Assembly: GCA_023014335.1 (NCBI GenBank)
Contig: JAECYW010000020.1
Location: forward strand, 496,001-560,000
Length of the DNA stretch: 64,000 nucleotides
Direction of reading: 5' to 3'
Source of the DNA: Galerina marginata
Lineage: Eukaryota > Basidiomycota > Agaricomycetes > Agaricales > Galerinaceae
This document shows, piece after piece, positions 1-64,000 of this stretch. Below the pieces are notes generated by a model. That model worked only from the letters and a program-made list of their open reading frames with translations. It was not told the DNA's origin and did not search any database. The position numbers and the translations under genes were made by a program. How positions within the stretch are numbered: position 1 is the first letter of the stretch; every line of letters starts with the position of its first letter.

Positions 1-645
1 AGGTCGACGTGGTCAACCCATACTTGAGTAGCCGCCTGAATCCCAATGGCATCTCCAGCTGAAGCCAGAACTTTGGAAATCTTGACATTGCGTATAATGA
101 CGTTGGAAACATCAATAACCCTGAGGCCAACTCCAACAAGAGCTACCAATAAAAGTCGGCCAATATGTTCAAAAAGCGTCTGCGAAACTGCTTACAAGAT
201 CCCGATTTTCCAATAACTGATGTGTTCGGTCCAACCTTTACGACTGTGTTGCCAGAGATTGTGCCTATACCAAGAAATACACCTTAAGAGTCAATAGAAC
301 CTAGGAAAGGGGACTACAAACCAGAAATCAGCACGACCTTTTTAGCGGTGCCGGCAACGGCGGCGGTCAATGCAGCCAGTGTGGTGACTGTTGTGGTGGT
401 ACCTCCTGAGCCTCCGGTAGTACTAAACTGATGTTAACAAAGAGGTTGCATCATGAAATACGAGCATTTACCCTCCGTTTAAGGTGGCGTAACCTAGTGT
501 GGCGACATCGGACGTCGAGGCTCTTTTAACGAGGCCAGGCGCGCCCTGCGAAGGAAGGTCAACAACGTCCATACGCGGGTCAGTAAGGACTTACAGAAAC
601 GGCTTGAATCGCTGTCAGGAGGAGGAAAGAAATAATCCACTTCAT
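1..645 (-). CDS. Pectate lyase, family PL1 (5' part, runs off the left edge)
   Basis: Secreted enzyme expected to cleave polygalacturonan of plant cell walls by beta-elimination. The start is the ATG at 645, which opens a 17-residue signal peptide (MKWIISFLLLTAIQAVS) lying just before intron 1. Exons are 645-595, 545-472, 422-322, 264-196 and 142-1, with GT/AG introns of 49-56 nt and phases that close at every junction. After a Gly/Thr-rich stretch (GGTTTTVTTL) comes the PL1 core: KKVVLISGTISG, VGPNTSVIGKSGSSLVGVGL, then NVIIRNVKISKV and DAIGIQAATQVWVDHVDL, which is the family's 'W-V-D-H' strand. The catalytic Arg region lies beyond the window. No break is visible in the part seen. The family assignment is strong; the exact substrate is inferred from the family. 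Confidence 0.93.
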
Positions 646-3600
646 AGTTGCTTGTGAAAGAAAGGTGTTGACGCTTCAAAGGCAATGTCTGTAATGAACG
701 GATCTCGCAACGCTCTTTTATATCTGGAAAACGCGAAAAAAATTAGGAAATACCTATACTTCAGCGGCCCACCACGGCCCGCTAAGAAATCTTCACCGTT
801 CTATGCAATGGATGTTCTCAAGCATACCAAGACCAACGACGCATATCCTGCAACAAAGAAGGAGACTGTTAGTGAGTCGGAGAAATGCTCAGCACCACTT
901 TCGCTCACCTCCAGGTCAACCTGCGAGAGCGGGCCGCCTGCCAACCGAGGCTTCTTCCCTTGGCGTCTACAACTGAATGCTTAAATCCCAAAATAGAACA
1001 CGGAGGGCGTCACTCGTACTGGCCTCGCGTGAATTGGTGGATCAACCAATCATATGTGCATTCGGCCTCACTCTTTATGCGCGGGACATCTGAGGCCACC
1101 TGAGGGCAAACGTGACCTAAATTGACGCAAATTAAGTTCACAGGTTAGGTGTTCGCGACATGGCTTAAATTCGGTACATGTCAATCGAATCGCGACTGGA
1201 GCTACCGGCGACCTCTGAAGTCATAGCATATTGTCGTCCTGGCTCCGGTAAGAGCACAAACACCGGGCCGCCTTTGATCGAGATTTGGTAGTTTGTGTAA
1301 AGCGAACACCACTGAGATGGAGACACATGAGGGAGAAACTCTGCTGAATCGTCGGCATCAGCGCAATAAGATCACGACAACAGAGCGAGTCACCTGCTTT
1401 AGTTCATTCCTCTGCTGTCGATCCGCTTCAATGCTAAAAGCTCGGGACGTCGTCTGTCTATTGAACATAAGTAAAGATCTCGAGGAATGTCAATTTGACT
1501 TTTGCGCTTCATTGGCGCAGTGATTTCTGCGATTGCGTAGTGGGTTACTCCGTTTAGAAGCTCGTGTCGTGCTGAAGATACGGCGCCAAGACGACAGCTG
1601 TAAAAAAACCTATTCTTTGAGGTCTTCGGGTCTATACGTTGTCCCATAATCCTGTGATCCGTGAGTTGGAATGACATAATTCACGGGCTTTCATGTCGTC
1701 ATCTTTCGTTCGCTCTATGGGGTCCTGTGGTATGTCCCACGAGGAGAAGGAAAGGACAAGAGCTTGTAAAATTGCACCACACATCCGCCTGCTCCGAGTC
1801 GTAGACCCATTGACGCTGTGGGGTTTCTTCCAGTGATACTGTAATTACGACTTGAATTTCCAACACTGGCTGTGACCAAAAGTTCGTCGAAGATCGCGAG
1901 ATCTTATATTCTGGACTACTCGCCGAGTTTGATAAATTTCAGACGACTTATGGGCGTGTTTCGGCCATTCTCACTCGAGGGCATGATCGAGTTCATTGGG
2001 TTAGCGACATAACGGGCGAGGAGTGACAAATCCTGGAGTGAAAATTAGGAGGAGTCGCGTCGGAGGCCGTGGCTAGGCTGAAAACGGTTATGAATCGGAA
2101 AATCCGTGTCCAGCCTGCCGGTAAGGCAGGCGTAGTTACTAGGTAAATCTAGCGCTGGGTCCGTGCAAAGTATGCGTGACCGTGCGAACCGCATCAATTT
2201 GCAGTGCTTTAAAAACCTTCAGTTCCCAGGCCCTCTTTTTTTCTCCGATTCTTCCACAATCAATACCGCCCGTGATGATACCCTCTGGTGCAACGAGTTG
2301 AGCCATCCTCGTCTCTTCGGAGGCTTGAGGAGGCGTTGACATCGTCCGTTCGGCACCGCATACCTTGTTATACAACATAGGGACGGGCTAGGCTTATCTG
2401 ATGGCGGTTCCTTTCCTTGTTCCCCTTTTTTTTTTTCGCCTTCTTGAAACCACTTTGGACTGTCTTTGTTGGGTTGGGGTTTTGCAGATTTCATGGTCGT
2501 GTTTACTTGTCGGTTCGTCTGCCAGTCTTTCGTCTTCCTCCTTCGTACCTGACCGTTCTTCCAGCTTAATAAAGTTATAAACTTATGTCTTTTTTCATGT
2601 TTCTTATCAATGTATCAAGGAATCTTCTTGGCTTCCGTATTTGCCGTCAGCTTGATCATGGCCTACCGTCACAATGTCGTAGGATTGGCCTGACCCTTAC
2701 GACTCCCTGCGCGGCTTTATGTCACGTTCATGGCTTGCTTGCCATACTTCATGTGTTGCAGGGACTTAACCATTGCTGGATCCTGAAACATTTTCGACGA
2801 AATCACGAAGTAAGCGAAACGTTAATCACTACTCGAATTCGGCTGGCTAACGTCTTATGTACAGCTCGTTGTTCCTTCCGTCGGCAGGACGGATGAATTC
2901 GCACTGAGTTATTTTCCTTGCAGGTTGCCTACTCCTCCAGATTCTCAATTGTATTGACAATGTATCCTTTAAAACGAGATGCTGAGTAAGTTCCACCTCC
3001 GTCGTTTTCCCTTCTTTTTTTCCCCCCCACTCCACACTCTTTACAAAGCCGTGGTAACCAACGATTACTTGATGACACAACTATTTACTGTACCACGAGT
3101 GTCCCTCTTCGAAGGGGCACTGTGAGTTGACCTTCACTACAACGGTATCTGAACTACATTCGTTAATCACGCTTCGACGGCAATTATTATTCCCTAGCCA
3201 CAGGTGTATTTCTTTCTCGTTATCATCACTTGCTTCCTCAGTCCTTTGAACGGAAGAATTATCAGCTAATCTATATCAATCAGGTCCTTACTCGATGCTC
3301 TTAAATTTCAAGAACGATAGGCGACCTATTAGGTCTGATATGCTGCTTCAGCTGTTGGTTATTGGCGTCCACATAGTTGCGTCGTTGCAATATACCTCCC
3401 GGCCTGCGATCTTTACGATGTATGGCCAATGTATGGCTGGAATCTTTTCGTAGACTGGTAATTTTTATTCGTGCCTCTTCATCTCACTGTGCCAATCGGT
3501 GATGTAGCTTTTCTATTTGCAATCAAATATCACTGAACAATATCATTTGATTTACGACTCCATCGTCCGTGGTTCCGGATCCAACAATTCTGATTTAAGT

Positions 3601-4494
3601 CGTAAGCTAAGAATAGTCTCGAGGATGCTTCCAAGTTCTCAGCATCGGGGAACTAGAATGACGGTGACCGCAGAAGAACCGTCTTCATCGCTCGTTTGGA
3701 ACAATCATTCATAGGCTACCTCCACCAGACCACGCTTCTTGACCTCTTCCTTAAAATATCAGTGAAACGCTGATGTCAACGGGGCGTGTACGTGTTGAAG
3801 TCCTCGCCATGTAGTCGTGTGACTTGGCCTGTGTCGATCTTTTCCTCACATCTCAGTTTTCACAGACTTACGCATGCTCTTCCGAAGCTTTCCTGGATAA
3901 TTTTAAAATAAGTCCCGCGCGCGACAAATCCACTGCGACACGGATGGCAGCTGTGTCAGTAAATTTAAACCAAGTAAGTGAACGCAGACGGGAAGAAAAG
4001 AATAAGGTCCCAGTTTATTCATGCAGGTGGTGATGTATTGATACATTGTCCGTCGATACGGGAGGTATTCTAGCTAATGTTACAACATTGTTCGACTTGT
4101 CCTTAACTTGACTGATAACTTATGCTGTGGGGGTGGGATTGGTGTTGTTCCAAACGGCGGAAGAGCGATGATACAAATTTAGAGCAGTGGCTTGGTACTG
4201 GAAAGCGGCAGAGCAAATGTGATAGCGAAGACGAAGGGAGTGGAGGTAGCTGGAATAGGACTAAGGCGATGTCCGAAATGGAACTTTGACTGTTGGGTCT
4301 GATCAAATACGACTCCGGGTTATTGTAGATTAAAACGATCCTGATTGATACTTATTGTTGTTCGTGGAGTGAGTTGAGGTTGGGATTGAGACTTTGGGGT
4401 GGGAGGCGACCCAGAACACTGAAACATAATCTCAGATCGGCGCACAGAGAAAATGAGAGTCAATGAGGCGGAGAGGTGAAAAGCCACTTGGAAT
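646..4494. other. No supportable gene
   Basis: This 3.8-kb stretch has only short ORFs on both strands (60-103 codons) with no recognisable motif, no run of phase-compatible exons and no obvious repeat. Pyrimidine-rich tracts occur around 2420-2440 and 3010-3030. It is best read as intergenic or decayed sequence, although a small intron-rich gene of unknown type cannot be excluded. Confidence 0.5.
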
Positions 4495-5337
4495 CTAGCA
4501 AGTGTGAAGCACCCAGCAATTGTTTCCACCAGGTCGGGGTGTTAACCCAACGAACTTGGTACGGCCGAGCACATCGACCCGCTTATTCGGAGTGCTATGA
4601 GACGCGAATGAGGCATTATGATCTCTATGATAGGCCATCTGATGATGGCTATTAGTGGCTGCATTTGCTTGGTATTTTTGGTAATCTGGTTCTTGAAGAT
4701 AAAAGTGGATATGTTCGAGCACTGTTTTGACGGTGAGCACGTCTGCTGTATGCACTCTCAGAACCCACATCGGGAATCTTTCGAAAACAATTTCCATGTA
4801 GGTCATGTTAGGCGAAAAAGCAGGACTATCGATCCCAGCATACGTGTAAGGGGGCAAAGATAAGTCAATCCCTAGCCGTCCATCCTGCAGTCCGGGGTAC
4901 AGATTGACATATGGTGAGGCCGGCGACGGACCCGGGGGGTGACCAAAATAGGGAGGAACTAACCGAATCGGATCAGTATGTTGAGATCTCAATCAGGAAA
5001 AAATCAACGAGGTAAACACACCTTGCCCACCGACAGACACCTTGCTAATCGACGTCCCCAACGATTGAGGAGAACCGGGATATGAAGGCGGCGGCGACGT
5101 ATACGGTGGTACTGAGTGCCCACTCTGCGACCCCCATGAGGACATATTCGACACCGAGCCTGGCGGTCCCACCGAAAAGTTGGTCGTCGAGCTCAATGGA
5201 GACTTCGTAGACGCCGTACCCCACGACGAGGCCGAGGACCCTTGGGCGGGATGGGCATAGTACGGGGTCGAAGAGGCGGTGCCCCAGGATTTGGCGGAAG
5301 AACTGTCGGAGTATGGGTAGGGATGCCCGTGGCTCAT
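4495..5337 (-). CDS. DUF6699-type basidiomycete protein
   Basis: A 259-residue protein from two exons, 5337-5022 and 4958-4495, joined through a 63-nt phase-1 intron whose acceptor follows a CGGTTAG. Residues 1 to about 100 are Ser/Gly/Pro-rich with two SSxxSWGTAS-like repeats and look disordered. The C-terminal half has the pattern seen in DUF6699 proteins: DGRLGIDLSLPPYTYAGID, then VFERFPMWVLRVHTADVLTV and a helix TVLEHIHFYLQEPDYQKY, ending near CWVLHTC. The start at 5337 is the first ATG of the open frame and a TATA-like CTTATAAG lies about 110 bp upstream. DUF6699 is common in Agaricomycetes but has no established function. The call rests on pattern memory, not on an alignment. Confidence 0.68.
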
Positions 5338-5403
5338 GTCGATCTACCGAAGGAGGGCGGGTCTGGCGGGAGGTGTTTGACGTGTGAGGGAGGGCGGGGA
5401 GTG

Positions 5404-5750
5404 GGCGGGAATTTCTATGTGAGTCATTGCGAGGCGGGCTCGCTCTTATAAGGCGCACTTTGTTGACCGACACCACTAGGGTACAAATTTCCCGCCCCTA
5501 CATCTGGCGGGACTCACGATAGGCTAGAACCCGCCCCGTGCCCAATTAAGCATATATTAGCCTCGGGCGCGACGTGGAAATGATAAGTGAGTCATACCCA
5601 AGTTCTTGGTCGGGTCACCCGCCTTGTGTGCGTATCCAAACAAAGGCGCTGGTGTACAAATGATGCCCTTTCCAGGCCATCAATGACGAGCGCCTAACCC
5701 CGATTTGGTTACGAGGGCGGGGATCTATTGATAAGTCACCCGCCCTTCCC
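5404..5750 (-). promoter_or_regulatory. GC-box / TGAGTCA cluster upstream of the DUF6699 gene
   Basis: Upstream of the gene starting at 5337 there is a palindromic TATA-like CTTATAAG at 5445-5452. GTGAGTCAT occurs at 5419-5427 and 5587-5595, and CCCGCC/GGCGGG motifs recur (near 5404, 5434, 5490, 5507, 5529, 5717 and 5739). TGAGTCA is the classic Gcn4/AP-1-type bZIP site. Binding here is an inference from motif density only. Confidence 0.35.
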
Positions 5751-8368
5751 ATGGATGACCGCAGGGGTGTCACAGGATAGAGTCGAACTGGGCCAAGGCG
5801 CCGATAAGAAGCGCTATGTGTCGGCAGAATAATGATTGGTCGATATTCGGTGGGGCGCGCTGTTCCTGTTTGTCCCAAATAGAGGGACGGTGTTCTATGG
5901 ATCTGTCAGAAACTGATCGATGTTCGACTTTCAGAGTCAGAAACCTGGTCCAAGGGCATTCTGAATAAAGGGGACTTTGTTCGAAGTTCAGTTTTTGAGA
6001 ATGGGAATTTTCAACATTGCGTAATGACGCCTGTGAGTTCAACAAACATTCATGCGGAGATATCTGATTACGTAAAGGCCCCGAACGGCGATCAATCAAA
6101 GAACACCTGGCAATCCTGACGTGACACTATCATGTACAACGAATTATAAGAGCAAATTCTGGGCGTCAATTTGGCATTTGAGTTACCGCCCCTCCCCGCC
6201 CGTGCAGCGTAAGTGATTTGGTTGACCTTGGGTCGACCCGCATCCTGTTATCACTGAAAATTATCATTTAGAAGCGGTGCATAGGAGGTGCAGCGGTACC
6301 CCCGCTTATCCACCACCAATCTCTCCACTATGACACTTCGGCCACGATTTGTGGGCGTAATCGGACAGCTGATATACAGTATACAGTGTTTATTTTTAAG
6401 AAATGGCTATCCAGTTGCGCCGTCTAGAGTAACCCTTCGATTTTCAGCGCGCTTTACGTGGTTGTGAGTCTCGAAATGATTATATATTTTTAACCTGATC
6501 ATCGGGTCTTCGGGAAATCAATCAGGTGAACTTGAAGAGCGTCAGGCTTCAGCTGCGAACGCTTGTGCCACACCTTCCGGACACTGAGGCCGCGCTAAGG
6601 AAGGGACCCAACGTCATCAATGGAATATGTTCGAGGGTTCAAAGGCGGCGACTACGCTTCCGACCACGAACCACGAAAGTCCTCTCAGTGGGTGCAGACA
6701 TTTCTTAACCTGTGTAACACATTTAGGGTAATGCCGCGCATTATGACATCCGAAATGCTCTTTTCTCCATTCCGCCCTCTTCGAGCATGACAGGAATGCG
6801 TTCGAATGTTCCCCATCAGGTCGAGAGTGAGTGGAATCATTCAATCGGGAACCACGATGACAGCCGAACATATAGCGGGGAAGTTTTGCCAATATCCAGC
6901 TTCAACCTTTATCTCTAGGTCATATTCTCAGTCAACAATTCAAGAACAAAATTATGCTCGTCATCTAGCAACGCGCGGCTGTTAGGTATGTAGAACTTTG
7001 CGCATTTTGCTTCTAAAGCTACCCTTTGGCTTACGGCCTATACATTTCCAAATTTCCTAGTGCATAAATAAAACATCTTAATTGCTCGTAGAGTCCGCTC
7101 AACGTTCAAATCTCAAGGCTGCGATGCCGAGAAAATTTCCGTCTATTGATGCCATTATCTCTTTTGTCTCTATCAAGAGATCCATGCCAGTGGTTCTCCT
7201 AACACGGCAGGTTGTGGAGCGATTGCTTTTACTCTAATCCGTGATTGTTACACGCACGTTTCTGTCATGTCAATCCTCGTGCACTGGCTATTGATATATT
7301 TGCTGAATCATCCAAGCAGAACGGTCCTTTGATTCATTGAAGATACACGAAGCATCTGTCCAGATATGTATCACTGGGCAGTCGGTGGCTCGAGGGCTTT
7401 CAATATCAAAATTGGGTAGCTCAGGTAATGGCTGACAAGGGTGAAGTAGGTGCGTCTGTTTTATCCGACGACAGTGCTTACCGTACGGAACGATACGCGG
7501 ACAGTCGAGTAAATTCACCACTATTTTACCGCCAAGGATCAGGAAACACGCTTCCCGACTGTTTTCCCTAAGTGATCCATTCTAAATCAATGTTCTCGTT
7601 AGACTACATCTAAGAATATCTAACGTAGGGTAAGGGGGTATTTTCCCAATTACTGGCCTTTTTTCTTCTCCTCTCCCTTGCCTCTTATAGACTTGAAGCC
7701 AGTTCAACACCTTACGAGGCAAAAAACTCCATTCCTGGCTCTTTTTCCACACTGGCTGACATGAGCATGCGTGTTTCTTGTAGGTGGAGGTTTCTCTTAT
7801 GTATTGAGAAATAGTGCGTCGCACAGGATCTGCACACACAGCTCCAAGTTATAATTAAGGCTTCGAAGCAGTGGTTTATGGGGACTTATGACATACCGGG
7901 GCATCAGCTGGGACTGGGTTAGTTCCGTTTCCTGATGCACCTTCATAATATTTATACCTTGAGAAGGAGAAGTGCCTAAATATCGGTGCAATCGTTTCAA
8001 TGCGGCCGTTTCGCTGAAGGCCGGTCGATGAGGCCATAGAAAGTATTGAGAAAAATTTCAATCGCGAATATCTCCATGAAGGGTCTTGAAAACCAATAGC
8101 TGCCCATCTGTGTCGGGACAGAACATGCTCAATCTCTAGCCGTCAAGCCCACTAATATATATATGTTACAACTTGAACTTTGGATGGAAGTAATGGTAGT
8201 TTGTATCGACATTCTTATCCGCCTTCAGTTGATCCATTTCTATTCAATGTAACTAATGTAATGGATCCTAAGTTTGCGGACATGACCTTACAGTGTTTTG
8301 TTTTCTCATCTTCTTGACTTTCATGCGTGTACGTGGCGAGTACGGTTTCATCTCGGCCGCCAAACGCA
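5751..8368. other. No supportable gene; left flank of the 10-kb transposon
   Basis: Only short overlapping ORFs occur. One minus-strand ORF starting at 8061 (MKFFSILSMASS...) has a weakly hydrophobic start and a possible intron, but no family pattern and no convincing signal peptide. I see no repeat or RNA gene here. Confidence 0.45.
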
Positions 8369-8374
8369 GACTTC
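8369..8374. repeat. Left target-site duplication GACTTC
   Basis: GACTTC abuts the left inverted repeat and is exactly repeated at 18535-18540 next to the right one. This fits a single insertion with a 6-bp staggered cut. Confidence 0.9.
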
Positions 8375-8466
8375 TATGCTGTTCAATGTGGGGAAATATT
8401 ATTTTAGCACAAAAACATACATTAGCGCACACAATCTGACCTTTTTTTGGCATGTCTGAGCACACA
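8375..8466 (+). repeat. Left terminal inverted repeat (92 bp)
   Basis: Matches the reverse complement of 18445-18534 over its whole length with one substitution (catg versus cacg) and a 2-bp difference in a T run. It begins TATGCTGTTCAATGTGGGG. Further in, GCGCACAC/GCACACA motifs recur (near 8425, 8459, 8479 and 8526) and may be subterminal integrase sites. Confidence 0.92.
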
Positions 8467-8669
8467 CAAAACTTTGAGCGCACACAATTTCTGAGTCACC
8501 CGCACAAACATGACAAAATTTTCACGCGCACACATGACCAGGTGAACAAAGCATCACCACACATCGCGTGTCTGTTTATAGCCTTGACAATTGCCAGGAG
8601 CCGCCTAATACCCCATTCCCACTTCTATCTGTCTTCTCAGCGGTCCATTTTGGCTTATTTTCTCTCACC

Positions 8670-10623
8670 ATGCCAGAAGATGGTGAAATTAGCGTTATTA
8701 TCCATCAGATATTTGCTAAAATCATCAAGCTTTCCAAAAAGGAGGGAATGTCACCAATAGGTATGCTTTGTCTCGTGCTTTTGACACTAGCCAATGTATT
8801 AATTCATCGAGCAGGCTATTTACAGTTGTTCTCAAGGTGCTTCAGTTTGGGAACAAAGAACAAGCCCTACTCCAGTATCTCCATCGACAATTCCAGGTAC
8901 ACCGAGTCCCTTGAGGCTGCAGATACTTCCTTCATCCCCAACCCCTTTGACCTCAGTCGAGCGTCGAAAAAACCATGGGCTTACCTCATAAATAAACAGC
9001 TAGAACCTGGAAGAATTTGTCTGGCTCGCCGAGGAAAGTGTCTAGCAATTGCGGCAGGCTATGTATGTCCAGCCAGGTTAAACTTACAATTTATCCTGAC
9101 TGAAAATATTTACCTTACTAGCACCTCACAACATTTCACCTTGGCTTGGAGGCTAAGGTCACCCTTATGTCCCGACAGGATTACGACAAGCTTGTTGCCA
9201 ACGACTGCCCAGGATCAAATCAAAACAAGACCAAGGCAGAAAAAATGCGATCCTTTAGCTTGCCTTCCGATTTTATTGAACCTGGGTCATCCTCCACAGC
9301 CAAACGTACTATCAATGTCTTCGCAGCAATTGTTTCTGATTCTTTTGCTATTGTGTTTTCTGATTTTGCTCGGCTCATACGTATCCATGTTACGAGCATT
9401 GACCGCCACTGGACCGAAGAAGACCTTGAGGTTGGTTCCCCAGTAGGTCTTCTAATTTTCTCTTTTCCTATTGCTTCTAACTATTGTCTTAGGAATGGTC
9501 TCTTATTTGGGATGCATTTCCTGATGGACCAGACTGGGTTCTTGAACGAGATGCTGCCCTTTCTTCTCTTGAAAAGTGGCGATCTGACATGCGGACTGGA
9601 GAAACTGGCCATTCCAAGGCTATTGTCGATGTGATAGCCGAAAATAGCAACAGAACTTTTGCTGGCTTTGGAAGACATCTTGCAAATGACTTCCTTCACT
9701 ATGCTGCAATTTTTCCTGGTGCACCCTGTTCCTGGATTTGTTCAGATGATGTACGGTTCAACCGCTTCAAATCCCTGATTCTGAGTTACACTCAGATGTG
9801 GCGTTCTCCTGACTTTCTAAGAAGATGTGGCATGTCAACAAACTCAACTAATCCATTTGCTTTCAACACTACGTCTGACCGCAATTATACCACTGGATTT
9901 ATCTGGGTATTCAGAAAGAAAACCGTCGAGATTCCCTCCGATTTATATAATGTATATCTCCAGGAAGGATTGTTCGATCCAGCCCATACAATCGGTGAGT
10001 TGCTTACTTCTCCTTTGTCCCTTGCTCACATTTTATGACCCAGGTGAACCATATCAATACAATGGCACCGGCTGTGATAAGGCGTTCAAGCGTGTTGACG
10101 TGAACTATCACTCTCACCTTGACGCCTTTACTGTCATCACTGCAAAAGTACCTGACGGCTGGAAGGATGGACCAATTGTAGGTATTTCATGATATTATCT
10201 ATTCGTCTCTAACAGTACTTCTCTACAGCAACCCTTCTCAGATTTGAGGGAAGCAGGGTACAGTACGACGATAGGACCATCTCAATTTTTTGAAGCCAAG
10301 CAAAACAAGATAGATCCTGACCATGCAATGAAGGTTTGCCTACGAGTCGGTCGACCAGCAAAGGTAAGTTCTTTACTTGTCTTCAACACCGAGCTCTTTT
10401 AATTTGTTCGTAGCTACCATCTGACGGTCCTGGTAAAAAGCGGAAGACACCAACAATGCAGTCTCTTATGAAGCTAAAACCTCCACCTCCCAAGAAACAG
10501 AAACTCAGTGACAAAAGTGAAGATAAGAAGGAGAATGACAACCTGCTTCTTTCACCTGATAAAACAAAGCCAATCTCACCTCCTCAACGTTTAACTCGGT
10601 CTAGAAAGCGAAAGACCTTCTAA
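8670..10623 (+). CDS. Transposon accessory protein, unknown family (504 aa, 8 exons)
   Basis: Exons 8670-8760, 8826-8896, 9000-9062, 9122-9430, 9493-9994, 10044-10177, 10229-10363 and 10414-10623 close in phase to 504 codons plus stop. The start ATG sits in a good context (CACCATGCC). I do not recognise the family. The N-terminus is a short helical part (EDGEISVIIHQIFAKIIKL). The middle has Trp- and aromatic-rich segments (EWSLIWDAFPDGPDWVLERD; FIWVFRKKTVEIPSDLYNVY). The last 80 residues are very basic and disordered, with likely nuclear localisation signals (PGKKRKT, PPPPKKQKL) and an RSRKRKTF end. It is the first gene inside the left inverted repeat and is transcribed inward, so it is probably an element function or conserved passenger. 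Intron 2 (103 nt) is longer than the others and is the weakest junction. Confidence 0.72.
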
Positions 10624-10754
10624 AGTTTTTAGATTCATAAAATTTATTATATCTAAGTGTACTTTCAACTTAATGACAATGCTTTCAATCAACACAGGAA
10701 GTAAATGACAGAGTTGGTCAAGGTCTTTGATATTCTAGCTTAAGGATACCTGCA

Positions 10755-12340
10755 GAAGCGGGGTAATACACATAAATGAGTGTAGCTCCGTCAAATCTCA
10801 ACGCAATTTCACGAACCTGGGCTTCCCATAATCCTTAATGCATTCGTCATCCATCCCTGGAGTTGAAAAAAACCCAGGCAGTAAGCTTGGATTTGAGGAA
10901 CTTAAGTTTGACTGCCCCCACGGTGTAAAACACATGAATGATCATAGCTCCATCAAATCTCAACGCAAATCCACGAACCTGGGCTTCCCATAATCCTTAA
11001 TACATTCGTTGACTAGCTGTGGGGTAGAAAAAACCCCAGGCAGTAAGCTTGAATTAGAGGAACTTAAGCTTGGCTGCATCTACGGTGTAAAACACATGAA
11101 TGATCATAGCTCCATCAAATCTCAACGCAAATCCACAAACCTGGGCATTCCAGAATCCTTAATACATTCGTTGACTAGCTGTGGGGTCGAGAAAACCCCA
11201 GGCAGTAAGCTTGAATTAGAGGAACTTAAGTTTGCCTGCACCTACGGTGTAAAACACATGAATGATCATAGCTCCATCAAAACTGGATGCAATTGCACGA
11301 ACCTGGGCTTCCCAGAATCCTTAATACATTCGTTGACTAGCTGTGGGGTCGAAAAAACCCCAGGCAGTAAGCTTGAATTAGAGGAACTTAAGCTTGGCTG
11401 CATCTACAGTGTAAAACACATGAATGATCATAGCTCCATCAAATCTCAACGCAAATCCACGAACCTGGGCATTCCAGAATCCATAATACATTCGTTGACT
11501 AGCTGTGGGGTCGAAAAAACCCCAGGCAGTAAGCTTGAATTAGAGGAACTTAAGCTTGGCTGCATCTACGGTGTAAAACACATGAATGATCATAGCTCCA
11601 TCAAATCTCAACGCAAATCCACGAACCTGGGCTTCCCAGAATCCTTAATACATTCGTTGACTAGCTGTGGGGTCGAGAAAACCCCAGGCAGTAAGCTTGA
11701 AGTGGAGAAACTTGAGGTTATCTGCATCTACGGTGTAAAACAGATGAATGAGTGTAGCTCCGTCAAATCTCAACGCAATTTCACGAACCTGAGCTTCCCA
11801 GAATCCTTAATGCATTCGTCATCCATCCCTAGGGTCAAAAAAACTCCAGGCAGTAAGCTTGAAGTGGAGAAACTTAAGGTTACCTGCATCTACGGTGTAA
11901 AACAGATGAATGACCATAGCTCCGTCAAATCTCAACGCAAATCCACGAACCTGGGCTTCCCAGAATCCTTAATACATTCGTTGACTAGCTGTGGGGTCGA
12001 GAAAACTCCAGCTGAATAGGTTTCATTTGAGGAATACAAACATACCCGCTCCTATGCACCAAATCACATCAATGAGTATAACTCCACTAAATCCTGGTGC
12101 CAATTTCACGAACCTAGGCTTGCCAGTATCCTCAATACATTCGTTAACCATGCCCAGGGTCGAAAAAGCTCCAGGAAAACAGGATAGCTTCAAAGAATAC
12201 GAGCATATCCACTCTTAAAGGGTGAAATTCATAAATTAGCATAACTTTACTAAATCTCAAGGTAAACTAACGAACCTGTGCTTTTCAGAGTCCTCACTAG
12301 ATTCGTTAACCACACCTGGGGGTCGAAAACTCCAGGTGAA
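10755..12340. repeat. Tandem array of a 162-bp unit, about ten copies
   Basis: The landmark GTGTAAAACACATGAATGA returns at 10924, 11086, 11248, 11410, 11572, 11734 and 11896, a spacing of exactly 162 bp, with degenerate copies on both sides. Because 162 is a multiple of three, one frame stays open for 336 codons (11009-12019) and would encode 54-residue repeats containing VEKTPGSKLELEELKL. I see no splice signals, signal peptide or start context for that ORF. I therefore call the region a minisatellite inside the transposon, not a gene. Confidence 0.88.
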
Positions 12341-12611
12341 CAGTGTACTTTTGAGGACTATGAGCATATCACCAGCATTGGCAGCATATCTCTATCATTG
12401 ATCGAGTCTCAAATGGGTTTTCACATACCTAAGCTTCTTTCAATCTTTAGACAGCTGCCCAGAATGTTGACAAAGACTCAGGGAGAAAGGTTCAGTTTGA
12501 GAAACGTAGGAATGTCAGTAGAGGTGAGATGTCAAGTGATAAGTTGGACCGGTGCACGATATCAAAGTGAAGCCCATATTCCCACGACATCTGGCAAGTC
12601 GTAAACTCGCA

Positions 12612-12939
12612 ACAGTTAGTCAACAATTTCACGTCGTTCTGTCCCTATAAAAATTATGGAAATGTGGTCTTAAGGGTGTTATGTATCCAGGGAAATTATA
12701 ATCCACTTGATTATGAGAAGGGATTTTCCATGATGGAACCTGCAATTTATAGGACACCTGCAGTGATTCCCACCAAATTCCCACAGCTCACGGCAGGGCA
12801 TGGGCTTGAAACAGTTAGTCAACAATTTCACATCCTTCTGTACCTTCAAAAAAACCAGAAATGTGGTCTTAAGGGTGCTATGTATCTAAGGAAATTATAA
12901 TCCATTTGATTATGAGAAGGGATTTTCCATGACAGAGCC
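12612..12939. repeat. Direct duplication, 199-bp spacing
   Basis: About 129 bp starting ACAGTTAGTCAACAATTTCA at 12612 is repeated from 12811 with a few substitutions (both copies contain ATGTGGTCTTAAGGGTG and TATGAGAAGGGATTTTCCA). It lies in the gene-poor middle of the transposon. No coding role is visible. Confidence 0.8.
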
Positions 12940-13192
12940 GGAAGATCTCTGCGGACAAGGTCGACGGTTGCTCAAGTACTAACACCCCCAAACAGTGTCA
13001 ATGGTTGATGGTTGGTCGTGCTTCTTACCTCTTACTGTCTGGTTATCTGGATTGCTCGTTTCATATGCTGTTGAAAGCTCTATATTTTCTGCTACTTCTA
13101 TTTTCTATGCCACTAAATGCAAGCTGTTGAAAGCATGCTCACAAACCACTGGTATATATTGTTTGACGCGCTCTGGTGCTCTGAGTCCGAGA

Positions 13193-14824
13193 TTACTCGA
13201 AAATATTCGATGGTGGTTGCTTCCACTTGTTGGTCCCCATGTGGTAAAGGTCTTTCCCATCGTCCGAGGAAGACACGGTAATACTGGGGCTTCGTTTGCG
13301 TTTGGTAGGCTTCTTCCTAGCTGCCTTGGTCAAGTTCGCAACTTTCTTGGAGCTATGATCAGAATTGTCATCGCTAATATTCTGTGGACCTTATCAGCAG
13401 TACACGGATGAAGAAATGGCTAGGAGTCACATACAATAACTTGCTCTTCTGGTGGCTGAATGTTAGCCATTGTGGACGCTCCTACAATGGTGGATGAAGA
13501 TGCATGATTGCTTGAAGATCCCAGAGTGGAATAGCTGACCGCTACATGCTCGGCCTTGCTCAAAGCCAGTGTATGCAGGATTTCGTTGTCAGCGCTGTCC
13601 GACTCGCCATCCCTCAAAAACAATGCTTCTTCTGTTTCGGAATCCAGCACAACTGATAAGCAAGGTAAGTCGTACATTCACTGAATGAATAAATTATACA
13701 CACTTGCACGGTTCTTCCCCTTATCTTTTACTCGTGAAGTACGGCGCGCTGGTTTCTTTGGTGTTGTGGTTGGGGTAATGTCATCGTCCGATGATGTTAT
13801 TTCTTCTTTACCCGAACCTGGATCGTCTTCAATGGCATTCCGAGTACCTGGCATAGAAGAAGATATTGTCAGTATCACAACCAGACTCAAAGCGGTCAAG
13901 GAAAAGTACCAATCCACAAGTAGCTATCTCTGGTTGGCCCACCCGCACGGCCACGATTCTGAAATGCTCGCGCCCCAGTAAGGTTTTCTGATGGGGTAAC
14001 TCGCAACTCTGTATAATGCTTCGACAGCAGAACATAAGGGAATTTCTGCCCTGCCTCCAAAGGAACATTATCATCATCATCTAGATCTGACATCCAGGGA
14101 CACTCCGCAATGAAAATATCAAACACTTCTGGGAATAGCCCATGAAGAAAAGCGTTCATCTTCTTGATCCCCCACTCCTCAAAAAACTCCAGGCGACCAT
14201 GATTGCTACCGTGAGTTATTGCCAGCTTTCGGCTCTCCAAGATCTGGATAGCATGTTTGTCTGGGGCGCTTTTGATGTTCAGCTCGTCTTTTTTCTATGA
14301 TTCAATGAAGGTCAGTCTCAATTCAAAAAAGATTATGATGTTAAAGACATTACATTAAGACCACACGTTATGAAAACTATGTTGCCCACCACACGCTTTG
14401 TGCCTTTGAATTCCTTGTCAGGCTGCAGACGGAAAGTTAGAGGAAGAAGGGGAGAGGAGTCACGACTGAACAATTGACTCACCTTTTTCTCTTTTGACGT
14501 TGCGGATCCAGCCTTTTTGGACTTCTCTTGTTTCACCGTTGATTTTCCAGTGAGTGACTCGTTGGTCTCCTTTCTAGCAGCAAGAAGTGCTTCTTGACCC
14601 TTTCCACTGATAATTTGCTTGAAAATGTCTTGTACAACCTTGGGGGGAGCTCCATCATGAACACTTCGACCATGGCAACACTCCTGGCAGAGTACCGGCA
14701 CACCCGCTACCTTTTCCTCTGGGTCGTCGTACTCCTTACAGGAGCATGGCTTGCCATTTTCAAGAACTGCTGTACAATGGCCGGTACCTTTTCTCTTTTT
14801 CGGTGCAGGGGGGGCGTCGTCCAT
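13193..14824 (-). CDS. Transposon accessory protein with Cys-rich N-terminus (448 aa, 6 exons)
   Basis: Exons 14824-14483, 14422-14354, 14294-13910, 13847-13704, 13652-13435 and 13381-13193 join in phase to 448 codons plus stop. Residues about 15-50 carry a Cys/His cluster (GTGHCTAVLENGKPCSCKEY, then PVLCQECCHG), likely a zinc-binding module. A Lys-rich linker follows, then a conserved-looking central region (EFKGTKRVVGNIVFITCGLN; GRLEFFEEWGIKKMNAFLHG). The tail is acidic and Ser-rich with basic patches (KKPTKRKRSPSITVSSSDD). The product is unknown; the composition suggests a nuclear, nucleic-acid-associated protein. Its start lies 160 bp downstream of the integrase stop on the same strand, so the two may be co-regulated element genes. 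An upstream in-frame ATG at 14899 would add 25 residues. Intron 5 (13434-13382) is inferred from coding quality downstream of it. Confidence 0.7.
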
Positions 14825-14983
14825 GATATGACTAGTCCAGAAAAATAATGGGAAGATAACAAGCTCTGAGGACCTCAAGCAAATTGACTCCGGCATCAAA
14901 TAGTGCCGGTGCTGAAATGTGAGCTATACTCTCCTTTTTCTTAAATGTCTGATAACAAGAACGATAGTAATAATGGCTTCTAG

Positions 14984-17033
14984 CTAGGCATTTACATCCT
15001 CAAGCTCATATAATACATGCATCATGCATGCTAGCGCTTGTGCCCAACGCTTTCCTCGCGGCCTCCAGATCGAATCAGGCAAGCTTACAGTAAGTTCTTT
15101 TCGCTTTCGTCCAGTCTTAAGTGTTTCAACCGAAGGATATTCGCCATCCTCCCACTCCTCCTCTTTGATTCCGTATCCCGGTGGAATAATGTCCTGTTCT
15201 GAGACTTTGTCGAGTAGAGTCTCAAACAGTGCTAGGCCCGTCTCTCCAAATGGGCAAGATTTCATTGGAACCGGGACAGGAGGGTGAACGACATGGCCCT
15301 CTTGATCCACCACTAACCTTTCTCCCAGGTCTTCCGGAATCTCAATATCTTCATATTCGTCTTCACTATCCTCTTCTTCTTCTGGATTACCAGCACCAGT
15401 TTGATGTGGACGCCTGACGACCCCACGCCTTGTTGTACCCAGATATTGTTGTAAAACAGCAGGATGGACCGAGTCAAACTCATCTTCTAAGTAAACACCG
15501 CCTGTTGTTTGCCCCTCGAAGCGTATTGCCTGGAAAAATTAATTAGCTTTGACAGGAAGAAGTAATATATTTACAGACATTTGGGCTGCGGTCTTTTGTA
15601 TCACGCCCTGAGATCGGATGTGCATTCCAATTTTCCTGAAAATCTTCGCAGTCCTTCTGAACCGACTGAAGGAATAGATAATGAAGAAGCCAGAGGTGGA
15701 TAGGATTACTTTTGTCCAATCGGTGAAGTCGTCCCAGCCGAGTAAAAAAGGCTCGCCAGGCACGACCAAATGATCGGCCTACTTCTACCCACAAACGCTC
15801 TATCCGAGTGTTATGTGTTGACCTAAGAGATTTAGGTAGTTAGTATGACACAAGGAAGAGTAGGCAACAAGATATGCTTACGAGCCCCACATGAACGAAG
15901 CTCTATTTGGGCCACGTTTCAAAATCATCCATACGGAGAGTTCTACATTCTCTCCTCCTCTGTCGCCTCGAAGACGAGAAGGTATACCATATCTTGCAAT
16001 TGCATCCATAAAAACTTGAAGAACTGTATCCGCTTGGTTATTTGTGCTGGCTCTTATGCCTGTCACCTGGGGTTATGATAATTTAGACGGAATAAATGAA
16101 TGTGAGACAGGCAAAAGGAACGCACTGTACGACAGTAGCCATCAATGAAGCCATGGATGACAATTCCCCATTGGATTAGCTTGTGGTGCCCGTCGCAATG
16201 CCAGAGAAAGTTGGGCCGTGGAGAAGTATACTTGCGACGCTGGATGGCAGTTCGTTGTCGGAGAGCTTGCCCCAGCCCATCAACACGGCTGAGGGATTGG
16301 TGAACTCGCCGCTTCTGAATACGGAGGTTGTGTCTTCGGAGAAACCCAACAAGATACCGAATTCCAGTGTCCGGTTGCTGCTGCTTGAAAGTGCGGACAA
16401 GAATATCTAGATCAGCATTGGAAAGGTCGGAGAACTTCCGCTCAACACCATACATCCTCAAGTAATGGTAGAGAGTTTTCCGATCAACCTTGAGGAGTCT
16501 GGCTAATGCTGCGACTGAGATATTTCGCTGTGGTGACATAGCTTCCTGTAGGTATGCAAAGTTAATAACCTTGCGAGGACGGCCAGGTTTCCCAGTACGA
16601 ATGATTGTGATTGGATCAACCATTCCAACATTAGAATTATCACTAAAATAACAGATCTTAGGCTCCTTGCTAGAAAGATTCAAGGGAAGACTTACACTCC
16701 ATCCGCTCCTTGGAGGGCGGTTTGTATATAAACGATCATCAGTGCCATTGTGGTTGCGGCTGCCTCTAACCAATGAACTGGAATGCTCTCTTGGTCTTTT
16801 TGTTGCTCCATAGCCTCCAAAACAGGCATGAAATGGTTTGTTAAGGTGTCAATTTGGTACTGAAGTCGAATAGGATCTGCTTCTTGACGCAGTATAGCCA
16901 TAGCTCGACTGTATGCACCATTTAATAGAGAAAATGCATTAAGGACGTCGGGAGACCAAGGATCTTCCCCTGGAAGCCTGGCTGGAAGAGGAGGAAAGAC
17001 ATTGGGCAGTTCTGGAGGTTCCATAATTTGCAA
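14984..17033 (-). CDS. DDE integrase/transposase, IS3EU-like (609 aa, 5 exons)
   Basis: Exons 17033-16696, 16642-16126, 16066-15882, 15822-15579 and 15529-14984 join in phase to 609 codons plus stop. After an N-terminal helical region comes a basic AT-hook-like GKPGRPRKV and an HTH (SVAALARLLKVDRKTLYHYL). Next is an IS3 OrfB-like HTH_21 part (RYLVGFLRRHNLRIQKRRVH) and then the retroviral-type integrase core. The acidic triad is visible: D in NFLWHCDGHHKL, D in RLRGDRGGENV and E in THNTRIERLW. The post-core region includes AFFTRLGRLHRLD and WNAHPISGRDTKDRSPN, both typical of fungal integrase-core proteins. An acidic stretch (PEEEEDSEDEYEDIEIPEDL) precedes the C-terminus. Nothing is broken, so catalytic activity is plausible. 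It should cut and join the inverted repeats that flank the element. A start at 17024 is an alternative. Confidence 0.88.
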
Positions 17034-17190
17034 GGAGAGGGAGACGGCAGTTGTGGATCGTGATCAGGTGTCACACAAGCGACCTCTTGTTGACGCGTTA
17101 CAAAAACAAGAATCACAGTCAAATTTCTACGTCCAACCCCACTGCTCTCCATAGTGCCACAGGTGACTCATAATCCATTATAAACCAACC

Positions 17191-18247
17191 ATGGAAGCAG
17201 AAACCGAGAACCGAGAAGAGACACCAACGGATACACCAGCTCCTGTGGTGAACACTAGACATCCAGATTTTTACAAGGAACATGGCGATACTATTCTCTT
17301 GGTTTGTTCAGCCTTAGATCATTATACTGCCAGTTATTTAAACATCGGTCAGGTTGAGAAAACTCTCTACAAATTGGACTCTCGAAACCTCTGCGACCTC
17401 TCCGAGTTCTTTGCAGAACTATTCGCAATCCCACAAGGTCAATATGTGGAAGGGAAGTCGGATGAGAAGCCCATTGTCGTAGAGATGGTGACCGCAGAGG
17501 AGTTCGATCATTTGATTTTGGCCTGCATTCATGTTGAGTGAGTCGCAGTAACTACAGTCCAGAGGCATACTTACTCACAGAAGCTTGAGATGGTCAGCTC
17601 CACCACACCCAGTCAAGCGTTACCTCGATGTGTTGAAGTTGGCAACCATGTGGAGATTCCGCAAATATGTCAAGGACATGGCGATATATAAGCTCATGAA
17701 GTACACCAGCAAGGAATTTCCTGCTGTTGAGAGGTTGTACCTAGCGCGACGATACGATATCCCAGAATTTGTGGAACCAGCTTTCACCGAGCTTTGCAGG
17801 CGGAGCACTAGCCTCTCTGATCTCAGCGTCAGCGATGTTCTTCGTCTCGGCTTATCCATCTACGAGGTACTCACCAAGGTCAGAGAAGCTATTGCAAAAG
17901 ATAGGCGATGGTTCGCATATCATGCACCCAAATTGAGTACTGTCCCAAGACCCGATGAATGCTCCCGTATCGAACACAAACAATGCAAGAAGGCGTGGAA
18001 GGCGGAGTGGTGGAATGTCATGGGCCGCCGTATCTTACAACCAGTTGACATTTTTGCCCTCAACTTCCAGTATGAAGCCGAAGAGGTTCTGGGTTCGATG
18101 ACTGTGCCAGGGATGAACCCGAGTTGTCTGGGTGCGATCATGGACTTCGTGACATCTGGTAATGCCCTCCAGTTCGAGAAGGTTCATATTGGTAATGGGG
18201 TGAAAGAGTTGTTACGGCGTTTAGAAGAAGGTCGGCTTAACTATTAG
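17191..18247 (+). CDS. BTB/POZ domain protein carried inside the transposon (337 aa)
   Basis: Two exons, 17191-17537 and 17581-18247, joined by a 43-nt phase-2 intron. After a disordered start, HPDFYKEHGDTILLVCSALD begins a BTB fold of the kind abundant in Agaricomycetes. It continues with FFAELFAIPQGQYVEGKSDE, EEFDHLILACIHVE and, after the intron, HPVKRYLDVLKLATMWRFRK. The C-terminal helical part (ERLYLARRYDIPEFVEPAFT; SDVLRLGLSIYEVL) matches the usual layout of these host proteins. Such proteins often act as protein-protein adaptors or CUL3 substrate receptors; the role here is unknown. The gene sits 157 bp from the divergently transcribed integrase start and wholly inside the inverted repeats, so it is cargo. 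Its frame is intact. It is the only element gene with a clear host-family identity. Confidence 0.85.
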
Positions 18248-18444
18248 ATATTTATCCCCAGAGTCAAGCCCAGAAGATAGTACCCTAGAGCCAGATTATG
18301 CAAGTTATGTGAATGCAAGCGAGGAATTGAGGAATTGAGTGAGATTGTCAAAGTGTGTGCTACTGTGTGAATTGTGTGCGCCTCATTGTAAACATGTGTG
18401 CCGCTCTTTTCTCACGGAATGATTGTGCGCTCCTTACATGCAAC

Positions 18445-18534
18445 TGTGTGCTCAGACGTGCCAAAAAGGTCAGATTGTGTGCGCTAATGTATGTTTTTGT
18501 GCTAAAATAATATTTCCCCACATTGAACAGCATA
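18445..18534 (-). repeat. Right terminal inverted repeat (90 bp)
   Basis: Reverse complement of the left end; the outermost bases read CAGCATA next to GACTTC. Inside it, GTGTGC/TGTGCGC motifs recur between 18350 and 18480, mirroring the GCGCACAC motifs of the left end. Confidence 0.92.
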
Positions 18535-18540
18535 GACTTC
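18535..18540. repeat. Right target-site duplication GACTTC
   Basis: Identical to 8369-8374. Removing the element and one copy would leave a simple uninterrupted site reading ...AAACGCA-GACTTC-AGCGGTC.... Confidence 0.9.
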
Positions 18541-19116
18541 AGCGGTCTAAGTGAATGGCTGCAACAACTTTTCGGAGAAATGTTCTTCTCGGGACGATGT
18601 ACCCCTGCCCACGTGGAATTCATTTTTATTTCTGTTCGCCACGCGACCGACACGCAATCGAAGATGGCAGTTTCGGAAGGAGTCCTTGCATCGGCTCAAT
18701 ATTGAAAGAAATATATGATGACGCCTGGAATTGGAAAGAGGTAAGGATGTATAAAAACAAGCCTGCGAAGGCCATAATATTTTGGACAATCCGTTTCCCT
18801 CGTAACAACCCTATGCTTGTGATGGAGGAGAAAACTCCAAATTGAATAAACCACAGAAGTAACTCTTGACAGCCGATTAAATGCCGGTCTACGCAAGATT
18901 TTAGGGATTATCAGCGTGGAGAAGCTATTTATGACTGCCGGAGTCGACAAATCAGAGTTCCATTGTGGCTGTTTAGTTTATCAGTTAAAGCTACCACTCG
19001 CCATTCTCGACTTTGAGACCAGGTGCCACTGGCGCGGAGAAATGGTACCTGCAGACCTTCGAGTTCCCCACTTATAAAACGAAACGCACCACTCTTTCGA
19101 CAGCTACGAACCAGCA
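18541..19116. other. Intergenic stretch between transposon and esterase gene
   Basis: Short ORFs only, none with a motif. It contains the presumed promoter of the esterase gene, with a TATAAAA at 19073-19079, 38 bp before the start codon. Confidence 0.5.
19073..19079 (+). promoter_or_regulatory. TATA box of the CE1 esterase gene
   Basis: TATAAAA in CACTTATAAAACG, 38 bp upstream of the ATG at 19117. Position and sequence fit a core promoter; a short leader would follow. Confidence 0.5.
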
Positions 19117-20403
19117 ATGTTCAACTTCAAATCTTTCATCGTCGCAGCAGCTATCAGCTCGGTGCGCGCTCTTACGAGCTCGCTCCAGCAGGTGACTGCA
19201 AACTTTGGAGCCAACCCCACCAATGTCCAAATGTATGTCTACAAGCCGACGGCGCTCGCCATACCCACACCGCTTATAGTCGCCATGCATTATTGCACGG
19301 GCACAGCGCAGGCCTACTTCTCCGGGACATCTCTGGCCCAACTCGCAGACCAACACGGCTTTATCGTCGTCTACCCAAACGCCCCCACTGCCGGTGGCTG
19401 CTGGGATGTCCATTCTACCGGAACGCTGACTCACAACGGAGGCGGAGACTCCCTTGGTATCGCCAATGTTGTCCGCTACGCCATTGCAAACTGGGGCGTC
19501 GACTCCACCCGCGTGTTCGCAACTGGCACGTCATCGGGTGCTATGATGACCAACGTCCTCATGGGCGCTTACCCGGACATCTTTGCTGCTGGATCTCTGT
19601 ACTCAGGCGTCCCGTACGGCTGCTTCGCGGGCACGGATGCCTGGAGTAACCAATGCGCGACTGGACAGCTCATCCAGACACCACAGCAGTGGGGTGACTT
19701 GGTCAGGAGCGGTTACCCAGGCTTTACTGGCACCCGCCCCAAGATCCAATTCTGGCACGGCACAGCGTAAGACGTTAATTCTTGACATGACCTAATGATT
19801 AACTCACTGAAATTCGCAGAGATACGACCCTCTACCCGCAGAACTTCTGGGAAGAGATCAAACAGTGGACCAACGTCTTCGGCGTCAGCCAGACGCCCAC
19901 CACTAACTTGAGCTCGAACCCACAGGCTGGATATTCCCGTGCTTCATTCGGGCCCAGCGTCCAAGGCATTCTTGCTCAAGGTGTTGGTCACACTGTCCCG
20001 GAACATGAAACCGACACACTCGATTGGTTCGGCCTGAGCTCACTCACGCCTGGAGGTTCTCCAGTCACCACCACCAAGCCTGTTACTACAGGGCCAACCA
20101 CAACCTCTGTTCCTCCAGTAACGACCGTCACCCCCACAACGACTGTCCCTCCAGTGACAACTGTTCCACCTACAGGCGGGACTGCCGCTCACTGGGCACA
20201 GTGTGCAGGGATTGGCTACACCGGACCTACAGGTACGCTGATCGCTTTTCGAGTTTCCGCGTACAATCGAAGCTGAGTAACTTACAGTCTGTGCGGCTCC
20301 TTACACCTGCAAATATTCCAATGCATACGTGAGTAAATTTCAATGAGGGTTCAAATCGCTCCGGACTCACGACCTTCGATTACAGTATAGCCAGTGTCTC
20401 TAA
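19117..20403 (+). CDS. Secreted CE1 esterase (feruloyl/acetylxylan type) with CBM1
   Basis: Exons 19117-19766, 19820-20232, 20288-20328 and 20386-20403 join in phase to 373 residues. A signal peptide (MFNFKSFIVAAAISSVRA) is followed by a PHB-depolymerase-type alpha/beta hydrolase: PLIVAMHYCTGTA, then the nucleophile elbow FATGTSSGAMMTN, a likely acidic residue in TADTTLYPQNFW, and the histidine in GVGHTVPEHETDTLDWFGL. A Pro/Thr linker of about 45 residues (TTTSVPPVTTVTPTTTVPP) leads to a C-terminal cellulose-binding CBM1 (AHWAQCAGIGYTGPTVCAAP, ending YSQCL). All catalytic parts appear present. The enzyme should remove ester-linked acyl or feruloyl groups from hemicellulose outside the cell; I cannot tell which acyl group it prefers. 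Confidence 0.93.
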
Positions 20404-23218
20404 TCGAACTATTGAATCAGGCCTGTATTCCATATTGCGATAATCGTCCAGGTTTCTCACCATCCAAATGAAAATTTCTTCGTTGATAATAGTTTTCCGT
20501 CCTTAAGTTCACAGATGAGAGATTTTGTAAATTTATCGTGCTGACGTTGAAAAAGACTTGCCAAGGTATGGAGTCGAACCTGCCAGTGGCAATATGCCGA
20601 CAATTTCAGAACTGAAGAGACGTTATGATGCTGCGAGAAATGAGGACGATCAGAACTCCCGAAACCATACTGTACGTAGAGGGGGATGCACTGAAATAGA
20701 TTTGCAAGCGTACCCGAGCAACCAAGTGATTTCAGAATGTATTGAAACACCCATAATGTGACCCATCTCCGCTGATTCCACTATTGACGAAGTGTTATTA
20801 GTAAGGAGTTGCGAAAGCCGTTGCATAAAACTGTTAACCCTCATTGTGAAAGGTTCAGGAAATCGGAATGACGGAAATTGTGTTCGACAGGTAGACGTCA
20901 GATAAACGAATCACTGGCAGATGGTATAGACGCACTTTCAAACCCATTCCCGTCGAGGCCAGGACGAACAATCGCAATGAAAGGTCGAAGACGCCCTTCA
21001 GATAGCCTTTCATTAGGGGTGGCCGGGTTTGACCATAACGTTCTTCGATGCTGTGGACTTCAAGTTACTCTATCATTGAAGCAAGTGACTACGAGTTTAC
21101 AAATAAGCGGGTCAGTCTGAATCAGGTAAATCAGGACGGGCTTTTCGAGGCAGTCGCACTGAGTCCAATGAAATTCGTAAAAGCCTCAATGAACGAACCA
21201 AAGTCGAAAGATATAAAGTGTTGGACCGAATTTGTGAAGGAAAGGCAGAAAGCAAGCAGAAAAGCCAAGGGAAAGTGGTGCCTTGTGAGGGTGTCACAGG
21301 CATGTCACATTCTGTGACCGGAATGGGACGAACCGGTTTCGGCAATGTTTGGGCAATGTTGCCCTCTTGTCCTCCTCCCAAATTGTTCCTTGTCTTCCTG
21401 ACCATCCTAGCTTCACGTTGGTGACTCCATGGGGTTTATATATGCTGTCCGATTGAGCTCAAGGGCTTGTCTCTGTTTGTTGAGTGAGACCTACAGACAA
21501 GCAAGTTGAATATAATATTCTTGAATCTTTTGACCTTCCTTAAACCGTTCGTAATCAAGCACATCCGACTCTTTTCCAAGTCCTTTTATTCAGCAAATCT
21601 CGCCGATGCTTTGGTCCCCATGTCTGCTGCTTGCAAGTCTGTTGGTGATCTCAACTGGGAGAAGCTTATTCTATGAGAACCCAGGTGAGCTTACCGGTCC
21701 TTTCCAGGTTCCTGTCAAGGCAATCCAGTTCTGTTACGAAGAAATTCGCATTAAATGTCGAGGGCCCAAACTGGGATACATGTGAAGGTACGTATTCGAA
21801 TTACGAACATTCGAACGCTGTAGGAATTTTATGAAACATTTTCTATTCAATACGCTGATATTTTTACAAGCATGACCTAGACTAAATCCGCTGCCATTTC
21901 ACTCATTTCGACGAGCGAAGCGCACTGCTTCTCTGCAGAAATATCTTTGGCGGCGTGATCCCCACTCGCTTCTCCAGGCTCTTCGGGGAAATTCAAGAAA
22001 CTTGACCTCGCATGGAAATCTGGTATGCCCATTCGTGAATTCTTTTGTTCGGAGTGGCTCTTCATTCAGATATTCATGTAGAACGCAGAGCATGGCGCGA
22101 ATTCCAGGTACGTAATCTCAATGCTCGTGCTCGAGCGTAAAAGGATCCTTCATCAACGTCGAGCGCGCATAATATGAGGAAGGAAAGAATATGAAATTCC
22201 ACCGCAAGCCGAGCTCACTGTCCAAGACCCCGCCTAAAGTTAAAGTTAATGGGTCCACGATGCGTTGTAGAGTATTTGTCCGCAAGCTCAGGTGCGTGCG
22301 AATCAAACAGAACTGAGAAAGGTCCAATCATTGGCATTTGGCAAGAAAGAATATGGCACATATATTGTAAATTAATTCTGTCTTTCCCCGCGCACGTTCT
22401 ACCACTAGTTTCTCGCATGTTCTTACGAAGAATTTTTTTTACACAAGTTGGAAGGATGCACTTTTTACACAGGTTCAGTTCTTTTAAATCTGAGATTCAA
22501 TTTCCTGCCGGTAGCTGCCAGTTGATACTTGGATGCAACGGGTGGAAAATATGCTCTACAATCAGGATAACCTCTACCCTAGGCCTGCTGTTCAGACTCG
22601 TAAAGTGCAAGCTCTCATATTATCATAGTTCTAAGGCATTAATATAAGTTCTAGGATTTTCACTTAGTGTCAAGCCCAAATCCAGTGGCAGAAATACCGA
22701 AATTTCAAGTTGTGCCTTGGCCTTCCAAAGTAGCAATCGCTCCTATTGAGGCAATTAATTCTAAAAAAGGCTGTCCCTCTAATTCTCGTGTCGGCCAACA
22801 ACTGAGCAACCGCCGTCATGGGTTTTAACTTTTCCGTTCCTCCTTCATCGCTCAATCTGTTTTGGACTTCTCTGCGGCCTTCTTGTGCAGCGCAGGGACA
22901 GGGAATTAATGGCCATGGCGCTCACTTGGAGTGACCGCCGCCGGTGCCTCAACTTGCATTCCGAGGATTTAGGTATTTAATCTCAGATTAAAATACTTGC
23001 GGTTCCGACTTATGCAAACGCAGATGAAGATGTGTCATATTTTTGGAAAGTAGCCTAACCTGTGTGTTTTATTTTGCAAGGTGCGCAAAAGTTGTCAAAT
23101 TAGATTCAACATGCGTGAAAATAAGCCAACGTGTGTAACTTGAATTATTTTACAATATATGTGCCATAAAAGAACAAAGACACAATGCTATTGAACTTAT
23201 GACCATTGCTAACTTCAT
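20404..23218. other. No supportable gene
   Basis: ORFs are short and overlap on both strands. A plus-strand ATG at 21606 opens a signal-peptide-like LWSPCLLLASLLVIST, and a coding-looking stretch follows near 21710-21790, but no intron of acceptable length joins them in phase. This may be the decayed start of a secreted protein gene. No RNA gene or repeat was recognised. Confidence 0.45.
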
Positions 23219-25269
23219 TTACGAATCATTCCTCGCCACGCTCCAATGCTCTGTCTTTTGCGAATCAAAGCCAGTCAAGTTTGCTGAGGGATCAACGGCA
23301 GCTCTGCGAACGTTAAGAAGAACCCGATTGCCTGACACACAGGACATCGCAATAGTAAAATAAACCGGAATATCCGTGAAGCGTATCTTTGTAAATCAGG
23401 ATCAGTCCTGCGACTCAGACAATGGAAGAAGCTGACAGTCAATAAGACCTACCGGTGCCTTTAACCACATAAGAAAGCATGTCATATACGTTGCCCCCAT
23501 GCTAAGTAAAGCCAACATGGTATATTTAGTGACAATGTTAAATGACATTGCCGAGGTCACTCACATTATAAAGTAGGCAATTGAATCGCGCACCAGAATG
23601 TCGACAATGCCGATACCGTCCATGCAAAATTGGCTTGCAGCTTTTTTGCGTGTTCGGAAAACGGATACGATCGCCAAAGTGCACAAGAGGACCTCAAACA
23701 CGAATATCGGTACCCAGAAGGTTGGGAACCACGATGGCGTCGTCGCGGTCGGAGCACAGATTTTACCACCGGTTGGAAGCGGAAACACTTGAGCTAGAAT
23801 ATGGAGAATTATGGATATGATTCAGAAAGGAAAATGGTAATGATGAGTTAAGATTCTAGATTGGATGTTTTCATACCTGGACTATGCTTCTCTAAATTTA
23901 TCAAAACACCCAGGGAAGCAGCCGAGGTAATCGCGAAAGCGACCAGCATCAATATGAGAATTAGTGTTTTGAAGTCCGGTCCAGTCCGGTTTTTTCGCGT
24001 TTTTGGCAAGGACTGGGACCGCAACCGGTCCTAGAAATTCCCAAATGGTCAAAAAACCGGACTGGACCGATGAGGACCGGTCCTCGTCGGTTTTTTGCGG
24101 TCCTGGACCAGTCCTGGTCTTAACCGGTTGCCGACCGGTCTCAACCGGTTTTTCGACACATTATCGTCATTATTTAGCATAGTTGTATCAGTATAATTTG
24201 TAAAGATTATATATACCTTTAAAACGAGTCCAAGAACGTTAAATTCTGTTGAGAACTGGTGATTCTACGGAAATATTCTCCATTTCCTACACTTTTGGGA
24301 GTTTCAAAATGGTTTTTTTTATTTCTCAGCGAGAACTTTGTCTAAAATTATGATACATAGTGCGTTTTAAAGGGAAAAATAAGGACTACTAAACTACCGG
24401 TTTGGACCGGTCCTAGGACCGAAAACCGGTCTTCAAAGACCGGTCTTTTTCCGGTTTTTCATTCTCAAATATCCAAAGACCGGACTGCTGGTCCGGTCTT
24501 TTGCGGTCCTGGTCCGGTTAGGTTGCGGTCTTTTTCCAGTCCTGCAACCGGACTTCAAAACACTAATGAGAATCTTCTTGCTCTTTCCGTAGAGTGCGTA
24601 AATTCGCAGCTGCAAAACTCCTGGCCGAAAGAATCGAGGTGAGTCGCACTCCTAATACGTGATAAAAGTTAAATCAGAAGATGAATAGGAACAGACCTTC
24701 GGCAAGTAAAGTAATAGTCCAGCCTGACCATCCTTGAAACTCATTGGTGTGTTGACCTTGGAGTTTGCGATTAGTCTTCAAGCCAAAAAGAAAGTAATAA
24801 GGTGATACACACAGCTGGAGAGGTCAACTCAGGGTTGTTAGGGTCAAAAAATTCTAAAGGCGTACAACTTTGCAAATTAAGAGTTGATCAAACTGAAATT
24901 TGAAATTGAATTTACTGAAGCAGTGAGGTTCGGGGTCAAAATCGCTAGAATAAAGGCCGTTTAGGCGAAATATTCACTGGAACGAAGTTTCAATGGAAGA
25001 TAACTACCATAAGCAGTGTATCTGTGACAGAAAGTCAGTCAAGGTTGTGATGTAGAGCTGGGCCTCACGTCATGACAGCCAGACCGTAATATCGAATCTA
25101 GTTTGTCCAGTAAATAACGGAAATACACAGCCTGTACGAGGCGAGATATGAGTCTTACCGTCAGAAAGAAGGCCTTTCCGAGAGACCATGAACGGCTCTT
25201 TGGCGGTGGCTTCAGCGTGCATTCAATTTTTGGGAGTGGCAAACAACACCCGTACCCATATAAACTCAA
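23219..25269 (-). pseudogene. DUF6533-type membrane protein, disrupted by a MITE
   Basis: Minus-strand exon pieces match the common basidiomycete DUF6533 multi-pass protein in order. They are IRYYGLAVMTYTAY (near 25090-25000), FQGWSGWTITLLAEGVLQLR and then RIYALYGKSKKILI (ending at 24566), LMLVAFAITSAASLGVLIN (from 23961), and FPTFWVPIFVFEVLLCTLAI with RDSIAYFIM (23790-23570). LALLSMGATYMTCFLMWLKA follows, and finally VSGNRVLLNVRRAA near the stop at 23219. The exon holding KKILI/LMLV is cut by the 604-bp MITE at 23962-24565, which adds stops and shifts the frame. The rest looks well preserved, so the break is probably recent. The function of the family is unknown; these proteins sit in membranes. 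The first exon is uncertain. Confidence 0.72.
23962..24565. mobile_element. hAT-type MITE, 604 bp, with 8-bp target duplication
   Basis: Ends are TAGTGTTTTGAAGTCCGGT and its inverted counterpart ACCGGACTTCAAAACACTA. The flanks ATGAGAAT at 23954-23961 and 24566-24573 are identical, an 8-bp duplication as made by hAT elements. The interior is full of GACCGGT/ACCGGTC and GGTCCGGTC motifs near both ends and AT-rich in the middle. It has no transposase ORF, so it must be mobilised in trans. Confidence 0.88.
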
Positions 25270-27652
25270 CCTATTTTAAAGCGACTTGTTAAGAATTAAA
25301 ACTGTCTTATCACTCAGAAATTCGTTACCTCGTCATCCAAGGTGATTACTGGACAATAAATTGTTGTGGTAAGCAACGGTTCTGGCCTCCCCTCATTTTA
25401 TTTTATTTTTACGCACGGTGATCGAAAGTGACGAGAGTAAGGGCGGCGACTAGCGGGTATTCATTAGTGTCCTGCCACGATCCTTGAAATTTTGAATGCA
25501 AAGCGCCATACCTGCAGAGTATTTAGTAGCTTGAATGGCCGACAGGTCTTGTATAAAAGTTTGTAACAGGGAGCTAAGAGACATCTTGCAAACGATGTAA
25601 ATAGATAAGAGTGGGTGGGGAATTCAATGACCCTCGATTGAGATATCTGAATCGCAGCCATTTATACAGCATGTGGTCAAAATAGCGGCCTTGACATTAC
25701 TCATCTCACAGGAATAGACGTGCTTTAAATGACAGAGAATTTGGCAGCGAATTCCCATAGCCAGCATCCGAGAATTGGCCCTGATACGTGTTGTTGATTA
25801 TCTGTCGTTTAATATGCCATTCGCAGAGCAGAAAAATATCGCATGATGGAGTGAGCCAGTTAATGGAACTTAGGCCGAGCGCTGGACATGCTAGACGTCA
25901 AGTATCAATGCAACAACTATAAAAGAGGAGCTTCTGACATGATTGACGTTCGATATCAGTGACCCCCCCCCACGTCTGGGTCTTCCTCGGGTTGTCATTG
26001 AAGAGCTTCTGCTGCAACTTTCGTCGAGATGAACAGGGGAACTTTCTCTGCCTCGACTTTTCTGGACGTTCTTCTTATCGGAATCGAGCCTGCAAGAGGG
26101 ATACGGACCTTAGACCGATTCAGAAAGGTGTGAATGGTCTATATATATGGACGGCTATCGGATCACATCTTGGCGCTGTTACTCTGGAAAAAATGGCTGA
26201 AGATCGAGTGCCGGGTGCAGTTGCATCATGTGCGTTTCATGTTTCGTATTCTGGCTTTCTATTCTCCAATTTATAATGCAACTTCGCTTCCCAAATCTCC
26301 TTCGAAATCAGGTCTGTCGATGCATCATCAAACAACCTCATCTCGAAATGAGGAACTCGGCAAACATCCAGTATGGATGCCGAGCAGTCCTTCCTATAAT
26401 TAATTAAGTGTATGTACCCCGGCGTGAGTCCTTAATTATTCCCTGTCGCCTGTCCCTGCCTGTCCCCAAAAATAATCAAAACCAGAATCCGCAGCAGAGT
26501 CGGCGTCGAATATTTACACAGCTATCCATTCGGAACGTCTTCCGTTCGCCTCCCAAAATACTTCCGTCAACTTCGCCAGAGTCGATGCCCCTTTATCACA
26601 AGGGGAATGAGGGGAGGGGTAAATATGTTTTAGATAAGTCGGTCGTTGAAAGGTTGATTGTCGATGGTCTCCTCACTGCCTACATTCCCTTCGACTTCGA
26701 GTGCTCATGATTATCAGAGTCGATTGAAGTGCTGCATTAGTGAATCTAGTAGGAATTTTTTTCTGTTGCAGCTGTAATATACTTATATGATCGAGATGAG
26801 CTGGATTTAATTGTCAGAGTCAGACGTATGTAAGTACAGGTACAATTTTCGCCGAGACAAGCCAACAGGAGATACAAATTTAAAATATAAATTCATTTGG
26901 TTGCTTTCCGCGGCTGTCTAAATATCAAAGGAGGGTTGGTGCTGGTTTGTCCCGTTGAGACACCATTTTGGGTGTGATATGGGTCTGCAATTGATCTGCG
27001 AGACTGCGAGCTGCCGAATAGGCGATCAAATTGTCGATTTATTAGGAAGGCGTCACGTGCGTCACGCGTTTTATAAGGCGACGCGACGGTTTCACACGGA
27101 ACAGCTTCCACTTTCTCCTCCATCCCAAATGCCGGTGTTCAGCTTTCCCCTTTATTTTTCCGCGTATACACATTGCCAATTGTACAGTTGTTGTATAGTG
27201 GCGTTTTACAACACTTCTTTTCTCCTCTTATGGAAGAATCGCACATCCTCAGCGGGCTAAAGCTTCTTCTGGTTTTAGACGACAACGCTCTTTCCCTAAC
27301 CTGCACGACCTAGACCCCGTTCATCAATAAAATTTACCGAGGACTTACTATGGGCAATAGGAGAATGAGCGATATCGAGAGACTTAAATCCCCTATCCCG
27401 AATCCAAGACAGTTCACTCCTACGCTCAGTCAGAGGTCTCTAGGACATTTGGAAATCCACCCCTTTCCAGTTGGGATATTTAAGCACGACCGCCCATTGC
27501 TGAACGTCTCATATCTTCTACTTGCTTACTCCCACCATCTAAACCAATTATCCGCCTTGATCGTCGACCGCTCATCGCACCAACGCCCACTCTTTGCCAA
27601 TTCCCACTCTTTCGACAAACGTTACAACAACTACTACCCATCTTAACCAACC
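25270..27652. other. No supportable gene
   Basis: Short ORFs only. Around 25960-26400 there are coding-looking fragments with no joinable exon structure and no motif. The last 300 bp are pyrimidine-rich and probably hold the promoter and 5' leader of the gene at 27653. Confidence 0.45.
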
Positions 27653-28566
27653 ATGATCGTCATCGGCAGAGATGACCCAGTCGCAATCTCTTCAGCTATA
27701 CCCACGGCGTCCGCATACCCGTCCGCGGATGGTACGAACGACAGCCCTCTCTCCTCGAGCACAACGCTTTGGGTCAAGGTCTACGCCTTCGGCGGTCTGG
27801 GTATAGTGCTCACCGTCATTCTTTCGGCGCTCGCCTACTGGTCGTGGAAGTACTTCGTCAAGGGCGTAGTGCCGCCCTGGTTGAAGCCGCAGCACGAATC
27901 TATAGTACGTGTTCTTTCGTCCCTCCGATTTGCTTCCTTGTGCTTATTAGCTTCCGAATTTCATAGAAGGTGGTGAGAAGCGACGAGAAAACGAGTTCCG
28001 ATCTGGAATCGGACAGAGATGGCGCAGACTCGATGGCGGATGGAAAGCAAAGGGAGGACGACGAGTTCCGCATCCCCCCTGTGCGCTACCACCGAAACAC
28101 CATCACTCGCAACCGCTCGAGCTCCATGCCTGCGCTCCCTATGTATCGCGCTGACGTCGAAAGACGAGGCGGGCCTAGAGACAGGAACGTGAGTCTGGTC
28201 ACCACACCCTCGACGTCGAAGGGCAAGCGTGTGAGCTGGGCTTCTACCACATCGACCCTTGGTGGCAAAGACGACTCGGAGCAGCAGCCGCCTTCGAGGC
28301 GTTCTTCTGCTAGACCGTCTTCCATATACTACCGTGCCCCGTCGTACGTCGACACCCCACGCACGGTCCCCGTCGCACGGAGGTCTATACCCCGTTCGTC
28401 GACGTCCCGGCCTGCCTCGCGGCGAGAGAGTCAGACCATGTCTCAGACTCCTCAGGGGGAGTTTGCCTTCCGTGGCGCGTCTGTGAGGGGATGTACGTGC
28501 GCGGACATTGGTCCGCATGATGTCTCCAATCGGGGATATTGTGAGGTGCAGGGGCACCAGGACTGA
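27653..28566 (+). CDS. Single-pass membrane protein with basic Ser-rich tail (283 aa)
   Basis: Two exons, 27653-27904 and 27967-28566, joined by a 62-nt phase-0 intron. The start ATG follows a CCAACC context after a pyrimidine-rich leader. Residues 1-43 are Ser/Thr/Ala-rich and may face outward. Residues about 44-70 form one transmembrane helix (VYAFGGLGIVLTVILSALAY) followed by WSWKYFVKGVVPPWLKP. The remaining 200 residues are cytoplasmic-looking, disordered and Arg/Ser-rich (NTITRNRSSSMPALPMYRAD; RRSIPRSSTSRPASRRESQT), with a short Cys patch near the end (GCTCADIGPHDVSNRGYC). No catalytic domain is visible. It has the build of a small membrane anchor or sensor. I do not recognise a family. 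Confidence 0.75.
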
Positions 28567-31064
28567 GACTGAGTTCTTAGTCGTTTTTCTTCCAACGCCT
28601 AGTTTCGTTTGGATATTCCTTTTCTTCTTCGACCTGCCTGGGTATTGAATATATAGCACCTTGAATAAATCCCTTTGGTCTCTACTTCTCGTTCCTTGAG
28701 CATGGATTTACGCGTTTGAAATGTTAACTACTAAAAGCAGCCTTCAGCTAACGTTTGCTTGCCGACATTTTGCTGCAGGCCACAGGGAATTTATAATACA
28801 CATGATTTGATTCGCACTAATGACACTGAGTGAGCGACTAAGTAATAATTGAGAGATCTAATGAGTTCAGTAGATACGAGCTTTGTTGCTGACAACACCA
28901 GACGAATAGGAACCTAATATTTTTAAAAAAGAAGCTCATCGACAAGGACTAATTCAGAAATCGGGCACGGTAATATCATTCAAATAAATGGACTATCCCG
29001 ACTCTGGAAGAGCTTTCGTATATATCCATAGCGCTTTTATGGTTAGGCGCGCCCAATCTCAACTCAATCTATGGATCGACTCAAATTCGACTGGCAAATT
29101 AACGGCCAAAGCAGCTCTTATAATAATAGTAGTAAAAGAGGCAGCTTCAGCGGGAGCGATGACCTGGCCCTTTTTTCTATGGAGGATGAAACCTGTGAAT
29201 CGGTTAGGGCGGCGGTACCCGGGGCGACCCCGTTTTGGCAACTGCCGGCCTGGCATGGCTATTGAGCGCCACCCTTTTTGGTGGTATCCCAATAATCCCA
29301 CGCCATCGACCGTTTCTGATCACAGAGCAGCCTGCTTTCTCCGTCGTCGGACTCCGCGTTTTCCTCCTCATCTACTATCAAGCCCAAGGAGATTCAAAAA
29401 CCCCGACAAGCGATTTTAAATCTCAAATTCCCCAACGATTTTTTCTTCAATCTTCACCAAATTTTACAACGACTTTCTTTTTATCTTAAGGATTTCGAAT
29501 GCAAAATTTTGAGACATTTGGTGTAGAATTGAGCTCAAAATAAAGGCGGTCAGAGAGATTCAAAAAAAGTAACGCAAAGTCACGGAATCTTCCAGCGAGC
29601 CGAAAGCGGACAAATCCTTTGAAGTGTCACGATTTCGTCACGCTTTTTCGACCTTTTCTTCTACATTATGTGCTACACTCACTTTGACATCCCAATTTTT
29701 TGTACACAGGTGTCAAACCATTGGAAAAATGTATCTCTGAAATTTTGTGCTCTAAATCGAAGTCGTTGGAGCTTGAGACACAAATCTATTACAATTTGAT
29801 GTGGGTAGTCTCGAGAGAACGCCGTCCATAACATGCTCAAGTCAACTTTTCCTCAAAATTTTTGGATATTCGTGAAGCTAAGATGAAAGTAATTTAGAAT
29901 ATGCAAAAAATTTTGCAGAGATGCTGTGTTGTGCAAGCTGTAGACGCGGTTTTGAATCTCCCTGACCGTTTGAATCCCGTTGCACGTGATAGTACTGCCA
30001 ATCGACGTTGACGTGCGCGTGGCTTTGCACCGCATCCGTCATCTCTACTTGCATTGCTTTGCATTGGCCAACTGACTTTCGGCTCTGTGTCAATGGGAGA
30101 CCATGTCGGGAGGAAAGGAATGTTGAGTGGTCGGCATTTCGATTTTGAGGCCCATGTCCTTTATTTTTCTTTCGATCCAAACTGTTGCTATTTCGATCTT
30201 CTATTCCTGCCTTTCCTTCTCGTTGCCTTTTCTCTTTATGATCGCTAACATTTCTCTCTCTTTTTTTTCGACTAGTCTAATTTTCAGCCGGAGAAGTATG
30301 GGCCTGTATGGCAAGAGGATCACGTTCAGCCGATCTCCGTCACCACAGAGGCCACATCTGATGAATTGGAACCCGACCTGGATCTTTAATTTGAGCTCTT
30401 GGAGACGCCTCCACTGCTGCGTATGGCGAAACTGTCCTTGGTCGGATGGATGCTGGGCTAGGTGTTTGCATAACGCGCCCGACCTCAACTCATTTCTCGC
30501 CGCCCGCAGGAGAGCGCCCCAGCGCGGTATTTCAGTAACAGCAACGTTGACGCTGCTGTCGTCGCTCCTCGTTCTTGTGGCATCGTTCTCATACCAGTGT
30601 GCTGCTGAAGCTTCGAATCGCGGTTCCGTGATGAGCAGTGACTGATGGATAGAGACTGCAGACGTCGGCCTTCGTTCTCGTGGCATATGAGCTGCAGCAG
30701 TGCTGCTGGTGGCTCTAGTTTCTTCTTCCCGCTCAATGTCAGCCGAAGCGTCCTTTCACCTTTCAACTTCAATAATCTCTGTTTCTTCAAGCCTTTTTGT
30801 TCTGCACGAATTCATCTTGTTTCCCTTCCTTCTAGCTTATTCAAACGTCTTAGTCCCTTGTTAGGGCTTACTGCACGTTTCACTCCGTTATTTCCTCGCT
30901 GGTGGCCTGTTTGTATGTCCGCCATATCATCTCCAGCGGTCGGTGCATTGACAAATCCATCAACACATACCGCCAGGCAGAATAATGCGAGACATGAATT
31001 CATGCTGTCGTACTGTACAAGTGAGTATGTGAATGCGACGACAATGATTAAACAAAGAAAGCTA
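28567..31064. other. No supportable gene
   Basis: Only short ORFs occur. Near 30285-30390 (plus) an acceptor-like TTTTCAG is followed by an open stretch reading KYGPVWQEDHVQPISVTTEA and then a stop, which could be the last exon of a decayed gene. No partner exons were found. The interval 29480-29900 is AT-rich and featureless. Confidence 0.45.
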
Positions 31065-34000
31065 TCAGTAGCCGAAGTGCACATATGGAACCCATGTCAG
31101 GAATGCGGACTCATCATTTCCGAGAGTCTCTCGAACCTTCGTCGTAGCGTAATCCAAGGCATATGCTGCTCGACTACTGTCTAATCCCTCCGACCCCTTC
31201 TCCCTAAGCAAATATTGATAGAACTCTGTCGCAAAATCCGGCCCATGTATGTCCGAAATGCTCCACATCGTACTAACCACGCCACGATATCCAGCAGCAA
31301 GCATACCAGCAGCGAGATGGACAACCTCCTCAGATAATTTGACGTCTCCTTTGCTAGTTTGGCACGCCGAAAGGAAAGCCAAATCCGGGTTTGGGATTTT
31401 CTGCTTCATGATCTCAAGCAATTCCAAGCGGCCGTCGTGAAGACAAAGGCCGCTCGCAAGAGGCTGATCAAGATCTTGCAGTCCGTGACATGCGAAGTGA
31501 GCCCAACTGTGAGAGTTCATCTCCGCTTTCACCTTTTCTCTAGTCGCTTCAGAGTCTTCTAACAGCAGTACATTTACAGCAGTTCCGTTCATTAAGCCTT
31601 CGAGTATATGCGTCTCTTTTCTGGTCGAAGATATTGGACTAAGACCTGGCGTGTGTGGTTGGCTGATAAGGAGGAGCTCAGTAGTTCTACTTCTGGGCGA
31701 GACAGATGATAGGGCAAATTTATCGTTAATGGATCGCACAGTTGGCGTGTACGATGATACCACAAAGTCAGAAACACAGGTTCCTGGCTGGTACGCTGAG
31801 CCATATATCCCGGCTGCGTGGAGTGGAAGGAATGCGAGTGGACCAGTTGGGCACCACCAAATACGAGGGCGGTTTAAAGGATCCTGGGGGACCTTGATTG
31901 ATGAAGCAAAAAATCAGTATGGATCTAAAATTTGACAAAAGGCAACACTTTACAAAGTACAAAAGCGCCTCAAGGATTGGTTGTACAATCTTATACCAAA
32001 GCTCTTTCAAAATGAACGACATAGGTGTCGGATTATCTGGGACAATCCGAAGGCCACGTTCTTTACCCTTGACCGCTCGTTGCTCTAGGACATCAAATTG
32101 AAGAATTTTCTGCAGTTCCTCTGCTTGATCGAGGGTGAAGTACTTCAGGGGGATATGCAAGGGCTTTTCAGTGCCAGCTATAAGAGCCAAGGCATCACAC
32201 CGGAAAGTGTGGATGTTGAATATGATAACTGGGCCGTCAGACGGTAACGAAGAGAGAAGGTTGATGGCCTTAGGTGGTTGTAGAAAGTCCTCGAAATCTG
32301 GAATACTCCGAATCTCTTCAAGAAGTTTCCTATACTCTCCAGCAAGACGGGTATGTTTGAGTGCCTCGTCCTGAAGGCAAATTTCTTCTGCAAGTGCCAG
32401 TGTCTCATGTGAAGAAGGAATGGTCAAGTTGGAACGGGTTCCGTGCAACTCTAAGGCACTTGCAACCTTTATGAAGCCATTGGCCAAAGAAGGATTCTTT
32501 GTGCCGAGATTATCGATTGGGGTTCGGAGTTGGTTGATCTGATTCCACACCAAACAACGGCCTTGCTCGAGCCATTCAAGTGCGAGATCAGGTCTGCTAA
32601 ACTGGAAAGCAATGACGACAGCCATTTCTATAAAATCAGGACGGCCATGGAGGTTACTGAGACGGCGAAGGATGGTTTGTTCTAACCCAGCAACCTCCGA
32701 GAGCAAGCTAATCGAAAACAAACAATCAGTAAGGCATTGAGAGCGGTCATAGACGTGGGAGAATATGACTGCTTGTACGGCAGAGGCCAGGCGCATGGAT
32801 GGGGTACCATTGGCCCGGGCACCCCGACGATATAGGACAATGCTGGACTGGATATCAAGTTCAAATTTATAATTGTTTTTTTGGAAACGTTCGGAGTAAG
32901 AATTTCCAAGATCATAGAAAAACATTGGAAGGTCAGCATGGCCAAAAGGAGTGGAGTCGACTGCTTTTTGTTGGAAAGAAAGTGCGAGATTAACGTCCTC
33001 AAGGTACCCAGTGCATTTGAAGCGATAAAAGTACGAATTGCCAAGGTTATTGAACCTACTCGGAATGTCAGTGTGACCAGAAGGAGTGGATTCAACTGCT
33101 TTCTGGTAGTGGAATATGGCGCAATCAATATTTCAAGGCCCCCAGTTTGTTTGAAGCGACCTAAATATGAACTTCCAAGGTTATTGAAGAAAATGTGAAG
33201 TTCAGCATGGTCAGAAGGAACGGATCGAATTGCTTTCTGGTGGTGGGAGATGGCATAGGCAATATCCTCAGGGTGCCCATTGCGTCCGAAGCGACTTGCA
33301 TATAAATTTCCAAGGTTGGTGAAAAACCTCGGAAGGTCAGCATGGCCAGAAGGAGAGAATTTAACGGCTTTCTGGAGGTGGGATATAGCACGATCAATAT
33401 CTTCAAGGTTCCCAGTGCCAGTGCGTTCAAAACGATATGCGTATGAATTTCCAAGGCTGCTGAAAAATTGCGGAAGGTCAGCATGACCAGACGGACTGGA
33501 TTTAAGTGCTTTCTGATGGTAGGATATTGCACAATCAATATCCTCCAGGTTGCCTGAGCGTTCGAAGCAACGCAAGTATGAGTTTCCAAGGTTTCGAAAC
33601 CTAGCTGCAAGGCCAGGGTGGCCATGGGGAGTGGATTCAACCGCTTTTCGTTGGTAAGATATAGAACAATCAAGATCCTCAAGGCTACCAGTTCGCTCGA
33701 AGCGACGTGTGTACGAACTTCCGAGGTTGTTGAACAGAGTTGGAAGGTCGGCATGACCAGAAGGAATGGATCCAATTGCTTTTTGGTGTTGGAATATGGC
33801 ACAATTAATATCCTCGAAGGTCCCAGTACATTCGAAGCGACGTTGGTATGAATTTCCGAGGTTGTTGAGAAACCCCGGAAGGTCAGCGTGACCGGAAGGA
33901 GTGGAGTGAACCGCTTTTTGGTGGTAGGATACAGCACAAGCTATATCCTCGAGGTCCCCACCGCGTTCGAAACGACGTAAGTACGAAAGGCCAAGGTTGT

Positions 34001-34226
34001 TGAACATATTTGCAATGTCAGCGTGATTGGAAGGGGTAAGTCGCATCGCCTCTACAAGTCTCGAGATCGACTTTTCAATGTCTCCCATTTCTCCAAGACG
34101 CTCGAAGCGCCTGGTAAGCGAACAGCCGAGGTTGATTAGTAGACTTGCCTTCATTTCTGTGTGTCCGTCTGAAATAAGCTGCAATCCGTCTTCAAGATTC
34201 GAGATCGACTTCTCGATGTCCCCCAT
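31065..34226 (-). pseudogene. TPR-CHAT protein (caspase-like protease), frameshifted and 5'-incomplete
   Basis: The N-terminal part holds about ten tetratricopeptide-type units of 44-45 residues (for example FNNLGSSYTRRFERTGSLED followed by SGHADLP-type ends). A helical region follows, then a CHAT domain with the His motif SWAHFACHG and the Cys motif AFLSACQTSKGD, ending TWVPYVHFGY. A phase-0 intron lies at 31953-31893. One base is missing at about 33131/33132 (minus strand GGCCTTGAAATATTG where sister repeats read GAAGATATT), so the frame changes inside repeat 8; both sides are otherwise clean. An open frame continues upstream of 34226 to an intron and then into TCACTT-rich DNA of the adjacent transposon, so the true 5' end seems lost. 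TPR-CHAT proteins are abundant in Agaricomycetes and are thought to act in self-recognition or immunity. A base error in the assembly could mimic the frameshift. Confidence 0.83.
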
Positions 34227-34366
34227 TTCTCCCAAACGCTCAAAAAGCCTCCTGAAAAAGACTCCGCGGTTGTTGGAATCCGTGACCTTGTTTCTATCAG
34301 CAAGTACGTTACTGTCAGCCTTGAAGGAAGGATCGTTACCTTCTCGAAATGGGTGGTTAACAAAGT

Positions 34367-34535
34367 CACTTTTACAATTTCACTTGTCCATACAAAAGTC
34401 ACTTTAAGTCACTTTTGGCTCAGTAAGTGAAATTGTCGAAGTGAAGTGAAGTTGAAGTGAAGTGAAGTGAAATCTAAGTGAAGTAAAGTGAGAAATATGG
34501 GCTGAAAAGTGAGGTAAAAGTGACGAATAAGGATG
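34367..34535. repeat. Left subterminal TCACTT/AAGTGA repeat cluster
   Basis: About 170 bp with TCACTT hexamers first and then many AAGTGA hexamers, including GAAGTGAAGTGAAG runs. Dense short subterminal motifs are usual transposase-binding sites. Confidence 0.75.
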
Positions 34536-34898
34536 ACGGAAATCTAAGTTTAGCGCATGCGGCACCGGGCCGTCAGGTAAGTAACTCCAACCATTTCTGG
34601 TAGTGCGGCGGCAATACCACGAATTCTGAGATGACACAGGGTCGCAGATTAACGCGCGCCTAAGTGACAGCCTCTGTGTAGTTGCAAACTTTACCTCTTA
34701 ATGCCTCTTTGCCGTCTCTATTATGCTATTTTTCCTGATTTCTGTTGCATACGAACCCAAATGCAAATCACATGAGTCTAGCAACTTGGTATGGATTTCA
34801 AATTATGATCGATCACTAAGTTATACCTACCGAGATAATATCTATGGAAATTTTCGTTCTTTCTTGTTCTAAGGCTGCATCTAACAGTAGACTTGGTC

Positions 34899-37800
34899 AT
34901 GTTCGGGGGTGTTAAATGGCTCAAATCGCTCTTTTCAAGTGCTCAAGAGGAAAGCTCGGCTCCAATTAGCAATCCCTTGCCTCTGCCTCCGAATTATCAG
35001 CAAAATCCAGCCGTGGCTCTTCCTGTCGGACAGCCCAACATGTCAGGTATCAATGACTTTTTATACTCTATGGTTAGAGTCTAACGGACTGCTACATGAC
35101 AGGGAACTTTGGTTACCCGCTCCAGTATCCGTTTCCTCCATATAATGTCCCACCACCTGCCTTCGGTCAGTTACCCTGTAGTTCGGCCAAATTTAATGTT
35201 ATCTTAGCTATATTAGGTGCACAACCCCACTTCCAGTTGCCGTATTACCCACAAGGATACTACCCCATGTTTAATCTGCATCCTGGACATCAAATACCAC
35301 TATCAACACATGCTCCAGCACCAATGGAAAACCAATCTATGAAGCCGGCTGTAAATTCCGATATTCAAATGGCCAATTCTTCTGGGACAACTTCTGCAGC
35401 GCTTGCGGCGAATTTCACCTCAAATATACATCAACAGGAGGTTCATAAAGCGTCAGGAGTTCAGCAAATGAACACTCAACAAATTGCATCTGCATCTCAA
35501 CACCAGGAAATTAAAAACGGTGAGCAAATAAATTTACTCATCGGCGTACAAAGTGAAATTAGACTGAATACCCAGGCGACGCAGAGAGCGCTGACTGGCC
35601 ACAGGGATTTGTTCACCGAGAATACCCAGTTGGAAGCGAGCCCCCAAAATGGAATCGCACAAAATGGCAATGGCATTCCAATGGACATACTAATATTGAT
35701 GGCCATCGAGCAGAAGTCCGGACCTGTCTTGGCGTCATATTGTGTTCCAACCCTGCTTGTAAACGAGCCACTCGGCCAAAGACAAATGGCGCAGCTCGTT
35801 CCCTTCAAGTTCAGGAACCGTGTTCAATCAAAACCTGCAAAAGCCAGCTTACGGCGATTACTTGTAACGTGAAAACTTACCATTTTCGAACTGCACGAGA
35901 TGGCATTGCTTATTCTGTTTGGGAGCACAATGGAAATCATCTTCACGCTCGTCCTCCTGGTGGAAATCTCTCACTCTCGGAACAAGTTGCTGTCGATGAC
36001 CAGGTTATTCGGCGTGCAGGTGCCTCGGCTCACACATTAAGGACCGGCGACATTATCCCTGGCTCAGTTCCTTTGGCAGAAATTTCTTCAACATTGGCTA
36101 ATCCACGAGCTGCTCGTTATCAGGTGGCTCAAAGTCAGGCTCGTCTTGGAATTACCTCTTCAGTCTCTGCGAAGGGTGGTTCATCAGTTTTATCGGCGCT
36201 CGCAGGCCTTCGGGAAGAGTTCAAGACACCATTCATCATTAATTCAGCCATTCACGGCCCTACTTACCTTATGTTTCAGACTCCATTTATGAAGCACTTG
36301 CTCGAGGAGTCAATTATAAATTGGAATACAGATTTGGGCAATGGTCCTGATGCAGCGCGACATGGCATGGTTACAGACGGCGACCATACTTTCTTTAACG
36401 ATGGTATACTCAATGTGACATGCATTTTCAGCACCGTAATGTCAGCTTGGGTCCCAATTCTTTACACTTGGATTCTTGGCCAGGATATTGAACACCATCG
36501 ACCACATTTCCAACACATATCCCAATCTATTGTCCATTTTATTCAATCTTCAGGTCGCAAAATTACCTTCCATCCCAAGTACCTTCTGCATGTGCGTAAA
36601 AATTACTCTAGATTGATTCAGATCTTAAATTCTATTGGGTTCTCCCTAGGTTATGGACTTTTCGGCATCGCAACGGGCAGCTCATGCGGAGGAATATGCA
36701 GAAGCGTTAATTCTATCAAAGCCTGATTTTCAATCCCTCACCCTTGCATCACAGAAACTCGAGCGTGACGCATTTATCCTTCAAGCCCGCGAGGCCGAAG
36801 TTGGCTGCGAGTTCCACTTTTGGCAATCAGGCGAACGTCTCAAGAAGAATGGATCTCTTGTTCCCATTGACTCTGCCGATGACTTTATCCGTCTGCTTCG
36901 AATAATGACCTCCCGCTCCACATCTCCTGAGGATTTTCAAACAGCCGTTGATACCCTCCGCTCTACTTTTCCAAGGGTTGACTCATGGCTTTCTTGGTGG
37001 TTACGACCCGCTTTTGCCTCTATGATCTTCCCTGCTTGCAGTGTTATCGATCCTGAGGTAGCGGCACAAGTTCCCAATACTGCAAACCCTGCAGAACATA
37101 GCCACTCACTCCTTCATCATGCCGTTGGAAAAGATCAAGATTTAATCCCAGGAATAAAGAAGCTATTTCTCCATGTCCAGCAACTCGAGACTCAATATGA
37201 TGCGATTAAAGGTTAGCAATTATATCAATCTCCTTTCACATAGCGCCTAAATCTAAATTGAATTCCGACTCAGCGGGGCATTTTGATCCTCCTGCGCCTC
37301 GTCCTCACCGTCCTGCACGATCAAAGCCCAACCATACAAATGACGGCCGCCCGCCCGATACTGAAAAAGCATTGCATCCAATGGGTATCCAGGATTCACG
37401 TACCCAAAACAGCAATTATCTTAAATCGTACAGATGGGATGCCCCGAACTCATGTTTTTTTGACAATGGGCTTGAAATCTGGTTTCGTGCCGTTGCTCTC
37501 TGGTCGCCGCAGACTCAGAAAGACTTTAAATCTCTTGTTCCTGCGGAATCATATCTGGCGACCCTATTTTATCACTACCAGCGTCGCTTGAAGTACATCT
37601 ACACTGCGACTCCATCAATCACTGTCATTCGCGACCTAGAGCTGGTGCAAGGCATTACAAGAAGCAGGATCTACGAGAAATGGAAACTGTATCGTCACTC
37701 TGATGACTATGGGTGTAGCAAGACTTGGCTTGAATTCGCTGTTACCGTCGGTTTTATTCTTTTGGTGCGGCTCCTAAACTGACTTGAATTTTATTAGGAT

Positions 37801-40308
37801 GATGCCCCTCCAAAGGTTGTGATGGGGTACTTTGGAATTTACCACATTATAACCAAGCAATGTGGACGGGCGCATTCCACCGAGAACTATGTGACAGAAA
37901 CTCCGCAGGTATTCCTGTCTATAAATGATCACGACATCACTGTCGCTGGAAGCGATTGCGAAAATGGGATTGTAACCCTTACTGACTATTTTGCCCACTT
38001 TATTCCTCGCAAAAATACAGGGAATTATTCGAATGGGACAACCCCATTGCACACTCTTGACGACACACCTTGCTCGGAACATCCTTGTCAAGAAATGGCT
38101 ACCACAACTCATATCTCTACCCTCTGGCCTCAGGTTCTCAATATTATTTCCGACTCCTCTCATGATGATCCCTCAAATGCTAAGCAGAGAATTCACTTTC
38201 AGAATTCTTTTGTTATCCCCGACGCGGATGGCACCTGCATCACCTATGAGCTTGTTGGTCGTGTCATTCACAATGCTGGCCATTTCACATCTCAATTACG
38301 TTTTGGCGGGAAGACATTTACCTATGACGATCTTGCTCGGATGGGACTTGTAGAATCCAACAACTCTCGTCTTCTCGAACAGCCAGATATTGGATGCACT
38401 TACTATGTCTACCACAGAAGTTCCGAGAAGTCTAAAGTAAGTGTGATACTTTATTTAAGTCCGATATGACCACTAATTATGCTTATAGACAACTCGAGAT
38501 GTCGAAATTGTCCAAAAAGAACATGATTCAGTCCCAAAAAAAGCACCTGTTATACTTACTGAGGACGATATTGTGCCTGATGGCCCTCAGAAGCTTGCAC
38601 CTCTTGGCAATTTTACTCGAGAAAGCCATCCTGTCTGTGGAGAATCGTGTGGAATATCCAACCCCCTTCTCAACACGCCAATTCACTGCACACTCTGTAA
38701 TGAGGAATGGCATGAAATTTGTGTTGAATACTCATTTACCGAGCGATTTATTCCGGGAATAGACCCATGGTCCTGTCCTCGGTGTACTGACGAAGAAAAT
38801 GGATTATGGGATCAACTAATGTAAGTGTTTTTAATTATTGTGTCTAGATAACAATCACTAATGATCAGAAATTCAATATAAGGATTGGCCAGTACATCCT
38901 CCTTCAGCCTCAGCCTTCAGGTCGATTTTTTCCAGCTAAAATCCTTGGGCGTTCATCTTCACGTGAAGTTCGTATTCAATGGCACGATGGTAACATTTAT
39001 AGTCAAGGAGAGGCGCCCACTACCAAAGTATTCACCAGAGAACCCCAAACCTGCCTTCGGGCATGTTTTCGTGAGGCAATTTCACAGTCTGGAGTGCGTA
39101 TTTCTATTTGTTTCATTACCTAGATTACTGAAGAATTCTAGGTTTTATTTGGTTCTATCAAGTGGCCAGTCCAGCTTATACCCGACGCGCATGAGTTTCA
39201 CAATTATAAAAATGACGCCATTCAGGATGCTCTTGAAGAAGCCTGCCATAGCATCGCTGAGGTTATCTCTCGGGCTCGTCCTCACCCCATTGTCCATCTC
39301 TTTGACCTGTGGATCTCCTGGCGTCAGCCGAGGCACCAAGGTGGATCTCTCGCTCGGATGCAGCGCGAATTTGATCGTTTTCAACAATTCAGCAACTTAT
39401 TTGAACTTGACATACTCCCAGCCGACCACTCGCTAATCCAGCCGTTCATCGTCGAACTCCAACTCAGGCTGAAAGATTGTTCGTCGGATATGGCCATGCA
39501 TATTAACATGCTCGGCCATGTTCTTTTTGGACTTGTCATCCTTCGAACCTACATTGGACGACCACCAGCATCTGACCACCAGATCTTTTGGCTTGCCCGG
39601 CGCATGTCGGAAGACACTCTTGAAAATATCGCCGAAGATGATATTTTTGGCGATGCAAAGCGAGGACGCATCCAGCGCCTTCCGTTCACTGCAGAGGAAG
39701 CCATAGCTTCTTGCATTGAACCCATTCACCAGAGCAAGGATAGCCCTGTACGGATGGAAACTCTACGGCCCAGAAAATTAGTAGACGCTCACACAGGTAT
39801 TGGGGCTGGCGGTGCATCACTTCTAACGTTAATCCTGTATTCTAATAACGACACTTCAATTGGACCTCCTACAAGAGCACTGGATTCAAAAGGTGGCGAC
39901 TATATCTTCTTCTCAACAACCGACCCAGGATTATCTGGCGGTCCACCCTTTGTCTCACGCCTTTGGAAGAACACCACACCAAAAAAATTGTCGGATAAAT
40001 CAGTCCCAAGGCCAAAACCACGGCCTTTACAGAAGGCAACAAAATCTGTTTCCTTCAAGACCCCATCAAACACAGATATATCAACAGCTCCGAAGTCTCA
40101 GTCTAAAAAATCATCAGCAGCCCCTCGCATCCTGATGACTCAGTACCAGCCACACCATCTTCAGGTTAATCCCAAGGACGATCAATTGGGTATGGAGGTA
40201 GACGAACAGAAGAAAAATGTGCTTAAGAGAGTGGGGGAGAAGGGAGTTAATCTTCGACGAAGCAAGAGGAAAAAATCAGAGGGTGTGACCGTCAATTACT
40301 TATTATAA
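34899..40308 (+). CDS. Large GCM zinc-finger transposase with PHD finger and Tudor/chromo-like domain
   Basis: Exons 34899-35046, 35103-35165, 35217-about 35549 or 35628, then about 35714-36591, 36650-37211, 37274-37746, 37798-38436, 38489-38820, 38883-39093 and 39142-40308. From 36591 on, phases all close. Order of parts: a Pro/Gln-rich N-terminus; a Cys/His cluster (TCLGVILCSNPACKRATRPK ... WEHNGNHLHARPPGG) like WRKY-GCM1 fingers of MULE-type transposases; and a DDE-like region (VTDGDHTFFNDGILN; SAWVPILYTWILGQDIEHHR; VMDFSASQRAAHAEEY). Then a PHD finger (HPVCGESC ... HCTLCNEEWHEICV ... WSCPRCTD), a Tudor/chromo-like strand set (VRIQWHDGNIYSQG) and a long C-terminal region ending in a basic tail. 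The junction before the Cys cluster is not resolved: it needs either a roughly 165-nt intron or a 1-nt shift, so the gene may be slightly damaged. Confidence 0.72.
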
Positions 40309-40395
40309 CTTAGTTTTATTACTCCAAGTCGCTTCATAGAGTACTGACAAATGAGCATTAGTTAAGAGTAACTACCCTCTCCCTAAATACATTAC

Positions 40396-40610
40396 TTTTC
40401 ACTCACTTTCCCTTCACTTGAAAAGTCACTTGACTTTCACATTTCCTAGCCAAGTGACGGTAAGTTCACTTGACAAAGTCACTTTGCGTTCACTTGACCC
40501 ACCAAAGTGACGGTAAGTTAACTTGAACAATTTCACTTGACGTGCAAAAGTTCACTTGACTCACTTTCCGTATTCACTTCACTTTACTTAAGTACTCACT
40601 TTATTTTATT
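40396..40610. repeat. Right subterminal TCACTT repeat cluster
   Basis: About 215 bp just after the transposase stop, with more than fifteen TCACTT/AAGTGA-type hexamers, often as TTCACTTGAC. The orientation is mostly TCACTT, opposite to the main AAGTGA runs at the left end. Confidence 0.75.
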
Positions 40611-40688
40611 GTTCCACAAAGCGAAGACTTTGACATCCACAAACGAAAGGGCATGCCGGTCACCACCGGGCTTACTTAAGAACGCCAT

Positions 40689-40730
40689 GCAACACTTTTG
40701 CCACACGTGATCTTGTGGCAAAAGTGTTGC
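40689..40730. repeat. Perfect 17-bp hairpin
   Basis: GCAACACTTTTGCCACA (40689-40705), an 8-nt loop, then the exact inverse TGTGGCAAAAGTGTTGC (40714-40730). It looks like two transposon ends lying almost head to head, or the remnant of a very small foldback element. It is too long to be chance in this AT/GC context, and no ORF is associated. Confidence 0.8.
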
Positions 40731-41514
40731 ACGCGGCTACGCGGCTGCCTCAAGGCACTTCTGCCTCACCGCGCAGTGATAAATGCGATACTGGTATTGA
40801 TGAAATTAGTTTTGTTAGAAAGAACAACATCTTCACTTCTAGAGTCCAAAGAAATTTGAGTGAATTGAGTGCGTTAATGTAGAAGGATAATCTTGTACTT
40901 AAAAGCTGCAAGTGTGCTGACCTGGCACACTCAAACCAGTATTTAACGAGTAGAAGTTAACCATTCTCTTAGAAAAAAATAGGATAGGTAGATGTGTATC
41001 ACAGCTCCCAAACGCGTCTATAATCAAGCCGATATGTTAGAATCTCGTTGAGAAATTATTTTCGCACTTAAATTTAACGTTACCTGTCGCACACGCTCGT
41101 TATCCGGCCAAATCTTACGAATAAAGTTGTATTCAACTCTAAATAGAGGTACCTTATACCAGAAATTAGCAGTGTTATAACGCGTGAAAAGATCGTCGAG
41201 AAACGGTGAAAATGCGGTATGTTCTCCTCATGCATTGCCATTTCGGATATTTCATTCTTATCTGGTGGTTGGGCCCTACAGCCATCTTGTTTTGGAACTA
41301 AGAATAGCTTCTAGTGAACTTGAATGAAAAATGTACTTGGGGTTCATGGACCAAGTACCCACCCGGGAGGCTTGTTCATGGGTATTTATTCTGTTGCATC
41401 ATACATTACTTTACACTATATTATGTACCTAATATTTGTAGTCAACGTGTATTTACAAATAGCTCCAAGGTACCTTCTTTAATCCTCCCACTTCGCTCAC
41501 GGGAACTTTGGGTA
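40731..41514. other. No supportable gene
   Basis: No ORF with a motif. Mixed sequence between the transposon-related repeats and the TCACTT cluster at 41515. Confidence 0.5.
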
Positions 41515-41640
41515 CGGCGCTCAAGTGAAAGTGACAAGTGAAATTGTCGTACCGTGAGAAAAGTGAAGTGAAGTGAGCGTGGTTAATTTTAGGTGGGAAA
41601 AGTGAGTTCAAGTGAGCGGAAAAGTCACTTTATTGACAGT
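41515..41640. repeat. Third TCACTT/AAGTGA cluster
   Basis: Contains CAAGTGAAATTGTCG, which closely matches GTAAGTGAAATTGTCG at the left end of the GCM element, plus AAGTGAAGTGAAGTGAG and AAAAGTCACTTTA. It overlaps the stop codon of the first p23 gene by about 10 bp. It may be the real right end of the 34.4-kb element or a solo remnant of a relative. Confidence 0.6.
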
Positions 41641-42382
41641 CCTCGAAATGCCGTCCAATGAATCCCGTCTTTGCACTAAAATTGTCTTTACCCTCCAATG
41701 CCCATCGCTCAAAGTCCATTCCAATGCAAGGCAATACTCCCTCCACCTTTTGTAAGCGTGGCCAATACCGAGTATCCATCTGTTTCTTAAGAAGAATGAT
41801 TGTAAGACAGTGCTCCGTCAAGCGCTTTTCCACTGGCTGCGGTCGACATTTAGGTGAACCCTAAATATGAAGGAATCTGACACGATGAAAGGCTTACTTC
41901 GGAAATCACGTCTGCATAAAAATTCAGATGAAGCGCATATTCACGCTCTTCAGATTCTCTGAGCAATGGCAGAAATTTCTTTAATATCCGAGAACGCGTT
42001 CTTGAGTTGGATAACTCACTCCCTTCCATATGCCCGAAAAGAAATGCTCGTGTCCGTGACGATGCATTTCAAAGTCGATTCCGCGATGTCAGGAACGTTA
42101 AATGAGAGACAAATACAGTTCTGTACTAGTATCAGAATTACCAATTGATAATTGAACCACGAACAGACGAACAGACGAACCTTCGTAATTTCAGTGGGGG
42201 AACTCCGTTGCGCCCATAAGACTTGCGGGGTAGCTGGCGTTTTGGTACTAGGTGAGGCTGCGCTTTGGTTTGACTACAATTTTTGTTATTAAAAGTGTAA
42301 CTTTGAGCACAAGTCGAGAAGGAAATACCGGTTTCAAGTTCTCTCCGTTTTTGACCCCTGCCGAAGAACTATACATATCCAT
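41630..42382 (-). CDS. p23/SBA1-like CS-domain protein, copy 1 (179 aa)
   Basis: Exons 42382-42329, 42273-42181, 42120-42020, 41958-41898 and 41860-41630 join in phase to 179 residues. A CS (p23) fold is visible: PQVLWAQRSSPTEITK, CICLSFNVPDIAESTLKCIV, TSISFRAYGRE, then REYALHLNFYADVISE and LTIILLKKQMDTRYWPRLQK, with a p23-type FxxW end (GMDFERWALEGKD). In other fungi p23 binds ATP-bound Hsp90 and slows its ATPase. Compared with usual p23 the tail lacks the acidic DEDEQ stretch. Exon 1 (the first 18 codons) has only splice logic behind it. The last intron is only 37 nt. The end of the gene runs into the TCACTT cluster, so its 3' end may have been altered by the transposon. It is strongly diverged from copy 2. 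Confidence 0.78.
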
Positions 42383-42425
42383 GTTGATAATATCAGTTGG
42401 GCTATCTCCGTCCACGTAATCCGAC

Positions 42426-42949
42426 TCATCGACTCCAGTCAGTCTTAACGTATGCTAGCACGGCCTTGGACAATCGCGGCCAATCACGGGCAGTGATATC
42501 TTTCTTGAAGATAACAATGGTAACAGATTGCTGTGTCCTGCATTTTTCTGATGCCTGTGCGACGTGGTGAAAAATGTGTCCAGCAAGTCGTGAGGGATAA
42601 TCAACTCGTACTTCTGGTACTACTTCGGCGTGGAAGTCCAGTTCCAGGGCATAATCGTACCGTTTGTCCCCACTGGGCAGAGGACTGGATTAGATCATAA
42701 TTAAAACAGAAATATGGCATTCAACAGCTCACTCTTGCGCGTTGACTTTCAAAGAAATGGTGCTTTCGGTAATGGTGTATTTCAAAGTAGAGTGGATAAT
42801 TCCATGAGCCTTGACTGTTAGGTAAATGAAATTCTAAAATGGCTGTAACTTTCTGATTTTCCGGTTATGCATGAAACCAAACAAACCTTCTGCTTGGTGG
42901 TTGCCGAGCTTCGCTGAGCCCACAACACCGATGGAGTCTTGACGGTCAT
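42426..42949 (-). CDS. p23/SBA1-like CS-domain protein, copy 2 (140 aa)
   Basis: Exons 42949-42887, 42833-42733 and 42684-42426 join in phase to 140 residues. The start ATG gives MTVKTPSVLWAQRSSATTKQ, the classic p23 N-terminus. IYLTVKAHGIIHSTLKYTI, DKRYDYALELDFHAEVVPEV, QSVTIVIFKKDITARDWPRL and AYVKTDWSR at the stop follow the CS fold through the last strand. The acidic tail of canonical p23 is missing. Its middle exon has exactly the same length (101 nt) and phase as the matching exon of copy 1, and the preceding intron sits at the same place (after the first Lys-rich turn). The two genes are therefore tandem duplicates, 43 bp apart, that have since diverged. Expected role: Hsp90 co-chaperone or paralogue with a changed partner. 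Confidence 0.82.
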
Positions 42950-44580
42950 AGGCGATTGTAATACGGAAGACGAGGGTCACAGAAACCAAGATAGAGAGGT
43001 GATCAAAGTGCCGAAATAGTGGTGCGATTCGACGATGGTAGGTTTAGACAAGTAGAGACAAGTACCTGCAAACAAATCTTGCACCGCACTCACGGGTGTC
43101 AGGGGGCCTAGTCAATATACAATATTCCCCCGTACCGGTCCACCACTGACGCTCAACAAGCACGCTGTACATGTGTCACTGTCCTGCCCATCCATGACTC
43201 CTAGCACGAGCACAATAAACCTGTTCATGTTATGTAGGTCAGATTCAGCCAGCTGAACTTCGCCACGTGCAAGTTGGCGTCGAATGCCAGCATTCCTCCT
43301 TTGATACACCGCCACATCCATGACGTAGGAATCCGTTGAAGTACATGGATATATCGGCGAACTGGAGACGTACGGCCATGTTCACGCTCACTTGGACTAC
43401 CCAGTGCAGGTCATCTATTCCGCTCTGGCCAGCGTTGAATACCAACGAAATAGAAAAGGGTCAGCCTACTACAATCCCGTGAGTTTGTGCTCGCAACCAA
43501 CCAGAACCTGGGTGCAGTCGGAATCACAACATTTATCAGTTTAATTCTACTAGGAGTTTCGCTCTCGCAAAGCTACACTTTTTCGGCGGTGAAAGGAGTC
43601 TAAAGATCGGTTTTCGTTAAAATTTCTGGTAGGTTCAGTCGTGCGCGTTCACCTCGAGTAGTCACTTATGTTTTTATTGCAGCTTCACTTCGTTTCTCCA
43701 TCTCTCTGGATATCCCTAACAGGATAGTGACCATTTACTCTCACTGACATCAGTCGTCTTAATCTGTAAAACCTAGGCAATGCCGCTCATCGCCTCTGGA
43801 AACGGAATAGAGATGGAGGTGAAGGAGACCTTGAGGTCTCTGATCTTGAATTCCAACGACATACTCCTATTTCGGTTCGTTGCCCCCTTCCTTAACTCGT
43901 CGAGAAAGATTGTTGATGTAGCAACAACCTTTACTTTATCAACAACGCGAAGCGGAGATATGCCTCTATGCAGTCCGGTACATCAAGAGAAACTGCTTTC
44001 ATGACGACTTCGGTGCTCTCGAGAGTAGGATCTAATACGAACGAATATCTGTGTTCAAACATTTCGGTGGAGTCAGATTTTTCGTTGTTGGGAATGTACG
44101 ATGCTTAAGGACGAAGATGATGAATAATTAAGAGGACTGGTATATGCCTACTATCCTAGATGTGCGTGTGCGTGCTTATTAGTTACAGGCATGTATATGT
44201 ATTATGCAGGAGGTTTGACGTTTTTTTAATAATAAGCGCGTGTATATTTCCATTCACGGGTGAAGCAACCTTGCCGAGCGCGAAGCGATAAAGGAATTAG
44301 AAATGTCGGACAAGGTGTATGTCAATAACCGGTGGAAGGGAAGCTGATCCATGATAATCAGCAAATATCCTCGCAGTCTGGATACACCGCCAATTGGCCG
44401 GCACGTTTTTGGCCCGTGAAGTTCACACGAGGGAAGCGTATTTTTGTGACATTGTGACAACGTGAGCAAAGTGTTCTCGCCAGCCGGCATCTGGTATTTA
44501 GACACCGTGTCACCAGTTCAACGTTGGTAGAACGTGAAGTACCACATAGTTGTTACAACCCCCAACTCATCACCCTGCTA
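42950..44580. other. No supportable gene
   Basis: Short ORFs on both strands without motifs (for example 43112-43445 minus and 43780-44004 plus). No exon chain can be built. Confidence 0.45.
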
Positions 44581-45090
44581 TGTCTCATCAGATTCTGAAG
44601 ACATATAATATCATGGACTGCTCATGGATTCTGCCACCCTTCTGGGCCCTGCGTGATAATGTGCCGCCCGTCTTTTTCATTCTATGTTCTCCACAAATTT
44701 CAGGTTGTTAAGTCCATGCCACCTTCATAGATCCTAAGCGCATGCAATTCCATGAGTTATTCATGAACTCCGGCATCCCAGCCAGTCCCAAATAGCAATG
44801 TGCCGCCTACGTTATTCAACTCATAAGTATATGCTGTCTAATCAGATTTTGAGGACATGTAATCTCCTGGACTGTTCACGGATTCAGGCTGCTTTCTGGG
44901 TCATAGGTGATATTGTGCCATCCATCTTATTCAACTTATGTTCTTCACAATTTTCAGGTCATCGGTGTATGCCATCTCCATAGATCCTCAGCACATGCAA
45001 TATCAGGAGTTGTTCATGAATTCCGGCACCTGACACTATCCCAAACAGCAATGTGCCGCCTGCATTATTCGACCCATGACCATGCGCTCT
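44581..45090. repeat. Tandem repeat, 254-bp unit (two copies, 115/139-bp substructure)
   Basis: TGTCTCATCAGATTCTGAAG at 44581 recurs as TGTCTAATCAGATTTTGAGG at 44835, and ATGCCACCTTCATAGATCCT at 44715 recurs at 44969, both at 254 bp. The motif GTGCCGCC/GTGCCATCC appears at 44661, 44800, 44915 and 45053, so each unit is itself an old 115/139-bp duplication. Copies differ by roughly 15-20%, which points to age. No coding content was found. Confidence 0.8.
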
Positions 45091-45765
45091 CTGGCCAGAT
45101 AGCGAGAATATGGGACATAGCAACCTGTTCACAAAGTTTGAGGGTTGGACCTCATGCGGATGCCAGAGGCCGTCGATGTGGTTCAACACATACTGTGAAC
45201 CACGTAAACGCGTCCTGCTCCAGAATATTGTCAATCCCATCCCTGTGTTGAATATGTTCTTCAATATATGAAATTTTCAATATACTCTGGATATAGAATT
45301 GTCGATGGTTTGCGCGTTGCGTTCTGCCCGGTCGCAAGGCTATCGCCTAGCTTGTAGCATGATGCGTAAAAGATGATGGATATGTTTTTCCCGGCATGTC
45401 GTTTGGCAGCCTGGCTGGTTGGGCACTATGGGGAGCAGAGGGTTTCACCTTTCACAGTTTCCATACCATTAACAGCAAATTAATTTCCTTTTTATCCATA
45501 GCCTTTCACGACGGATCTTCAAGCAATTCGACCTACCGGACACTGAGTCCTGCATATTGCAGCTTGGAAACCTTTCTCGGGCGTTTGACTGAATCATATC
45601 AGGCTGTATGGGACGAAAACAGGCACATAAGGATATATTTTGGTAGTAATAAAGGTCTATCAGTGCTGGCTCTATAAAATGTCAATTGTCTGTAATGATT
45701 CTAATAGGCGGGGCTCTAATAAAACGCCTGATAGGTGCTGCGGATAATTGTACTAGCAGATCACC
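45091..45765. other. No supportable gene
   Basis: One plus-strand ORF of 93 codons (45396-45677) shows no motif or start support. Nothing else was seen. Confidence 0.45.
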
Positions 45766-47131
45766 TTATGCGGAAACTGCCCCCGATACTACATCATCAA
45801 CACGCTGTTGCAATTCGTCGGGAAGGGTATCCTTGATTTCATAAGTATCGTCGACTCCGTATTGTTCTCGATCTTGCTTGAGGATCATGTTGAACGCTCT
45901 GCGTATCAAATGTAAGTGAACGTCAAGTAATCATATGAGAAGGGAACGCACTTCGTCATTTTAGCGGGCGAGGAGTCGGCATGCTTGCGGATAAATTCGA
46001 GACGGTCATCGATCAGGTTCCAATACTTGTCGGAACCAGAACTCTCCCTGTGAACTTTACGCTGACACCGTGTTTCAGTTGACAACATTTGAGAGATATG
46101 AAGAAACGACACTTACCATTATTGCAACACGGGCACACAGCTGAACTGTGACCCGACAGGGCGTACCCTGGACTATCTGTTGCGCAAGGGCAAATATATT
46201 CTGGTTTGCAATTATGCTTTGGTTGATCTGTCCTCGTAGAAATGAGAGCACCCATCAGCTACCAGAAATAATTATACCAATATATCACGTACAATTTTTT
46301 TCATCTTGGACCGAAGTTGAGTAAGGGCGTAACTGACTTCCCTTTTTATCTTTTCCCAGCTGGCGTAGTCGTGTTCGATTCCAATTGGCAGATCAAAGCG
46401 GTATTTCCTGATGATATCCTGATGAAATGTTTAACTACAAAGTTTGTATTAGTGGGTGTCAGGCTTACCAATATGTGGTTACGAGGTATGTTGCCTTTAT
46501 AGGCGCTAATCTTCACAGAGAGGAGAACGGCCAGTGCATAATTCGTGATGTTGGTCTATAGACAGCTTAGTAAAGGGTGACAAGATATTAGACTTCGACA
46601 ACATACCTTGAGTTCATCGGAAACTTGGAATGGTGCTGCTGCCGACTGAAATGCGTCGATCTTGTTCTCGACCGACATGAGACAGGCAAACATCTTTGCT
46701 TGGCGGCCAAGCGCAGAGTCCTGTATACGATGGTTAGATACAGGGTGAAAATTACATAACCAGGTACTCGCCGCTAAGAACAACTCCAAATCGCTGCATT
46801 GATCTGCACGCAGCTTCTTCTTTGTGGCATAACGGAGACAGGCCGTGGCGATGTTACTTATCGTTGGCGTCAATGGTCGTGACTCCGTTGGCGAAGAGCC
46901 ATCGTCCTCTGGTTCTGTGTCTCCTTCATCGAGCCGATCGCCTTCCTGACGTTGTCGTTTTCCAAGTATCGAGAGTTCTGGTGGCGGGCTAGAGCGCATC
47001 ATGGCATCGTGAAGCTCTTGCTCATAGTTGTTCAGGAACATGGCTCCCTCCCTTTGGAGAGGGCGTACAGATTGGGGAGAGGTCAACTGAGGAGGTTGAG
47101 GTTGAGCGGGAGGTGGATCGCTGGGAGCCAT
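45766..47131 (-). CDS. Agaricomycete-type conserved protein of unknown function (354 aa)
   Basis: Exons 47131-46607, 46555-46469, 46418-46293, 46200-46117, 46061-45952 and 45898-45766 join in phase to 354 residues. After a Pro/Gln-rich, acidic disordered N-terminus (LGKRQRQEGDRLDEGDTEPE) come helical stretches TNITNYALAVLLSVKISAYK, DIIRKYRFDLPIGIEHDYAS, NIFALAQQIVQGTPCRVTVQ, LCARVAIMR and DDRLEFIRKHADSSPAKMTK, ending DELQQRVDDVVSGAVSA. I recognise this as a repeated, uncharacterised family in mushroom genomes but know no function for it. The NYALAVLLS...KYRF and ALTQLRSKMKKI parts are its most distinctive signatures. The 92-nt intron before NIFALAQQI is longer than the others; an alternative acceptor (46257) would shift the frame. 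All residues seem intact. Confidence 0.72.
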
Positions 47132-49198
47132 GAGAGCAAAATAATTATTACAGCTCTTTATATAATGTTCAAGCAAGTGACTCACATTCGAAAATGACTC
47201 TGAATGACTCAAATCAAAACCAATAAACACAGACAATCATCTGGCATCAGGAAAACCTAAATTGCCTATTTGCGAAAATAAGCTGTAATCAGTATCGGCG
47301 AAGTGTTACCGAACTGAAGTCAACTTACTTTGCCAAATTAGCTCTTATAAGTTACTTACTCAGCACAAATCCCCAGTGACTCTGTTTCAATTAGAACGGG
47401 GGACCCTCATCCTAGCATACGCTCCAATATCTTTAGTGTCTGTGTCCTGTTGAACATCATTATATGCATAGTCATTGAAATTGATTTTACTAAAGCATTT
47501 GAAAATTCTAAGCTGATCAATTTATGGACCTACGTATCTAAACTGAGGATCGACTCGTCGCAGAGGAGGTAGCAGAGGCCAATTACATCGGCGCAGGGGT
47601 AATGGGTGTGGCGAAGCGTTGCCCGCATTAACGGTGACGCGACGGTGAAGGAGGCGGGCATTAACTGCCTTGACAGCTACGTTAACGATATTGCAGAAGG
47701 CTGTGATAATTAGCGTAGGCTGCTGAGTATCCAGTCCCGGCCCACATCTTTTGGAGGAGGGGCACACAGGATGAGGTGGAGTTGAGGTGGGGGATGGTGA
47801 TGGCTGCCGACGGCGGTCGGAAAGGTGGAGGCCGTGGACCTGCGTATAGGCATCAACAACGCCTACAACCTGAAGAGGGCTTGGACAAACCTTGTTGAAC
47901 GAAGACGAGGAACGGTGGTGATGGCATGCTATTGCCCTCCTTGCCACCCGTTGAATGACAAGGGATCGCGGTTTCCGGCCGCCCCCGTCATTGGAACAAC
48001 AACGAGGGACCATGGCAGTCGCGATCCTCGCTACCTCATTGAATGGTGAGGGGCGGTGGTATTCGTCGCCTGCCCTCGTCGCCTCCTTCGCTGCCTCGTG
48101 CTCACCGACCTACGGGACCGTCGCGAAAGTCTTGGAGCTACAAAGAACTGAGGATGGTAGTGACCGGTTCACTACAAACAGCAGTGAAAGACTTACGTCG
48201 AGACAGGGAAGTACCAACAGCTGAGGTGGGGGATGGCGTCACTCACGTTGACAGTGGTTGAAGGGGCCAGAGTTGAGGAAGTCAATTTGAATGTGTGGCG
48301 GAAATCAAGGCAGCGCCAACCGTCTCGACAGCAGGCGCAGAAGGAATGCGTGGCGCAATGGTGGCTGGTTGCATTGACGCCGATTGCAAATGGGAGGACG
48401 TTGAGGCTGTGTCATTAAATGATTAGTAGATAATGAGGCCAAAAGTTTGGCGGTTCGAAGCTTACCAGTCAGGCCTATAATGTGCTGACAGGTATGGTCA
48501 GAAGAGAGGCGCATCGGCTCGGTGGCCAGGCGTGTTCCATGCCAAGACGAGCTTCATGACTTCAGGGTGGTCGGTCAATCCAGCCATCGGCAGTCGAGGA
48601 GATGGACAAAAAAGGAGTGAGGGCGGAGGTCTGCGTCGGCCACGTCAACAAGGCCCACAGGACTGCAGCTATTAACTGATCAGTATATAAAAAGCTGGCA
48701 GAAGGGCAATATGGCCACGGATATTCTTCCAACCATGGACACTGTGATGGGCAGATGTAGCCGTGTCAGAAGTATGCAGTGCTAGAGACAACAATTTTTA
48801 CCTTGCATCCCGGAGAGACAAGCACTAAGCAGCTCGACGGGTGTGGTTATTGAAGGCGGAGAGACGACGGTGGTGGAAGGAGTTGAGTTCTGTTGATTTC
48901 TCACAATCAATGTCGTCACTTGTGTCGGAGTTTGAACTGACTTAAACGAAATCGCAAGGACACAGCGTCTCTTTCATGTCTTGACATGGTCCAACGGCTT
49001 TCAATGATGACTAGAAAATCCCAAGGCTGGATGAAGGCAACTGAATACATCATATAAAAATGCAATACAAGATACAAGTACAAGTCATAGTCATAGTCAG
49101 TACAAAAAAAATCGAGTTGACGAAAGAGCTTTGACGAGAAACGTGATTGTTCAGTAACGGTCAGTCACTACACCAGTTGTCGAATGTCAATAATGCAC
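47132..49198. other. GC-rich stretch without a supportable gene
   Basis: From 47520 to 48700 the sequence is GC-rich, with ORFs on both strands of up to 163 codons but of simple Arg/Pro/Ser composition. No motif or exon chain was found. It may be degraded repeat DNA; no terminal repeats were found. Confidence 0.4.
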
Positions 49199-51854
49199 TT
49201 AATAAATTGGGCAAAATGCGTACGTTGCGATATTGCCCCCGGACGGCATTACAATTGCCGCATCGTCCTGCGGTAAGTCAAGGCTAGTATTAGACATCGG
49301 ACTGGAACCAGTTGAGTATCGACGTGCTCCGAGTCGTGGTGCTTGTGAGTTCCTGACCAGCTTCGTGAGCTCTTGTCTCAATCTTATTCCGTATATTCTG
49401 ATCATCTTGTCGACAGCGGATGCAGGGAGCCAGGGGGGGAGAGCGCAGGGAGAGACCGTATTATGTGAGCCTCTCACAATGAACGTCTCCTTTGCTGACC
49501 CGGGCCCCAACACCGCCAAAAGGTCCTCACAGACCGGACAACACCTTTTGGAAACACCTATAATGCGGGCATATTCCTGGCATTGACGACAGTGAGAAAC
49601 AAATGTTAGAAATAAAGAAGGACTCACAACAAGTTCTACCAATATATCATGCAGTTGCGTTCCAGGGGCAACCTCATCGAGGGCTTGGGGATTGAGAAGG
49701 CTGGCAAGGATTGCCTCACAATGGCAAGTACCCGTGAACTTGATCGTCTCTTCTGTAAATTGCTGGAAGAGATTGCACACTTTTCTTATCTCTTCGAGAT
49801 CGTTGAGGAGACCGGGGGGGTAAGCGGCGATATCATCCTGGGACTCAACTTCCTCTGCCCAATTGTCGAGAGTCACCTTGATGGCAATGGCGCTATCCTG
49901 ACAGCCAGGCACATCACAGACCTCAGATGTGAGCCAATCGAATCTTGGCTGAATCTTGTCCATCAACCGTTTTACCTCCTCTTTAGTATACCGTTCCTTA
50001 CGATGCAATTTGGGAAAGAGGGTAGAGATAAGCTTGCCCACATGGGTCTTCGTAAGCTTATGCTGTGACTTTTGGCCCCGTTCCAGAAAGTTCAGGAGAC
50101 TGTCAGTCGTCAGTTCGCCGTCGCCTTTGCCGTCGCTGTCGCCTTTGCCGTCGCCGTCGCCTTTGCCATCGCCTTTGCTGTCGCCTTTGCTGTCGCCTTT
50201 GCTGTCGCTGTCGCCTTTGCTGCCACTGGTGCCACTGTTACCGGAGTTGCTGTTGCCGGCCTTGATGTTGCCGGCCGGGGCATTGCCCAGTGCGGGGTTG
50301 TCCTCTGCGTCAAGTGGAAGATACTTCCTTTCCGTGAAGATATCCCTCCACGGCGCGGAGTCAGTGCCTGGGTGGTCGGCTTCCACTATTTTCATAGTCG
50401 TGTCGGAAGGGAGCATCTGCGAAGCAGTGTATGAGGTGAGGATGTTGACCCCATGGAAATGGACAATCATGAGCTTGAGCCACTTCATCCAACTCTCCCA
50501 CCCAGGCATGGGGTCCTTGCTGTCTGCGGCAATTGGGCCGACGCCTGCAACCTCCTCGTCGTCTACGGTAGAAATCCCAGGCAACGTATCAGTGGCATAA
50601 GATACCAATCCAAGCGCAATTGACTTTCGTATATTCCGCAGGTGGGTTGGTAAGGCGGCGCCTGCAACGAGTGTCTCGAGAAAAAGTCCAACCCAATTGA
50701 CTTTATTGACTGCCATCGTAAACTTGAATCCTTCTGGCAATTTGTCAAGTTGGCCGGTGTGAAAAAAGTCCATATACATCAGGTTGGTAAAAAAGGCGTC
50801 GAGGACGGTAAGCAGCAGTTGATGGAATTCCTGACACGTGTGGTCATTGTAGAGCCTGAAGTCAGCCGGTCGCTTTCCTGTAGCATTGGCAAGCTTGCGA
50901 AGAGTCTTGTAATTATTGGCAGGGAACAAACCCAACTGGCATTCCTTGAACAGCTTGAGTGCTTCGACATCACGACTATAATGCAGCCGTTCGAAAGGGG
51001 GCGTTGCTTCAGAAGAGTCGAAAGAAAGCTTTGCAATGTCGACGCCCTTGATCGCTTTCAGAAAGGGCTCCGACCTGGAGTTGGAGATGCGCGCCCATAT
51101 TTTGGTAGAACACGTAGCCACGATGTACGGCATGAACCAGGGAGCGAGATCTACCCGGGTCTTCCAAATTTTGAGAATCTGGTCCACAATCCACACATGC
51201 TCATTCAAATGAGGCCGGGTTCTGTATTCCAGACGTTGAGTATATAGTAAAATGTGGTTCTTTGATTAGTACTAACCCTCCCCTCAGAATGCCTAAGATG
51301 TATGAGCGAAGTGCCTCTTCTTCGCCATTTCCATCACGTTCAAGTTCGGCGATCAAGGCTGGCTTTTGGGGCAGGAGAATCCTGGGGATCGAAGTGGATG
51401 CAGATGTGGGCGATGGACCATGGTTTTCCGAGTCTGAAGGTGGCCGCCTAGGGTTGTAGACAGAAAGCATACGCCAAAAACTGGCAATCTTTTCGGTGAT
51501 CGAGGCAGGAGGCTGCTCGACAACGGCAGTGGCCTGGGAGCTGTTATGTTTGAGTGAACGACCAGATAAATTGGCTGAAACAACGACTTGCAGTTCGGAA
51601 CCACTCCGAAGCTTATTGTCGAAGTTAACTCCAACAGCAACCACTTCATACGCCATGACCAGGATGGTAGACAGCGCGGTGCACAGTGCAAGCGCGGTTC
51701 GTTCGCCAATACTCAGGCTCTTCTTCCCCTCAGGGCGAAGCTGGAATGGAGTTTGGAAATGACAAACAAGTGATAGCAAAGTTGTTAACGTCTTAAATGC
51801 TTGTAGATCCTTGCGAGGAGCAGTAACGGACGAGTTCGGGGGTACGGAGTCCAT
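49199..51854 (-). CDS. OTT_1508-like nucleic-acid deaminase-fold protein (848 aa)
   Basis: Exons 51854-51277, 51221-49631 and 49576-49199 join in phase to 848 residues. The long N-terminal region is helical (IWKTRVDLAPWFMPYIVATC; FTMAVNKVNWVGLFLETLVA). A low-complexity linker follows (SGTSGSKGDSDSKGDSKGDG and more, residues about 500-545). The C-terminal part has the two zinc-site motifs of the deaminase fold: the C-H-C-E of GTCHCEAILASLL and the CPVC of KRCCPVCEDLLAVLG. FIVRGSHNTVSPCALPPWLP then matches the end of the basidiomycete OTT_1508-like deaminase family. The substrate is unknown; nucleic-acid base deamination is the family hypothesis. The 54-nt second intron is a multiple of three, and if retained it would add 18 residues including a CRQC. 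A single well-kept frame argues for a functional gene. Confidence 0.8.
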
Positions 51855-53050
51855 TGTGATGTCAGGTCAGGGTTGGGCAAGAATGGTATCGACAGGGCTT
51901 GCTTATAAACGTCATCAGGAATGATTTGAGCGACGGAAGTGAATGACGATCTTCCAGACTTACTAAGGAGTCCTTTGGTTTGGGTTGGTTATCCACCAAT
52001 AAGTAAACGGAATCCGAACGGGGGCTGCTGTCGTGATTGCGTAATCCCCCATCACAACTCCGTTCAACGATAGCTATATATATCCAGCAATTTATTCCAC
52101 ACCCCGCTATATAACATCATATAATGGCGCGTTGTGCCAATTCCCCACACTGATTTCCCTTTTGAAAGAGAAATAATGGATTGCAAGCAAAGTAACACTT
52201 GTACTAATCAAAGTTGAATAAGCCATTTAGTTTTCATACTTGAGCTTCCATGAAACCATTGCATCAAGAATAACTTTATCATGACTCAAATCAGGAGGGA
52301 AGGAAGGAGGGAGGCTGACCCATCAACGGTGTGTTCACACAGGTGAGAGAGCTGTACCAGAAAAGTGTATAACTGGCGACTTCCTGTAGAATAGCGTCTC
52401 GCTTGAAGCTATTAACCCAGTTCGACAAAGCCTTCCCGAAGTCGTTGAGTCCACGCTGGCTGGCCGGTTCGATATGACGAATCCAAACCTTGACTGGATG
52501 TTTCCATACAGAGAATCTTTTGTCTTCTATCTCATCAGACTCTGGAGGAACGGGAAAAGGTGATTTATTGATAGAGGGCAAACACCCGTCGCAAATTTCT
52601 ACCAACCATATCAGTGGAATACAAAGCCTGGATCTCCCTATAATCCCGAGGTCTTGCTCTTGGACCCTGTTAGGATGGAGAATGTGAGCTCGTTATTGTA
52701 ATAGAGCTATATTGAACTCACGAAAACTGGTTTGCAACTTTGTTACACAACCCTGTCACCTGCTCACAATCCGTCTTGAATGATGCTTGTGCGTCGACGA
52801 GGCGTCAAAAGTGTGGTATAGGGGCCCGATTGGCGACTCGCGAAGCTGAACGAGAAATGGAAGGTAAGCACGGGCTGCACAAATTATACGATCAAATGCT
52901 GACCTTTCAAACTTTAGACCTCGTAAAATGCCCCGGCATCTCGGAATGGTGCATGAGGAGTGCAAACAATGACATGCGGAGGGAGGAAGCTATGAATGGA
53001 ACATGTCGAAGATAGGTCGGTCTAAAAGTATTAGGAGTGATCAACATACG
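51855..53050. other. No supportable gene
   Basis: A minus-strand ORF (52291-52605) may be a terminal exon of a small gene, with possible exons up to 52690, but no family is recognisable. Otherwise short ORFs only. Confidence 0.4.
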
Positions 53051-54460
53051 TGAAGCAATAAGGGCGACAAAGAATGCAATAACAACGATGCAAACCACTT
53101 CATATTTTATGATCTAGGGAGGAATAGCTCAGCGAGAACGACCTCAGAAACGACAGAAAAAACTTACAATCCAACGTCGCTGGTGTTTCTGCTTGACGGA
53201 GTACAATGGAGTGCGGATCTGCTTGAACGGTCTCAATCAGACTATATAAAAACGATCAGCAACAAATAATAACCAAAATAAAAACTCACGAAGAACAGTC
53301 GCATGGAGACGATCGAAATAGGTATGAGGATGGGCGGCGTCAGCATTAACAGCAGCATATGCCCGAGGGGAATATCGGAGCTCCGTAGTGATAGGTCAAT
53401 AATCTTGACGATGAACGTTTGAACTCTCGTCTCTCGCGCAGACTGTGACATAACATATGCGTCAGGTCCACGTCTGGACCATCTACCCGTCCACGAAGCC
53501 CGATTGGTCTCGTTGTGCTTGAATTCACGAGAGAAGAAGACAGCGATGAGGATCATGTGGATGGCACTTTGGACAGCCGTTATGCAGATAAGGCCGAGGA
53601 CAGCATGGGATGCGTTCCACGACTCGAGGAACCACTGCAGGAGAAGACGGAGCAAAGTTAATGATGACAAAGGAAATCAGTATTTCAGGCAAGTGGAAAC
53701 ATACTAAGAACTCGGAGAAATCAATTATGCCGGTGACATCGAGCCCATGAGCGACGAACGCAATCACAGAGCCGAACTCGGGGAACATGGGGTCGAGCAT
53801 GGGACCAAGGAAGAGCGGCACCAAGAATAGTGGCAGTGGCACATCGGCATTCCACACAATAGGGCCAATGCAGCTGGTACGAGAAACATTGCCTGACAAC
53901 TTCTCTGATGGGTGGCCAAGTTTCTTTTTCTTGTGTCCACTGATCATCGTGCGCGAGAGGCAGCAGTAACAAATCCAGAAATTGTCGTGTGAACGCGAAT
54001 TTCCGCACGACATCCATCTCAAAAATTCACTAAAAAAGTAAATTAGAAAAATTAATGAGGTCATCAATGACATGTGACAAAATCTGCATACCAGTAGTCA
54101 ATGATGAAGTCCGAGGACACGACTTGATGAGGGTTGAACCAGAACGGTGCAACGCACAGTGACCTGATCGTAAACCAGAAGTAAATGAGGTAAGGCGTCC
54201 ATAGCGTCAACGTCACATATAGCAAGATGATCTGCGTCCTCATCCCCAGGTATATGCTGGGCCCAGCGAATCAAGAGAACAAAATACTGAAGTAGATCTG
54301 TGTGGTCGCAAATCCATGACCAGCAGCAATGCATTGCGCACCACCGAATGTCAAGTTGCTGAGGATGGAGTGGGTGTAGATCTGAGTCAGGCGAGAGCGA
54401 ACTGAATTGTTTACCGAGACGGAAGATAGCTTTCCATGTACCATGCTCGACGAGTTCGGG
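53051..54460 (-). pseudogene. 1,3-beta-glucan synthase (FKS1) C-terminal relic
   Basis: Minus-strand segments follow the FKS1 C-terminal membrane region in order: PELVEHGTWKAIFRLGKQF, TQIYFSILFS then IYLGMRTQIILLYVTLTLWT, EFLRWMSCGNSRSHDNFW, LSRTMISGHKKKKLGHPSEK, SCIGPIVWNADVPLPLFLV, GPMLDPMFPEFGSVIAFVAH, WFLESWNASHAVLGLICITA, FFSREFKHNETNRASWTGRW, LMLTPPILIPISIVSMRLFF, PFKQIRTPLYSVKQK and finally KYEVVCIVVIAFFVALIA. Frame changes and stops separate several of these (for example near 54380 and 54270). A block between KKKKLGHPSEKLSG and IGPIVWNA is missing. There is no glucan-synthase catalytic part at all. It is a dead C-terminal piece joined at its 5' side to a MATE fragment. Real FKS1 is an essential plasma-membrane enzyme of wall synthesis, so an intact copy is expected elsewhere. 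Confidence 0.85.
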
Positions 54461-54985
54461 TGGCGAGTGCAATCGGACCGAGGCTGAGAAGAATAAATTA
54501 GTCTACGTTCTGTGGGTTGAACAAAAAAGCACAGAGCCCCCGAGAGCCACGAGTTCCCAAGCCCACCACTCCGAAGCAGTTTGTCCTGTTCATGGAAATC
54601 GCGCACGTCAGCAATTGCAAGATAAAAGACTAAATATCATGAATACTGACCGACACCGCTCAAGCCGAGCTGAACCAAGACGCCTGACCTGGTAAACATC
54701 CGATGTAAACATCCGACGGGATAGAGGATACCAGGCAGTATGAGGGACATAGAAAATGCCGTAGAAAATCGACATCAGAGAGATAAGATTGAAAGATATA
54801 GCAGTGGCGATCGGTGCGGCGATAAATCCCAGACAGATGGGCTTAGGACCCCGTACTGAATGATCGTGAGCGATTGCAATGGGTAGAAATTTCAAGGACC
54901 ATACCAAGCAGCCAGTTGAGAATTGTGTTAGTAGGTGCTACGATAAAGACGATGCGCGTCAGGACGGTGAAAAGACCTATTTGAC
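54461..54985 (-). pseudogene. MATE-family transporter fragment
   Basis: Exon pieces read VLTRIVFIVAPTNTILNWLL, then (after an intron at 54911-54862) RGPKPICLGFIAAPIATAIS, FNLISLMSIFYGIFYVPHTA, WYPLSRRMF, VLVQLGLSGVG and (after an intron) QTASEWWAWELVAL, then LGPIALATR. That is the TM7-TM9 part of fungal multidrug-and-toxin-extrusion transporters. The N-terminal half and everything after LATR are missing; at that point the sequence passes into the glucan-synthase relic. There is also a small in-frame duplication at the FTS/VYQ turn (ATGTTTACATCGGATGTTTACC). The piece cannot encode a working transporter. Confidence 0.75.
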
Positions 54986-55169
54986 TGTATGAGTCGACTG
55001 AACGCGAAGGAGACGGTATTGGCTGAACGTACCTTGAGACTGGAAATCGTGCCTAATTAAAGCCCGTGTTCGGGTTAGCAGAGGATGACAGCAAAAGCCC
55101 AAGGAATGCGTACCTGCTGATGCAGTTGAAAGCATAGGCTTGAAAGTGGCCGCCGCCGCTCAGCCTCAG

Positions 55170-56905
55170 ATCAGGAAAAGTCCATTTGTCTGGTGCCGTC
55201 TGGACGGTCTGATTGGTCTGGCAGGTCTGGCGCCAGAAACCCATTTCTTCCAGACATCGTCATAATTTACATTCCTGCCATAAATCTGTCAGGAATCAGT
55301 TTTCTTCCAAATTTTTGCCAGACCGCCAGACTCGATTGTTCTGACCATAGTACTCTTCACTGTATAACAGGTAAGAATGCTTGGGGATTTATGGTATAAG
55401 GATAATTTACATACACTGATGTACATACTAGTAACTTGGCTGTAATCCCACTCGCAACCTGAGACTCGTCATGTAGGCTGGTGCCAGTAGCAAGAAATGG
55501 ATGCACGCAACTAGCTGGGAATTGAGAGTCGTACTTGAAGTTTGAAGCTTTGAATTCCAGTGAGTCAAAACTTCATGAGAGTTTGTAAATGACGACTCGA
55601 CGATTCACGCTGAAGTGAAATATTACCAAGTTCGTTCGAACTCCGAAGCACGTGACTATGTTCATCGAAGTTGAACGTTGAATGTTGAAATTTCGCTCGA
55701 CGACGAATCTTGCTTCTGTCCTCCACCCTCTTTCATCTCGTGTTCCTTATCTCTCCTCTAACGGCCTGATATCATGTAGAACTCAGCAAATGTGACCTTC
55801 GGCCGGTCAGCACAACACAGCAACTGATATTCGGCGGCGCGGGCTGTATGGAGAGGATAAGGAAGATTTGGATAACGTAGGCGGCCCCACCTTCAAAATG
55901 CCGTCCCTACTAACTCTTTTGCAGGCTGGTCTTACTGGACGCATCCGCACTAGTTTTAAGCTTGAGAGTCTCTCCAAACAGCTTAGCCTCGAAGCGCTGT
56001 TCACTGACACCGGGTATGGAACTTGCAAGGACGTACACAACGTAAGTGCCTCTTTTGTCTGTTGCAAACTCGCTCACGCATTAGGAGAAGTCCATTCGTC
56101 TGGTGCTGTCTGGACGGTCTGATCGGTCTTACACGAGGCAAGTAATCTGTGGTGCGCTGCTAACTCTCTCACTGATGATCTTCATTATTTAGAGCACGAT
56201 GCTTGCTGGTGTGCTTCAACGAGTCGATCCGCCGATGAAGCTCGGTGACTCATGAACAACATTCAGGTGTGTCGGGAGCCTTTGTTTTGACCTCTCTGCG
56301 GTAACCCAACCCCTCGATCCATATGACCACGGTAAGTACTGCTTCGCTTCTCAACCATTGTACTGCGCTGTTGACTGACAGTAAATTTGAGTAAGTGATT
56401 AATGTTTTTCATCCTGGTTCATTTTGGTAAAGTAAGCCTTCTTGCCGCCGCCTCTTGCTTAATTAACACGGGTTCCGCCTGATTTAGGCCTTCTATTCCA
56501 AAATGCCGACCACATAGCTCATGTATGGGATGTTTCTCGGCAGTACAGGCTTGTCAAGGCACCCGCCAGGGCTGTCGCTTTGTTGCGCACCCTCGTAGTA
56601 CGTGGTTGCTATATGGAGCACATACCATGTACTGTAGATAGAAGTGGAATATACTTAGTTAGACGTTCGATGAAAGGCTGTAATCAATGAAATTCGGAAA
56701 GCTGGAATGGAACAGAATATGGCTTGTGAAGGGGTTAGTTCTGGCGGCATAATAGAATCTGACGCCAGAACCAATTTCTGGCAACTAAAAGTGTTTATAA
56801 AATTATGCAGGTGATTATGTCGCCACATAATTTATGGCGGTCTGGAATTGTCTGATAAGTCTGGCGCCAGACGTGCCAGATGGATGGAGTTTTCCTGATT
56901 GGCAC
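55170..56905. repeat. Dispersed copies of a TCTGGCGCCAGA-rich repeat
   Basis: A sequence starting ATCAGGAAAAGTCCATTTG lies at 55170 (plus), again as AGGAGAAGTCCATTCGTC at 56083 (plus), and inverted at about 56900 (AATCAGGAAAACTCCA on the minus strand). Each is followed by CTGG(T/C)-CGTCTGG and, in two of them, GTCTGGCGCCAGA and CCATAAAT. The plus/minus pair could bound an element of about 0.8 or 1.7 kb, but neither gives a clean target duplication. No transposase ORF is present. Confidence 0.55.
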
Positions 56906-57149
56906 CCATACCCGTGCCAATCTTCTTTTGGAAGTTCAAAATCATGCCAAAGCAAAAATCTCTGCCCTTCCCGCATGAGAGCGTGGCGTAGGAAGAGTGA
57001 ACTACCCAAACCCATATCGTCGCTGTCGTTGATGTTTAGCTACACTGGTTCCAGGAAAGTGCAAAGAAATAAAACTGACACGAGAATTCCGCCTTTAGCG
57101 TGCCCTGTTTTTTCAAGCATGAAACCTGAGGATAAAATAAAATTTGACT
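56906..57149. other. Intergenic 3' flank of the TET/JBP gene
   Basis: Nothing recognisable beyond the repeat next to it. Confidence 0.4.
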
Positions 57150-58722
57150 CTACTTTACATTTGACATATCTTCTAATTTGGTAAGCAGGTTAAGATGTGT
57201 TTGCCATTTTGAAGAGCGAAGGCTAAGAAGCTCCTCATATAAACCGGGCTTTTTCACTTTAAGATCCTGGACTGTAGAATACCCATACTCCGCATACCTA
57301 AAAAGGCCTCCCGGAGCAAATTGGGTGAAGGATACTCTCCAGCTGCCCTCAGCAACAGGAATATTGGAATGGGTGAAGATGGCAGAAGGGATGAGAATCA
57401 GAGAACCAGAAGGGAATTCGATAACTAGCCTGAGTTCCCAAATTATAAAGTGGCCGCCTATTGTAGCATCAAAAGAACCTCCAGCCTGGATACTGCACCA
57501 GGCAATTGGAAGGTCCATAACGTCCTTGTGCTTGTAGGTCCAGACGCTTGGCCCAAAATTAAAGGCGGCGCAGGGGTAGATACTGGTAGGGAAGTTTCGC
57601 CTGAGTTTGGGCTTCTCAACGTAAAGGGCGTCTAAGATTTTCTTGCAGTAATCATACACTCCCCTGGCCCAGAATGCAAGAGAGGCTAGATAAAATTTGT
57701 CAGTAAGAAATGGAAGGTTGAGGAAAAGAGCAACGGAGGCTTACCACTAGCAAAAGTAGCCAACCGGCTGATGTCTTTATCAGCGAGCAACCGCCTGGCC
57801 ATAGCTGTGTTTCCATGGTTGTCCAAGGTAACCGGCTCCAATGTTCCTTTTCCATGCATAACGCCCACGTTCATAGCTGGTGCTGCGTGGCGGCGGTGTT
57901 TACGCTCTTTAGGTCTGAAGGTAGCTCTGCTACCTTCGTCTCTGATGGTAAAAAAGGCGCGCTCAGCCGCTTCATCATACTTTGGATCATGGGGTCGGCC
58001 AACTAGTACGCCGATGATTCTGCCATTTTTGTCGACAATCGGCATATCGGTTCTGTGGAGCATTCAGAAGAAGGAGCCATTTTATACGAGCAATGTTTAC
58101 CTACCGCCCATCCCATTTGATTACCCGAAAACCCAGAGCTTGAAGCTCTTCAAGGGTATATCTTCTTTGAGCGTCTTCTGGCTTGCTTGGCTTCGCACTG
58201 TAGGCGCCAGAGGTCGTCGGTGCCTCAGCAAAATCGTAAGTCGTTGCAATAGGAACTGCTTTCTTGAAAACACGTTCTTGAACTTCCGGTCGAGGAAACT
58301 GGCCAGCCTCATCCTTCCAGGCCTGGCGTTTTCGCTTCCTCCGAAGGTGGGAAGCGGAGACAGGCTTGGCCATACTCAGGTTTGGGGAAAACTCTGGCAG
58401 CGACAAATCCGGCGTAGGCGCAGGTATATCTGCAAGGGCCTCAACTCCAACCGAAGGAGACAGACATGCAGCCAACAGTTCCTGGCAGCCAACAGGATCC
58501 AGGCAAGTAGGAGGTAATTCCTGGTCCAGGAGGTCCAGAAATGCAGCTTGCTCATCTACTGAGGTGCGCAACAGAGTGCCAAAGTCCACGTCACATAAGA
58601 CAGGCTCGTAAGGAGAGTAGGTCCTACCAGACCTAGTCTGCAGAAAATAGTAAGCAGAGAGTAATGTTAGCGGGTTTAAAGAGCACTGAGCTACTTACCG
58701 TCCGTCTAGTCCGAGAGTCCAT
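57150..58722 (-). CDS. TET/JBP-family Fe(II)/2-oxoglutarate dioxygenase (466 aa)
   Basis: Exons 58722-58699, 58637-58105, 58052-57745 and 57685-57150 join in phase to 466 residues. The N-terminus is partly disordered with a basic patch (ASHLRRKRKRQAWKDEAGQF). RRYTLEELQALGFRVIKWDG and DKNGRIIGVLVGRPHDPKYD lead into the region shared by fungal TET/JBP proteins. The double-stranded beta-helix shows the iron-binding H-x-D in WTYKHKDVMDLPIAWCSI and the distal His in LILIPSAIFTHSNIP; GSWRVSFTQFAPGGLFRYAE supplies the Arg expected to hold 2-oxoglutarate. Such enzymes oxidise 5-methylcytosine in DNA (TET) or thymine (JBP), and are greatly expanded in mushrooms in company with KDZ transposons. No KDZ transposase lies within the window. 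The frame is intact. Confidence 0.85.
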
Positions 58723-60830
58723 ACACACTGTAAGAAAAGGAGTTAGCTTTCGGGTTTTGACAAGAAAAACAACCCCGTCCCTGGCGTGAGTCGAAAGGTT
58801 GTTGGAGTAGCAGACGAGCTGCAAAGTAGGAGGGAGATCTTACCTGCTTAAATCCCAAGGGGTTTTGGCCAGCTGGAGGCGACGGACGTGAAGGTTAGTT
58901 AAGAAGGTTTTCTCAACAATTTAGTCACGGCGGGTGTAACATTGCAAGACCGCTTTAGGAAGTCCCCATCACCGCTCCATGAATCAGAGTCCATGTAGCC
59001 CCGCGCCGGCCTCAACCGCCACGGTCAGAAGCCTGATGTCCTGAAAATGCGCTGCCGAGTGGACTGGCCTCACTTCGACGTTCTTTCTCGACGGCCTTTC
59101 CCCTTGACAGGGCTATTATAGTGCGTTAGTAGTCTTCAATACGACGCTTAGGGCCTAATGCCATCCCTTCTAGCATTTTCCTTTCAAGACGTCCTTTTCC
59201 TTTCAAGACATCCTTTTCTCAATCTACCGCGGATCGTCCTACAGAAGTTGGACATGCTGGCTTGTCGTATTACCGCGCTTCTGGGAAAGGCATCGTCCCT
59301 CAGCGGCTCGCTCTGCGCGGTTGAGTTATATAGGCAGGAAATTGAAGGGATTCAAATGGGGAGAACACACCAGGTGCGACACGAAAACTACCCCTGCTGT
59401 GGAGCTAACCCACACATCATCCAATCCCAGCACCGGCAAGTACATCACCCCCGTTTGCCGCCCTGTCAAAGCGACGATGCCTGCGGTGGGGACGCGGAAA
59501 CCCGTCGCGTCGGGGTAGGGTGCTTGTATGTCGTCGTCGACAGGGCTAATACAGGTCCAGGTTTGCCCCCTCGACCGCTCCCGCCTCGTTGACGGCAGGG
59601 ACTGCGTCCGCCACCTCTCACAACATGGCGCGGATGAGGCGGCCCATCACCAGCGCCTCCATCACGCCATAATTGCCGTCGCTGCTCCTTCCACCCACGT
59701 CGACGTGGCTAATGCAGTTTGATAGCAAGGTCGGTTACTTGCACCTTGGATCTTTCAATTGAAAAGCTCATGTTTACCCTCTTAGGCTCGGTCTGCAACC
59801 CACACCACACCGGCACCTGCACCTGTGCCGACTCGGAGCCTGAACCCAGGATCCAGGACCCAAGATGGCGCGAAAATGGACGACGGAGAGGCGAAGTACG
59901 GTAGGCGAAGTACGGTAGGCGGGATCGGGCAATTGGATATCTGCGTCGTCTGACGGCGGGCAGCTTGGTAAGTCCTCCTTTCCAACTTTTCCCCACGGAC
60001 TGTGTAGCTAACGCCCGCCAGTCTCGTAGCCTTCCTCCGGGCCTTGCTCACATCCGGCACCTCGCACCCCGGTCCTCTGCGCTTCCGGCTCCGGCTTCAA
60101 CCTCCAAAGGACAGCAACGACGATTGTGTCATCGACTACTGGAAATAGTCGAGATTGCCATCCGTGCGTCGACTTGACCGTGGGCGGTGCTGGCGGTGTG
60201 TCTCGACGATCCGCAGAAGCGCAGAAGTTCGAGGTTGGCGTCGAGGTCCCGAGGTTGAGGTGGAGTTCTGACGACGGCTGGAAACGAGGTGAGTGAGCAT
60301 TCGATCACGATATGAACGTTACTTATCTCATTATCTTGATAGTTTGCTTGAGAGTTGACATGGCCTCTGCGCTTGTGGACCATCGCACGTCGAGCTCTTG
60401 AATGCCCACGTCGATGCAGTGCTAGGAAGTGGGTAAGTAAAATTTTAAACACATACAAACTAATACTCGCTTACTTTTAACAGCTCAGATAGCCCCCTCC
60501 CCCACGTACCCTCTGATGAGGTTCTTCCACCCTCCAGCTCGCCATCCTCCCGACCTTGTTTTGAAGCCAGACAAAGGCGCAGACAAGGCAATCCCTTCCC
60601 ACAAGCCCCAACTGCCATCAGCGCCGCCACAATTTCCAACTTTATTGCATGACTACTGGTCCTGTTATTTGACATTTTCCTTCACAACTCATTTTGTAAT
60701 AATAAAAAATACCATTAGCCTTACTTTGCACATACGAAAAAAATGGACTCATAAGCAAAGCAAAGCAATAATAGCCCACAAATGAACCTGAAATAGTTTG
60801 TGCCAATGATACAAACTGAGAAGAATAGCG
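58723..60830. other. No supportable gene
   Basis: GC-rich from about 58980 to 60260, with short ORFs of simple composition on both strands. No motif, exon chain or repeat boundary was identified. The interval resembles 47520-48700 in composition only. Confidence 0.4.
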
Positions 60831-61757
60831 CTACTCGTCTTCTTCCTCCAGATCAGTGTCATACAAGTCAACATCTTCTTCTGGCATAGACATCCAAGGC
60901 AGTGGCTCTCCAAACAGCAATCTTTCACCAAAATCCTTCGGTCTGATATTTATAGAGTTCCAACTGCTTGAAGGGGCAGACAGTGGGGAGCCAGTCAATT
61001 CATGCAACCTGCGTTTGTACAGCTTGTTGGATCCTGTCCAATAATAATCGCCTATTCCTGTTTCTTCATCGTAGCCGTGGAAGAGGTATACTCTTGAGAC
61101 ATGGTCGTTTTTCTCGAACCAACACTCCACCAAGAGGCTGAAATCTCCATTTGCAATGGCAAGCGGTGTCTTCAATAAAAACAGATTGAGGGAAGTGCAG
61201 GAAGAGATGAAGGGAATCCATAGAGGACCATCCCAAGGGTATTCCGTTGTCCCATTCTATATGTGGAGGAGTGTGAAAATAAGACCAGAGACAAGTGACA
61301 TGAACAGACGTACCTCTTCCACAGAACATATATATTTCACCCGGAGTATCTGCAAATGCTGAAGGGCAATTTTCCAGCCAGGTGTCTGCATTTCTTCTAA
61401 GAAGTTTGGCCGATGTCCGCAGTGGAGGTTGAGCTCCGTTATTCCTGAGGCCGACAGGGTATTGCCCAGTAAGGAGGTTAACTCAGAGCTTTCTGGAATG
61501 GAAACTTCTAAAAAGTAGAGACTGCCGAAGTTGAATGCGCCACAGAAGCTTTCATCAAAATCTTTGCATAGGCCAATGAACTTCTCCACAGCTTCATCGT
61601 CTTCCAGTTGGGCGTGCTCCTGGTTACCGACTAGCTTCCTACAGATTCGGTGTTGAGAAATGAATGCCCGATAAGTTTTAGGGAGGTTCTGTTTTATTCT
61701 GGAACCAAGATAAAAAGCGAGAATCTCATCGCGAAGTTCCTGTGGGACTTTGGTCAT
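60831..61757 (-). CDS. F-box/LRR-like protein (289 aa)
   Basis: Two exons, 61757-61314 and 61256-60831, joined by a 57-nt phase-0 intron, give 289 residues. The start MTKVPQELRDEILAFYLG is like the first helix of an F-box (xVPxELxxEIL). The middle shows leucine-rich-repeat-like turns (ITELNLHCGHRPNFLEEMQT; ALQHLQILRVKYI; CTSLNLFLLKTPLAI). The C-terminus is acidic (EEDVDLYDTDLEEEDE). F-box proteins recruit substrates to SCF ubiquitin ligases and are numerous in mushrooms. The F-box core is short and partly unclear, so this may be a divergent or incomplete member. Codon quality is even across both exons. Confidence 0.6.
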
Positions 61758-63708
61758 GGGTCAGTAAATGAATAAAATTCAACTTGAAAATATGGAACAT
61801 GCATTGGGCAGGAAGGGCTCTTATGTATTGCAGTTTGCTAAGTATCGGTGCCATGAGAGGAGTGTAAAACTGCTAGCAGCGTGGCGAGTGTGGTTGAAGT
61901 TCGAGTTCCTGATTCGGGTATTTCATCATCATTAGGTCATTCACACACTTCCACCCTCGTCGTCGTGCAAGTAACATCGCTACTCATCGCGGCGTCCATC
62001 TCTCTTCTCAAGATCGAGTCAAACGGGACAAGGATTAACCTTCGCTGCTGGGTACCCCAACCAGAGATGTAGCGTAGCCCACGCCGCTGCTCCGCTATCG
62101 CGCCACTGCCCCAGCGGCTTACATCTCCGTCACCCTCGCCTCGCTGGGACTGAGTCTGGTCGCACTCGTCAGGAATTCTCTGCGGACGAAGAAACCCAAG
62201 AGGGACCTTGGAATGGGCCCAAGAGGTACGCACCAAACACAATTGCGAATTGTTATCGCATGTTTGACCTTTCGTATTTCCTCCCGTTTTACTTACACTT
62301 CATTTAACCCAGCTTACTGCACCACAGCGTGAATGCGCTAATTTCACCCTGATAGGTACCCTCTCCATTGATATATTATCTACCGCCAGCGACACCCCAA
62401 CGTGTTGATGGAGCAGCCAACGAGGAACACTCCATGGCAGCAATTTCCCTCCCGTCAAGATGCCAGGGTGCGTTTCTGGTCAGTGCCGTTGGATATCCCA
62501 GTCACAAGTAGTGATATATTTGCGATATCCATCTGGATGGTACGTCCTCAAGTTCTTTTTTCATTCTGTTCGTCGACCTTACTATGGCTGTTCGTATCTC
62601 AGCTGTCCTAGGCTAGCCGTACTCGCACCTGAACCAAAGCGCAGTTCGCACCTTGGAGGCCCCATCTCACGCGTGCCAGCACATTACATGATTTGCGATA
62701 GCTGGATACCGCTTCTTTTGGTTCGTCATTCCTGAATGAACTTGAATGCCAATGAGTGACCATGACCTACAGAGCACAACAAGGTACCGTAAACACGTAC
62801 CACTGTCAGCACGGAAATCCAGCGGTTATCGACTCATATGCCCTTCACCATTCCCTCTCTGAATCATCCCGGCGGCCTGTCCTTCAATGTGTGTCAGCCA
62901 CAACAGTTCTATTTAGGTCGCTGCACTCCCTTCACCTCTAACCCCATAAGTTTTGCAGGCTGGGCTCTGTCCGTCGTCCTCGGTACACGCGTACCGACGA
63001 CTTTTCAATGTTCCCTCTCGCTCCCTTCCTTTCATGTTCGGTTGAACTTATTTGGTTCGCTATTTATTACTTTTCGTCCTATTGCCTCACTTTCCGAACC
63101 GTATCGTGTCAAACTCGGTTCCGACCCTTGGCGACAAACAACTAGTCGCTTTTCCTCTTCCTTGGTTAGTCAAGTCACATCCTTTCTCTTGGTTGCATCC
63201 TTAATGACATTTCCCTTACAGTGCTGCAGCCTTTTCCTGCTGCCCGTGGCGCCCAGCTGTCAAAGTCTATCCAGCCTCTGCTCAGTAATCGAGAAGTGCT
63301 CACTCATGAGTAACTCAGCGTTTACTCCCACCGCCTTCGACCTCCCGCCGCTCATGCACGCACCGTCCCTATGTATTCAAACCTCAATCACAGTGTAATG
63401 ATGTAATCCCGGAAGAAAGCACTTGAGGTGACTTGCAGTAGGAAAACACGACGCAGTGGCAAGCACGACCTGATTGGCATGTCCAATCAAGTTGTGCGTT
63501 GATTTTCTTTCCTTTACTTCCTCGTCATCATCTCACGTATATACATTTTGTAGATTGGCCCATCCCCTTGCGTATCCACCTTGTTTCTGCCAGCATTATA
63601 AACCCTGAAGATGACAGCCGTCTCAAGAGCCCAGCACGTACTTTTTCTTTCTTTGTTCTACCTGATAGCATGCCAATCATCATCAATGCTCTTAGACATT
63701 GATCGCGA
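61758..63708. other. No supportable gene
   Basis: Pyrimidine-rich, with several plus-strand ORFs up to 186 codons (62838-63398), all of Ser/Leu/Pro composition and without motifs. Nothing firm. Confidence 0.4.
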
Positions 63709-64000
63709 AGATGGAGGCGCAGCAGTCGAGCTCAACGAACGTTTCGAGGCCAGGCAGTGGGTTTGAGGTTTTTCGAAGCCTACCAGCCTTTTACGGAACT
63801 GGGAAGGATGTGAGGTGAGTTTGGGCTGTTCTGTTGTATGAACGTCACCGTACCGTCTTTTAATCGCTGTAGTAGCTGCACGACCGCACGAGCGCGACAA
63901 CTTTGCTCCCCCGCGGGCTGCCTATGCCTACTACAATACCCGGCGGGCGGGTGGGGTGCTGCTGATGTAGATCCTGCCCCTTTGTTTTCCCCTTCCCTTT
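63709..64000 (+). CDS. Possible first exons of a gene running off the right edge
   Basis: An ATG at 63709 in a good context (GCGAAGATGGAGG) opens an exon reading QQSSSTNVSRPGSGFEVFRS and LPAFYGTGKDVR up to a GTGAGT donor near 63814. A TAG acceptor follows at about 63872 and the frame stays open for some residues. No family can be named from so little; the call rests only on start and splice signals. Confidence 0.3.

Follow-up and report, generated by a model that had tools for sequence, protein, structure and literature searches.

PMC10045372 describes complete IS3EU families as having TA..TA ends, usually 6-bp duplications and no HHCC motif. For IS481EU the same paper gives duplications of about 4, 15 or 25 bp, and its tree separates IS481EU and IS3EU poorly. 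Among fungal elements, rust IS3EU with TET/JBP and alpha-kinase genes and TAYGG..CCRTA ends appear in PMC12730594. PMC10853768 presents Styx, an element of 7,927 bp with four reading frames and 6-bp duplications; a pedigree revealed new insertions of it, and it was not found outside the genus Zymoseptoria. IS3EU elements were also counted in Ganoderma (PMC8955403) and in Phlebopus (PMC12411881).

We analyzed a stretch of 64,000 nucleotides, hereafter the window, in which positions 8375-18534 form a complete element of 10,160 bp with TATG...CATA termini. The sequence GACTTC, with no strand assigned, flanks it as a target-site duplication (TSD) on the left (8369..8374) and on the right (18535..18540). 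The left terminal inverted repeat (TIR) of 92 bp (8375..8466, + strand) starts TATGCTGTTCAATGTGGGG, and the right TIR of 90 bp (18445..18534, - strand) shows 97% identity to it by BLAST. The outermost 72 bases are identical between the two arms, and over 92/90 bp they are set apart by a single T/C substitution and a 2-bp gap in run length. This TIR pair was the only one found in the 64-kb window among exact inverted repeats of at least 20 bp spanning at least 1 kb. The coordinates, the GACTTC duplication and the 90-bp inverted repeats of about 97% identity proposed in the initial annotation were all recovered on the sequence. As GACTTC begins with GA and ends with TC, two more outward bases pair, extending the exact match to 74 bp (8373-18536). 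The TATG boundary was adopted because the relatives at C13 and C41 (see below) end there, flanked by perfect 6-bp duplications that differ between the two, and because the similarity between two C7 copies stops at ...CATA on their right. When the flanks were joined in silico, only two frames of at least 40 residues (73 and 104 residues) crossed the empty site, thus no interrupted gene is evident. An esterase open frame (19117-19770, PF10503) starts 577 bp past the right end of the element. The region adjoining the insertion (19117-20276) holds frames matching the PF10503 esterase, with a CBM1 cellulose-binding domain just under the cut-off.

The integrase/transposase gene (14984..17024, - strand) has a product of 606 aa and five predicted exons (17024-16696, 16642-16126, 16066-15882, 15822-15579 and 15529-14984), the introns being placed by eye from GT..AG and the reading frame. 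The frame is stop-free through these exons and carries the DDE residues D260, D317 and E352, separated by 56 (D260-D317) and 34 residues (D317-E352), in agreement with the intact DDE integrase claimed initially. The protein matched Pfam family PF24764 with E=4.9e-59, and rve at 2.5e-7, under its cut-off. The earliest cysteine is residue 259, hence the HHCC motif is absent upstream of the core. We folded an integrase homologue (P0045) from a 25-sequence alignment; in this model, with a whole-model mean pLDDT of 70.3, the integrase core was well predicted and matched retroviral intasomes, Mu and TnsB. The initial identification of 8375-18534 as a complete integrase transposon is supported.

The element resembles IS3EU/GingerRoot in its 6-bp duplication (GACTTC in the window, GGTCCG and TCTGCG in relatives), in its TA..TA termini (in the window, at C13 and C41 and at the right end of C7) and in its integrase-type DDE transposase without HHCC motif. 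Compared by description, it differs from them by the addition of a conserved cysteine-cluster gene (gene 2) and a BTB-like gene. The IS3EU class suggested by the initial annotation agrees on these features with what PMC10045372 gives. Judging by this description, we therefore consider that the element likely belongs to the IS3EU superfamily. Styx is likewise large, fungal and IS3EU-like, has several reading frames and makes 6-bp duplications, but by description it measures 7.9 kb, and its genes are a transposase gene, a DUF3577 gene and a pair with GATA and CCHC motifs. The TET/JBP IS3EU elements of rusts and Tuber indicum are also multi-gene, with another gene opposite to the transposase; in contrast, their extra genes are a TET/JBP dioxygenase and an alpha-kinase, and no TET/JBP or alpha-kinase Pfam family was detected in the scanned subset of window frames. 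The rust ends TAYGG..CCRTA correspond to those of the C13 relative but not to those of the window (TATGC..GCATA).

Other classes of integrase elements were considered. Ginger1 and Ginger2 have TGT..ACA-type ends and duplications of about 4 bp, whereas the window element has TATG ends and a 6-bp duplication. Polintons (Mavericks) encode a protein-primed DNA polymerase, a packaging ATPase, a protease and capsid genes; none of the polymerase, ATPase, protease or capsid Pfam families was present in the scanned subset of frames. Polintons do carry an integrase and make 6-bp duplications, and the C13 relative has arms of 642 bp. The poor separation of IS481EU from IS3EU in PMC10045372 is a further point for the rival view that the likeness to IS3EU is superficial and that the element belongs with Ginger, with IS481EU or with small derivatives of Polinton/Maverick. 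Against this stand the duplications of about 4, 15 or 25 bp attributed there to IS481EU, and the TATG..CATA ends that the window, C13 and C41 have in common and that recur at the right ends of the C7 copies. We regard such a misassignment as very improbable and retain IS3EU as the likely class.

PF24764 matches were found at ten places in the genome, that of the window included. The closest integrase, at C13:279 kb, shows about 47% identity in the core; beyond the core, identity is 27-36%. It belongs to a complete element of 11,178 bp (C13:274742-285919) with arms that are 98.8% identical over 642 bp, TATGG..CCATA ends and a GGTCCG duplication on both sides. Its layout is that of the window element: the integrase, a cysteine-cluster gene 2 downstream on the same strand and a BTB-like gene divergent upstream. 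At C41, a 14,669-bp end pair (TSD TCTGCG) holding an integrase is nested in a second pair (TSD CCTACA). Gene 2 was not detected at C41, and eight further open frames scanned at this locus gave no Pfam family above cut-off. Two C7 copies with a related integrase (1461 kb and 1680 kb) are 99.1% identical over 4.7 kb. On the right their similarity breaks off at ...CATA and the flanking sequences differ, so that the CATA terminus is shown independently; their left ends were not found. The C7 end pattern gave five matches, at both right ends and, allowing 2-3 mismatches, at C30, C43 and C4, against one for a reversed control.

Other loci of the genome were less clear. The nested ends at C41 (C41:1981843-1999535) are of the TATGGGCC type, the outer and the inner pair being flanked by different perfect 6-bp duplications. 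A 3.4-kb candidate with a 4-bp duplication (C41:1989302-1992704) was dropped, its 29-bp match belonging to a palindromic repeat. We do not claim a full element at C26, since its left end and two right ends have differing flanking 6-mers. C2:1281143-1293410 (TSD TCCTGG, 17/30 end bases alike) is a possible element that we do not claim, about one such pair being expected by chance on a rough estimate. No convincing ends were seen at C23, and no clean ends at the further PF24764 loci whose flanks were examined. The C7:1680 kb copy contains about 594 extra bases, the edges of which suggest an insertion with an 8-bp duplication.

The initial annotation had held that a 10-kb fungal member with several extra genes would be unusually large and little described. 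This is only partly supported, since the same genome has elements of 11.2 kb and 14.7 kb and since fungal IS3EU elements of large size and with several genes have been published (PMC10853768 and PMC12730594). With these relatives, Styx and the rust elements in view, size as a novelty was rejected. The literature searches and the five papers cited here yielded no description of gene 2 or of the end arrays presented below in IS3EU. Thus, as far as searched, the conserved gene pair and the end arrays are new; that fungal IS3EU can be large and carry extra genes was known.

Gene 2 (13193..14824, - strand; six predicted exons) sits downstream of the integrase on the same strand. Its predicted product of 448 aa has an N-terminal Cys/His cluster (cysteines 17, 27, 29, 46, 49 and 50; histidines 16, 51 and 56) and a lysine/arginine-rich tail; exons 4-6, the last three, were placed by the frame and by relics at C17 and C27 that match in part. 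The BTB-like gene (17191..18247, + strand; two predicted exons), divergent from the integrase, has a predicted product of 337 aa that we labelled BTB by eye. Neither protein gave a Pfam match. Homologues of gene 2 are the gene 2 of the C13 element and portions of fused models in other Agaricomycetes. The BTB-like protein has five other matches at four places in the genome, one of them inside the C13 element. The relics of gene 2 at C17:1186 kb and C27:495 kb contain stops and score equally; the former lies near a contig end and is perhaps a subtelomeric duplication.

Relatives in other fungi were collected by an integrase search, of which the best 120 of 181 matches were listed. The named matches among these 120 presumably all come from Agaricomycetes, as judged by genus, with the exception of one entry assigned to the plant Salix. 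In Galerina marginata, a partial protein, GALMADRAFT_46025 (P0005), consists of the C-terminal half of an integrase running straight into gene 2, with 85% identity over 48% of the integrase and 69% over 59% of gene 2. The tree comprised 99 core sequences, all of them relatives found here, and its bootstrap had not converged. It places the window integrase as the sister of P0005 (100/100), with 96% identity over 146 columns; the P0005 row fills 43% of the tree columns. The integrase loci of the window genome spread over several lineages. Among the 120 matches listed we chose by eye 15 long or fused models for a 17-sequence comparison (E<=0.01). Six of them (P0005, P0020, P0045, P0075, P0094 and P0096) directly matched a gene 2 of the window genome, P0050, P0060 and P0100 joined gene 2 via other models, and P0039 did so only at E=0.006. 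The five others (P0053, P0086, P0109, P0110 and P0118) showed no gene 2 connection at this threshold. Seven of nine connected models are in the tree, in several separate subclades, which suggests, without proving it, that gene 2 was already present early in the integrase clade.

The same comparison bears on the view that the two extra genes, gene 2 and the BTB-like gene, were picked up from the host by chance and play no role in transposition. The lack of Pfam matches for both, the failure to detect gene 2 at C41 and the five of 15 long models examined without gene 2 are in line with this view, and BTB-like genes are numerous in mushroom genomes. Yet both genes keep their place and orientation in the C13 element despite an integrase core only about 47% identical, gene 2 follows the integrase in models across several integrase subclades, and the BTB-like matches elsewhere are confined to five at four genome places, one inside the C13 element. 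We thus find the passenger explanation unlikely and favor genes proper to the element. The question is no longer that of a single large element but of a comparable set, two complete elements with about 47% identical cores having both extra genes in common and gene 2 standing after the integrase in models of several mushroom genera. No host cargo gene was recognized among the scanned frames.

The element ends carry arrays of the GCACACA motif, four copies on the left in one orientation relative to the end (8427..8534, + strand) and five on the right in mirror orientation (18354..18482, - strand). Each of the nine GCACACA motifs in the element sits no more than 181 bp from an end, with uniform direction relative to it, and none is found in the interior. 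Four are within the TIRs and five outside, and the five outside were equalled in one of 1000 shuffles. Different motifs were enriched in the relatives: CGAGCCA occurs eight times in the arm counted at C13 (0/1000 shuffles) and ACATGTT 17 times at C41 (0/1000 shuffles), with five further copies in the C41 interior. The C26 end has a weak array at most (one 7-mer, three copies), and no motif array was found at the C7 end. One-way arrays were therefore clear in three of five elements or ends examined (window, C13 and C41). These arrays could be binding sites for the integrase. Because C41 has an array and no detected gene 2, gene 2 appears dispensable for their presence.

What can be read directly from the sequence are the DDE residues, the one-way arrays and the element's ends with their duplication. 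With high confidence we interpret the locus as a complete DNA transposon, with TIRs, a 6-bp duplication and an open integrase, likely of IS3EU type and likely moving by cut-and-paste. A simple model would have the integrase bind the terminal repeats, its N-terminal region (helix-turn-helix-like by eye) contacting the GCACACA arrays. It would then pair both ends and cut at TATG/CATA; joining to the target with a 6-bp stagger, followed by repair, would leave GACTTC twice. Gene 2, as it travels beside the integrase in several Agaricomycetes, may encode a conserved accessory protein that belongs to the transposition complex or helps to regulate it. It is a candidate second protein of mushroom IS3EU transposition, lies outside Pfam and is fused to the integrase in the gene models examined. 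The divergent BTB-like gene might be another accessory gene of the element, perhaps with a role towards the host. A bolder scheme, which we consider quite unlikely, is that of a separate mushroom IS3EU lineage in which the integrase, a ubiquitin-like (beta-grasp) cysteine-cluster protein and a BTB-like protein would act on family-specific one-way end arrays, the BTB- and ubiquitin-like parts steering a host ubiquitin ligase to disarm silencing. En/Spm, which uses two proteins, would be an analogue for such a three-protein transposition set.

We then considered copy number and age. Searches of the 69.3-Mb genome with 126 bp from the left end, 235 bp from the right end and an inner stretch of 2,281 bp matched this element only. 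The terminal 19-mer gave 13 matches, namely its own two ends, exact, and 11 with three mismatches, compared with 12 for its reversed control. The element is therefore single copy as far as searched, genome copy counts being possibly lower bounds. The second copy with matching ends on which the initial annotation had staked its reading was thus not found in the genome, and mobility is inferred from structure alone. The missing copy may be softened by the Galerina marginata relative P0005, known from a partial protein record. The recent movement suggested initially is likewise not established: there is no second copy in the genome to date it by, and 12 bp of duplication without mutation are weak evidence of recency. 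TIR arms need not be identical when inserted. An old and now immobile insertion, its ends and frames looking intact only because the locus evolves slowly, is a possibility of some weight, albeit clearly the lesser one. Single copy in 69.3 Mb as far as searched, and the gene 2 relics at C17 and C27 as older relatives decayed in the genome, are consistent with it; the perfect TSD, the 97% identical arms, the stop-free integrase and the integrase stretch 96% identical in Galerina marginata argue instead for the mobile DNA transposon preferred here.

The rest of the interior was also inspected. The left internal region (8460..10740, + strand), with open frames of at most 302 codons, is single copy in the genome and showed no Pfam family in the two frames scanned. 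It is followed by a 162-bp tandem repeat array (10759..12336, no strand), with 7.7 copies over 10759-12011 and longer periods reaching 12336. The 162-bp unit is a multiple of three, and one frame through the array is open for 341 codons. Further inside the element, 12611-12932 contains two direct repeats of 123 bp that are 89% identical.
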